From Diabrotica undecimpunctata (lineage: Eukaryota > Arthropoda > Insecta > Coleoptera > Chrysomelidae), in contig NC_092803.1 of the NCBI RefSeq assembly GCF_040954645.1, positions 81,196,263 through 81,260,262 of the forward strand: 64,000 nucleotides of DNA, given 5' to 3'. The notes under the pieces are model-generated. The model was given only the letters and a program-made list of their open reading frames with translations, did no database searches and had not been told where the DNA came from. Numbering within the stretch: position 1 is the stretch's first letter; each line of letters opens with the position of its first letter. Below are positions 1 through 64,000 of this stretch, one piece after another. The position numbers were made by a program, and so were the translations under genes.

Positions 1-1846
1 ATTAAGTTAAAGAAGGCGTTTTTTTTTTATATTAGAAGTTTTGGAAAAAGAAGATTTTGGTTCAATTGTTGAAATATTGTTGCGTTGGGTGAGTTTCATT
101 TTAATTAAAGTACATCATTTTTTTTTAACCATTATTAGTTTCATATTAAAATCATTTATTCAATAATTTTACCTTAATTATATTAGTCAAATCACGTTCA
201 GAATTCTTTCTGTTAGAAATTCTCCTAAGTACACGTTCTCATCAATATCCAAGCAATTCGGTAATGTAAGGAGATCCTTCATTACTATTTGCCTATAATA
301 TATTCGTGATATGTTAAATTTTAGTTCTTCAGTGAAATATTCATAGTAAATTCCCAACATTTTTTTTAAATACATAGTTTTCGATTAATTTTCCAAGGTC
401 ACAAAAAGTGTACGAAACCTTCACTAATTATCACCTTCTGACTAGTTTTTCTTGTCCTAACCGCCTTGTTGTTTATCAACTCTGAATAAAGCTAATGAGA
501 GCTTCTTTGATTTTATTTTAGTCGTTGGAGGAAGAAAGAATATAAAGTCAATACAATAAACATTATTTTGGATTTGGGGTAATAGCTTCCAGTTGAGTTT
601 AGTTTGGAGTTTTTTTTGGTTTTTCCCGAATATTGGAATAGCGATTCAGTTTGGTGCTAGAACAGTGGGCTTACAGCTTTCACCCGAACGAGTCCCGGCG
701 GCGTAAGGCGTCCGGAAGAAGAACCTTCTCGGCTTGAGAGTAGACAGGTTTTTTTTTACTGTTTGGTAATATCGTAAAAATAAGTTACTTAAATATTGTT
801 TAAAATTTAGTGAGTGAACGAACCAAAACTTAAAAATAATCCTAGTCAATTTTCATAAATCATATTTGCGTATCATTATATATCTTACATTCAATTTTTT
901 TCTTAACATCATTTGCTTATTTTTTTTTGTGTCATTAAATATTTTAAATATATATATGTATTAGTAATAACAGGGTAGGGGTGGATTTTAATACACTTTG
1001 TAAGGTCATTTGTGCACAAAGGTCCATTTTGTATTTTTACAGCCCTACTGGTAACGTCACTGATTTATCTTGGATCTGTTCCTTTCTGAACAGACCAATT
1101 GAAATATATTTACAGGTTATCTGATTGGAATCAACTTAGAAATTGTCGAACTGATACATTGTGTTAAATATAGGGAAGGGTAATAATTGTTTTAATATAT
1201 AAATAGGTTGGTTGTAGTAAATTTTGTTTTAATTAATGAATAAAACTTCATAATAAAAGTTCCTACTTTTCTAGCATATTAGAGGGTGTAAATATATTGT
1301 AAATAGGGATCAATAGGTTTTTTGTATGATAGGGTATTTAAGTTAAATTGTATATTACGGTTTACAGGTTTTTCTATTTTATTATTATTAAATTGGGTTA
1401 TAAGTAATAATCTGTTTTATTAAACAACCTTTTTTTTTATAAAGTATATCTAGTTACAGAAAACATAGTTAGCAGCAGCAATAAAGTCACTAGGTGAAGT
1501 GTTTGTTAGACTAAGAGTCCAGTAAACATCTTCCCTGGCGCCCGAATCATTCTTCTCTCATATATTCCTGTTGTCAGTACTTACCCTTAGTTCGTTTTGG
1601 TTATTCTTATATTTCCTTAGTTAATATACATCTTGTCTATTCTTTACTGTTTTCTCAGGGCATGCAAATAGGCCTAACCCTACCTTGAGTATCAACTGGC
1701 CAGTCTCAAGCATACCCAGCTAGCCTAACTGCATTCAGTTTCAACTCTTATTTTAATTTAGTTTCAAACTTATCTTCACACTACTCTACAGATCTTATAA
1801 CATCAGGGACATAGTCCCAAGGGATCTGCCTACTATATTTGTTACA
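1..1846 (+). repeat. 5' LTR (truncated at window start)
   Basis: Positions 1-1846 match 10055-10262 plus 13672-15322 almost base for base. Differences seen by eye include GCC versus GTT near 290/13767, one T in a homopolymer near 615, CCGAAT versus CCAAAT near 1543, and GGGACA versus GGAACA near 1806. By comparison with the 3' copy about 291 bp are missing, giving a full LTR of about 2137 bp, unusually long for Ty3/Gypsy. The end is ...TTGTTACA at 1846. Confidence 0.95.
1196..1244 (+). promoter_or_regulatory. Candidate LTR TATA box and polyadenylation signal
   Basis: TATATAAATAGG at 1196-1207 is followed 32 bp later by AATAAA at 1239-1244. This is the order expected at a U3/R boundary. The same pair is at 14672-14683 and 14715-14720 in the 3' LTR. 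Position and spacing are suggestive only, because in AT-rich DNA both motifs occur by chance. Confidence 0.35.
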
Positions 1847-2450
1847 GTGGCGTAGTCCAACGTGGAGCCCAGATTTTCAGTAAGATAGTATTCCTTAATT
1901 CATTTGTCTCTTTTTTAAACTGTTTCTAGTTTGTTTGTCTATTTTTGCATATTTTATAGTTATTTAGATCCAGTGTTCTTTGCTACAGTATCTCAGAAAT
2001 ATTGAATAGTGTCTTATATTGCTGTGTTGGTGGTTTTGTTAACTTTAAATTAATAACTAATTGTAAACCTTCATTTAGTATAATATTTTTCATAATTATA
2101 TTGGTTTGACATTTCTGGTTTGATCGGGTTAGTGATACCTGTACATTTGTGAGAAATATTGAATAATTTATTGTATTACTATTTACATTGTTATTTGCCA
2201 ATAGTGGTTTTGTTTAGGTGCGATCACACTATATAATATATATTTTTTTTTTTTTTGGTCAATTATTGCATACTATATATAAAAATAAGTTCAATTTACT
2301 TATTGTCATTTGATCTCTCAAACCAACTTTAAATTATTTTAAATATATTTATATTTAAAGGTATAGGTACACCTTTATTAATTACATTTGGTTAAACACA
2401 TTGTTGATTTTGGTTTGTTGGTGATATTTTTTTTTTCCCTCTCTTTCATC
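1847..2450 (+). other. Leader with primer-binding site
   Basis: One base after the LTR end lies TGGCGTAGTCCAACGTGG (1848-1865). TGG one base from the LTR is the usual start of a tRNA primer-binding site, complementary to a tRNA 3' CCA end. I could not assign the tRNA. The remaining ~590 bases to the gag ATG are AT-rich leader without a convincing ORF. Confidence 0.7.
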
Positions 2451-3863
2451 ATGTGTACCTTTAAGGCTGAGCATTTATTAGTTAAGGAAGTGGATTATGA
2501 GCTGAGGATAAGGGGAATTCCCTTTGAAGAGTCTACCAAGGTTGAGAAAAAACACCAATTATTGCGCGGTGCCTTGAAACAAGAGCAAGGAAATAGGAGC
2601 TTTCGACAAATTTCTTCTGTAGATATTCCTTTTCTGGAACAACAACAGGAGATAAACCAGACGTTGGAGGACCTGGCTCAGAGGATATCCGATTTTAGAG
2701 GGACTGTCCATGATAGCATGTATTCCAGGTTAATTTCTCGTCTTACTCATATCTCTGGTCGTGCACATTTACTATCTTGCTCAGATGAGGAGCAACAAAT
2801 TTTCAAGCGCTCTATTTCCATTAGAATTCTTAGTTTAGAAGGTGAACTTGATTCTCGAGTAAATCCGGCAGCCACTTCCACTCCTATCTCTTCTGTTCAT
2901 GCAGCTAATTCGTTTTCACACCCTAAACCAATTCAGGTACATAAGTGGGGAATTTTGTTTTCTGGTCAAGGTCATCATGATGAAGTCATTACCTTTTTGG
3001 AGAGAGTGGAATGTCTTCGTATTTCAAGAGGTGTGAGTGAGGATGATCTTTTTGCAGCTTCTGTTGAATTATTTACAGGTCCTGCGTTTACTTGGTTTAT
3101 GAACAACCGTCATAGCTTTTCCACTTGGTCTGAGTTGGCTCAGAAATTAAAATCTGATTTTCTGCCTTATTCTTTCCAAGATGATCTCCTAGATGAAATC
3201 AAAAACCGTAAACAAAAGCCAAACGAACCTGTCACTATGTTTATTAACACCATTTTGGGCATGTGTAGTCGACTTGAGACTCCTCTATCCGACTTTGCCA
3301 AAATAAAGATCATTCTTAAGTGTCTGTTGCCTTTTTACCATCAGCAATTAGCTTTAATGGACATTCAGAGTATCGAGGATATCACGGAGAAGTGTAAACG
3401 TTTAGAGGAAACTCTATCTTGGTCTTCTTCTTCTGCAAGGACGTCTCGACCTACTTCTGGTCCTTCATTTAACTTAAGTTTCTCTAGAAATCGTTCTTGG
3501 CAACCCAAAACTCATACACAGAATGTGTCTGTGGTGAATTCGTCTTTGACTTGTTGGAATTGTCGTGAGCCTGGCCATGCATTTTATGAGTGCGTGACAC
3601 CTCGTACACGTGTTTTCTGTCACGGTTGTGGTAGAGACAATACACTCAAACGTAACTGTTTTAAGTGTTCGGGAAACGAGCGGACAGAGGCTCGTCCCCT
3701 GAGCGTTCCTCAGTCTACAACCCCATCAGGGACTACAAACACAACAGTAAACGAAACCACAGGTCCAATACTCCCCAGCACTTCGAAATCACCCACTCAA
3801 GAAAAGAAAAACACTCACCAACCAAAGCACAACAAACAAAAACCAAAGCAAGCAAAAAAGTAA
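2451..3863 (+). CDS. gag: Gag polyprotein of the Gypsy element
   Basis: The product is the structural capsid/nucleocapsid precursor of the retrotransposon particle, 470 aa from the first in-frame ATG at 2451. The frame is open further upstream, but only from a TTG codon. The central region (about residues 185-330) has the retrotransposon gag pattern, including the segments WGILFSGQGHHDEVITFLE and GPAFTWF. Two nucleocapsid zinc knuckles follow: C368-x2-C-x4-H-x4-C, then a second CxxC-type knuckle starting at C390. The C-terminus is rich in Ser, Thr and Lys. The frame is intact to TAA at 3861, and the last codons form a -1 slippery site leading into pol. The gag and pol frames overlap by roughly 200 bases. 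Confidence 0.9.
   Translation: MCTFKAEHLLVKEVDYELRIRGIPFEESTKVEKKHQLLRGALKQEQGNRSFRQISSVDIPFLEQQQEINQTLEDLAQRISDFRGTVHDSMYSRLISRLTHISGRAHLLSCSDEEQQIFKRSISIRILSLEGELDSRVNPAATSTPISSVHAANSFSHPKPIQVHKWGILFSGQGHHDEVITFLERVECLRISRGVSEDDLFAASVELFTGPAFTWFMNNRHSFSTWSELAQKLKSDFLPYSFQDDLLDEIKNRKQKPNEPVTMFINTILGMCSRLETPLSDFAKIKIILKCLLPFYHQQLALMDIQSIEDITEKCKRLEETLSWSSSSARTSRPTSGPSFNLSFSRNRSWQPKTHTQNVSVVNSSLTCWNCREPGHAFYECVTPRTRVFCHGCGRDNTLKRNCFKCSGNERTEARPLSVPQSTTPSGTTNTTVNETTGPILPSTSKSPTQEKKNTHQPKHNKQKPKQAKK
3854..3860 (+). promoter_or_regulatory. -1 ribosomal frameshift site A_AAA_AAG
   Basis: In the gag frame the sequence reads GCA AAA AAG TAA, so the heptamer A AAA AAG is phased exactly as a -1 slippery site (X XXY YYZ) and sits directly before the gag stop. 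Slipping back one base enters the pol frame (gta act gtc...). Gag is in frame 0 and pol in frame -1. No downstream pseudoknot was worked out. Confidence 0.8.
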
Positions 3864-6800
3864 CTGTCAACCACACTGCGGTTAACTCGAGCTGTTTGCT
3901 TGACCTTAGATTATCTCCACCAGTCGTAAGTCATAATTTTAGTAATGAACATAATCAGCACAGGGAAACAGTTCCATTTTCTACACCAGTTTGTAAATTT
4001 GTTGGCAATGATAATATGTCTAAGTTAGTACCATTTTATAAGTTGGATGGCCAATATAATATTTTAGATTTTGATATTAATTCTTTATTAGTCAGAAAAC
4101 ATAATGATAACCGACCTTATCTTGAAATTAAGATATTAGGACATTCTTGTTTGGCTCTATTAGATAGTGGCTCTAACATTTCTTTAATAGGTTCCTATTC
4201 ATTACAATTGTTAGAAAACACTAATATTAATATTATACCTATTTCTTCCCTGCAAGTCTCTACTGCAGATGGTACCATTCAGTCGATCACAGGTAAATTT
4301 GAAACTGAAATTTTAGTTGCAAATATTCGCAAAACTATTACCTTTTATATTATACCTTCCGTGCAAAATTCTATAATTCTTGGCATGGATTTTTTAAATG
4401 CATTTAATAGCACATTAAATTGTTCGGACTTTTCGTTCTCTATTTCCTCCTTTAATTTATCAACTGTAAGTGTTATTCGTGAATTTTCTAGTTTGTCTGG
4501 AATGGAACAAAAACAGTTAGAGGATATTATCTCTAAATTTTCATCTATTTCGTCTAAAGATAAATTAGGCCGTACACATTTAATGTCTCATACTATTGAA
4601 GTGAAAACTTCAACTCCTTTCAGACAGTATCAATATCCCATACCTCAAGCATGGCAAGCAGATTTAGGTAAAGAAATCGATTCAATGCTCTCCTTAAACA
4701 TTATCGAACCTTCTACCTCTTCATATTGTAGTCCTCTGTGGCTTACAAAGAAGAAGGATGGATCATTCAGAATTTGTTTTGATGGTCGTAAATTAAACAG
4801 TATCACATCGAATAGGGACGCTTATCCTATCCCTCGAATAGATGTTATATTAAGCAAACTCCAGAATGCGAAATACATCTCTTCCATTGACTTATCCAAG
4901 GCCTTCTTACAAATTCCTTTGAGTGAAGAGAGTAAGAAATATACTGCTTTCGCTGTTAGTGGTAAAGGTTTATTTCAATTTGTCACGATGCCTTTTGGTC
5001 TAGTTTCAGCTCCTTAGACGATGTGTCGTTTAATGGACTTAGTTATTGGTCCACAACTTGAACCATTTGTATTTTATTATTTAGATGATATTTTAGTTGT
5101 TACTCCTGATTTTACTTCGCATATTGAAATATTAGAGAAGTTATTTTCACGCCTTAAAGAGGCTAATCTCACTGTCAACTTGGATAAATGTAATTTTTGT
5201 CGTCCTAATCTCAAATTCCTGGGATATGTTGTTGATAGTCAAGGTTTGAGGACAGATCCTGACAAGGTAACCGCTATCAAGGACTTCCCCATACCTAAAA
5301 CAACTACTCAGTTACGTAGGATCTTGGGTATGTGTGGGTACTATCGAAGGTTTGTACGTTCTTATTCCACTTTATTATCACCTCTTACTGACCTCCTTAA
5401 GAATAGGAAAAAGGGTCAGACTATTACCTGGAATCCTGAGGCTGATGATGCTTTTCATCGTATTAAAGAAGCTCTTACCAGTGCTCCTGTCATGACTTCT
5501 CCTGATTTCAGGGAACACTTTTACCTCATGACAGATTGTTCTAATACTGCTTCAGGTGGTGTCCTCTTTCAGATGAAAGATGGTTCTGAGCACCCCATAG
5601 CGTACACTAGTAAGAAGCTCAATAAGGCCCAGAAAAATTACTCCACTACTGAGCGGGAACTCCTTGCTATAATTCATGGCTTGGAGGCCTTCAGGTATTA
5701 TTTAGAAGGTCGTAAGTGTACCTTGATCACTGACCATAGTTCGTTGTTGTGGATGCATTCTATGCGTAACCCGTCCCAACGGTTGTCCCGCTGGATTTGT
5801 AAGTTATCAGCGTTTGACTATAACATTGTCCACCGTAAGGCAAATGGTGTTGTAGTAGCTGATGCTTTGTCTCGAACATTTGATGTCAATCTTCTTGACG
5901 TATCCACTTTAGTTCCGGATGCGTGGTACCATAAAATGTTGGAGAATGTTACTCAGAATCCTGGTCAGTACCCTGATTTTAAAGTGGAACATAATATCCT
6001 TTATAAACATGTTGTTAGTCCAATTGAAGCCTTGACTAATATGTCGGATTGGAAAATTGTCGTCCCAACCGCAAATAGGGATGAAATTCTTCGTACTTTT
6101 CATGATAATGTGACATCTGGTCACTTTGGTTCCTTTAAAACATTTAGTAGGATAGCGGAGCTATATTATTGGCCTGGTATGCGCAACTGTATTAAGAAAT
6201 ATATTTCTAGATGCAAAGTTTGCGCTACATGCAAGCCAAGTAATAAGCCACAAGCTGGATTAATGGGTTCTTTTAGGAACATTGACTTCCCATGGCAGAT
6301 GGTATCTATGGATTTAATTGGACCATACCCTCGTAGTTATAAGGGCAATACCTATTGTTTGGTGGTCGTGGATTACTTCACTAAATTTCCATTAGTTTTT
6401 CCTCTTCGTAATGCCACAGTTCCTGCCATTGTGAAATATTTGGAGGAGCAAGTCTTTTTGTTATTTGGTGTTCCCCAAATTGTCTCTTGTGACAATGGTC
6501 CTTAATTTGTAGCTAAGGCTTTTAAAGACCTTCTAACTAAATACAAAGTTCAGAAGATCTTTTATAACGCTGCGTACCATCCGCAAGCTAATCATAGTGA
6601 GCGTGTAAACCGCAGTATTGTTACAGCCCTAAGATCATATACATACCAAGACCACAGAGCTTGGGATCAATATATTCACTCCATAGCTCAAGCCATAAGA
6701 ACTTCTGTCCATGAAGTTACGCAGTGTTCCCCAGCTTATTTAAATTTTGGTCGAAATGTTGCCTTATCTGGTGATTATTTTGGTTTAGTTTCAGGAAATT

Positions 6801-7189
6801 CCACAAATCTACCTCAAATATCAGATAAACTTCATCGTTTAGATGATATACAGACTCTACCTCCAATATTTGCAGACATCAGGAAGAAATTAAAAACTTC
6901 TTACCTTAAGTCACAGGGTCAGTATAACTTGAGGAAAAGAGATTTGCGATTCTTTGTTGGTGATCGGGTATTAAAACGTAATTTTGTTAAGTCTAGTAAA
7001 GGTGATGCTGTTTCTGCCAAATTTTGTCAAAAATACGTCCCATGTATTGTCAGTAAAGTAATATCTCCTTTAATATATGAATTGAAAGATAGTTTGTCCA
7101 ACAAACGTCTTGGTCGATTTCATATAAAGGACTTATTACCAGATAACACTGTCAATGACTTAGACTCTTCATCGTCAGAAGAAGATTAA
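3860..7189 (+). pseudogene. pol: Pol polyprotein of the Gypsy element, two in-frame stops
   Basis: Domains in order: aspartic protease (LLDSGSNISL near 4160; ILGMDFL near 4378); reverse transcriptase (SSIDLSKAFLQIPL near 4885; TMPFGL near 4986; catalytic YLDD near 5080); RNase H (TDCSNT near 5530; RELL near 5657); integrase with HHCC zinc finger (HFGSF...C-x2-C near 6120-6235), catalytic D (DLIGPYP near 6312), second D (DNGP near 6491) and E (SERVNR near 6598); then a C-terminal region ending DSSSSEED at 7186. It uses the -1 frame relative to gag. An in-frame TAG at 5015-5017 lies inside RT, just after the TMPFGL motif, and a TAA at 6503-6505 lies inside the integrase core. No frameshift was seen, so this copy was disabled recently by two point changes. 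Confidence 0.93.
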
Positions 7190-9749
7190 CCTGACAGGAT
7201 TGATTAGGTTAATTCCTCTTTCTAAATTTTGGTAAGACTTGATTTTTTAATGAATAGGTAAATGATTTGATTTTGATTTTAGTCACCAGATAGACAATAT
7301 GGTTTATCTATTATATAATAGTTTTAGCTTCCCTTACTAAATTTAGCTTTGTTGTTATTAGTTATAATATTGAAGTAGGTACAGCAAATTTTTTTTGGTA
7401 AATCAAACTGGTGTAGAACTGTCAACTCTTCGTACCTTATTATGTTTATATGTGTCATTGCTGTATATTGGTATACATAAATACATGTATATGTTTAGAT
7501 TTTGTTTATTTGATCCTGAGGTTGTTTTTGGTAGTTCCTACAGGAAAATTATTAAAATACTTAGTAATATTCTTTGATACATTAGTTACCATTTGGTGTA
7601 AAGAAGTTATCGCGTCATTTGTTTTAGATAATACAATAGTATACAGTGTGATTTCTAAGTTAGACTTCATTCGTTAAAAATTCAATGAAGTTAGTTGAGA
7701 TAAAAGTTACGCCGAATTATTATGTAACCTTTTGTTATTTTTTTTTTGTATCTAACATTTCTTATGAAATTGGTTTGCCTCGCATGGCTATGCAAATACG
7801 TGGGTTCGAAACTTGTGTTACTATCAATAGTGCGCACCTGATAGGAAGCAGATTTCAGGGCTCACAATTGCCTGGTTATATCTATCAGACCTTAATCAAT
7901 TTAAATGCTGAATCTCTATGATAGAATGTTTAATCATCATCATCATTATTGAAGGATGTACTAAACATTCTAGTATTACAATTCAGAAGTATTATTCTGT
8001 TGAAACATAGTCTTAATTTTAATCTCACTTCTATTATACATATATTGTCTACCCTTTGTAGCTTTATTATCTAGTTGTACTGATACAAATGGTAACCTCT
8101 TAGATCTCAGCCTTATTAGAATATATCTTTTGTATTCAACAATTGAATATTGTGTTTAGCATCAGCTTTCCTGGGAACTCATTTTGTTTTATATGTAATT
8201 AGGAGTCAGGATCAATGTTCTGTTATATAGATACAAGTAACTAGTGAACATACCCTAATCTGCAGTTTCTTAAGAAATTGACTTCCTTGTTCTCTAGTAC
8301 TTCTTTGATTGAATATTTATAAGAGTTATCCATTTATGATGTCTTGAGGTATTGTATTAGCGATGATTTAGTGATATTTGGTTGCCTTTTTCTGGCTATT
8401 CTTATAAATCTGTTGTAGCTACAGCTATAGTTAGAGAATTCCAGAATTAGTTAACTCCATTTCGTTATGTCAGTTCTTTAATTTGGTACACTTTCTTCCT
8501 GTTGTATTACTCTTATATGTGAAACTCAACGGTTCATCTATTAGTTCATATATTACTAATATTTGTGTTGGAATACCTTACTAAAATAAGTTTGTCATTC
8601 TTGTGTAGATCTTATCTTGAATCTGATGCATAACAGATGATGAGCTTAATTTGGGGTGTAATCCATCGTAGGTTGTGGAACTTGATAGGGATACAATGTG
8701 GTCTGGAATTTGGTAACCTTCAATGACACGAAAGGGAGTCCTAGGAAGATGATTTGGGATTCTTCCGGATGTTCGGCCTAGTCAGGTTGAGTCGTTAGTA
8801 GATTCTTGATTATGTTGTATACTGACTAAGTATCCCTTATTATACCTATCTACTCATGACTGGAATCAGATCAATTCACATATGCTGCAGACACTTAGTC
8901 TGTTATTTCGTTCCAATGGTTCAGTTTCATGGTATCAAATATTTAGCATCTATAGAGTATAATGATTATTAGGTTGTGGTGATGACCCATGAATTTGCCT
9001 GATTGTTTCACATTGGATATGCCAATATAAATCTGTTGTCCATTGTCGGATCAATTTAGGATAAAATGCATGCTACGATCATTTTTCCTCAGTAACTCTT
9101 ATATCTAGTGTGGTTTTATATTACGGTCCATATTTTGGTTTATTGCGAATTGGTTACGAAATCTACTGATTGCTTCACCTTGGATATGCTCTAAAATAAA
9201 TCTGATGTCCATGGATGGATCAATTTTGTATCGTTCATCCCATTCGTCAATTATTTTGAAGATTTGTATTTTTATTAGTTATTTAGTATAAGGTTTTAAT
9301 AAACATACTATAACTTGTGGGCATGAGTGCTTGTGTCATATTTAGTATATTGTATATTAGAACTACCCCTCTTGCATGACTCATAATCTGTGGTTAAGTA
9401 TAATCGGTCGAGTTAAATGCAAATGTGTGGAAGTTATTTGGTATATTCGGTTATATATTAGCAAGTTTTGTATTCATGTATATGATTGGTTTAGTGTTCT
9501 TGTTGACAATAATTTGGGGTTTATTTAAATCTACTTAATCAACTTGAACAATTTTGGGTTTTAGAATGTCAGTCACGGATGGAAGATTCTGTGCATTTAA
9601 TATGTGCTAGTGTGGTGTCCTGGACACGCTATATTATTGGCTATTTTGTTCACGTCTGTGATGGATCCCACAGTATATGATTGGTCTTGAATATCTATAG
9701 TTACACAGAGAAAAAAAAAATTGTTCTTAGGTCAATTTTTTTTTTCTCC
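7190..9749 (+). other. Long 3' internal non-coding region of the Gypsy element
   Basis: About 2.56 kb between the pol stop and the polypurine tract. The longest ORFs are under 80 codons and look like chance. I see no env features (no signal peptide plus transmembrane ORF). An imperfect internal direct repeat lies at 8995-9235. It could be a decayed env, an acquired sequence or an untranslated regulatory region, and the sequence alone does not decide. Confidence 0.6.
8995..9235 (+). repeat. Imperfect direct repeat inside the Gypsy tail
   Basis: Two ~65-70 bp segments starting near 8998 and 9167 share the order CTGATTG(C/T)TTCAC, TTGGATATGC, AAATCTG, TGTCCAT and GGATCAATTT, with small substitutions. 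The spacing is about 169 bp. Confidence 0.6.
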
Positions 9750-9763
9750 AAGTAAAGGAGGAA
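9750..9763 (+). other. Polypurine tract
   Basis: AAGTAAAGGAGGAA lies directly before the 3' LTR start (TGTAACG at 9764). It is purine-only apart from one T, the expected plus-strand priming site. Confidence 0.85.
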
Positions 9764-10290
9764 TGTAACGATAAGATTACGTTATCGTTACTGAGAAATT
9801 TAAAATAACTTAATTCTGCCTGTAAGGTATGCAACCAACTATACATGTAATCGTATTATCAATTGTTTATCAATTGGTCAAACTGCTTACCGCCGCTTCC
9901 GCTTAACTTGGAACTGACGGAAGCCGACGATTTTAAAAGTGGAAGAGCTCACTTTATATCCAACCTTCGAACGGGTCAGAAGAGTGATCTTTCAACGACC
10001 AACGCCACATGGCTCAAGTTATCAGAAAAGAAATTTAAGTTATTCAGAGGTGATATTAAGTTAAAGAAGGCGTTTTTTTTTTATATTAGAAGTTTTGGAA
10101 AAAGAAGATTTTGGTTCAATTGTTGAAATATTGTTGCGTTGGGTGAGTTTCATTTTAATTAAAGTACATCATTTTTTTTTAACCATTATTAGTTTCATAT
10201 TAAAATCATTTATTCAATAATTTTACCTTAATTATATTAGTCAAATCACGTTCAGAATTCTTATATATATATTTAGGGATTCTACAGTAT

Positions 10291-13200
10291 TCACTGCCTT
10301 CCCTCGCTCAACCGTTTCCATCTCTCTCTGTTGTTCCATTCTCCATCGTTTAGTCCTCTCTTACTCATGGCGTCGTCTACTTCGTTCCTCCAGGATTTTC
10401 GGGGTCGTCCTCTTTTCCTCCTTCCTATGGGGCTCCATTCGGTTATTCTTTTTATCCATCTGCTGTCGCTAGCTCTTCTTACATGTCCATACCACTTTAG
10501 TCTTTTTTGTTCTATATATGTTAGTATGTCTGTTTCTATTGATGTTCTTTGCTTTATTTCGTCATTACTTCTCCTATCCATTCTTGTTACTCTGCAGCAT
10601 CTTCGCAGGCATTCCATCTCTGTTGCTATTATCTTACTGCTGTTTTTCTTGTTTATGATCCAATTTTCGGCCCCATATGTCATAATACTTCGCACTAATG
10701 TTTTATAAATCTGCGTTTTTGTCTTCATATTTAGGTGTCTATCCCACCATACTGAGTTAAGTTGTCGGATTGCTGTTCTTGTTTGTCCTAATCTTTGTGT
10801 AATTTCTTCCTCTGTTGTTGCCTTTTTCGTGATTATGAACCCCAGGTATTTGAATTTATCCTTTCCTTTGATTGTTACGTTGTCATCAATCTGTAGATCT
10901 TCTATGTCTTCTTCACTTGTAGATAGGTACTCTGTTTTCGCGAGGTTAATATCTAGGCCAGCCTTGGTATATTCTTCTTGTAGTTTCTTCATCATGTAGC
11001 TGAGGTCGTCTTGGTCTTGTGCAATCACTACTTGATCGTCTGCAAAACTTAACGTATATAGGTATTCGTTCCGTACCGGTACTCCCATGCCTTCGCATTT
11101 TCTTTTCCATGTAGTCAAGGCTTTCTCTAAGTATATTTTGAATAGGGTTGGAGATGTGGAACAACCCTGCAGGAGCCCTTTTGTTGTGGTGAAGTCTCCT
11201 ATGATTCTTGTTCCCATTTTAATGGACACTTTATTTTCTTTATACAGAGCTTTTGTAGCTTCTATGAGTTCCGTCTGTATTTCTAATTTGTACATTGCCT
11301 CCCATAGTTCTGACCTTGGTACAGAGTCATACGCCTTTCTCAGATCCACAAATGCCAAGTGTATATCTCTATTTTTTGCTTTTTTCTTTTCCAACAGTTG
11401 TTCCAGTGTGTATATGTGGTCTATGCATGATCTTCCTGCCGTGAAGCCTGCCTGATCCTCCCCGATTTTGCCTTTTATCGCTTGCTCTATCTTTTCTCGC
11501 AGTATCTTCCCATATAATCTTCCTATTGATGATATTACGCTTATTCCTCTGTAGTTTTCGCATCGTTTTCTATCTCCTTTCTTAAATATAGATGTCATAT
11601 ATGCCGCCGTCCATTCCTTTGGGAGCTGTTCTCCATTTATGGCTTTCTGAAATATCCATTGTATCATCCGGTGTAATTTTTTTGATCCGTATTTTATAAG
11701 CTCAGGTGAGATGCCTCCAGGTCCCGGTGCTTTCTTATTTTTGATTGCTTTTATGGCCGTTCTCATTTCCCTATCTGTTATTTCTATTTCTTGTTGTGGG
11801 AATCTGCTTCGTCTTCGCCTGTTTTCTTTTCCAATGAATTGTGGTCTTTGTTCTGTTAATAGTTCCTTATAGTAGTCCTTCCATTCTTTGTCCTGTATAT
11901 TTCCCAATTTAGTTTTTTCTTTTGAGTTTTGTTTCAATCCTCTCAGTACTTTCCATGACTCCGAAGTTCTTGTACCTCCTATATATGTTTCAATATTTAA
12001 GCAGATTCTTTCCCATTCTTCGTTCTTTTGCTGTGTTATTTGTTTTTTCACTTCTCTATCTTTTTCTCTATATTCTTTATAAACTTCATCGTTGTTTGTA
12101 GTCAGCCATTTTCTGTATAGTTGCTTTTTTTCTTCAATTATTCTTTTTGTTGGTTCATTTATTTCATTATAGTGCTGTTTATTTGTTATATGTTCTTTTT
12201 CCCCAAGGGCTTCGAATGCTGCTTGCTTTATACTCGCCTTTATATGCTCGTATATTTCTTCGATGTTGCCGTATCTAAATTCTATTAATTTTTGGTCTAG
12301 ACGTTGTTGGTATAGTTCTCTTATTGATTGTTCTTGGAGTAGTTCTATATTGTATTGTTTTTCTCTTATAGTGTTCAACGGTTCTTCTGTGGAGGGGGTC
12401 TTGTTATGTTTCCAATTAATGCCCATTTTTGCTGTCAGTAGTCTATGGTCCGTTCCACATTCTGCTCCTCTTTTGACTCGCACATCTTTGATCTTTATTG
12501 TGGTATCTTGTTTGATTATTATGTAGTCTATTATCGATTTCAGCTTTCGTGTTTCTTGCGTCCATGTATATTTATGAATATTTTTATGTCTGAAGAATCC
12601 GTTGGTGATTTTTAGGTTGTTTAATTCGCATAATTCAATCAGACGGTCTCCGTTATCGTTTTGTTCATCCTCTCCAAATCTCCCCACTACTTTATCGTTT
12701 TCTTTCCTTCCGGTTCTGCCGTTAAGGTCTCCTGCTATAATTATCTCCACGTTCTTTTTAATTAGCTCTATTTGATTCTGGAGTTGTTCCGTGAAATGTT
12801 CTTTTTCTACTCTCGGAGAATCGTCTGTTGGTGCATATACTCCGAGTATCACTGTCTCTTTACCGTATATGTCTATATGCATTTTAATTATTCTCTCGTT
12901 GATTGGTTCCCATGTTCTAACCCTGTTCTTCCACTTATTTTTGATTAGTATTCCTACTCCTGCCTTTGCTCTACATTCTTTATTAACTCCGCTCCAGCAG
13001 TGGATATGGTCTTCTATTGTTTCCGTTCCATTTCCTTTCTTTTTGGTTTCTGTTGTTACTAGTAAGTCGATGTTGCTTTCTTTAAACTCTTTGATCACTT
13101 CCGTCGCCTTTTTGTTCCATCCTTGTATATTCCATGTTGCACATATGAATGTTCTATCTTTTCTTCGTTTCGATTTTTGGTTGAGCTTTGATAAGACTGG

Positions 13201-13308
13201 GTCTTCCGAACTCTTCGCAACATTGCCCCCCCCGTATCCGATGGGGCTCCCTCTATCAGAGGTGTGGATTTCCACCCGGGGATGTGTTTCCGTATTTGGC
13301 TTTTTCAT
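10291..13308 (-). CDS. RTE endonuclease-reverse transcriptase
   Basis: An uninterrupted 1005-aa ORF from a true ATG. The N-terminal AP-type endonuclease (about residues 53-300) shows WNIQGWN (N60), TTETK (E88), GVYAPTDD, AGDLNGRTG (D194/N196), DYII (D261) and GTDHRLL (D287/H288). It would nick target DNA to prime reverse transcription. The RT (about 510-830) shows KNKKAPGPGGISPELI, NYRGIS, FVDLRKAYDSVP (D655), GLLQGCSTSPTLF, catalytic FADD (755-758) and KYLGFIIT. The C-terminal part has the LKWYGHVRR and RRKRGRPRKSWRNEVDD segments found in insect RTE-like proteins, often labelled craniofacial development protein 2-like. All catalytic residues I can check are present, so this copy may be active. 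RTE is the best clade by motif and 3' end; no tree was built. Confidence 0.93.
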   Translation of the reverse strand: MKKPNTETHPRVEIHTSDRGSPIGYGGGNVAKSSEDPVLSKLNQKSKRRKDRTFICATWNIQGWNKKATEVIKEFKESNIDLLVTTETKKKGNGTETIEDHIHCWSGVNKECRAKAGVGILIKNKWKNRVRTWEPINERIIKMHIDIYGKETVILGVYAPTDDSPRVEKEHFTEQLQNQIELIKKNVEIIIAGDLNGRTGRKENDKVVGRFGEDEQNDNGDRLIELCELNNLKITNGFFRHKNIHKYTWTQETRKLKSIIDYIIIKQDTTIKIKDVRVKRGAECGTDHRLLTAKMGINWKHNKTPSTEEPLNTIREKQYNIELLQEQSIRELYQQRLDQKLIEFRYGNIEEIYEHIKASIKQAAFEALGEKEHITNKQHYNEINEPTKRIIEEKKQLYRKWLTTNNDEVYKEYREKDREVKKQITQQKNEEWERICLNIETYIGGTRTSESWKVLRGLKQNSKEKTKLGNIQDKEWKDYYKELLTEQRPQFIGKENRRRRSRFPQQEIEITDREMRTAIKAIKNKKAPGPGGISPELIKYGSKKLHRMIQWIFQKAINGEQLPKEWTAAYMTSIFKKGDRKRCENYRGISVISSIGRLYGKILREKIEQAIKGKIGEDQAGFTAGRSCIDHIYTLEQLLEKKKAKNRDIHLAFVDLRKAYDSVPRSELWEAMYKLEIQTELIEATKALYKENKVSIKMGTRIIGDFTTTKGLLQGCSTSPTLFKIYLEKALTTWKRKCEGMGVPVRNEYLYTLSFADDQVVIAQDQDDLSYMMKKLQEEYTKAGLDINLAKTEYLSTSEEDIEDLQIDDNVTIKGKDKFKYLGFIITKKATTEEEITQRLGQTRTAIRQLNSVWWDRHLNMKTKTQIYKTLVRSIMTYGAENWIINKKNSSKIIATEMECLRRCCRVTRMDRRSNDEIKQRTSIETDILTYIEQKRLKWYGHVRRASDSRWIKRITEWSPIGRRKRGRPRKSWRNEVDDAMSKRGLNDGEWNNRERWKRLSEGRQ

Positions 13309-13671
13309 CTTGCGATTTTCGTTCTTCTTACCCTTACGTTTTTCTGTGTGTTAGGTTGCTAATTCCTAACGCCACAACCCCCGTTTGGAGGACCTTTTCT
13401 TCAGCCGCCCATTCTGGATCAGACGCTGTTGGCTCTTCCGCCCTCTTGACCATTGTGACTTTTCCAGCCATCCTCTGCTCTCGAGATCGTTGACCGGTTT
13501 TCACCTGTACCCCAGGCAGGGACCCTCACAGGGTGCTATCAGCCGGGTCAGCTGAACCCTGGTTTTTTTTAGAGGTGTTACTCCTCTATCCCTCCTCTTT
13601 TATCCGGGCTTGGGACCGGCTGCATCGGTTATAGAGCTACTCAATTCACCCCACACCAATTCAGGCAGAGT
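13309..13671 (-). other. 5' UTR of the RTE element
   Basis: This 363-bp GC-rich stretch between the ORF start and the TSD contrasts with the AT-rich surroundings. It contains several short complementary G/C segments and may be a structured internal promoter or leader. No specific structure was established. Confidence 0.6.
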
Positions 13672-15345
13672 TTCAGAATTCTTTCTGTTAGAAATTCTCC
13701 TAAGTACACGTTCTCATCAATATCCAAGCAATTCGGTAATGTAAGGAGATCCTTCATTACTATTTGTTTATAATATATTCGTGATATGTTAAATTTTAGT
13801 TCTTCAGTGAAATATTCATAGTAAATTCCCAACATTTTTTTTAAATACATAGTTTTCGATTAATTTTCCAAGGTCACAAAAAGTGTACGAAACCTTCACT
13901 AATTATCACCTTCTGACTAGTTTTTCTTGTCCTAACCGCCTTGTTGTTTATCAACTCTGAATAAAGCTAATGAGAGCTTCTTTGATTTTATTTTAGTCGT
14001 TGGAGGAAGAAAGAATATAAAGTCAATACAATAAACATTATTTTGGATTTGGGGTAATAGCTTCCAGTTGAGTTTAGTTTGGAGTTTTTTTTTGGTTTTT
14101 CCCGAATATTGGAATAGCGATTCAGTTTGGTGCTAGAACAGTGGGCTTACAGCTTTCACCCGAACGAGTCCCGGCGGCGTAAGGCGTCCGGAAGAAGAAC
14201 CTTCTCGGCTTGAGAGTAGACAGGTTTTTTTTTACTGTTTGGTAATATCGTAAAAATAAGTTACTTAAATATTGTTTAAAATTTAGTGAGTGAACGAACC
14301 AAAACTTAAAAATAATCCTAGTCAATTTTCATAAATCATATTTGCGTATCATTATATATCTTACATTCAATTTTTTTCTTAACATCATTTGCTTATTTTT
14401 TTTTGTGTCATTAAATATTTTAAATATATATATGTATTAGTAATAACAGGGTAGGGGTGGATTTTAATACACTTTGTAAGGTCATTTGTGCACAAAGGTC
14501 CATTTTGTATTTTTACAGCCCTACTGGTAACGTCACTGATTTATCTTGGATCTGTTCCTTTCTGAACAGACCAATTGAAATATATTTACAGGTTATCTGA
14601 TTGGAATCAACTTAGAAATTGTCGAACTGATACATTGTGTTAAATATAGGGAAGGGTAATAATTGTTTTAATATATAAATAGGTTGGTTGTAGTAAATTT
14701 TGTTTTAATTAATGAATAAAACTTCATAATAAAAGTTCCTACTTTTCTAGCATATTAGAGGGTGTAAATATATTGTAAATAGGGATCAATAGGTTTTTTG
14801 TATGATAGGGTATTTAAGTTAAATTGTATATTACGGTTTACAGGTTTTTCTATTTTATTATTATTAAATTGGGTTATAAGTAATAATCTGTTTTATTAAA
14901 CAACCTTTTTTTTTATAAAGTATATCTAGTTACAGAAAACATAGTTAGCAGCAGCAATAAAGTCACTAGGTGAAGTGTTTGTTAGACTAAGAGTCCAGTA
15001 AACATCTTCCCTGGCGCCCAAATCATTCTTCTCTCATATATTCCTGTTGTCAGTACTTACCCTTAGTTCGTTTTGGTTATTCTTATATTTCCTTAGTTAA
15101 TATACATCTTGTCTATTCTTTACTGTTTTCTCAGGGCATGCAAATAGGCCTAACCCTACCTTGAGTATCAACTGGCCAGTCTCAAGCATACCCAGCTAGC
15201 CTAACTGCATTCAGTTTCAACTCTTATTTTAATTTAGTTTCAAACTTATCTTCACACTACTCTACAGATCTTATAACATCAGGAACATAGTCCCAAGGGA
15301 TCTGCCTACTATATTTGTTACAGGGCCTCTGCACGGAGAATGGGA

Positions 15346-15711
15346 TAAAATATAAATGCCCAAAAAACCAAATATATGTGTTGTACTACGCCAAGGAACC
15401 AAGCCCTAAAAGCATAATAATTGACGATTTAGAACTGGAAGGGAATCGAACTAGAACCTTCATAGGCTCGCTGTTGACTTAAGATAACAACGTTAGCGAG
15501 GAAATTAAAAGAACAGTAGTACTTGCCTTAAAATATAAATGCCCAAAAAACCAAATATATGTGTTGTACTACGCCAAGGAACCAAGCACCTAAAAGCATA
15601 ATAATTGACGATTTAGAACTGGAAGGGAATCGAACTAGAACCTTCATAGGCTCGCTGTTGACTTAAGATAACAACGTTAGCGAAGGAATTAAAAGAACAG
15701 TAGTACTTGCC
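15346..15711 (-). repeat. Two tandem 183-bp units containing a tRNA-like T-arm
   Basis: Units at 15346-15528 and 15529-15711 are near-identical, with a few one-base changes such as AGCCC versus AGCACC. On the minus strand each contains GGTTCTAGTTCGATTCCC, close to a pol III B box / tRNA T-arm. Upstream of it is a weaker A-box-like region. The repeat begins 23 bp after the LTR end. It could be a tandemly duplicated tRNA-derived SINE or a short satellite. Confidence 0.55.
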
Positions 15712-17719
15712 AATATGTGTTACTATGTCTTGAGAAAACAGATGGCGGCAAAAACAGACCACATGACTAAGAACTGCTGAAACGTTTCGGGTAAAAAATC
15801 CCAAGAAGAATATATAGAGGCATACCAGAGAAGGTTTGTGTCGCAAACGTCACAACATTGAGCTAAGTATATAAGGTTTGAAGAAATTGCCGTTGTAAAA
15901 TTCATTACATTGTTTTTCTAAAATTTCATTATATTATCAAGGACAATGGAAAATAGTCTTTGGTTTATTGAAGAAAACGACGAAATAGTGAGTTAAATAA
16001 CCAATTTAGTATATCTTTGTGCATTCATTGTCGATCTCATCAAAAATTCCATGTCGGTCTTACATTAAAAACTTTTTTACCCCAAATTGTCATTGAACCA
16101 TGTCTGAGCGGTATATATCCATCTATTCTTCTAAAAATCGTTGGCTCGGCCCTCTCCATATATTACATCGTCCATCTATATGAAAAAGGTAAAATTTTGA
16201 CTTATAATGAAACAGACAATTTCTAGAAACCTTCTAGACACCACTGTTAAGTATTTTATGTCCAGTATAGTTTTTAACTTTATGCTGCATCATTCATTTT
16301 TCTTATTTGTCTTCTGATTTACAATTACGAGATAGCTGTGCCCTGATACGTAAGGCAACTATTAAATGCTTATCATATTTTTTTTACCTTCATATGTAGG
16401 CAGGGTTGCTTTCTTAAGGACATTCGACTGTTTAAATCTTTTTAACATAATCAAATTTAATCCAATCCAACAAATGTGAATTAGAGACCATGATGATCGT
16501 TCCGGCCAACCTAATATTCGTTTTTTTTAGGAAACACTGGTATTATCCAGCGTTTATTTTTAGACGCCTAAACAAGCAATTGATGACTTTTATATATTTT
16601 TTTGGTATAATTTGCCTTTATATTACGTTTAATATTCCGTACATAATTATCCTACATCAAATAATCGAAAAAAATTCTATCCCACCAATTTTACCCACCA
16701 TCGATTGACATAATCCAATTTCTGGTGTCCGAACAAGAGCTGGCATAGTTTCCCGCGGGCATGCAGACTGATGAGGGAGATCCAATCTCCAGAGACGTCG
16801 GAAACGTGGGGCGCCAACTAATGTAGACCGATTGCCGCTCAGGTGACGTGATGGACTGATCGATGCTGACTTGTGTCGATAAAATTGTGTATTTTGTCTT
16901 TTTTTAAGTTTACAATTATTAATATTATAGAATGATTGTATTACTCAAATATGAATAATAGTATTTTGGAGAAGAAATTAATTATACGAGATCTCAAAAA
17001 ATATTCCTACCTACCAACAAATCGATACCAATATCAACATTTTTTAAAGTTCCTCCTGAATTCAGTTCTTGAAGGATAATTTAAAACTTAAAATAACTGT
17101 TCACTGTATATTCACCACCATCGCCAATTATTAAATTTGTATTCATACTTTTAGTCTGAGGAACGTGCCCAATAATTAAATAAATTATCCGATAGAAAGG
17201 GCATTATTATATCGTCGTCTCATTTACATAGAAATGGTTCTTTTATTGCCAAAAGGGCTTCTCTTAATATCGTCCACCAGAAGCTATTATTTTAGTTATC
17301 AAGGGTATAAGTATTTATAGAGATATGATTAAGATATTATAGAGTAAAGGGAGTTATAGGGTGAATAAATTTCAAATTTGGCTATTTTTATTACTTTTGG
17401 TCACAATATGTAGATATATCTGTAACAATGTTGTATTGTTTGATTTTACCTCAATTAAAAGTGCTTCAGGGTCTATCTTAATTATCTACCAATGGTGTAT
17501 TTAAAAATCAACTTAATTTAGTTTTGTTTTTTTTTTCTAAAATCTGTACATTTTCAAAATCAAAAGAATGGCTATTTTCTAGAGAATGCTTGGCTAAGGC
17601 TGTATTGTTTATTTTGTTGGTTTGTTTATTCTGTGTGCAACAACCCTTCTATGTAAATATTGGCGTGTTTGTTCAATATAATGTTGAATTTCAGTCTTTA
17701 CAATTTATTTTATAAATAC
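15712..17719. other. No recognisable gene; AT-rich
   Basis: I see no ORF with recognisable motifs. The only departure from AT-rich DNA is the GC-rich patch at 16741-16860, listed separately. Confidence 0.5.
16741..16860 (+). repeat. GC-rich patch with CTGATGA-hairpin-GGAAAC
   Basis: An isolated GC-rich segment containing CTGATGA (16768), a hairpin GGAGA/TCTCC, then CGGAAACGTGG about ten bases later. It resembles the conserved part of interspersed insect repeats and may be a fragment of one. It is not a canonical hammerhead, because extra bases separate the hairpin from GAAA. Confidence 0.35.
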
Positions 17720-18445
17720 CATACAACTGATGAGCTTTATTAATATTGGGTTTAAATTCAAACAAATATTTTCCCGATCTTTTTGACGATTTCTGTTCAA
17801 TGTTGATATCATATTGGGCCAACATTTTCGACATTTTGTTTTGAGAATAGAGAATCCAATAATGTATAGTAAGGAGATATTAGTGTTTGTTTGATTTAGT
17901 GACATTACTATTATTACTGCCATGTATGGTTTGGGTATGTGTTGTATTGGTATCGAAATTAGATTGATTTCTGATAATGCAACGTTTTTTTTAATTAGAT
18001 GGTTATATAGCATAATTGATGATATTAAAGTTTGGAGTTGGTATTAAAATTTAGATATCTTCCGGACCAAACATCTTTTGTAAAGAAGTTAGTTGTTATT
18101 AGTCGGTTATTATTCTAACCTAAATTAAGAATAGTAATTTTAATGTTTTCCTCTAGTTCATAAGCAAATGAAATGCTATTATGAAAATTATTTAACATTT
18201 GAAGAGTATAGGCATATAGATTTCATAATCCGTAATGCAGGGTAAGCAGTCATCAACATATCGCTTGTAGAAATATGTGTTGTACTTCAATTTAGAGATG
18301 ACTGCTATCTCTAATATTTCCATTACTAAGTTTGGTATTGGTGTTGAGATAGGTGAACCCATGGACACTTAAACAAATCCAAAAATAGTATCCATTTTTA
18401 TGTTGGAAAAATGTTGAGCTGAGGCAGAATTTTTTACCTTTTAGG
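17720..18445 (-). pseudogene. Penelope-like element reverse transcriptase relic
   Basis: The minus strand around 18350-18190 translates to MGSPIS, then PNLVMEILE, then FYKRYVDDC. These match PLE RT motifs in order: MGSPLSP, IMA/VM-x-LE and the catalytic (F)YxRYVDD. Further along, VWSGRYLNFN near 18060 matches the conserved SGRYLNF region of PLEs. Stops and frame changes occur throughout. In PLEs a GIY-YIG endonuclease follows RT; I did not see it here. PLEs mobilise RNAs with terminal hammerhead ribozymes, which makes this relic relevant to the insertion at 54250-54781. Confidence 0.7.
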
Positions 18446-18549
18446 AATTCTTCAAGAATCTCTCCCAGGGAACAAGGTTAAGAAGAATAAACAGAAATTT
18501 ACACAGAAATATTATAGAAACATCACAGAAACACAACAAATCGAGATTT

Positions 18550-19690
18550 TAATCATGACTGGTTCTGGAGATAGAGTGAGGACTCTAACAGAAGTCTGTA
18601 GTTAATTTAATGGGCAATACCTCAATCACCAACAGATTTCTCAATCAACAATTAGCAAAATTGAATTTGTTTTTTCGATAATTTGGCCTTGTTAAAGATC
18701 TGTTCAGAATTCGTAGAAAATCAATACCTAAAGCCGAAAAATATTATATCCACTAAAGGTGGATAATATTATCCACCAATGAATTTCTGTTAGATTGCTT
18801 AAAAAGGAGAAGTGGCATCCGTACAAAGTACATCTGGTCTAGGACTTGTTTGAAGATGACTTTGATAGAAGAATCAAATAGTTTTTGCAAAACTATTATG
18901 AAACGATGTAATAGAGATCAGAGAAAAATAATATATCCACTAAAGGTGAATAATATTATCCACCAATGAATTTCTGTTAGATTGCTAAAAAAGGAGAAGT
19001 GGCATCCGTACAAAGTACATCTGGTCTAGGACCTGTTAGAAGATGACTTTGATAGAAGAATCAAATAGTTTTTGCAAAACTATTATGAAACGATATAATA
19101 GAGATCAGAGTTTCATAGAAAATGTAGTTTTTTTAGATGAAGCGGCTTTCATGCTTAACGGTTACGTAAACTGCCAGACACATCGATACTGGACAAGTGA
19201 TAATTCACATTGGATGAAAGAATATACGACACAATATCCTAAGAAGGTGAGTCTTTCAGCCGGAAGTTATATTATAGGGCTATATTTTTTTGATAAAAAT
19301 TTAATTTATTCTCTTTATGTGGAATTTGTTTAGGATTATTTGATGCCATAGCTTAATCAGCTATTTCTAAATAGAAATGAGTTCTGGTTCCAACAGTATG
19401 GGGCTCCCTCACACTACGGCGTTGAGGTATGAAATTGTTTAAATTACTTTTTCTCAGGTAGGTGCACAGGAAGAAAAGGATCTATTGAATGGCCACCAAG
19501 GTCTTCGGAGTTCACCAAGTTAACCGCGGATAATGTAAATGAATCGAAGAATCGCATTAGAGTAACATAGGAAAATGCACAAATAACTTATGAAGTCATC
19601 AAAAACGTAAGGAAAGTATTTACTCTCCACCTTTCTAATTGCATCTTTGCTGATGGTCATCAATTTCATTACTCGTTACATTTTGATAAT
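18550..19690 (+). pseudogene. Tc1/mariner-like DDE transposase relic
   Basis: Recognisable pieces in order are RVRTLTEVCS and ISQSTISKIE (N-terminal helix-turn-helix), SVRLLKKEKWHPYKVHLV, DDFDRRI, VVFLDEAAFMLNGYVN (first catalytic D), RYWTSDNSHWMKE, YGAPSHYG (second D replaced) and a tail ending in RKVF..L..C. This is the insect family whose intact members read FSDEATF...QQDGAPPHY...RSPDLTPLDF. Many stops and frameshifts are present, and a 187-bp tandem duplication lies inside the gene. It ends at the Harbinger-type MITE at 19701. Confidence 0.75.
18745..19110 (+). repeat. 187-bp tandem duplication within the transposase relic
   Basis: TATATCCACTAAAGGT recurs at 18745 and 18932, and GAGATCAGAG at 18914 and 19101, a constant 187-bp offset. 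The copies differ by a few point changes and one-base indels. The duplication therefore predates part of the decay. Confidence 0.85.
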
Positions 19691-19697
19691 AGTTTAC

Positions 19698-19980
19698 TAA
19701 GGGCCGGTGGTTCGAAAGCTAATCAAAACTTGATTGTGATCAAATATTTAATTACAAGCAAATACGTCACAGCAGCTGTCAAAAGCGTTAAATATTATTG
19801 ATTTGTAAATAAAAACATGAAATTAACATCAGAAAGAGTTTAATTATTGTTTATTTTAAATTTAAACGCAAAATAGTAAAATTAAATAAAATAAATCAGT
19901 CAACATAACCTCAAAATGTGATGTATTTGATTATAATTAAATATTTGAGTTTTGATTAGCGTTCGAACAACCGACCGTAA
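19698..19980. mobile_element. PIF/Harbinger-type MITE with TAA target duplication
   Basis: The 277-bp element at 19701-19977 is bounded by direct TAA at 19698-19700 and 19978-19980. Its ends are inverted repeats of about 65 bp. The left begins GGGCCGGTGGTTCGAAAGCT, and the right end reads inverted as CGGTCGGTTGTTCGAACGCT, followed in both by AATCAAAACT and AATATTTAATTA. A TAA TSD with GGGCC-like termini fits PIF/Harbinger. No coding sequence lies inside. Confidence 0.8.
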
Positions 19981-20259
19981 ACATTTACCATAAGTTAATT
20001 GTATTAATAATCCAATTGTTTTGGTTAAACCTGTAGAAATAAATATCCAAATACTTAGGTATATCGTTGCAAAGGCGATTAGAAGATCATTCAAATGAGG
20101 TGTCCTGTGTGATTGGTTTTTATTTAAAAAATCGATTAGGTCATTACGCCAACGTTAATGACGGAATGTCTAGCACATACATTATGGAAAATGGCTGTTG
20201 AACTGGCTGTGAAAACCAAAAAATAAAACTTTTGGTTTTTAGATTTTTAGTTCTTTAAA

Positions 20260-20292
<33 letters not shown>

Positions 20293-22559
20293 CATACATA
20301 CATACATACATACATACATACATACATACATTACATACAAGCGCCTATATTTACATATAAGATGTAAAACTTCATGTAATTCAGTTATATTTAGTATCGG
20401 ATGCTGAGTATTCCATACTAAATCGATCAGCTTAGTATCCTTTTTCTGTTCTTACTTTACTTTTTTTATTTGTGGAATAATGAATAAAAAAAAATGTATG
20501 TTTGTTCTGCTCTTAATTAGCATTTCGTCATTTCGTAATAATCCCTTTGTGTGACGGGTCATTACGTCTACTGTTGACAGATTTGCCAGTTTAAAGGAAT
20601 TTTTTCATTGTTTTTATTTTTTTCATTCAATTTTTTTGTTAATATTTAAGCAATTATTAAAACATCTTAAAATAACGATTGAGTGACAGCTTCCCAAACA
20701 TTATTAATTTTCTCTTTTATCTGCGTCCTGTCCTCAGGCGTTTTAGAATAATTTGAACGAGGGTGGAAAGATAAAATTTTGTTACAAACTGGATGCCATT
20801 ATCAGATTGTAATTAAAACATAGAGCACGTAGGGCAAAGTAATTGGCTAATTCTGTCGGTCCCATTGTATAACAGAGGGCAACCGCATTGCAAATCAACC
20901 CTTCGCATAGTGAACACGATTCGGTGTGTTCGTTAGTAGATTTAGTCCGCGAGCCAACCGCTAGACCCAGCTTTTTACAAGTTTATTATATTTTTATATA
21001 AGAACAAGCCATATGATCTTTTTTTTAGTTAAAGATGAATGCTATTGCCAAATTTAATGTGACTTAGACGCAATATCTACAATTTTTATTAAAATTATTT
21101 AATAAAACACAATATATTTTATTCCTACATTTTATGTTTTTCTGTTATACATATTCTTTGTCTTTTTGTCTTTTTCATCTTCGTAATGATATTATGTGTA
21201 TCGTTTTCAATATCTTTCGATCTCTCTCCTATTTACTATTTCGCTCACGAAAAAGCAAGTGACCAAGAAAAATCGGCAAGTACCATCGGAACATTTTGTT
21301 AAATATTTACCTAATACTTCTTACAAACGGCGTTGCTAACCAAACAACGTCAATAATTGTAATAATTGAACAATAACTGCATATTTTTCGAAACCTAATA
21401 AAAACCATTGATATAGTAGAATTGTGGGATGTATTAAAGTTGATGAAGGATAATTAGGCCAAAGAATATGTGAAAGTCATAAAAAATACGATAATGACAT
21501 ACAAACTAAGAATAACCTATATCACGGCGCATAATTTCCAGATACTGTCAAATATGCAACTTGGATTTCTTTTTCAGCTTTAAAATATTTGTGGACCAAT
21601 CAATAAAGTTTATAAAAATTATGGGACAAATCTTATATAAAGAGAACAAGGAAATTGTTTAGTTATACGAATTATTTTTATTCTTCCAAGGAGCTGCATC
21701 TTTACTTGGCAAAATGAACATAAATTATTGATAGGTATGTTAATCCATTCATTCTTTACTTTCCTGAACACTTCGTATAACGTTAGGTTTATTTATTTCG
21801 ATTTTTTCTTAATTATATCGGTTAGCTAATCTTCCTGTGCTATGCAGAACAAGACAAAAAAAAGTTCATGAAACAATTACGCATGCCGCGAAAAAGATAA
21901 GAGTTCAAACTGATAAAATTGGAAGCGATTGTATCAGGAAACGTTACTAGTTTCTCAAGAGTTAGTTATACTGCTATATTGCTTTTACATTCCTACACAG
22001 CATATCTCCAGGAAGAATACAAACAATACAAACTAGAATAAAATAGAGTGACAGCGCACTCAAAAATCTCAGGAGAAGTTACAAACTGATCATATTAACT
22101 AACTCTACACTTATTTAAGTATATAAGCATATTTCTTAATATATACAAAGTCTTTCTTTACTATAGTCTTGCGAAAAGTAATGAAACATATATTTTTACA
22201 GAAAATAATGGTTTTAAAATATATAATTTATTTAACATAAACTTGCACTTGAGTAAAAATTTTATTAAACTGTTACAGAGAAATTGCTAATAAAAAATTT
22301 ATTATTCATTTTGGATATTCAATATCCGATGTCCAAAATGTTCTCATGGCGACAAAATGAGTATATTAAATGAACCATAAAAAATTAAGACAGATTAGTA
22401 ATTACACCTCGCTAGAGCCAACGCTTGCTATGACAGCAAAGAATATCCAAGACATTTGCATGGCTACAAGTAGACTTAGATTGTATATAGTACTGATTAC
22501 TCAAAAACTCAACACTGCATGGAGTAATTAAGGGTTAAATCGAGTAGCTCTGCGATTGT
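19981..22559. other. No recognisable gene; one tetranucleotide microsatellite
   Basis: AT-rich sequence holding (ACAT)n at 20263-20338. A short minus-strand translation near 20790-20690 hints at a MADF-like segment but is too weak to annotate. Confidence 0.5.
20263..20338. repeat. (ACAT)n microsatellite
   Basis: About 17 uninterrupted ACAT/TACA units, ending in an imperfect TTACATAC. Confidence 0.95.
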
Positions 22560-24930
22560 TAGCAAGCTACCAATCGTACAAACGAAGACTGCTCAAAAAA
22601 ACAATTTGAAGCCTCCGAACTGAACTGATAATGTGAAGACGACAACTGCGAAAAATAAAGGCTACCACATGAAACATTAGACTGCTCAACACTAGAAACC
22701 GAGTAACTCAAGTGCTGAAAGAGAAGAAAAATAGATGTATGAGCTCTACAATAAACAAAAAAAAAGAAAAGGAAAAAATTAGGTGAATATATACTAATGT
22801 ATAATAGTGAAGTGCCGAAGCAGACAAGGCCAAAGAAGGTGAAGCCTTAATTATATACCAAAGTTACCAAAAGCAAATCAAATACTATCAGTACATAAAA
22901 GAAAGGATTATATTAACAAAGATAATAATGGAGAAGGAGAACCTAAACATTTTTGGAGTATACGTCCCCAAACAATAAGGAAAACATTTTATGAAGCATT
23001 ACAACAAGTAACATACCAAGTCAGAAAAGAAGATGATAATATTGGGAAATTTTAAGGCTTGAATAGGCAACCAAGTAATACCCGAAATCAAGCAAAAACT
23101 TAACGAAAATATTCAAAACGAAAATGGAGAACTGATGATTTTTTTTACGAATAATGAACTTTAATAAACCACACATTTTTGACCACCAAAACCAATACAA
23201 ACATACATTTAATAACACTCGTGATGACCGAAGGTATATGAAATAATAAGTTATAAACAACCGAGATCCATTAACAATAATCGATGTAAGATCCCTCAAC
23301 ACAGTAGATATCGGTAGCGACCATAGTCATTTAAAATAAAAGTAAATCATGTAAAATACAAATTCGTCATAAAATAAGGTACACTTAAGAAAGTGGTACC
23401 AACATAAACAAAAATTAGAGTCGAAGGACTAAATATGGAATACACGAAACTTTTATAAAAAAAAATTATAAGAGAAGATTGCTGAGAATAAAATATTAGT
23501 ACATAATCAAATCGAGAAAAGATGGCAACAACTCAGAAATAATATAATTAATGCAGCTATAAAAGCACTTGGAGAGAGCTAATTAACGAAAACTAACATA
23601 TTAAAAAAGAAAAAATGTAAAGAAATGAAGAAAGCCTTTTTACAGTACAGAACTTAACAAACACAACACGCACACAACCACTTTAAAGAATTTCGAAATG
23701 AAACAAATACTTTAGTTAGAAAAATATAAAGGGGACATTGGAAGAGTTTCTCAAAAATATGGAAAATGATTAGCAGATAAAGAAAAGAGATGAACGAACT
23801 AATAAAACGAGACACATTCAGAAGGAATCAAAGGCAGACTCCTTCGGATCTCTATTTTCTAAAGGTGACAATAATAACCACCAACACTAAAAGTAACGAC
23901 AAACAAAGAAATAAACATTAAGAAGGGTGAGGTGAAAGAAGAATTAAAGAAATTAAAAAATAGAACATCGCGAGGACAGGACTCATCGAACGAGCTCTTA
24001 AAGTACGCAGGATCAGATCTGACCAAGCAACTATCACAATTAATCCAAAAAATAATAAAGCAAAATAGAATACAAGAATGGAGATCAAGCATCCTAATAC
24101 ATTTCTCTAAAAAAGGGACAATTCAAACCCAAAAAACTACAGAAGAATCAAGCTATTAAACATAACACTTAAACTAACAATCAAAGAAAACAAATAAACT
24201 GAAATTAATAATAACACGAGCAGAAGAACAACGAGGATTTAGATCGGGAATATCATGCATCGATGCTATATTTATAATGAGGCAAGTCCAAGGGAAGTCA
24301 TTAGAATACAAAATACCAGCATAGTTATGTTTGATGGACCTAAAGTAGGCATTTAAAAGAGTCAAATTAAAGGACTTTATCTACTTACTCTACGCATACC
24401 TCTAGGAATAATTAAAACAATCGTAAATATATACCAGAACAACAGAATAAAAGTAAAAGTAGAAGAAGAACTAACCGAGCCAATTGAGGCTGGCAATAGG
24501 ATAAGACAAGAAATTCCCTGTCCTCTATTGTTCAACCTGAGCATGGACGAAATAAAAAAAGTAAGAACGAAAATAGGATACCAAATGGGAGAAAAGCGAA
24601 TTAAGATACTAATCTCTCAAAGTAAAGATGAAGTGAGATTTAATATGCTTGATCAATTTATTAAAACCGCCAGAAAATTTAACATGATAATTTACCAAAG
24701 AAAACAAAATAACAGAAAATCTACTAAGATGTAAATTTTACATAGAGGAACAGATTATAGAACAATTAATGTAGTTTACATATCTGGGTATCACACTTTC
24801 TAGCTCCGGAAAGCTCGAAACCGAAGTGGAAGATCAAGTGAGCAGAGAAAATAGATTCATAAAAATATCGAAAAGAAATAAAAGGTAAACCTTACAAAAC
24901 AATCATTAAAACGATAATAGACAGAGATAT
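22560..24930 (+). pseudogene. Degraded endonuclease-RT non-LTR retrotransposon
   Basis: Endonuclease traces such as LNIFGVYVP (near 22950) and VDIGSDHSHL (near 23310) are followed by RT. The RT readings include EELKKLKNRTSRGQDSSNEL (near 23935), IQEWRSSILI, a PCPLLFNLSMDEI segment (near 24520), IGYQMGEKRIKI and FNMIIYQRK. The motif order is endonuclease then RT, as in RTE/CR1/Jockey-group LINEs. Stops and frameshifts are dense and the catalytic FADD is not intact. It is on the plus strand and unrelated in detail to the intact RTE at 10.3-13.3 kb. Confidence 0.75.
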
Positions 24931-26163
24931 GTCTGAAATTTAATGAAAAATTTCCACTCAAAAAATCTATATGTATCCATCTTATCAACTAATAATATTT
25001 ACATATAACCGGCAACTGTCATCATACTTTTATAGTCAACAAAGTATGTTAAATACTTATACTAAAGTTATTAAACAAAAAGGAGATAAAAAGTTTTTCT
25101 TCTTCCCCATTACATCTGGAAACAGTTGTCTACAATACTTAAACGCCTTTATATATTTTGGAACTCTTGTTGGAAGTTGGAATTGATATTAGTTCACCAT
25201 CTATATACGAAAACAGGCATATCATCTAATTAAACTAATGATATAATTGTCTATCATTAAATCTGCTGCATTTAAACCTTATCAGCTAGAAGACAAATAA
25301 AAAATACTCTTATTATTAGGAACAATACCTGACAGACCTATATAGGAAATTAAATTTTCTATTAAACGTTTAAAATTGGTTTATTATCACCTTACTAATA
25401 ACGAATAAAAAAATCTTCGAATATTGTAAAGTTTTTTACAATGAACCAATCTGGTGAATATAGACTTCTTTATCATTATATAAATGTAGAACAGTATATT
25501 TCTCTTCTAGGCCATTATCGTTCATATTAATATATGTTTCGGTACAACTTAAATTTTTACAGTCAATAGTTATCTTTATATTATTCTGAAGCTATTATCT
25601 TTTATTGAACTTTCTCTGTTTTTGTTTCTTTTCTTTTCATTATCAACAACATTTTAAATCTAGAGATGATGCATATAGACTTTTCTACTAAGTCCATCCA
25701 ATTACCAAGAAATTTCTCTCGTCTCAATCTTCCACCGATTGATAGTCCCTTTTGCATGCAAACCCTCGATTCATTCCTCTACTCCAAGATCGAGCGCTTC
25801 CCATCTACGTCCAAATTATCCTAATTACAGAACGACAAGACAGATTAGACAGGATGGAGTTCCACGTCGTTAAATTTGAAAACATTTTATGTGGAAATTT
25901 ATGTTTTGTCAACTCGGAAAATCAGGTTAGACTGTAGATAAATTAATTTATAATTAATTAAAATTTGGAAGTGAATCCCTAGAGATTTAATAAATTTTGT
26001 TACGAACAATTTAGAAAACCTGCTTAGTATGCTTTTCGTATTATTTTTTTTTTATATATACGGTGAGGGCCAAAATTATGGAATAAATTAATTTTTTAGA
26101 AAATAGGTGACTTTGAGGACAAATCGGGACAAAGGTTGATTTTTATTTTTAAATTATGATTTT
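24931..26163. other. No recognisable gene
   Basis: AT-rich sequence. The 25640-25935 part is slightly less AT-rich and has a 61-codon plus-strand ORF, but I recognise no motif in any frame. Confidence 0.5.
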
Positions 26164-26310
26164 TAACATATATTATGATACTAGTGACTATTCATCTGGT
26201 CGAGATGACGTAATCAATGATTTTTTAAATAAAGATAGGGTAGTGTGCTAGCTTATTTAAATAGATATTTAATTGTCTATTTTTTAGTTATACAAAAACT
26301 GATATATTTA

Positions 26311-27603
26311 TACAGGGTGGCCAAAAATATTTAATTTTTAATTAATTTAAATTACACAACAATAAGTATGTATCTAATTTATTTATTACAAAACTCATTT
26401 TTCTGCTATCAAAAAACAAAAAAATATTTATTTGTCAAATAGAAATTGCTTTTGGTCTAAATAAAGTGTTCATATAACCACCCACCCACCCATTTAGAAT
26501 ATTGCTGGAGACCATAATTATACTACCAAATCCATTTGAAGTCAGTTGAAGAAATATGTTGAATAAAATGAGAAGCAAATTATTTGTTCTAGCATTAAAA
26601 CAATTTAAACAGTTTATAAATATACAATTAGTAATACTACTGATCTGTAAAATAGTTTAAAAAAAAAATTCCCATATTAGACGCATTCATAATAAGAACT
26701 AAAGAGAACTATAGCAAAAAGTGGATACGTAAACCATGTTGCAAATACTGGTTGTCCACCAAAAAATGATAATGTAAACCTCGCTATATTATTAAATTTG
26801 GCCAAGAATTCTCAAATTAATTCAAGGCAAATTCCAGCACAAAGAGAAATATAATCTATATAAAATTTATAATGTCCAGAAAATCAATGAGAATGATCCA
26901 GATCACAGAATGCAGTTTTGCGAAATAATGTAATGTTTTTTTTATGAAGCAATGTTTTCCTTTCCTCTTCGATTCACATGGAACAGTGAATCGGCAAAAC
27001 TGCAGATATTTGAGTAAAGGGAAATATCATTGGATGACTAAGGCACGTACTCAGCACCATCAAAAACAAAAGTATGGACAAAGATAGTCAAGGATAGAAC
27101 TTTGGATCCTTCTTTCTTCGATGAGCCTCTTACGGGGCAAATAGGCAAATATATCTTGAAATTGAACAAAATAAACTTATACAGACTCCTAGAGACATTT
27201 TATAAAAATGATTGTAATTTGCGAAATAAACACATGGTTTCAGCAAGACTCTGCACTATGCATTTCTTATTTGTAATTTTTAAACAGATGTTTTCCTAGG
27301 AGATGTTTTTTAGACCAGGAACAATAGAGCGACCCCAAGATCTCCAGATTTTATACCACTCGATTTTTTCCTGCTGGGTTAAATAAAATCAAAAGTTTAC
27401 ATCGATAGACCACGAAATTTACAAGATTTAAAAAATAGAATTAGATTGGAAATTCGTAATATAACTCAAGAAATGATCAGTAATGTTGTCATTGATGAAA
27501 ACTCTAGAGAAGATTGTCGTTTTCAGTTCAATGGTTACCAAGAAGCAGGAAGCTGCCAATGTTAATATTTAATTTAAGCGAATATTTTTTTGACCACGCT
27601 ATA
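26311..27603 (+). mobile_element. Tc1/mariner-like DNA transposon with TA TSD
   Basis: The body at 26313-27601 is flanked by TA at 26311-26312 and 27602-27603. The left terminus is CAGGGTGGCCAAAAATATTT. The right terminus read inverted is TAGCGTGGTCAAAAAAATAT. These imperfect TIRs, the TA duplication and a 1.29-kb length fit the Tc1/mariner superfamily. Confidence 0.8.
26680..27565 (+). pseudogene. Mariner-like DDE transposase relic
   Basis: Pieces in order are INENDPDHRMQFCEIM (near 26880), then HGTVNRQNCRYLSKGKYHWM (near 26970), FFDEPLTGQI (near 27113), then SPDFIPLDFFLLG and KSKVYIDRPRNLQDLKNRI (near 27350-27450), ending near 27560. It is the same family as the relic at 18550-19690 but a separate copy, frameshifted several times and without an intact DDE triad. 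Confidence 0.75.
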
Positions 27604-27729
27604 TAAACAATTATGCTGTTTATATCACTAAATAGAGAAATTAAATGAGCTAGCACATAGCCTTTATTCTTAAAATCATTGATTATGTTATCACACCCAG
27701 ATGGATAACACCACTAGTATGATATGTTA

Positions 27730-28654
<925 letters not shown>

Positions 28655-28688
28655 AATGTGAATATTAAAATACAAAACGAGAACACTT

Positions 28689-29075
28689 TATTTCAGTGAG
28701 GAAGAAAATAAAACTCGGGTGCTTGGTAGTAAGCGCTTTTTTATCAAGAGTCTAAGCTTTAAGCAAAGACAAAGAACAAATTATGTTAATTGGAGGTTAA
28801 TAAAGCTATTACAATATTACCCAAATATTAATACAAAAACTCAACGTGATTTGGGAGTTCGCGTTTTGTTTTAACATCCAAACCCCGTTAAATTTTTGAG
28901 TTAATATTTGGGTAAGATTGTAATAGTTTTAGTAAGCTCCAATTGTCATAAATTTATCTTTGTTTTTGTAGGTTAAACTCTGATGAAGTCTATAGACATA
29001 GACGAAAACTTAGACTTTTAATAAAAAGGCAATTACTACGAAACACCCGAGTTCTATTTGCTTCCTCACTAAAAT
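28689..29075. repeat. Foldback element with CTCGGGTG arms
   Basis: The left end (AGTGAGGAAG...CTCGGGTG, 28693-28721) and the right end (CACCCGAGTT...CTTCCTCACT, 29044-29070) are inverted repeats. The match continues inward through TCTAAG, CAATTGGAG and TTACCCAAATATTAA. The right arm also holds CTGATGA + A + GTCTAT/ATAGAC hairpin + GAAA at 28980-29006. Confidence 0.8.
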
Positions 29076-30350
29076 ATATGTATATAGTTTATTTAGTATA
29101 GTTTTCTCGATATTTAGTTATTTTGTGGTATTTTTTGTGAATTTTTCTTTGAAGGTATTATTTTTTACACTTCCTCAGTATTTTTAATAAATTAACATAA
29201 TTCTCTTACAATATATCACTTCATGGTCAAATTATTATGTTTTATATTTTTAGTTTAAACTGTCACCACGGCCTGTCATATTTTTAAGGAATGAGGAGGA
29301 GGATATTTTTAGTTAACTTGTTTTTCCTCTACGAAACCCAATTTGATTAATTTGGTTATCGTGGTGTCGATTGGTGGTGTTGATTATTGTAAATTTTTTA
29401 AAATATGTGAACCGAAATAATCGGAAAAGGGACCATTGTACTTTTAAACTTTGACAAAAATGTACAACCGTCTACCCTTGTTTTTCCTGTCTAAAAAAGC
29501 ACCCTCGGTACACGTTAAATAAATATTTTACATCCAAATATTCCACTATTTTACATTTACTACATTTATTAATTAAGCTACCTACGTTCTAACAAATCTA
29601 TGTCTTAACTATGGATATAGTAAATTTATCTGTAGAGGTAATCGAAGAACCAGCAAATATTTGTATTAGATGTGCTATATCAAATTTAAGAAATAAACTG
29701 ATCGTAGAAAAAATATTGTATTAAACACGTAGGTAAAGTGTATTATATAAGTTGTACACAAGTTGAATTTTTCCATAAAGTTTAAACTAAATATGTGCTG
29801 ATTCCTTTGCTTGCTGGTTTTTAATACAGTGTAGACTATTAATACTTTACAAAACAAATTTTTCTGCTTTTAACCCACCTTGCTCTTATTTCCTTTTTAA
29901 ATACTTGCTGCTGTTTTGTGCTAAGTATTGGTACAAGGTAGGTGGTATCTGCAGGTGAAGAGTTTAGAGAAGGAGAAAAATCTAAAAAATAATGCTATAA
30001 AGACTACTTAGCGTATTTTGTTTAAATGAAGTCAGTTTACTCGTTTAACAGGTTTTGAGGTAGAAAGATATAAAATATCATATATAAAATATAGGCCAAC
30101 ATGTCAAATATAATATATAGCACGAAAATTAATAGGAAATGTTGCTTTATTATCTATTTTCAAAAAGAGAACGTCCCTCCGTAATAAATAAGATGAGAGG
30201 ACAATTTACTAGTCGGGGAATACACAAAAACCTAATTACATATTCTGTATGATTAAATGATCTTTATTTATGGTGATTTTTATATCATCAAATTTCTTTA
30301 TTTCATTGGTCAATTTCTACAGAATATTGTATTTAGATTTATATAGACTT
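29076..30350. other. No recognisable gene
   Basis: AT-rich; no ORF over 70 codons and no motif recognised. Confidence 0.5.
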
Positions 30351-30354
30351 AAGT

Positions 30355-30560
30355 CTCCTGCTTTCCGGATTTCAAATTCTAACCATTTCTTCCATCTTCT
30401 TCTATATCTCCAATTACATCCCACCAGGCCTATACCCAGCAAGATTCACTTCTTTCTTAATTTCTCTAAGAATATACGTTAGGATGTTCTTTGGACATGG
30501 CTCATCGTTTATCCTTATTGTATGTCCAAACCATTGTACTTATCTTACTGGGATTCTCTG
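30355..30560 (-). pseudogene. Short LINE RT C-terminal relic
   Basis: The minus strand reads FGHTIRINDEPCPKNIL, and a neighbouring frame reads LAGYRPGGM and KKMEEMVRI. This follows the pattern WxGHxxRMxD..PKxxL...RGRPRxRW seen at the C-terminus of insect LINE reverse transcriptases. It is short, frameshifted and isolated. Confidence 0.45.
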
Positions 30561-33500
30561 ATTTATTGTCTCTGTGACATTTGTTATATTCTTATCATGT
30601 TCTGTTTAAAGCAATAAACATGTCGAAAATGTTTTATATTTAAAAAAATCTTAGCTTACATCTTATTAAACATATTGAAAAAAATAAAATGAAAACTTGG
30701 AAACAAAATATCTTCCCCTAAAACGTTTAAACTGACTTCATTTATTAAAGTCATTGGAAAAATTCTAACACTTAGATACTTGTACACCATATATAATAAT
30801 CTATCGTTTAAGAAAAATGTGTAAAAAAGCCCTGGTTACACAGATATGTATTATGTTCCTTCTTTATATACAGGCACCTTCAAGGATGAGAAAGGATGAC
30901 ACCTAGATATGTATGTTTGTAATTTATCTTTCGATGTGGATAAATTCGCCTGATTTTTGGTCAACTAAACTAATTTTTGTGGTATTCTACTCTAAGATAT
31001 ATATAATTTAGTTTTTACATTTTGCTATCCTCAATCTTCTGGTCTTCTCGACACCATCTTTGATAATGTCTGCCGCAGTTGCAGACGAACTATCAGGAAC
31101 AAACAATTTTTGAACATGGCATATAAACCACCATAACAATGTTACTTTACAAAACATCGACCGTTAAAGCCTAAACTCCTTTTATGAAATATTTCATTAT
31201 GCCTCTATAGTGTCTTTGTTTTTGTTTAACACTTTTCTTTTAAGATGAAATGATTGTGTTTATGTTCGAGCTATTTCGGATAAGCCTATTTATTCTCTTA
31301 TGTTGCGATTATCTTCTTACAATATTAAGCTTAGTGCAAAATTTTTTGTTATTTCTTTGTTAATTAGAATACCATAAAAATTAAAAAATATTATTGCTTG
31401 TCATATTTTTCTACACACTATAAAGCAAATTTCACTTTTTCTAAATTATTTACTTTTTATCTCGTTTGCGCCTAGCTATGTCTCAAAATTGGATTTTATG
31501 TGACTTTACTAATGAATGAATTCTTAGACTTAGATATTGCTTTCACAAACACAATTTCTTGTAATGACTGCAACTTACGAATTACCACTTAAATTTTAAT
31601 CGATGAAAAAAAAATGTTTGTTATGAACTTTTACTCTCACTTTTGTTGAATAATACGGAAGAAAATTTAAATGTAAATATGAGAACATAATATTGTTTGA
31701 ATAGTCATATATTAGTGTTTTTATTTGGTTTTGACACAGTGTTGATTCATGCTTTGTTAACGTCAACGTTATTTTCTTAGTACAACAGATCTTCAACCTG
31801 CGACACATGTGATAACAGTCCACTTTTAAAGGTTTAAATATTATTGTAGTTACCGTTTTATAATTTTTGTTTGATCAGCTTTTTTTGATATGTTGATAAT
31901 AGGTACGTTAGTCGCTCGTATAAAACTAGGATACGTACTATACTGGAGATATTAACTGGTGTTACATAACGTTTGCAAATTTTTTGGTATACCTATTCTG
32001 CTCCAGGACTGCCTTCTTTCAGGGATCTGTATTATATGATTCCTGCTCTGTTAATAATATATCTATTTTATTATAGAAAATCAAAAACATAGGTCTGTGT
32101 TTTTTCAGGTTATTGTTGAAATTCTAAGATTCAGCAGTAACATGTTGTTCAATTCTTTTAGTTATGAAAAAGATATTAAAAGAACAGAGAGAAAGGTACA
32201 CATTATTAATAGACCTCTTTTATTTTTATTTTATTCTGACACCTATTACTACTTGTAGTCAAACTTCGCTACAGTTTTCTACAAACATAGTAATAACAGT
32301 TTTTCAAACCATCCTTGATGCTCTTTATTATGGAATGCTTTGTGGAGACCAAAGCATAAACGACCAAATTTAACACTTTGCTGTTTTTCCTACCAAGTAT
32401 CTTTTTTTAGCTTTTTGTGTAACGTGTGTTTATAAAAGTTTATTATAAATAAATAAATAATCTAAAAAAATATTTATCCAAATCTGTAGATTTAACGCTC
32501 TTGTATTTGAATGTTACGATGTGTTTTTGTCTAAGAAATCATTTAAACGAATTGCACTGAAATTATAATATTTAGTGACCAGTTTAATTTAAGCAGAATT
32601 TATACCACCCGTTTTTTACAACCAAAAAATATTTTCAAAAACACTACTAAATCTAATGCTATAATCGTTTGTAATTTAATATAAATATTTTTAAGTCTGG
32701 ATTATTACGATATAATTTGTTTTTTGGTAAAAGTTTTAAAACCGGATGGTACAAACCGAGCTTTAATTCGTGAATATCGTCACGCGACGACTGCTAAAAT
32801 CTTTCTAACTCTTATACACGAGGATTTGGTGGGACTGGGGTGGTGATTACAGACGAGAATTCAGGGAACGTACAAAGGGGAGATATGTTACTTACAAAAT
32901 GTTATCTACACGATGAGCAATTTTTCTGGTTCCCGAATGTATTTATACAAGTGGCAAAAAATAGATATATATTTAAATATACATTCTTGCACATACATTA
33001 TACATTTGGGGAATTGACGCTAGAGTCATGACTGTCTAAGTCCGATAAAATCCAATGTACAAAATTATTTGAAATCAGACGGGGTAAGTGATGCGGGCTA
33101 CTTAGTGGCTTATGCTACTTTTAATATCTAAGAAATTTTCAACAAGAAATACACTTAAAGTCATTATCACTAGTTACTGTGAATCTAGTACGGAAAACCC
33201 ACGGAATGTTCATTAAAAACCTTTGATTAATGAAAATCAGGTTTTTAAATATCATCTTATGAATGAACAATAAATTATAAAATAAATTTTTTATATTTAA
33301 CTTTAGACTTCCCAGAGTCGAAATGTAAGAAAAATATTTTATAATTTTCATTTTGTCCCTACGTCATGGTTTGTCATATTTATAGACAATCATTTTGGTC
33401 GTATCTATAAATATATACTTTCACGATACTTAATAAAATTTTTGATTGACAAAATTAATCTTCTATTACAAATATTTAATTGTGGAAGCTTGTATCGGTT

Positions 33501-34299
33501 TTGTCAGATTTGAAATCTTTCAAAAACTGGTAAAGATCATTCTATATTATAATTGGTAGTAATCTACCACGAATAGATAAATAATACACGTCATTCTACA
33601 CTTAATTTACAAATAATGAATCAACTTAATTGTAAGTTTATTTTCTGGCTCGTTATAAATACATAATTTAAACTGTTTTTTTAAATTTTACCTGTTTCAT
33701 GATGCTGTTTTTATAGAATCTCGAATACAGCAATTGCTATTTAACGTTCGGTTCATACCACAGATGTTTTTGGTTCATACCAAAAATGTCATCTATCTGG
33801 TAGATTACAGGGATATTGTTTTCGTTTATGCCGTTATTTTGACAGGTATATTTACAGTATAAACTATAATTTTATGGTGGAAACCACCGAAAAGTTTATG
33901 ATATTTAGTTTCATTGCATCGGTAAACACATAACAGTCCAAATTTTCATTACATAAAACACAATAAAAACAAAAGCTACAATGACGACTTGACGGATATT
34001 TTGTTTTAAATACCATATTTTTGTCAGTGACAATTTTCACTGCCTTCTACTTCTTTATATTTACTTTTAATTTAATATAAGAATGGTATCCTTAATTATG
34101 CTTTCTTGTTGATTTCTTTATTCGCTGTTATTCTTTTTTGACAATTAACCATGAAACATAAAACAGATTTTAATTTTCACAAATTCACAATCTATTTTTT
34201 CATTAAAAATTAAGTCATGTTTGTTGATTATAAAAAATTAAAAATTATGCCTAAATTTATCTTTTCTGTAATTAAATATTGGCATCTATGCAATTAGAT
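30561..34299. other. No recognisable gene
   Basis: About 3.7 kb of AT-rich presumed intron. Small ORFs (maximum about 75 codons) show no motif. A search for ChAT exons on the minus strand by eye was negative. Confidence 0.5.
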
Positions 34300-34760
34300 T
34301 TTTCGACAAATCTAAATCTATGTTCAGTTATCCGTTTTTCGAAACTTCTTCTATCTCACCTATGTATACCTTATGTATGTCACATATACAGGTGATCTCA
34401 TATAATCCTAAATTCGGCTTTTATCCTTTCTATATTTATCATTTTCATCTATTTTCTCAAAGAATTTTTGATTTTTAGAGCCATGTTCATACCTTTTGTT
34501 TTTCAAAATGTTTGCTACTTTATCGGTTAATGAAACTAAAAATGTTTCTGTAACGTCATTGTGTTGGATATTATTTTCTCCTCTAAATTCGTTTTGGATG
34601 TTTCTCGAGGACTATTGTTATCTACTTTATGCTACTATTTCTACTTAGTTTCGTATTATTTGGTGTAAGTGAAAATATTACCAATTGTTGTCGGGTTTAT
34701 TAAAATGTCTTTATCTAAAACGTTTAGAATAATTTTTTTATTTATTTTCCGTCCTTTTTA
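34300..34760 (-). pseudogene. Possible PLE GIY-YIG endonuclease relic
   Basis: The minus strand near 34415-34370 reads PNLGLYEITC then KVYIGE, close to the G-x-YEI-x-C...C(G)KVYIGQTGR start of the GIY-YIG domain that follows RT in Penelope-like elements. Upstream on the same strand SLTDKVANILKNKRY can be read, in the position where PLEs have a linker. Stops abound and RT motifs were not found beside it. Confidence 0.45.
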
Positions 34761-36100
34761 TAGTAAAAGTTATTTAGGTGTATTTCTCTGAAAATATAGT
34801 TTACCTACTTATTGGAAGGTATCTTTTAATATTTTGAATTTGAAGTATTCTAATATTTAAACTTAAAAAACTTCTAGTTAATTTTCTATTCATGACTAGA
34901 AAATAAAAAAATATTGTTTTCCACACTTTTAACATTTCTGCATTTTTATGGACTTGCATTTAAAGATTCATACCAGCTGGGAGAAGATTATCCTTATTTC
35001 AATAATCGAACCAAATATTTAAGAATTTTTTACATTGACCATTAGAGCGAATATTAGAAACATTTTTTAAAATCAAAAGACTTCAATATTAATAAAAACT
35101 AGACTATCTACACTCTCTGCCACGAGAAACACATTTGATTTTTAAATTTGGTTAAACAGTGAGGTTGGTTCAGTAGAATATTTTAAACATGTGTTTGATC
35201 AACGAACGCTTTTCAAATTGTGTATATTCCAGCCAATACAATTAAAGCTTAACAATATTACTTTTAACATTTTCTCTTACTAAGTGTAATAATAAAGCTA
35301 CTAACTTATGGTACATTTCAAATAAGACGTTTTTATATATGAATTGTTATGGAGTCTTATAGTTATATATCTAAGATGGTTTCACACAATACCCCGCAAC
35401 GCGTATTTGCCCGTTTTATAGAGCTATGAGTTTAAATTTAATACTACCGTATGTTTCTTGACATAATTAATCACTGACTAATCTTTTGTAGCATATTCAG
35501 CATCAAGACAGTCTTACATAACAAACGAACTGTTAAAAGATATTTTGATATCTGGGATCTTGAAATTCGTTACAGGCTCTAAACTTTCCAAGAAAAATGG
35601 AATAGCCAGATTCCATTTCGTTAAGAAAAATTAAAATTGGAATTCAGGTGACACGCTTTGTTTGCTAATGAATCAAGCTTATACCTACACTCACGAAATC
35701 TAGAGAAAAAAAAAACAATCTGTGGAAGATATGCTGAACAATATTTAAAATAAACTTTTAGTTCCAGAATACGTTTTTAAGTAAATTTTATTTGGCTATA
35801 ATATTTTCATTATTATATACAGAGTTGTATATCTTTATAAGGACCATTACCTGCTGTGTTAGACGTACCTGAAGACAGTGCCTATGTTACCCGACTTGCA
35901 TGGCTCCTATCGAGCATGCTTACTTACTTCTCTTTCCTTATATTAACTAAAATTTACTTTATTAATGTGACTATTCTCACTTAAATGTCCTAGAAATCGC
36001 TGTACTAGTAACCTTGTTTAACCTTTTTCTAAAATTGGGTAAGCAGACATTTTTCTGTCCTTCTTCTTACATATTATTTTTGGTGCGCATTGGCTTATCC
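34761..36100. other. No recognisable gene
   Basis: AT-rich; nothing supported. Confidence 0.5.
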
Positions 36101-36104
36101 CCAT

Positions 36105-36600
36105 CATCATCCAGCTTTAAAAGTCCACTGCTAAATATAGGCATCTTCCTCGTGTTTCCAACTCCTTCTATGTTGCCCCATTTCCATTAAGTTTCTTCTT
36201 AAATTGTCAGCTCATCGTGTAGGTTGTCGACAGACGCTTGTCTTGTCTTCTCTTGGTCTTCATTCCAATAACCTCTTTGTTCATCGCCTATCCGTTATTC
36301 TAGCTACGTGTCCTGCCCATCTTCATTTTGGTCTGGCTATCCTTTCGATAACGTCAGCCACCTTGGTTCTTCTACTGGGCCAAGGTGGACGAAGAGGTCA
36401 GAAGAAGACCATTGCCTTGTAGTACAGTTTAAAGTAGGTTATATCTTTGTTCAGTGCTCATTGTGTGGCCAAGATATTAGATATTAGATTACGTCATTTT
36501 ACGATTACGCTTCTCATTATTCGAAATATTGTCTTATTTCCTGAAGCTTTTCAATAGTAACCCTATCTATCCAGAAAACCATTGCACCGGTTAAAGTTCC
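36105..36600 (-). pseudogene. LINE RT C-terminal relic
   Basis: Read on the minus strand: WAGHVARITDRR, KRLLEWRPR, SVCRQPTR, ADNLRRNLMEMGQHRRSWK, then EEDAYI-QWTF at the end. This is the standard C-terminal tail of a widespread insect LINE protein (WAGHLAR...RPPTRW.DDL...W...EEAYVQQW). It is a 3'-end fragment, as produced by 5'-truncated insertion, and is degraded by stops. Confidence 0.7.
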
Positions 36601-37624
<1,024 letters not shown>

Positions 37625-37862
37625 AAAGATTAATTATATTCTTAAATCTTTAAAAATTAATATTAAAATCTTAAATTTATTGCGACTACGTCCATAATTT
37701 TTAACAAGCCTGAGTAGACTCCTAGATCCAGGACCTTTTTTAGGTTTATTTCTTTTAATTTTTTTATAGCAGATTTTACTTTCGCTTCAATAATTGGTGG
37801 TTCGATACGTTTTCTTGTGTCTTGTATGGTGATGATAGTTCTGTTGTCTTCAAATACTGTCC
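37625..37862 (-). pseudogene. LINE RT N-terminal fragment
   Basis: The minus strand reads TVFEDNRTIITIQDTRKR, then PPIIEAKVKSAIKKLKEINL. This matches the region before the first RT motif of insect LINEs (LFEDNR...PPILESEVRxAIxxLKxxKAPGPDG). The KAPGPDG motif itself has decayed. Confidence 0.55.
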
Positions 37863-40064
37863 TGTTTTATCAATTAACGAATTTCCCGAACATCTGTTAA
37901 ATATCACACTTTTTAGTTTTTCTAAAACTGTGAAGATAATTGGAGTTTATGACTATTTCTGTTGTATAAGTGTAAAACCACTTTCAATTTTAAGTTCAAA
38001 TTTACACAAAATTCAGTTGAAACAAAAACGTTCTCGGAAAAATTTTCTTACCAAAGCATACTTTAAAATCCTCTACCAAACCGTGCCAATCCTTCACAGA
38101 ACTACAATAAAAAAGAGGATAATTTATAAAATTGTATCAAAAATTATAGCAATGTAGTCTTTCGTAACTATGAGTGTAGATTATCAGGCCGTATTTAATT
38201 CTGAGTGCAAAATATTATGTTATTATTTAATAAAAATGATATGTTGCTTTGATGACGCCATGACGTCAATAAACAATACTATTTAAAAATTAATGCAAAC
38301 GTTAGTAATTTAACGTGTCTCGATGTTTTTTGTTTACACCTAACCCAATATATATTTATACTTAAATTACATTATGAAACAAGTAAAACTGTTTTTGACC
38401 ATCACTAAACAAAAAGTCCAAAATTTTAAAAGATATTCCTTAAATCTAAAACCTTAAAATCTACATGGCCGACTACTCGGCCTATCACGACTTAGCAGGT
38501 GAATCTTAAGATTCTGATATGTATGCGATCTCAGTTGATATATTAGAATATATAAAATGTTATAACCAAACCATAAAAAATCAAAAGGTGATATAAATAT
38601 TCTTGATAATGTTTTCAAAACTCAACAGTTATAAGTAAATATTGTGTTTGTTTTGAACAATTTGAACATAAAAATAAAATTTATAAAGTAATGATTTTAT
38701 GACTGCATTTATGAATTTATTGGCAGATTTAGTGAAGGGGCGTCCAAAATTGGCTTTCATGTCACAAAAATCTATGCTGTGCGTGAAATAATATTGTAAG
38801 ACCATCTTGATAGTTTTTATGGCTTTAAATGCATATATCCGTTAGTTGTTAGAATACTGTTCTCCACAATATCAGCATTAATAATTTATATCCTCAATAT
38901 CTACTAATATTTTTATCTATCATCATGAACATGGTTAAACCCTTAGTAGAATTGTTTAGTTCGATTTTAGAACTATGTTTATCAAATAAATTGATTATAT
39001 GATCTCTTATTTGTTAGATTAAGAATTATTTAGAGGGTAAAACTAATATAAACAAATGTTTCATATTTTAATTTATATGTTTTAATCCTGGATGAAATCA
39101 CCACAATATGTTTATTTCAATAATTGCTCAAGACAAACACCTGTCAGTTCTTCAACTACAATTTTTTCTTTCTTTTTTATTTAACTCTTTTCAACTACAC
39201 TGAGAAATGGTACTTTATAAAATATCTACAACAAACATTACTGATGGTATTGAAATCTTTTACCTTATACCACAATTTCTTTGCTTACATATTAAATATA
39301 AGTTTCTTAGTGTGTCTTCAAAAGTATACTTTATCTACATCTACTAGTCCCTACTAGATATCAACTATCTATATAATATACAGTAATAACGAATATATAT
39401 TATATGCATATACCATCTCAAAAAATAAAGAATTAGATATATCAATAATCCTATAATTAGACTTTTAACATGAAATATTAAGCAGTAGTTAAAGAACTGA
39501 TGTTCAGATTTGAGTGATACCAACTTATTGCACATGAGTCCCAATAGAGTACATTCATTTTTACTAATTTCATTTAGATATTTAAGATCCAGTATTAATT
39601 GTTTATATTTATATAATAAGTTCTCGATAATAAAATTATGAAAAGCGCTACCCTTTATAAAGAGCGAATAAGAAACAGATTAAAGCCTGTTACAGTTCTT
39701 TCTTACAGACGAAAAAAGTACATTAGAAATAATATTACATAAATATATTAAGTTTAAGATTTTTATAAATAAGGCATAGGTAATGACTTTCTATAATTCA
39801 ATATTATATTTTAATAATGAGGTATAAAATAATTAGTATGTATAAAAACAATGTCTTAAAGTACAGCTCTAATTTTTTCTATTAAAACAAATTGGCTTCA
39901 CTCAAAATCTTTAATTATGTATTTCTTCTAAACATCCTCTATCTAATTTTAAAATAGTGTGTTAGCCATTATGTACATTAGGAGGAACAATCGGTGTGAT
40001 ATGTACAATTAAAACAGAACTAAAATAGACTCAACAACAGAATATACAATATACAGACCTACTT
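37863..40064 (-). other. VAChT downstream region
   Basis: The VAChT 3' UTR must start at 40064 and run left. No unambiguous poly(A) signal could be chosen, since TTTAAT/TTTATA-type variants occur many times in this AT-rich DNA. No ChAT exon or other coding exon was recognised. Confidence 0.4.
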
Positions 40065-41795
40065 TTAGAATCCCTGTTTGAAAGGATTACCTCCAGTGGA
40101 TTGCACTTGGGGCCTAAACGGATTTGCTGTCTCTGGCTGTTGGGGTAACACTCTTCCTTGAGGACGAGGAGGGGGCTGTTGCTGGAACTGCGTTTCTTGG
40201 TAAGGCTCTTCCTGTTGCTGGTAGCCTTGCTGTTGGTAGCCTTGTTGCTGATACCCTTGTTGCTGGTAACCTTGTTGCTGGTATCCTTGTTGTTGGTAAC
40301 CTTGTTGTTGATAGCTTGCACTGAAATTCGTTTCTTGTTGTTTGTATTCAAGATGGTTTTGGACTTCGCCACTGATGGGTTTTTGGTCTTGCATTGTGTA
40401 TGTCTGATACTCTTTGTTAGGAGGATCTTGCATTAGGATGTTTGCTTCATTTTCAAAAGGTTTAAAGTCGTAAATATGCTTAAGATACACTAGCACTGGG
40501 GCATAAAGAAGATTGCTAAAAGCTATTAGTACATTAAGGGCTGTAAACCCTATAGCTTCTACTACACCACCTGCGATAATAGGCCCTACTGCGTATGCTA
40601 GAGAATACGAAATGTCTGCTATGGCGTATATGCTGCCGTACACCGAAACGTATCGAACGTCCACCAGGTAACCGAGAGTAGGGAGGAGTGCTGTGTCGAT
40701 TAAGGCGATGCCAAAGCATATGATGCATATAGGGACCATTAGAAAGATGTAAGAGTCTGCAAATGGAATTATAAAGCAGGATAAGCCTTCCAGTGCTAAT
40801 CCTCCGGCGGCCATCAGCCATTGGTATTGAGGATATTTCTTTGCCATCTTGACGGTAATAATAACTCCGAATACGTGGGGAAAGAACGCCGGTAGCCAAA
40901 CGATGCCGACTTTCCAGTTTTCCGTGGTTAAATTGTCTTCCATCCAAAGACTTATGGTAGGTTCTAGGAATGCCAAAGCTACGTTTGACATCATGAGGGC
41001 TCCAGCGCATACCGCTATGTATTTGTCCATAAAAAGCCTCCAGATAGGTACGCCGGGCGGTTTTGCCATTTGAGCTTCTTTGATTTGGGTTTTTAAAGGT
41101 TTCATAACCAGAAGTAGCATAAATCCGTCTATGAGGGAAACGAAAGCCAAGATCAGGAATGGTACTTCCTTCCCGGCGAACTGGTAAAGAGCTCCCCCGA
41201 ACGGAGGCGCTACGAGGCAGCCAAAACTGATGAAAGCCAGCGCGATTCCGAGAGCTTTCGATCGTTCGTTCTCTTCTGTGAATCGATCGGCGATCATGGC
41301 GAGCCCTGAGGTGTCTGCGAACGCCGAACCGACCCCCTGGAGACTTCTGGCGAAGAACAGGAGACCGTAGCTCCGGCCACAGGCGAACACTGCTGTCGAT
41401 AGAAACATGATCGTCAACCCTATCATCATGGGAATGTCGTAGCCTATGCGGTCTATGAGTGCTCCGGAGAATGGGTTTACCATGAGCTGGACGATGGCCT
41501 TGGAGGCGAATAGGATGCCGGTAGCCTGGTCCTGGCCATGGTGGTCGTGCTTGTATGGCGTACCTGGTGGAAGAGACACGTTTCCCGGAACCGGATAATC
41601 TTCGTAGGCTCCTATATACCGTAGGTAGTCCGGAATAATGGGCACTATAACCATGTAAAGCATGTTGTCTAACAGCAGAGCTATTGACACTATTACTAAC
41701 ACTAGTTTTCTTTGGGTCCGGGGTTCCTGGAGCTTCGTCCAGACGACTTCTTTCAGTTCGGAGAACTCCATGTTGATTATCGGTATCGTCGTCAT
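40065..41795 (-). CDS. VAChT: Vesicular acetylcholine transporter (SLC18A3 family)
   Basis: A 576-aa proton/acetylcholine antiporter that loads acetylcholine into synaptic vesicles of cholinergic neurons. It is a major-facilitator fold with about 12 membrane segments. TM1 (about 31-57) contains LLLDNMLYMVIVPIIPDYL with D43. The luminal loop (58-90) has an N-glycosylation site at N72. RIGYD at 117-120 is the loop 2/3 motif, and FARSLQGVGSAFAD (148-161) and PPFGGALYQ are SLC18 signatures. D394 in TM10 (AIADISYSLAYAVGP) lies where the transport-essential Asp of vertebrate VAChT sits. The cytosolic tail (about 440-576) is Gln-rich with seven YQQQ repeats. The ATG is in a CCACCATGA context, and the CDS is one exon with an acceptor 98 bp upstream. 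It shares strand and locus with the ChAT exon at 50.9 kb, as in the conserved cholinergic gene locus. Confidence 0.97.
   Translation of the reverse strand: MTTIPIINMEFSELKEVVWTKLQEPRTQRKLVLVIVSIALLLDNMLYMVIVPIIPDYLRYIGAYEDYPVPGNVSLPPGTPYKHDHHGQDQATGILFASKAIVQLMVNPFSGALIDRIGYDIPMMIGLTIMFLSTAVFACGRSYGLLFFARSLQGVGSAFADTSGLAMIADRFTEENERSKALGIALAFISFGCLVAPPFGGALYQFAGKEVPFLILAFVSLIDGFMLLLVMKPLKTQIKEAQMAKPPGVPIWRLFMDKYIAVCAGALMMSNVALAFLEPTISLWMEDNLTTENWKVGIVWLPAFFPHVFGVIITVKMAKKYPQYQWLMAAGGLALEGLSCFIIPFADSYIFLMVPICIICFGIALIDTALLPTLGYLVDVRYVSVYGSIYAIADISYSLAYAVGPIIAGGVVEAIGFTALNVLIAFSNLLYAPVLVYLKHIYDFKPFENEANILMQDPPNKEYQTYTMQDQKPISGEVQNHLEYKQQETNFSASYQQQGYQQQGYQQQGYQQQGYQQQGYQQQGYQQQEEPYQETQFQQQPPPRPQGRVLPQQPETANPFRPQVQSTGGNPFKQGF
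40212..40313 (-). repeat. 15-bp coding repeat, seven YQQQ(G) units
   Basis: It encodes residues 495-528 of VAChT: six YQQQG units and a terminal YQQQE. Synonymous CAA/CAG and GGT/GGC/GGA/GGG changes differ between units, so it is not a fresh slippage product. Such an array in the cytosolic tail could vary in length between alleles. Confidence 0.95.
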
Positions 41796-41893
41796 GGTGG
41801 AGATGTTCGTGGTTGTGGTGGTTGTGTATTACGTTCAATGTGACCTACTCGGTGGGTTGCAGTGGGGGGTAGCGCAGTGCCATCCGTCTTAAC
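41796..41893 (-). other. VAChT 5' UTR with splice acceptor and upstream ORF
   Basis: On the minus strand TACTAAT (branch point) is followed by TTGACTTCTTCTGTTCAG|G with the exon starting at 41893. The 98-nt leader holds an upstream ATG opening a 12-codon ORF that ends in TAG before the main ATG, a possible translational brake. The upstream exon is probably near 50.8-51.2 kb. Confidence 0.75.
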
Positions 41894-42242
41894 CTGAACA
41901 GAAGAAGTCAATTAGTATGTTTTCTTCAATTGGATTGGGTGGGGAGGCACTGCGCATAACCCCCCGCACCCCAGTTTTACATATAACTTTATAAATATGG
42001 TAAAATGAGGTTTGTTTTATACCGTTCTTTTAAGATTGGGGCAGTTTGTAAATTTTGTAACATTTTCATTAATCATTAAACATTAACTGAATTAATTTTT
42101 TATTAAAAAATATTAAAATATTTATGTCGTGAGTAAAATTTTATATACCTAGTGAATAATATTAAATATTAAAAATACAAGCTTATCCGTTTGAAACAGG
42201 TAGTAAAATTAAGATGAATTTGACCGTTACTTGATGACTAAA

Positions 42243-42563
42243 AATAAAACACTGAAAACTTTTGTTTGCCAAACTTACAAAAATTTATTTTAAATTATTA
42301 TCACTACAGCTATTTCGACCAGAGTGCCTTTCTCAAGTGACCTATTTTTGGTATATGTTTACACTTTATAGTCTTTAACTGAATAAGTTGAGGAACGGGA
42401 ACTGTTTTTTTCAAGTTGGTCATTCAGAATTATGTCTGTATTTTTTAATTTGTTGATTTCCATTGATTCTTCACATTCAAAATAATGTGAATGTGAAGAT
42501 ATAATAATAATTTAAAATAAATTTTGTGATAGTGTCAAAAACAAAAGTTTTCAGTGTTTTATT
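42243..42563. repeat. Foldback/MITE with AATAAAACACTGAAAAC ends
   Basis: Left AATAAAACACTGAAAACTTT and right inverted AATAAAACACTGAAAACTTT are identical. The match resumes inward through AAATTTATTTTAAATTATTA. Total length is about 320 bp. The interior has a minus-strand CTTGAGA-hairpin-GAAA motif (42312-42336), typical of widespread insect repeats. Confidence 0.75.
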
Positions 42564-43069
42564 GTTAGATTCCAAGTATTAGTATATAATTATGTTGTCA
42601 TTCATAAATTTTCAAAACAGGGACAATATTTTGTAAATATTGATTATAAAAATACCCATCACATTTAAAAAGAGCCTAAACTAATATTTTTTACTATCGC
42701 ATGTTAGTAATGTAATAAAAAAGCTTAAATAAAATAGAAAAGTACCAGTGCAAATCAGGTGAACGAATAGTTTGTTTTAATCAACTAATTAAGATATTGC
42801 AAAAGACTGATATGTCTGGTACACTCTTGACTGATATGTTTTGTACACACAATTAAGATATTTTATGTTGGATTTGGCGTTTGAACCTTTGTGAAATTAT
42901 ATTATAAAGACGGAGCATGTCATAAAAACAAGCAAAAAGTGTAAACTACGAGAATTTAAAACATAAAAGTGAAACCACAAATGAAGATATGTGCTGGTTT
43001 TAGATAAACACGAATAATAGTGGAAAAAATTAGTGGAGATAGATATAAGAAGCGCATTAATACTATTCG

Positions 43070-44110
43070 TCATAATTGTAGCGGACGTACATCAAAACGC
43101 ATGCCTGTGTATTTCTCAACATCGTCCAATTTTAGATAACGTGCAATTTGCAAGAGACATGATCCAAATTTATTAATACCAACTACTTGATTAGTGCACT
43201 TTCGTTTATCATACTGTAAGAAAATCGGATCTGTACTTAAATTTTTGGGGCGCAATAATAAATACTACGGGCCTGCGTAGCGCAAGCGGTAGGATGCTTG
43301 ACTCGCAAGCCGGTGGTCCGGGGTTCGAATCCCACCGCCGGCAAGAACATCTAGACATTTTAAAAATGTCTATAGGCCCCAGGTCGACTCAGCCTGAATA
43401 AAAATGAGTACCTTGGGTAAAACCAGGGGTAATAATAGACGGTTGAAGCGTAGCACTGACCATGTTACCTTCCTTGTATACCGTAGGCCCTAGATATAGC
43501 AGACTACCCTGCTATAATCCCAAAGCCGCGACAGCGGTATAAAACGGGAGACTATTATTATAATAAATACTACTTTGCATAGCTAGCACCAACTGTAAAA
43601 CGTGGTGCCATCACAGTTTTAGATGGTCGAATAATAATAAGCAATATGCTTCCTTCTTCCTTGATAACATGTAAGCGTAAATCGTACAATTCACATCTTC
43701 TGCAACTGCCAAAGAGACCGCAAATGGCTACCACCTTTAAAAATAAATATGTAATGTCCGGAGCATCTGTGCAAAACTTCAGCAAATCGTCTTCCTTGAA
43801 TGCATAGACGTTCCAGACCACGCTATTCTTGCTAACTACCTTGATATATGCACACACTTTTACAAATGATTTTAAATCAACCCCTCTGTTCATCCTCAAC
43901 ATAATTTTCAATTTCAAATGGATAGCCCTTATAGTCGACGCCTTGTACTGTACCGACATTTTCTGAAAGTAAGCAAGCACAACTCGTTCATTTGTACCTG
44001 TTATATTTTGCTCTTCCATCCATTTAATGAACTTGTCGTATTCTTTTTAAAGTTTTTTCTGATTTTTGCGCTATTATCTGCTATTTTGCTTTGGTATTTA
44101 AGTAACCAAT
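43070..44110 (-). pseudogene. Crypton-like tyrosine recombinase relic, split by a SINE
   Basis: The N-terminal part (44110-43580) reads EYDKFIKWMEEQNI, NERVVLAYFQKMSVQYKAST and LRMNRGVDLKSFVKVCAYI, then LKVVAICGLFGSCRRCELYD with the R of the R..HxR..Y recombinase signature. After the SINE it continues RPKNLSTDPIFLQYDKRKC, NQVVGINKFGSCLLQIAR and YLKLDDVEKYTG, then loses frame just where the HxxRRT box should follow. This is the domesticated/Crypton-type recombinase family common in insects, with the catalytic end destroyed. One in-frame stop (AK*YLLLRPKN) lies at the SINE target itself. No Crypton termini were identified. Confidence 0.7.
43255..43573 (+). mobile_element. tRNA-derived SINE with 14-bp TSD
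   Basis: The body at 43269-43559 begins GGGCCTGCGTAGCGCAAGCG. The A box (TAGCGCAAGCGG, 43278) and B box (GGTTCGAATCC, from about 43322) are nearly perfect, making a strong internal pol III promoter. The tRNA-like head (about 75 nt) is followed by a tRNA-unrelated body and an ATTATT-type tail. ATAATAAATACTAC flanks it at 43255-43268 and 43560-43573. It interrupts the recombinase relic, so it is the younger of the two. No U33-type anticodon loop was found, so the parent tRNA is unassigned. Confidence 0.9.
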
Positions 44111-44362
44111 GTTAGAACTCATTTGTAAGCAATATACAACCAGTAATAAAAATCAAACTTATGTGACAGATTGCAAATTAACTTTTGTTTTTCTCATTTT
44201 CACAACCACGAAAGGTAAATTAATGTACATCACAAATTCAACCATTTTACATTATTAGCTCTTATTTAAATGTTTGTAGTAATAATACATGATTTCAAAG
44301 TGCACCAATAAAAAAATAGCGTAAAGTATTCGTGGATAACTGATCTTTAAAACAATTGCTCT

Positions 44363-44399
44363 ATTTCGAGCACTCCGGCTGCGCCGTCGTGCTCGAAAT
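44363..44399. repeat. Perfect hairpin ATTTCGAGCAC / GTGCTCGAAAT
   Basis: An 11-bp stem with a GC-rich 15-nt loop. It stands out in AT-rich intron sequence. Function unknown; it may be an end fragment of an inverted-repeat element. Confidence 0.7.
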
Positions 44400-44464
44400 C
44401 GGGCTCGTTCTAAATCGACGAAGATTATATTTAAAGGTTGTTTTGTCGTTCTACTTTGCAATTC

Positions 44465-44685
44465 ATCGCATTTCTGACTATATGTCCATTCATAGGTCCT
44501 CCATTAGTCTCCATTCTCAATTTCCTCAGAGTATATGTTAAACAGCAAGGGGTGATAGTATACGATAGACGATGTTTGATTCCAGTAAAGATTACTAATA
44601 ATTCTAAGATCACAGGTGTTTATTCAAATATTTGTTAATATCTCCATCAGCTTGTCGTATTTGACTGTATCGAACGCTTTATGGA
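44465..44685 (-). pseudogene. LINE RT fragment
   Basis: The minus strand reads KAFDTVKYDKLMEIL, then DLRIISNLYWNQTSSI, then HPLLFNIYSEEIEN. This matches the RT block KAFDRVxHDKLxEIL...DIRIIxNLYWNQTA...LSPLLFNLYSEEI. It is an internal slice with both ends missing. It abuts a second RT fragment of opposite strand at 44686. Confidence 0.7.
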
Positions 44686-45380
44686 CGGTACGGACGATAT
44701 ACGATGGAAGACGTTAGAAGAAAGGATACCAGCACGATGGAAGGAAAACATAATAGTGCCCATCCACAAAAAACGGGACAAAACAAAATGCGCGAATTAT
44801 AGAGGAATTTCACTCCTAAACACGGCATATAAAACCCTCTCAAACATCATTCTTAGTAGACTAATCCCTTATGCTGAAAATGTCCTAGGCGAATATCAAG
44901 CCGGTTTTAGGGCAAACAGATCAACTATTCACGCTGAGACAACTTTTAGAAAATGGATGGGAGTATAACAGACCCATACACATAGACTTTCGACAGGCAT
45001 ATGATAGCGTAGAAAGAAGCCAGATATGGAATGCCATGGCGGAGTTCTCAGTACCAAAGAAACTCATTCGGATGACCAAAGTCTGTATGGAGGGTGGAAT
45101 ATCTAAAGTACGTGTAAATAATAAACTGTCTGGCAGCTTTGAAATCAACAGTGGACTCAAACAGGGTGATGCGGTATCTCCACTACTTTTTAACCTTGTA
45201 TTAGAGAAAACCATAAGGTCGGCCGAAATAAAAACAGAATTGCTATCGGTTCAAGGTACCAAGCTATTACTCGCATATGCAGATGACATAGATCTCGTTG
45301 GAAACTCCATCCTATCCACGAAAGACATCTTCAACAAGGTGGAAGGAGCAACAAGTGAAGTAGGGCTTATTGTTCAATAA
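44686..45380 (+). pseudogene. LINE RT fragment (different family)
   Basis: Reads IPARWKENIIVPIHKKRDKT, CANYRGISLLNTAYKTLSNI, EYQAGFRANRST, a one-base frameshift near 44920, then LRQLLENGWEYNRPIHIDFR, QAYDSVERSQIW, GLKQGDAVSPLLFNLVLEK and the catalytic YADDIDLVG (near 45278). RT palm motifs are otherwise well kept. It ends in frame at TAA 45378. The endonuclease and C-terminus are absent. Its orientation is opposite to the fragment on its left and their sequences are not related. Confidence 0.8.
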
Positions 45381-45984
45381 TGCAATATTCACTTATACTT
45401 TAATATACTATATAATATTTTACAACTTGTATTATAAAAATAAATCCCATGCCTTTAGCCAACCAATTCCTTTTACAAAAAATTTCCCTGCAACTGAATA
45501 ACGGATATATTTCCATTATAATTATAAGAGTTAAGTAATCCACGAGAAACAATACAGAGAAAAATAGAATTGCTTTATAGTTATTTTGTTAATTTAATTG
45601 CAAATTATAAAACAAGCCGTTAATTAGAGTAGTAGCAAGTTTTCTTAAATGCTTGAAAAATCACATCATATTGTTTAACCTTAGATCATCAATATGGAAT
45701 TAGTTTTCTGTTTTTATATACAGTTATAAAAAACGATATAATATAAAATAAATGATAAATTTGACATCTAATCACAATTATATTTAAGTTTTCTTTTTTT
45801 TCTTTGTCAATTGTTTTTTATACTAAACAATTTAAATATTTGTTGTGTTTCAGACCATAAAACTATTAAGTTGTAATATTGCCTTCCTTATTTTGGTGAC
45901 ATCATGATCTATAGTGGTCAATTATCCAGTTTATTGTTGTAAAAACGCAAACTGTCTACATAAAGTTACCTTGGATGTCTAATG

Positions 45985-46420
45985 AAAAATTTTTATGTTT
46001 GTCTGCAGCAGTTCTGAAGAGTTCTATCATTGTTTTCCGTTCTACTGCTTTAAATTTTTCAACCAGGACGTGCGTCGTTTCTCCGGTAATCTTTTTCCTT
46101 CCACTTTCCCTTGGATAACCAATCGCATCAACTCATATTCTTCATTTCTTAGTATGTAACCAAAGTATTTCATTTTTCTTTCCTTTATAGTATTAAGTGT
46201 TTGTTTTTCTTTTTTCGTCTTTCTTAATGTATCTGTGTTTGTTACGTGTTATGTATATGATATTTTCCACATCCTTTGATAACACCACATCTCAAAGCTG
46301 GAAAGTCTGTTTAAGTTGCGTCCGTAATTTTCCAGGCTTCAACTCCATATAAAACGTCAGAGAATTCGTAGCATCACAATACTCTAGTTCTAAAACAGCT
46401 TTAAATAACTTGTGTAGCGC
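45985..46420 (-). pseudogene. LINE RT C-terminal relic
   Basis: The minus strand reads YGVEAWKITDAT near 46355 (RT C-terminal LYGxExW), then SKGKWKEKDY near 46105, then RTLQNCCRQT. This fits the tail of insect LINE RT proteins (GKIEGKRG.GR...W.KNLR). It ends next to the Tc1 element at 46432. Confidence 0.55.
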
Positions 46421-46431
46421 TGGAAATATAT

Positions 46432-47448
46432 ACTCCTGAACAAAATTATTGCAACATTAGTTAATATGTTGATAATCGATAAATAAAAAGGAATAGTAAT
46501 ACAAGTTATTTAGTTCTATTAAAACATAAGCAAAACTGGATGAAATTAACTTGCACACGTTTTTGATTTTATTTTTTTTTTTCTCAAATAACTTCAATAA
46601 TTGAAATGCTTTTGTTTTTATTTTTCTTTTATTGCAAACTTAAACATAATTTCGCCAGTACTTCGGTGATGTTAAATTTTTGCGTGGTTTAAAAATATAA
46701 GCATTTTTTTTGTGAAAAATGAAAAGACCGAGATCTATGATTTTAAAAATAAAGTAGTCCAGGCAATGGCTTTAGCTAAAGAGGATCAAAGTTACCATTA
46801 TATGACCCGTGTTTTGCGAAGTTGGAACACATAAAAGTAAATCAGGATAATGGCGACATAGAGCTACTTCTCAAAGTTCAGAGAAGCAGAACATTTAACA
46901 GTCGTAGCCTAACTGATCTGATTAAAGAAGAAATTTGAATAATAGGAGGTTCGCTACACGATCTCTTCTAGACGCTAGACAATACTAAGTCAGTCTTAGA
47001 TGTATACGTTTCTGCAAGGAACTCATTTGTTGGATAAAGTCTCATGTTTTGGAATGATATATATGATGCCTGTACAGAGCTATTGCCTGTATCTAGACCT
47101 TTCCTTAGTGCTGGAGATCCTTGACGAACATGTAGTTCCATCTGCTTCTTTGATAAGATCATATTTTTTATTAATATATGATAATGTTCCGCCACATGTA
47201 GCTCTGTTTGTTTTTCATTATCATTACCTTGGTAAGATGGAAACTACTTACAACTTTAGATTGGGACCCATGCGCCTTTGACATGAATCTAATAGATCAT
47301 GTGTGAGACATGTAAAAACGCGGGTCCAGCCTAAACGTCATACTTTCTGAACTTTAGTTAAATTGGAGTAAACTGCTCGGAAGTTGTGGACATACATACC
47401 AAAATATAACCCTTAAAATCAAATTTTGCGATAATTTTGTGCAGAAGT
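46432..47448 (+). mobile_element. Degraded Tc1-like DNA transposon with TIRs
   Basis: The left end CTCCTGAACAAAATTATTGC (46433) and the right end read inverted CTTCTGCACAAAATTATCGC (47447) form matching TIRs. Inside, the plus strand reads ILDEHVVPSAS, then YDNVPPHVALFV (the second catalytic D region, DNARPHVA in intact Tc1 elements), then DWDPCAFDMNLIDHV (RSPDLNPIEHVW equivalent). Length is about 1.0 kb. Many stops; the catalytic E is lost. Confidence 0.75.
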
Positions 47449-50445
47449 TCCAATACTAACTTAGTTCCCAATTCCACTCTGTTTTCAGTCGAATATATTT
47501 CAAGTATCCTCATCTTTTACGGTATTTATTGTCACTTATGGTATAATAAATAATTCAATAGTTTCCTCATAAACTCTGCCAGGAAATATTAAAGAACTAT
47601 TACAACGAATAATATTTTTTTATAGTAGGTATGATTCAATCATCATTATGCATATGATTAATAATTTTCACAATCAGTATGAAGTTTTGGTACATATGTG
47701 CCTTTTGGCCTAGAACGAATGAAATATAGGCAGATGTATACTTTTTAAATTTTGTGATGACCAGTATATATTAAATATAATTTTTTCTTTTTATTTGTCT
47801 TCCAACTGTATAGATATTTTATTAAAATTATTTATAATATATTGGTCGTTGAAACATATTAAGAGATTTTATTACAGAAAACAGTTAAAAACTTTTTTTT
47901 AATTCGTTATTTTTTATATGCAATATTTTAAACCAATTACTAACATTAATATGTTAAATTAATAGACACAAAAAAAATTAGAATCAAATAAATGTCTTCC
48001 ATATACTAGTTCTAAATACAAATACATCGTAAGTAACGCCTATCATGTCAGTATGATGGTGAGTCACTTTGTTTATGCTAGAATAGGAGTTTATCTATTT
48101 CAATTAAGTTTATTATGGAAAATTAAGAATATTCCCTTTGGTGTTGCCACATTTACTACTTATATAAAATACTCTATGTCTAATAGAAAATTTACAGCAC
48201 TATATACTGTTGATGTTGTGGTGTTAGTAGGAAGTATAAAAAATAAATTAAATAAATATTTGGAGGCAGGATCTTCTATAAAAAAACTCGCACAATACAA
48301 AAGTCTCACTATATGATTTAAAGTTAAAAACAAAACCAATCATGAATGCATGTTGCGAAAATCATATTTATGTGGACGGGAGTGATAACAAAAAGGATAA
48401 ATACTACAGCATAGACTAAAAAGATAAGATCACGTTAAATTTCGAAATATGAAAAGGGGAGATTTGCTAAATTTTAAGTTCTTGGTCATGGTACAGATGA
48501 AAGCGCATGGTATAAATAGAAATTAATTTATAAAAAACATACAAACAAGTTATATTTAAATATTTAAAACATCATATTTAAAATAGATCAATGTTTCGAC
48601 AGTAGAGCTTACAGACTAAATCAATATCCTTAAAGCTTTTTTTGCTTATCCCGTTAAACTTCTCTGCCACAAAAACACGTGAGTTACATAACCAGCTATT
48701 GATTTCCGCCATCTTGGAATTAATTTGCGTAAGGGGCCATTTTGTGCGGTTTATGGAAACAGCACGATCCCTGTCCAGACTTTCCAGGTGGATTAATCGA
48801 TATCCAAACAGTTTCATTCATGCAGAACGCAGAATTACAATGTTACAACAAGGTAAAGGGATTTGTGCTATTTTTAGCATGATTGCTTTGCTGTTTGGAC
48901 AGGTTGTGGTAGTCATAAAGCTGCTATGAAGGTGGAAATCGATTTGGTTTAAATATATTAGTAAAAGTTAAAAATTATGAATTCTTTCAAGTCATATTTA
49001 GCGCTGCTATTTTTATATTTATGGAACAACCTGCTGACCTTGTTGTAAATTCCAATAATTCCGCCATCTTATTATCTCTTATTTTTGTTTTATTTCTGCT
49101 TCATTAAATGTATTTTCAGTCTGGAAGTTTTATATTTAACTTCGCTTTTGTTATCACTATTTTTCAATATTATTCATTCAGACATTGTTTTAAGAACCGA
49201 GGTTTTTTATTCCTCTCTTTATTCGCTTTTTTTCCGCTCCTAAAATAGAAGAAGCAGGAGCAATGGACTATAAAAAAGGTAATGATAAAGCACAATGTTT
49301 CCTTGTTTATCCATTTGTTTATCTATTTTTACTTACTGGCACTACTATGGACATAAATATTTAGTACCTATAGGACGGCCTGTCATATAAGTGAGATGAA
49401 GCTCCTTAAAAAATTCTAACGATTGCTTTTCTGTTTGACAGAATAATGTATATTAATTCTGGTTTAAATAATTTAGTGTAACAAGAAATAAAAAAAACAG
49501 TTCCAAGAAATTAATCAGTCTATAAACTCCTTTTTGCTGCAATGTATGTATTTTTAGATAGTGATAACATATTTTAAAATCAATTCTTTATGATCTCGGT
49601 TTTATTAGTTAACGCTCAAAATCACTTACATTTGAATTAAAACGCATAGCAAACACAGTATAAGTTAAAAAATAACGTAAGTACTTCAAGGACAGAATAA
49701 CTTCAAATAAGACAACGAAAAAAGTTTTTAAGACGAAGAAACAAAAGAGTTTCTGGAGTATCCACATTCTATAATATACATGTAGTCTCTAAGTATAGGA
49801 ACCTGATTGGCTGGTTTTCAACGCCATAATAGTCCAAATGTCTTATAGAAATGTCATATTCTTGGCACATCGAATGTTGGGAATAATCCATACTTTTCCT
49901 AATATATTACCTTCTTTTATTGTTATTTTAAAGCCTAATTTTAGTCTCAATAAAGGTGTTATGTAATATTTTATTTGTGTAATATTTTAGGTGCTACAAC
50001 TTTTTTACACCATTTTTTAGTGAGTTATTAATGCCATCATCAGTCATTTTGGCCTTTATGAATAGGCATAGTGAACAATGGGATCATCGCTTATATCGTA
50101 ATACTAGAGATTCATCAGAACATGCTTGAAAACCATTATCTATTTATACGCATCTGTAAATTGCTATATTTCTAAAAAATGTTGCTACCATCTTACTTAT
50201 AGTTTACAGAAGACTGACTCTATTATGATAAATGTCAAAATTAAGTAATATAAAAAGCGTGCAGATGACTCAAAGCCCAATCTACTCATCTACCTCATAT
50301 TTGATAATAGGAACTAAAGGAATAAATAATAAAGGTCCAAATGAAGTATTTAAAGAGAAAGTTTGTTCTAATAAGTAGGTACATACGAGATATTAAGAAC
50401 TAATTCAACTGGTAATTATTAATTTGAGTACCAACCTAAAGATAT

Positions 50446-50478
50446 GTCCACATCAGCATTAAAGCAACTGATGTGGAC
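50446..50478. repeat. Perfect hairpin GTCCACATCAG / CTGATGTGGAC
   Basis: An 11-bp perfect stem with an 11-nt loop in otherwise featureless intron. Confidence 0.7.
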
Positions 50479-50838
50479 GTATGTCCATAGAGATCAGTCT
50501 AGAAGACTTACCTCCATTTTACTGATTTTTCAAAAGTGCTCAGTCAGAGTTGTCATGGAAAGTATCGGTATTATATTTAAAATTGTGACAGTATTAGAGT
50601 TTTTTTTGTTGCTATAATTATTATATTTTTTTAAATAAATATTACTAAATTTTAAAGATTATGCGTAAATAATAAAATTAATACCAGGTATAAGCCCCAG
50701 GTCAGTCATGCGCATACGTTTATCGAATCGATTAATTGATTTTCGTACCAAAGTCTTACAATTTAGTAATCACAATTAATTTTTATCACAATATCACTGT
50801 GTATATTATCTGGTGAATAAGTAGGCCGTTTTACTCAC

Positions 50839-50965
50839 CTGTATCTGGTAGGGCGCTGCCAATGCGGGTGGCGAAGAATCCGCGAATGTTGCTGGCGACT
50901 CGCGATTCGCCGAGAAGGCCTAAGGTGCCTCCCGGGCCCGAATTATTACCGCCGCCGACCTCCAC
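50839..50965 (-). CDS. ChAT: Choline acetyltransferase, N-terminal coding exon (partial)
   Basis: ChAT makes acetylcholine from choline and acetyl-CoA in the neuronal cytosol. This exon would supply only the non-catalytic N-terminus: 42 codons plus one base from GTG at 50965, ending ...SRVASNIRGFFATRIGSALP DT|G. That segment aligns with the SNLRGFL...DTGW stretch I recall from Drosophila ChAT. The donor is exact, CAG|GTGAGT, phase 1. The frame is open upstream to TAG (51043-51041) with no ATG at all. The only plausible start is GTG in ACC-GTG-G, and non-AUG initiation has been reported for Drosophila ChAT. Alternatively an upstream exon supplies an ATG through an acceptor inside this GC-rich block. 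The next ChAT exon was not found. Confidence 0.7.
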
Positions 50966-51200
50966 GGTGCCGTGTTCTCCAGGTGCACACAAAAGTTGGT
51001 CACTGACAGCAGCTGAACCTGACGCGTCACGACGGGCTGCCTACGCGAGGATGACGACGCCACCGTCGGAACGGCGAGCGCGAGGGGCGGCACCCGAGCT
51101 TGGCGCCGGTCGACAGGCGTACAAGATAGCGCCGCCATTGGCGTTGGAGGCGCGATTCTCCTCCTCTGGGACCAATTGCCGATTCTTCGGCTGTCTGTAA
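50966..51200 (-). promoter_or_regulatory. GC-rich 5' UTR/promoter region of the cholinergic locus
   Basis: A CpG-rich block in an AT-rich window, directly upstream of the ChAT exon. A minus-strand ATG at 51138 opens a 72-codon ORF in another frame that ends at 50920, overlapping the proposed GTG start. It would act as an upstream ORF if transcribed. The transcription start was not identified. Confidence 0.5.
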
Positions 51201-52385
51201 ATTTATGATTTTTTCTGTTGATTTTGCTTTGCGTTTTGTGGGTTTATGAATGGATGAAGGTCAGTTATAACAATCGGGTAAAACAGTTTTCGGTAACTGT
51301 AAAGACACGTAGTTGACAATAATAACGCTATTTTTAACACTCATTTCATAGTTAGTTTTCTAATTAATTTGATATTTTAGGAACAATGCAATACTCTGAA
51401 TTATTAGACTTTTTCTTGTTCTAAAACCTTTTTTGTAGCATTCCTTTTAAACGTTTTATTCCTTTTAAATATCCTGTGAATAAACTAGAAACAAAATACA
51501 TTATTGTCCAATGTTTTTACGTTAAATTTTGCATTTAGTTTGCCATTAAGTATAGTACATTCATTTTCCGTAGTGTTTTCAATATATTTAAATTTACTCC
51601 ATATTTTGTACTATCGATCTATAGTTAAAGCATTCGATGTCTTTCGATTTTAAGTGTTTTTTTTCCTTTATCTCCATTATCCTTATCCAATAGCCTATGT
51701 AGCCACGGTATGTTGATTTTTAAATTATATCCTTTATATTTTTTGTTTGTTTGTTTCGTAAATAATATCAGGATAGTAAATTATAATGTTAGTACGAATT
51801 GAGCGTTGTGGTCAATTGTAACGTATGTTCTGGGTACCGAGAGATCTATTGTTTAAGTACAAGAGTGATGCTATGGAGTAAAATGAAGGAGTCAGATAAT
51901 AATACTTTACTAAAGTATACAAAATATTGAAATAAACATAATAAACTTAATGTATAAGTTCACTTATATGAAAAGGAATTACCATAAGTGCTCTGAACTC
52001 CAATTTGAATTTACAAGTTTAGGTTAATATTTAACGATTTATCTATAAGCAGACATAGTTCACCCTCTAAACACCCTTCAAACAACACCTGACGTCAATA
52101 CCTGACGTATAATACCTCCGCTGTGAATCTTACTACTGGTTTTACCATTGTCTTATATCAGCCGGTGAAAATTCAAGTGGCATAAGTCAATTTGAAACAT
52201 GTCTGAGACATACAGTGGTTTTTTAAAATCGTTTGAAAAAAAATTAAACAAAACGTAATTGCAACAAAAATAACTAAAAACGTCATTATTAGTCATTTTA
52301 AAAAGACGTTTAGTGGTTAATTTAATCTAGAAATATGAATTCTGCCTCTTTCAAATGCAATACAAAAAATTTGGCTATATTGACT
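51201..52385. other. No recognisable gene (locus 5' flank)
   Basis: AT-rich; no motif recognised. Confidence 0.5.
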
Positions 52386-53928
52386 TATAGTCCATTTCCA
52401 TCATATTGATAGCACATTATGTATGCAAATCCCTAAACTGTTGATACGGGTGACTCAATGAAAAATAGATATTTGTCAACAAGTTTACAGAAGTATATAG
52501 GAAAACAATTTTAAATTAAGTATGACCACCAGGTATAAAGGTTGAAGCAGAAGAGAATACAATAGTTTTGAGGGTTACTAATCCCTAAATAAAGTTGCCA
52601 GTGTCGGAGTGATGGAGATTAACAGGTACTAATGAATTTGCAAGAAATGTAAGATGTTTATTTTATTGGTTATATATAAAATAATTTGTGGCCGTAACAG
52701 GGGCCGATTTGTAAAAAAATGAATATTATTTTAATCAAATTCCATTTCAGATTCACTGCTTTCTTCAGAATCTAAGGAATCTTCAACTCCAATGTTAATT
52801 ATTACCGGTTCCAGCATTGCATCAGTCATATTATCCAAATTCCACATTTTATTTTCTTCCTTGTGAGCATGACTAACAGCATTTTTCAATTTTCTGGAGT
52901 TACTTTTGATAAGGAATGTTCTAATAATTGTTGTAAGTCTTCTAATTTAAAAGTTTTGTTGTTGTGTCCGACTTCGCCCTTTACTTGAGACCATATATTT
53001 TCTATCGGATTTAGATCACAGTGGTATGGGGTAAACGTAAAATAATTACATCACGGTTTAATGCCATTTCATCAATTATATATTTTTTATAAGCTGCTTT
53101 ATATTGCCTTACAATAGGTAATAATTCCTTTTTTGTCGAAATCTCCTTGTACTCAATTGCGTGTTTATCCAACCATTCGATTATCTCTCCTTTTTTCCAT
53201 GCCGTTGTTGGCAATTTTTCTGCTAGTCTTGAATGGTAACTAGCATTATCCATGACTATGACAGAATTTTTTGGAATTAAATCCAACATTTGCTCAAAAT
53301 ATTCTTCAAAAACGACAGCAGTCATTTCCTCGTGGTAATCTTTGGTTGATTTTGAGGCAAAACTTATAATCCACCATTGACAAAACCGTATTCGTTTCCA
53401 ATATGGGTTATTATGAGTCTGCGTCCTTTTTCAACGGGAATATTGTTTATTCCAGTAGATACACCTTCGATAAATGCCTGATGGGAACTTTTCACATTTG
53501 TATCAACCCATAGATATGGTACAGTATGACCTTCATTTAGCCAAGTCTCGTCCAAATAAAAAATTTTTTTCTTCTTCTCGGTACTTTTTAATAGTTCTTA
53601 GATAATCTCGTCTCCAACATACAATGTAATCTTTTTTAATTAAAACGGATTTATTTCTATTATTTTGCCAACGAAATCCCATCTCTCCCAATAGTCCTCA
53701 TAATTTCTTGTTGCCTATAATTGGTAACTCTTCGTTTTCTCTAATTATTGTTTGTGGACACTTATTTTACAGAAGATTTTTTAAAATATAATGAATTGTT
53801 GACGGCATCTTAAAATATTAATTTTTTTTATTTATTTCAAAACAAGTATAGGGTGACGCCTATGGTTTTTTGACCTGGTAAGGATTTGCATACATAATGT
53901 GGTATCAATATGATGGAAAAGGACTATA
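52386..53928 (-). mobile_element. Mariner-superfamily DNA transposon with TA TSD
   Basis: The body at 52388-53926 is 1539 bp. TIRs of 45 bp start TAGTCCATTTCCATCATATT on the left and TAGTCCTTTTCCATCATATT on the right, and both end in TATGCAAATCC, differing at about three positions. TA is duplicated at 52386-52387 and 53927-53928. The transposase runs on the minus strand inside it. Confidence 0.9.
52731..53808 (-). pseudogene. DDE transposase of the 52.4-53.9 kb transposon
   Basis: From ATG at 53808 the minus strand reads MPSTIHYILKN, then MGFRWQNNRNKS, YIVCWRRDYLRTIKKY, MDETWLNEGHTVPYLWVD (first catalytic D), LIITHIGNEYGFVNGGL, NSVIVMDNASYHSR (second D) and, after a frameshift, PYHCDLNPIENIW (E). 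It ends in an acidic tail, SEESSESEMEFD, at TAA 52731. The gap between second D and E is about 80 residues, longer than in classical Tc1 or mariner. At least four frame disruptions are present (near 53570, 53350, 53030 and 52895), so it is dead but recently so. Confidence 0.8.
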
Positions 53929-54293
53929 ACTAGGTGAATAGTGTTACATTATTACCACCTTAAATACATTACATTCATTTGTGGTTTTCTAAAAGTTTTC
54001 TGTTATTGGCTTGCGTCACGTAGTTATTCATAATCTTCCTCTCCCCCTTCATTATTGGGTTCATCGATTTCCTCATTATGATATGGCTAAGATCCAATGT
54101 TAGTCGTATCACTCTGAATAAACCTCATTAATGCCAGATATACATTCATGTTACAATTATGACCTTCACAGGCATCGCTGAGAATGGTTACATGCTTTTT
54201 ATTGTTTGTATTAAGTCTCAAATGCTTTATTAGACATAAAGAATTGTATGAAAAAGACAGTCAAGATTTGATTTTACGTACAAAGCGTCTATG

Positions 54294-54341
54294 TATCTGT
54301 TTATACGTATTTCGCCTTAATAAGGCTCATCAGAACAGCTA
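54294..54341 (-). ncRNA. Hammerhead ribozyme, copy 1
   Basis: Same core as copy 2: CTGATGA, hairpin GCCTT-ATT-AAGGC, GAAA, then TACGTAT-A. Helix I pairs TAGCTGTT with AACAGATA. One mismatch (G against A) arises because the left strand has G where copy 2 has A. Cleavage is predicted between minus-strand positions 54302 and 54301. The core is intact, so activity may be reduced rather than lost. Confidence 0.8.
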
Positions 54342-54690
54342 TTCATGCGTTCTCAACGTGAAAAATAAATCTTTCCTGTCTTTAAGAAGCAACACTAAAA
54401 TGGCTTCGAAACGAACGCAATAGCCCCATCTGATGATAAATCCGTAAAATAGTTTCGAATCACAATTCAGATTTCTGCCTTAATCTGAGCCTTCTAAAAA
54501 TTGCAAGGCAAAGCAGACGTTGATAAAGATGTTAATAGAGACATGGGAAATCTAAAATTTGCATTTCACGACATGTCTCCTCAAATAAGCAGAAATCATT
54601 AGCGAATTGGTTTCTTGTACTCATACAGAGTAGATCCGAATAAAATGAAAAAGACAGTCAAGATTTGATTTCACGTACAAAGCGTCTATG

Positions 54691-54738
54691 TATCTGTTTA
54701 TACGTATTTCGCCTTAATAAGGCTCATCAGAACAGATA
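54691..54738 (-). ncRNA. Hammerhead ribozyme, copy 2
   Basis: On the minus strand: helix I 5' strand TATCTGTT; core CTGATGA; helix II GCCTT-ATT-AAGGC; GAA; helix III palindrome ATACGTAT; cleavage residue A17; helix I 3' strand AACAGATA, complementary to the first strand over all 8 bases. All invariant hammerhead nucleotides are present. It is a type I layout. The very short, self-complementary helix III is like that of PLE and retrozyme hammerheads, which often act as dimers. The predicted cut is after the AUA triplet, between 54699 and 54698. Confidence 0.88.
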
Positions 54739-55191
54739 TTCATAGGCGTTCTCAACGTGAAAAATAAATCTTTCCTGTCTTTAAAGAATTGTATAAATAA
54801 TTGTGTTGTGGCCTCTCTCGGCTGTGGTTTTATTCCACATATCAAAATATCCAGAATATTTCACAAAATCATGTACACCAAAATTGTAGCAGTACTGGTT
54901 TCGTTTGTAGTAGTCATCGAAAACTGTTAATACTAGGGAGGATAAAGCTTTTTGCAAATCCATACTACAAGCATAACTTTCTTGATTATTTGTGGAAAAT
55001 TTTTCATCATCTTTTATGCAATCTATCTAATTCAGTTTTCCTTGGTTGAAGCTTATAAAACTTTTTAAGTATTTTCTTATCTTCGTGGCTCAAATCAGGG
55101 TTAGATATTTAGTTTAGTTAGTTTAATTTTTATGAATGTGTTGCCTGTGTAAGTCCATTTCAAATGGGTAAAAAGAAATAAAATAAGACTA

Positions 55192-55695
55192 ACTCACAAT
55201 CAATTTCTTTATATCACCAACGACTGGTTTCGCATACTACAATTTGCTATGCATCTTCAGGTCTAACGGTACCTGGTAAATTAAATGCTGAAATTACAAA
55301 AAAAAATCCACATTAGGGTGTTGTCCTATAAAGAAAACAATTACAGCAATTATGCCAATATTATATGTCTGTGATAACTAATATGAATAAAAATTGATTA
55401 AGGCAGACAAAGTAAAACCAAAAATATTGCATAAGATATTCTAATGAATTGAAATTATTATCTTATGCCATTTTGTTGTTTTGCTTTAATCAATTTTTAT
55501 TCATATTAATAATCACAGACATATAATATTGGCATAATTGCTGTAATTGTTTTCTTTATAAGACAATACCCTAATGTGGGTTTTTTTTTGTAATTTCAGC
55601 ATTTAATTTACCAGGTACTGTTAGACCTGACGATGCATAGCAAATTGTAGTATGCGAAACCGGTCGTTTGTGGTATAATAAAATTGATTGTGAGT
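55192..55695. repeat. 500-bp palindromic element inside the TE gene relic
   Basis: The left arm (55192-~55405) and right arm (~55484-55695) are inverted copies about 210 bp long with few mismatches. They begin ACTCACAATCAATTT and share TACCTGGTAAATTAAATGCT and AACAATTACAGCAATTATGC. The spacer is about 80 bp. Each arm holds a CTGANGA + T + GCATA...TATGC + GAAAC motif (55227-55260 inverted; 55627-55660). No TSD could be identified. Confidence 0.85.
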
Positions 55696-56274
55696 ATTAA
55701 TTTTTGTATTTACCGCAACATTTACATGTAATTCTTAGGAACGTAAAAATGCAAGTTTAATTTTTAATTGAGTGTATATATCAATAAAAGCGTTCCTTAA
55801 CTGGACGTTTTCGATCTTCATAACATTTTTCAACATACAGTGCGAGTACAAGCTCGAGAAACTCTTCTCTCAGATACATTGAACGATAATTCATTGTTTG
55901 GTTTCAAATAATATTTATTCGAAGATTTCTGAACTGTTCCGTAGTTTTTTGGTCCACATAAAAATGAATTTGGTCTTTTAAAAGCTTATATTGTGATATA
56001 GTTTGCTTATGTTGAGAAGTATTTGAAAGTCTTTTCCTACTTTTATACTTGTTAAAAGTCCTATTTTTGTTGATTAATCATTAAAAAATGAACGCAGATT
56101 TCCATCTTCGTCTTCTGAACTAAACAAATACGGTACAATCCCATTTACTACAGAAGGATCAAGAAAATATTTTAAATTATTGGGCCTAGGACTGGGTTGG
56201 ACAGGATCGAATTCAGTATCTCTGTCTACATCTTCAACAAGTTTAGGTAAATCTAAGTGTTCATTTTCACTCAT

Positions 56275-57159
56275 TAAATTTTAGTCATTTAATCCAGTAT
56301 TTACTCATAACCTCAACTTTAAGGAAGAGAGTTATCGCACAATTTCCAATATTAATAACTAATTAAAATGTCCTTGAATTCACTAATAAGACTTCAAACC
56401 CATGCACTTTTTTCACGAAACTTCACTTAACTGAGGTTTACACAACAAGAAACAGTGACTCACTTCACTTTCATTCTCAACAACAAAACAAATGTTTTGT
56501 AGAGAAAAAAACTAGTGTAGCTCCCAGTGACGAATAGTACTATGTCAGAGGGTTTAAAAATATTTGACTTAACTGATTTTTTAAAATTTTATGACATATG
56601 TCACTTTTATTCTCACCGAATACATGAGTATTCGTCTTTTATTGATTTTGTGCTTTTATTGCTTCATAGAATAGGTTTTAGACATCTAATAATGTTTTTA
56701 CCTTTGTTTATTATAGTCGTTATTTCTTCGTGACAATTTTTTTTCCTTATGAACAACACCGCTCGACATTTTACTTTTTTCCACTTCTAGATATTAACAT
56801 TTCTCTGTTCATTGTCAGTTCTTATTTTTTTTATATGCTGTTACTTGTAAATTCCTATTCATATAAATTAGATCCTTAATATCCTCAGCTATCCTCTGTC
56901 GTCGTCTATTTTGGTATTCCTGTATTTCTGCATGGCCTTTGTTATTTTTGGAGTATCCCGATACCTAAAGAACCAGCAAGATTTACGAAGTCATACGAGA
57001 ATATATACTGAATATATGACAAATTATACAAAATTTATCAAAGTATGGCAATATATTTTAAAGTACATCATCATCTCATCCTTTAATTTCTTGGAGAATG
57101 GATTATTCGCAAATCCATGATTGCTTGGAATTGAGAAATAAGCATTAAAGGGAGGAAAA
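56275..57159. other. No recognisable gene
   Basis: AT-rich; ORFs under 70 codons without motifs. Confidence 0.5.
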
Positions 57160-57690
57160 TATTAAACCTACGCAACGCGAGTGATAATATTTTTTTAGGT
57201 AACACGGAAGTAGAAATCGATGAATTAATCTCAAAGGTAAGCGAAATAATCAAAGTGGAGTTGCAAATTAAAGATAGCATGTGCTGGAAGAAGTTGCTGG
57301 TGGAATTGAGATCATGAAGAAATTTGTATACCTAGGTGCAAAAATTACCAACAACGGTTATTGTGAGGAATAAAGAAATAAACAAGAAAAAGAATCGCTA
57401 TGGACAAAACTGCCATCATTAGGTATAGGAAGATCACGTAATCTCCAAAAATACAAAGAATGCTTTTAGGACACTCATATTTCCCATTGTTATCTATGCT
57501 CTAGGGTCATGCACGATGAAATCGGCAGATAGGAAATGAATCGATACTTTCAAACTGTCCACTTGGAGGCAAATGCTAAGAACACCATGAATCCAGAACC
57601 ATACAAATACTCGAATTCCTGCTGAACTCAACAATACTGAATGATTCAGCCAAACTATTCAAAATAGAATAGTAAAAAGTAGAAAAAAAA
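57160..57690 (+). pseudogene. LINE RT C-terminal relic
   Basis: Reads KKFVYLGAKITNNGYCEE (near 57320), a frameshifted stretch, then MDKTAIIRYRKIT and MLLGSCTMKSADRK-IDTFKL, then WRQMLRTPWIQNHTNTRIPA (near 57570). This matches FxYLGxxIT..G.CEEEI...A..KL.KIW...SW...D..RIDA.E.W.WRRMLRIPWT..RTN of insect LINE proteins. A 5'-truncated, decayed fragment. Confidence 0.65.
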
Positions 57691-59830
57691 AGACCTAGAG
57701 AAAGATCACCTCACGCTACCTTGACCAAATATCATAAACCGTAGGCACCTATGTGTATAATTGCGGTAAAACGGCTGAAAATAGAGATACATGGCATCAA
57801 AGAATACTTCACATATAAATAATGTAACTACATCATATGCTACGATGCTAATACGCGAGCGAACGACTAATATACTCTTAATATATGAGAGTTATCATCA
57901 TATTATAGTGAGAATGAGGGATTCCTTTGTAGTTTGTGACGTTATTCTGCGTAATTGTTTTGTATATTTGAGTTATATAGGCATTGCGCCATTATTGAGA
58001 ACCTCTTGCGGAGTTTCTTCTCCATTTATAGATTGCTTGTAGCATCTTTAATAATCTGGCTGTATGGCAATCTGCCAAAGCCATATATAAAAAAAAATCT
58101 TTAATAATTTAGTGAAGCCGTATTTATTAAGCCTAGGTGCAATATTTGTTTGGACCTGGTAGTTTTTTAAGCTTATATGTTCTTAGCGCTTTGATCATCA
58201 TACTTTATACTTTAGCTATATTTCATATGCAGCTATCATACTTCATAACTATCATACTTCATAACTATGATACTTCATATTGAGCTCAGTAGGTTCCAAT
58301 GATGTCTCTCTGTATTTTCGTACTGAAAATATGGTGGTAGTTTGGCAATATTTGTGTTAAGTAATGTACTCATTCTTGTTTTGTTATACTGCTAAATTCT
58401 ACTTTATTTGTAGTAGATGTTTTCATAGATTTTAGTGTATGTTCTAATGATTTAAGGCTTCTGAGCAATCATTACAAAGAAGGAAAAAAAGGCTTCTGAG
58501 CTTTTAGATCCTCTTATCGTTTGATCTGCATGTTAAAATTTCTTTTTTCATGGTTTGTTTTTCCTTCTAGTCACCTTCATATTTACCTGCTTATTTAGGT
58601 TTCTGTAAATTCCTTTCTAGTGGTCTTTTTTTTTATTCATATGTGTTAGATATTGTTTGTTCTTTTTTTAAATAAATGAAAATACTGATATTTTTTTACA
58701 CACTTATGACAAATCAAAGAATAAAAAAGAAAAGTATTTTGAAGTGTGTAAAATTTATTTCCAATTATAGCGTAGCTTTGAATATGGCTTTGTAAGCCGA
58801 AAGCCCTAAGCTAGAAAATACATTTTACACACTTCAAAAATACTATTCTCTTCCATTCTTTAATTTCTTCTTTTTTATACTTCTTATCTATTTTACTTCT
58901 CACCAATACGTTCTTTGTTTTCTTCGTATTTGAGTACTTGGAGCTACTCCTATTCTTTATTGTGGTGTTGTTTTGTCTCATCTAATCCTCCTTGGTATAG
59001 GTACTGTACGTTGTCATTTTATTACTTTATACGTTATAATATTCGTTATTCATTGTTTTGTGTTCGGATTTATTTGCTGTTTGGTAACTCCCTCTTATTC
59101 TAGGTTTATAGTTCATATTAGTATTTAATAATTGCTTTTAAAGTCAGTTCCTCTCTATCCCAATGTCGAAGGATGTCAATGTTGGGGTTTTTTTACTTAT
59201 GATATAGTCGATTATAAACCTCTTATCTCTGCAGTGATGTTTCCAATTTTACTTATGATATCTTAAAATGTATTTGTTATTTTTTAGATTAAATTACTCG
59301 TATATATAACTTTTTTTCACAAATACTGTTTTTTGTAGGTTTTCTGTGTCGTATAATTACCTCGCTATCTTTGTTTTGTCCTACCCGACTGTTCAAGTTG
59401 TAACGATTATTATTACCTACCATAGGGTAAGATTATAAGGGGTAGAAGATTGAAGATAGAAATTACTGGGGGCGAAGATAGGGCAAGCAAAATAATCGAA
59501 ACGTATGCGAACTGCACTCAGGGTTTGTTAGGAGAGCTGGGGTCGTGGATAAGTAAATGACAAGGGGTTTGGATTGGGGCAACTACAAAAATATGAAACA
59601 AAAGGTCATGAATTCCTTGGGACAAATAAAACAAAACACATAAAGGAAACAGGAAACACCTCTAGCAATTTAAAAAGGACGCCACTTCGAGGTACCTAAT
59701 TATAACTATTACAACTAGTTGTAACTAGGGAAATAATTATTAGAAATGCAGAACATATTTTTTTCAAATGAAACTCAAAAAAGGGTTAGTTAAAAAAAAC
59801 GTTTGTGGCAGTCCAGTGGGACTGCCGGTA
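57691..59830. other. No recognisable gene; contains a foldback hairpin
   Basis: AT-rich. The purine-rich, less AT-rich part at 59430-59700 was not recognised. The foldback at 58711-58865 is listed separately. Confidence 0.5.
58711..58865. repeat. Foldback with GAAGTGTGTAAAATTTA arms
   Basis: AGTATTTTGAAGTGTGTAAA (from 58734) and its inverted copy (TTTACACACTTCAAAAATACT, ending 58844) form a long stem with weaker pairing further out. The loop region contains TAGCTT/AAGCTA and GGCTT-TGT-AAGCC followed by GAAA, a hammerhead-like shape without the CTGANGA box. Confidence 0.75.
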
Positions 59831-60939
59831 GAAGTTATACTTCTATACACGCGTTCGTCGTTACAAATTTATATGGGAGTCAATCTGCACAATCATTACA
59901 TGCGTAATGCTATAGGTAAGAGAGAGCAAAAAGAGAAAAAGAATTAGGTATACAGGTATATGGTGCATCGTTGGCTGTATATAAACATTTGACCTGTAAT
60001 AGGAGTATAGTAAGTAAATGAAGGATTGAATCAATATTTTAATGAAAATATATATTTTCAAGGAGTTGAATGCAAAAAAATTTTATTAACACATACTCTG
60101 CAGTAAAATTCATTGTTAATTTTGTTATTAATATAAAAATACAATACAATACACTGCCACATAATTCAATATTATAATACAATACAAATTAAAATGCAAT
60201 ATTCATAAGTATTTAAAAATAACGATATACATAACTTACGCATATGTTTAATTTACCATGATAATAATATTAATAAAAAAATAATAACATTAATAAATAT
60301 TAGATATGTTTACAAAAGGAACATTTTTATTCTCGAGAGAGAAAGAGAGAGAAAATATATCTTCTGTCTCTCTCTTACCTATATCTTACATATATGTAAT
60401 GATTTTGCCGATTTACTCAATATAATATACGAATACACACAAATTTCGGGTATAGAAGTACAATCAAAAACGAAATAAGACCAACAACTCGGATTATGTT
60501 GTAAATTTTCATTTTATTTTAAAATTTAGCATTTTTGCGTATATTACATATATTTAATAAAAATAACGTGGGGTTTTTAAATATTTCAAAAATAAAAAAG
60601 GGAATTCATATTGGGATTCGAACTCACATACACCAGCGTATGAACCAAACAAGTAAAATATTTGCCAATTAGACATGACACAAACGTATTTCAAAATTGA
60701 CAGTTCTCGGTCATACAGTGATTTATTGAGATTATTATTTTGAAATACAAAAGACTAAAATAATTATAATATTAATATATAATATATACAAAAAGAACAT
60801 TTTTATTCTCGAGAGATGAAGAGAGAGAAAACATATCTTCTGTCTCTCTCTTACTCATTATCTTACATATGTAATGATTTCACCGATTCACTTTCGTACA
60901 AATTTCCAACGTGGAGCGCGCTTATAGAAGTATAACTTC
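59831..60939. mobile_element. Composite inverted-repeat (MITE-like) element, duplicated right end
   Basis: The left end GAAGTTATACTTCTATAC (59831) and the right end read inverted GAAGTTATACTTCTATAAG (60939) match. The similarity continues inward through GCG, ACAAATTT, AATCATTACAT and GTAAGAGAGAG. The right-end module (TTTTTATTCTCGAGAGA ... CTCTCTCTTAC ... TATAGAAGTA) occurs twice, at 60314-60465 and 60789-60939. So the element is either two nested copies or carries a duplicated terminus. No ORF inside; TSD not resolved. Confidence 0.6.
60605..60678 (-). repeat. tRNA-like sequence within the composite element
   Basis: The minus strand reads TGTCTAATTGG (A-box-like) then, ~45 nt on, GTGAGTTCGAATCCCAA (B box/T-arm). 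It resembles a degenerate tRNA or SINE head. No convincing acceptor stem, so it is not called as a tRNA gene. Confidence 0.4.
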
Positions 60940-62129
60940 AAAAATAAACATAATGTTAAGAAAACAATTTAACATTTATTGTGTCTTACCACAAACGGTT
61001 ATAAAAATAATGACACAAATTACATGGGTTTATACCAAAATAAAATATAAAAAATACTTACATATGTCCCATCTGTTTACAACTGGGAAACGCCACCAAA
61101 AACTTTCAAAACTATTATTAAATGGAGGTTAACCTTTTTTTTTTTTAACAAACAAATTAATATCAAAAATAATAAAACGGGCTGTCATAAGTTTACATTA
61201 AATTTAAAACAACAATTAAAATTACAGCTAAAGTTAAACCATAAAATTAACAACTTTAAATATTACAATTTTATCCTGTATGAAAGCAATTATTGTTATT
61301 TAAAAAAAATATCTACCTTGCTCTGAAATTCATACACAAAAAGTTACCTGGATTTCACTTTATAACTTTAAGTTCCTGAGGTTGAAAACTGGAGTTGAAC
61401 TCTCTGGACATGAACACACGAACAAAAGGACTGCATCTCACACTGCGAATTGGACCAACCATTTGAGGCTGAAGCCGGCACTGAACACAAAACTTTGGAC
61501 TCAGCCTCTTAAAAAACAGGAACAGGTAGAATAAGACTGCGTACACATTAAACTGCTACCATCTGCAACAGAAAACTTTACAAATTCGACGTGAATTTGG
61601 ATCCAGACCTAAGCCGACTGTCTTTTACAGCGACTCAAGTAAGAATGAGCAATTATCTTCTAAAATTCATGGCATAAGTTAGAATAAACAAAACGCTGGG
61701 TATAAACAAACACAAACGACAATTGAATTAATTTAAAAACGCAGTATCGGGCGGTTTAACGATCAAAGAAAAAATATCGAAGAATTTGCGCCTGTGACAT
61801 AAAGAAACAAGCAAAATGATTTATTATCGACTTGGCGACATGAAAAGAACGAACGAAATATTATTTGGGTTTTATTACTTGAAAGATACGAACTAAGAAA
61901 CATGGAAAAAATTCTTAGTTATTATAATGCATATATGAGGGGATTTCAATTTAATACATATACAAGGGGAATAGGAATAATTGAATAATCAAGGAATTTA
62001 TATATGAAAGAATTTATAAATGCTACAAAGTCATCGTCTAGAATAAAATTTCGCTCAAAATTCTTTTTTACTTCTACTTATTCATCGTCATTTAAAACAT
62101 AAATTCCTATTATTACTATTTTTTGTCCT
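60940..62129. other. No recognisable gene
   Basis: AT-rich; a less AT-rich part at 61370-61660 has short ORFs only and nothing recognised. Confidence 0.5.
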
Positions 62130-63930
62130 TTAGGATGAAGGACCATATGTTTCGTTAAGAGTTTACCAGCTGTAGTGTGATAAAGGGTGAGTGTAAAGCT
62201 AGTTAACACCGACCGGTGATAGTGGATACAAAGAGAAAGGTAAGGAGGAAAGGAAAGCAAGTACGACATCAGAAAGATAAGTGGTGAAAGTTAAAGGATT
62301 TGGCAATAGCCTTTAAGAGTAAAGAGCTTGGGAAAAAAGATACGAATTATGACTTGTGGGAAGCCATCAGTAAAGTTGTGGTATGATAAGGAAAGGGAGT
62401 GCTAGGAAGAACATCTGGTAAAGGGCTTCCTAGAGACAAAGAAACTTGAGAAGTGCAGAAAGAGAAGAAAGAGGCTAGAAGGAGATATAACAGGTCTAAA
62501 AGAGAGGAACATAAGAATATATTTAAGGTAGAAAATAGAGAAGTAAAGCGCGCTGTAGCTACTTCTAAGGTAAGATCGTCTGCACAGATTTATGAGAAGG
62601 TAAAAACACCAGAGGGTATGAAAAGGTTATATAGCATTTCCAAAGCAAGCGACAAGTCATCAAAGGACTTACCCCACGTGAAAGATGTTGAAATAAAGCA
62701 AAGAGGGTATGAGTACTGTAAAAATTTGCTAAATGAAGCACACAAGATAAGCACATAATTTGTCGAATCGTTAAATAGGATGGCAAATGGTATAACAGTA
62801 GGACCTAATGAAATACCTGTAGAGGTTTGGAGGGCTCCAGAAGAGAAAAGGGTTTATATTTTGTGACAAATGATGAGTAGGATATATGATGAAGAAGAAA
62901 GGATGCCCAATGCATCGAGAGAGAGTGTCATGGTACCATTGTATAAAGATAAAGGGGACATTCAGGACTTTAAGAACTATAGAGGGATAAGGTTAATGTC
63001 ATACACAATAAACATTTAAGAATGTTCATACAGAAAAACAGTTTGGATTTATGCCAGGAAGAAGAACAACGGATGCTCTGTTTGTTTTGAGACAGTTGAT
63101 ATAGAATTACAGCGGTAAAAAAAGCTACATTTAATATTTATGTATTTTGAGAATGCGTACGACACAGTTCCTACACAAGAGCTATGGAGATGTATAAGAG
63201 AGAAATGGAGAACCGCTGTTTAAGAAGAAGTGCTTAGGGTTAGTAGGAGTATATGTGGTAGGGAGGAAGAGGAATGGATAGGGACATAGAATTGCTTGGA
63301 AAAAAAACTAGCACGACTATAAGAATTTAATTACCTTGGCTTCAACATAATAGAAAATTGGAACACTAGATCGAGAAATTGCCCACAGGATACAGGCTGG
63401 TTGGTTTAACTGGAAGTGAATGGGCGAGGCACTTTGAGAAAAAAAATCGGGGAAGTGCTGAAGGAAGATATACAATGGTGACACCTACGTTGGTGTACGG
63501 CGGTGAAGTATGGCCTGTAAAGAAGATTCAGGAAAAGTAGGTAGAGGTAATTGAAATGAAAATGTTATAGTGGATGTTGGCTAAGACTAGAAGGGATCGA
63601 ATCAGAAATGATTTAATTAGGGCAAGAGCCGAAGTGACTACAATCTCAAAAAGTTTCAAGAACAAAGTCTGCAATGGTTTGGTCGTGTTAGACGTAGAGA
63701 TAAAAACTATGTGGGACAAAGAACAGAACTGTTAGAACTTGATGGAAGGAGATGTAGAGGAAAATTGAGGAGAAGATGAAATGACTGTGTGGCAGAGGAC
63801 ATAAGAAAAGAAGGATTAGGCGAAGAAGACCTGATTGACAGAAATTAGTGGTGACGAAGAGTAAGAAACAGCGACCCCCGAAAAAGGAAAAGCTAAGAAA
63901 CAACAAGAAGAAGAACAAGGTTGAAGGGTC
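62130..63930 (+). pseudogene. Degraded LINE (RT with C-terminal domain)
   Basis: Starts near the end of the endonuclease (KVIKGEC-like, near 62185). Continues KRKKEARRRYNRSKREE, TPEGMKRLYSISKASDKSSK and EYCKNLLNEAH (62460-62750), then MANGITVGPNEIPVEVWRAP, VPLYKDKGDIQDFKNYRGIR (near 62940), FENAYDTVPTQELW (near 63150), a decayed palm without a readable ADD motif, then WFGRVRR, YVGQRTELLELDGRRCRGK, and DCVAEDIRKEGLGEEDLID (63670-63840). The order fits a widespread insect LINE (GPDGIPVEVW...YKNKGDIQ.C.NYRGI...GRSTTDAL...YDRVP...RRRWMDC). It is 5'-truncated, with many stops. Confidence 0.75.
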
Positions 63931-64000
63931 ATATCATTTATATGTTTGTTAATACTTTTCTATGATTGTACATGTTGTTTGAGTATTTATTGTATTATTA

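Follow-up and report, generated by a model that had tools for sequence, protein, structure and literature searches.

A probable non-LTR retrozyme with two type I hammerhead motifs in a Diabrotica beetle

The window analysed here, that is, the whole stretch of 64 kb from a Diabrotica beetle, contains a short non-coding insertion, and the question arises what kind of element it is and by which route it was inserted. The most probable answer, to which we assign a probability of roughly 0.85, is that the insertion is a non-autonomous non-LTR retrozyme, which may have been moved by the reverse transcriptase of another element from a self-cleaved RNA of about 397 nt or its uncut precursor. In the initial annotation, the locus had been described as a retrozyme-like element; this identity is well supported by the anatomy of the insertion and its likeness to published metazoan retrozymes. 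The self-cleavage, the circle of 397 nt and the borrowed enzyme that were proposed along with it are predictions, and the copy of the repeat at 54250-54384 is weakened.

The insertion comprises 532 bp of non-coding sequence (54250-54781) and is flanked by a target-site duplication (TSD), TAAAGAATTGTAT, at 54237-54249 and 54782-54794 (unstranded). As had been claimed before, the TSD is 13 bp long; its two copies are identical at 13 of 13 positions, and its ends are uncertain by a few bases. Among 60,000 random pairs of points placed 532 bp apart within the 64-kb window, with the same jitter of the ends as for the real TSD, 4 reached 13 nt, and the duplication is not due to chance. Two direct repeats of 135 nt flank a non-coding core of 262 bp (54385-54646, minus strand), which gives the layout rod-core-rod and agrees with the 532-bp insertion of two repeats of ~135 bp and a core of ~260 bp proposed initially. 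The repeats match over 106 nt at 95% and over 39 nt at 100% identity, with a spacing of 397 and 399. In the sense of the RNA, which corresponds to the minus strand, copy 1 (54250-54384) is the 3' copy, a rod with a weakened hammerhead, and copy 2 (54647-54781) is the 5' copy, a rod with a fully paired helix I. The predicted self-cleaved and circularised unit (54302-54698, minus strand) is 397 nt long and has a GC content of 35.5%; the 532 nt of the locus amount to 1.34 such units and contain two hammerheads. The repeats start with GAAAAAG and end with CTGTCTT, and TG...CA ends, which are the rule for LTRs, are absent. The longest stop-to-stop stretch of the element comprises 57 codons, and no open reading frame for a reverse transcriptase or an endonuclease is found within 54250-54781. 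A BLASTN search of the element against the 64-kb window did not reveal any other copy. The minus strand of the core carries a B-box-like polymerase III string, GATTCGAAAC, which is followed by runs of T4-T5; an A-box was not found on that strand.

In each repeat, the minus strand contains CTGATGA, GCCTT-ATT-AAGGC, GAAA, the palindrome ATACGTAT and an A, followed by helix I, and the catalytic cores of the two copies are identical. The numbering and the core consensus follow the convention for hammerhead ribozymes. Both hammerheads belong to type I, because helix I is the open helix. Copy 2 carries a complete type I motif (54691-54738, minus strand), which consists of helix I (UAUCUGUU/AACAGAUA), CUGAUGA, helix II (GCCUU-AUU-AAGGC), GAA, helix III (AU-ACGU-AU) and A17, after which the cut is predicted. 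The motif of copy 1 (54294-54341, minus strand) has an intact core. Helix I comprises 8 bp in copy 2, and 5 bp, one mismatch and 2 bp in copy 1; both the perfect and the mismatched helix had been noticed in the initial annotation, as had the spacing of the cut sites. Cleavage is predicted 3' of 54699 in copy 2 and 3' of 54302 in copy 1, and the two cuts are indeed 397 nt apart. Inside one copy, helix III is limited to 2 bp closed by an ACGU loop, and an 8-bp helix III is possible only between two copies. Against the retrozyme reading, the base at position H17 is an A, and the 2-nt bulge of helix I together with the 3-nt loop II suggests that there is no clear loop-loop contact.

The frequency of such motifs by chance was estimated using first-order Markov sequences of 1620 Mb, which were searched on both strands. 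A strict descriptor, requiring at least 4 bp in helix II, at least 2 in helix III and at least 6 in helix I, was found at 7 places in the simulated sequence, corresponding to 0.00028 per 64 kb, compared to one place in the window (copy 2). With a looser descriptor, which requires at least 4 bp in helix I, 53 places were found (0.0021 per 64 kb) compared to two in the window; copies 1 and 2 are of common descent and their hammerheads count as one event. The hammerhead motif is far above chance, and the full core in both copies bears out the minus-strand hammerhead that had been seen in each repeat. No match at the gathering score was obtained with Rfam in the whole window. Below this score, the type III hammerhead model yielded 22.1 and 19.5 bits, with the cut-off at 48.5 (E-values of 0.091 and 0.5 for 1.5 kb), and the RAGATH-1 hammerhead model overlapped copy 2 with 19.4 bits (E-value of 3); two of the six below-threshold rows lie outside the element. 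These scores below the gathering cut-off count against the retrozyme reading. Three exact or gapped motif patterns gave no match in a collection of viral contigs. Two bacterial contigs, which matched one gapped pattern in a collection of genome contigs, were rejected; helix II was seen in neither of them in the sequence inspected by eye, and both look like chance matches.

Metazoan retrozymes have been described as elements of 170 to 400 nt with low GC content, type I hammerheads and TSDs of more than 4 bp, and insects are named among their hosts (PMC7229834). The locus shows this combination of features, namely a type I motif with a conserved core, a 397-nt unit with 35.5% GC, no coding capacity and a TSD longer than 4 bp. 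It further shares with the non-LTR retrozymes of Acropora, Mytilus and Ambystoma a helix III that consists of 2 bp closed by a tetraloop, which is the form reported for invertebrates, as well as an RNA that is predicted to be highly self-paired (PMC7229834). However, those elements occur as dimers to long arrays, whereas 1.34 units are present here, and the Diabrotica element differs from them in that the repeat is the hammerhead rod, in its own sequence and in the A17 at the cut (PMC7229834). LINE-like TSDs of 15 bp are mentioned for repeats of Nematostella in the available part of PMC4918200. An insect repeat with a hammerhead is also known from Dolichopoda cave crickets; excerpts of PMC2837043 discuss single and double forms of this pDo500 hammerhead, which differs from the retrozyme-like element in that it belongs to a satellite DNA. 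In the double form presented there, stem III lies within one strand while stems I and II join two strands, whereas helices III and I would join the copies of the Diabrotica element.

The repeats themselves are predicted to fold into rods. With the hammerhead enforced, the copy-2 rod has 48 pairs, one of which is G-U; a 2-nt AA bulge follows helix I, and pairing with interruptions then extends over almost the whole repeat, with base 3 and base 135 as the outermost paired positions in the aligned length of 138 nt. According to the computed z-scores of -6.5 (copy 2, minus strand), -9.3 (copy 2, plus strand) and -5.0 (copy 1, minus strand), the rod is more stable than its composition would suggest. 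On the plus strand, the rod likewise forms 48 pairs, including 4 G-U, and reaches -47.9 kcal/mol compared to -45.2 kcal/mol for the minus strand of copy 2; this slightly better folding of the plus strand argues against a constraint that acts purely on the minus-strand RNA. Because of the plus-strand hairpin, the plus strand at 54647-54784 weakly resembles a microRNA precursor model (21.8 bits, E-value of 0.21, below threshold). The minimum-energy fold of a single rod is not a hammerhead, but a structure that is better by 3.8 kcal/mol for copy 2 and by 7.3 kcal/mol for copy 1. The fold of the 397-nt circle has a z-score of -3.0, and the hammerhead would not be formed in its minimum fold, because the first five bases of the 3' strand of helix I are unpaired.

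The position of the rod is closely related to the ends of the insertion. A frame of 135 nt, fixed to the length of the repeat and thus probing position alone, was moved in steps of 3 nt round the 397-nt unit containing the copy-2 rod. The energies of the 133 frames have a mean of -26.7 kcal/mol and a standard deviation of 5.7 kcal/mol, and the two most stable frames (-46.6 and -46.1 kcal/mol) lie at most 2 nt from the direct repeat. Judged by these predicted folds, the stretch that was copied twice coincides with a rod within about 3 nt, and both ends of the insertion lie at the rod base, at one locus. Since the insertion retains both predicted cut sites, the template was probably either a circle, of which 1.34 turns were read, or a transcript that had not been cut; a linear template cut at both sites could not give both rods whole. 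Circularisation is therefore not the sole route that explains the insertion, and in the available part of PMC11167929 an Anolis Penelope-like element is reported to insert in vitro without the need for hammerhead cleavage.

How the RNA might cleave itself was assessed by comparing single and double hammerheads. As 48-nt stretches, the single hammerheads reach -6.7 kcal/mol (copy 2) and -2.0 kcal/mol (copy 1), and the single motif is weak as judged by standard energies. In a double hammerhead, the palindromes AUACGUAU of the two copies pair with each other, thereby forming a shared 8-bp helix III. For the 48-nt stretches, this structure is computed at -24.6 kcal/mol for copy 2 with copy 1 (compared to -8.7 for two single hammerheads and -18.0 when each copy adopts its own best fold), at -29.3 kcal/mol for two copies of copy 2 (-13.4 and -21.0, respectively) and at -19.9 kcal/mol for two copies of copy 1. 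With 61-nt stretches, the double hammerhead reaches -30.2 compared to -23.5 kcal/mol for the separate best folds (copy 2 with copy 1), and -39.1 compared to -30.8 kcal/mol (copy 2 with copy 2). When two copies are folded together, however, the optimum is a cruciform-like duplex, in which helix II strands from different copies pair with each other and the hammerhead core is absent; it beats the double hammerhead by 0.8 to 2.5 kcal/mol, and by 4.2 kcal/mol for copy 1 with copy 1. In these calculations, which omit tertiary contacts, the double hammerhead is more stable than two separate copies and the non-hammerhead duplex is slightly better still. In amphibian retrozymes with a weak helix III, cleavage is reported to be poor for monomers and efficient for dimers, whereas most hammerheads of invertebrate retrozymes cleave well as monomers (PMC7229834). 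A need for dimers is disfavoured here, because good cleavage by single motifs is reported for invertebrate hammerheads with such a helix III. It is therefore a tentative and rather unlikely idea that RNA structure sets the ends of the element and the ribozyme counts its copies, in that the reverse transcriptase would start and stop at the rod base, two-copy precursors would be cut well as double hammerheads and the one-copy circle would be spared. If true, this would explain how the circles of animal retrozymes escape their own ribozyme, a question left open in PMC7229834.

For the retrozyme as a whole, the following life cycle can be proposed. In a minus-sense transcript with two or more copies, self-cleavage would take place after the A17 of each copy. 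The cutting form would be either the single hammerhead or a double hammerhead joined via the palindromic strands of helix III, the latter being the one to expect from the computed energies. Cleavage would free a 397-nt RNA, which may be closed into a circle by a host ligase. The reverse transcriptase of another element, a LINE or a Penelope-like element, would then use the circle or the uncut precursor as a template for target-primed synthesis, and insertion into an AT-rich site would create the 13-bp TSD.

Several other origins have to be weighed against this reading. An unlikely one is a non-autonomous derivative of a Penelope-like element, in which a Penelope-like enzyme copied a pseudo-LTR, a core and a second pseudo-LTR from a linear RNA that had not been cut, and the ribozymes are inherited baggage. 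Direct repeats at both ends, with a type I hammerhead in each, are shared with Penelope-like pseudo-LTRs, for which excerpts of PMC11167929 and PMC7761336 propose dimeric cleavage; partial tandem copies of such elements and the cleavage-independent insertion of the Anolis element are also described in the available part of PMC11167929, and the excerpts of a review suggest that retrozymes arose by reduction of Penelope-like elements (PMC11722881). Retention of both cut sites and ends at the rod base would fit as well. However, Penelope-like hammerheads are described in the literature as usually lacking helix III, whereas 2 bp and a tetraloop are present here, and neither a frame for reverse transcriptase and endonuclease nor any other coding remnant is left in the element. 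In addition, Pfam detected no Penelope-like protein in 25 distinct frames of the window, out of 257 frames of at least 55 codons, and the one short reverse transcriptase fragment of the window that was compared with solved structures has its nearest counterparts in R2 and L1 enzymes. A Penelope-like element proper is ruled out by the lack of an open reading frame in the element.

Each repeat is also a long imperfect palindrome, so that the whole element has inverted ends, and copy 2 folds better on the plus strand, as would be expected from a hairpin (MITE-like) DNA transposon or from an insertion with inverted repeats that carries a hammerhead by chance. This origin is very improbable, since the motif would arise by chance about 0.0003 times per window, the repeats are direct and not only inverted, and 13 bp exceed the TSDs of DNA transposons, which are usually shorter. 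Even less credible is a miniature LTR retrotransposon (TRIM) or a plant-type LTR retrozyme: the element does have a short non-coding core between direct terminal repeats, but this origin is already contradicted by the TSD of 13 instead of 4 bp, the repeat ends, which are not TG...CA, and the type I instead of type III topology. Plant LTR retrozymes resemble the element in that two hammerheads in terminal repeats bound a circular RNA, which is a prediction here; they have type III hammerheads, 4-bp TSDs, a PBS and a PPT and a size of 600 to 1000 nt according to the available parts of PMC4918200 and PMC6155905. A different matter is whether the insertion is a real but dead retrozyme, neither transcribed nor cleaving today, which is compatible with a retrozyme origin and only slightly less probable than its opposite. 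Two substitutions and one 2-nt deletion distinguish copy 1 from copy 2, and all three disrupt pairs that copy 2 keeps; the simplest reading is that copy 1 decayed after insertion, and at minimum energy it no longer folds as a hammerhead rod. On the other hand, helix I of copy 2 is fully paired, the TSD is intact and both cores are identical.

The putative retrozyme lies about 12.5 kb upstream of an open frame for the vesicular acetylcholine transporter VAChT (40068-41795, minus strand), and its hammerhead strand is the sense strand of this gene. The closest relative of the VAChT frame is found in Diabrotica virgifera virgifera, with 98% identity along the full query, which marks the host as a Diabrotica beetle or a species very close to it. 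A Pfam search of 10 minus-strand frames for coding exons of choline acetyltransferase (ChAT) found none. The window also contains a Gypsy-type LTR retrotransposon (2388-6502, plus strand), whose gag, aspartic protease, reverse transcriptase, RNase H and integrase domains are distributed over three overlapping or adjoining frames, with a further open frame nearby (6506-7189). A LINE (10291-13308, minus strand) encodes endonuclease/exonuclease/phosphatase and reverse transcriptase domains in one frame of 1005 codons, and no match of the element inside it was among the BLASTN matches listed. Two tandem duplications of two copies each (15346-15711 and 18736-19110) have units of 184 and 187 bp with 98% and 96% matches; they contain no hammerhead core in the whole-window scan, no Rfam family up to an E-value of 2 and no clear TSD. 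A reverse transcriptase fragment (44889-45377, plus strand), the one of R2/L1 type mentioned above, and a possible DDE_3-type transposase fragment (53014-53430, minus strand; E-value of 1.6e-05, below the Pfam cut-off) are also present, the latter about 0.8 kb from the retrozyme-like element.

Elements of this kind are already known and insects have been named as their hosts; the addition made here is a family known from a single locus. No retrozyme of Coleoptera was reported in the open-licence literature searched, and no beetle retrozyme was among the matches listed, by titles and the starts of abstracts, for hammerheads with Diabrotica, beetle satellite DNA or Tribolium. In the available part of a retrozyme paper, Diabrotica is mentioned only for an RNA-interference product, and the words 'hammerhead' and 'Penelope' are absent from two Diabrotica genome papers (PMC9840275, PMC8982398). 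Taken together, a beetle family with sharp boundaries would join the animal elements that make circular RNA by self-cleavage, and the element may provide a compact system for testing how dimers cleave and how the endpoints of reverse transcription are chosen.
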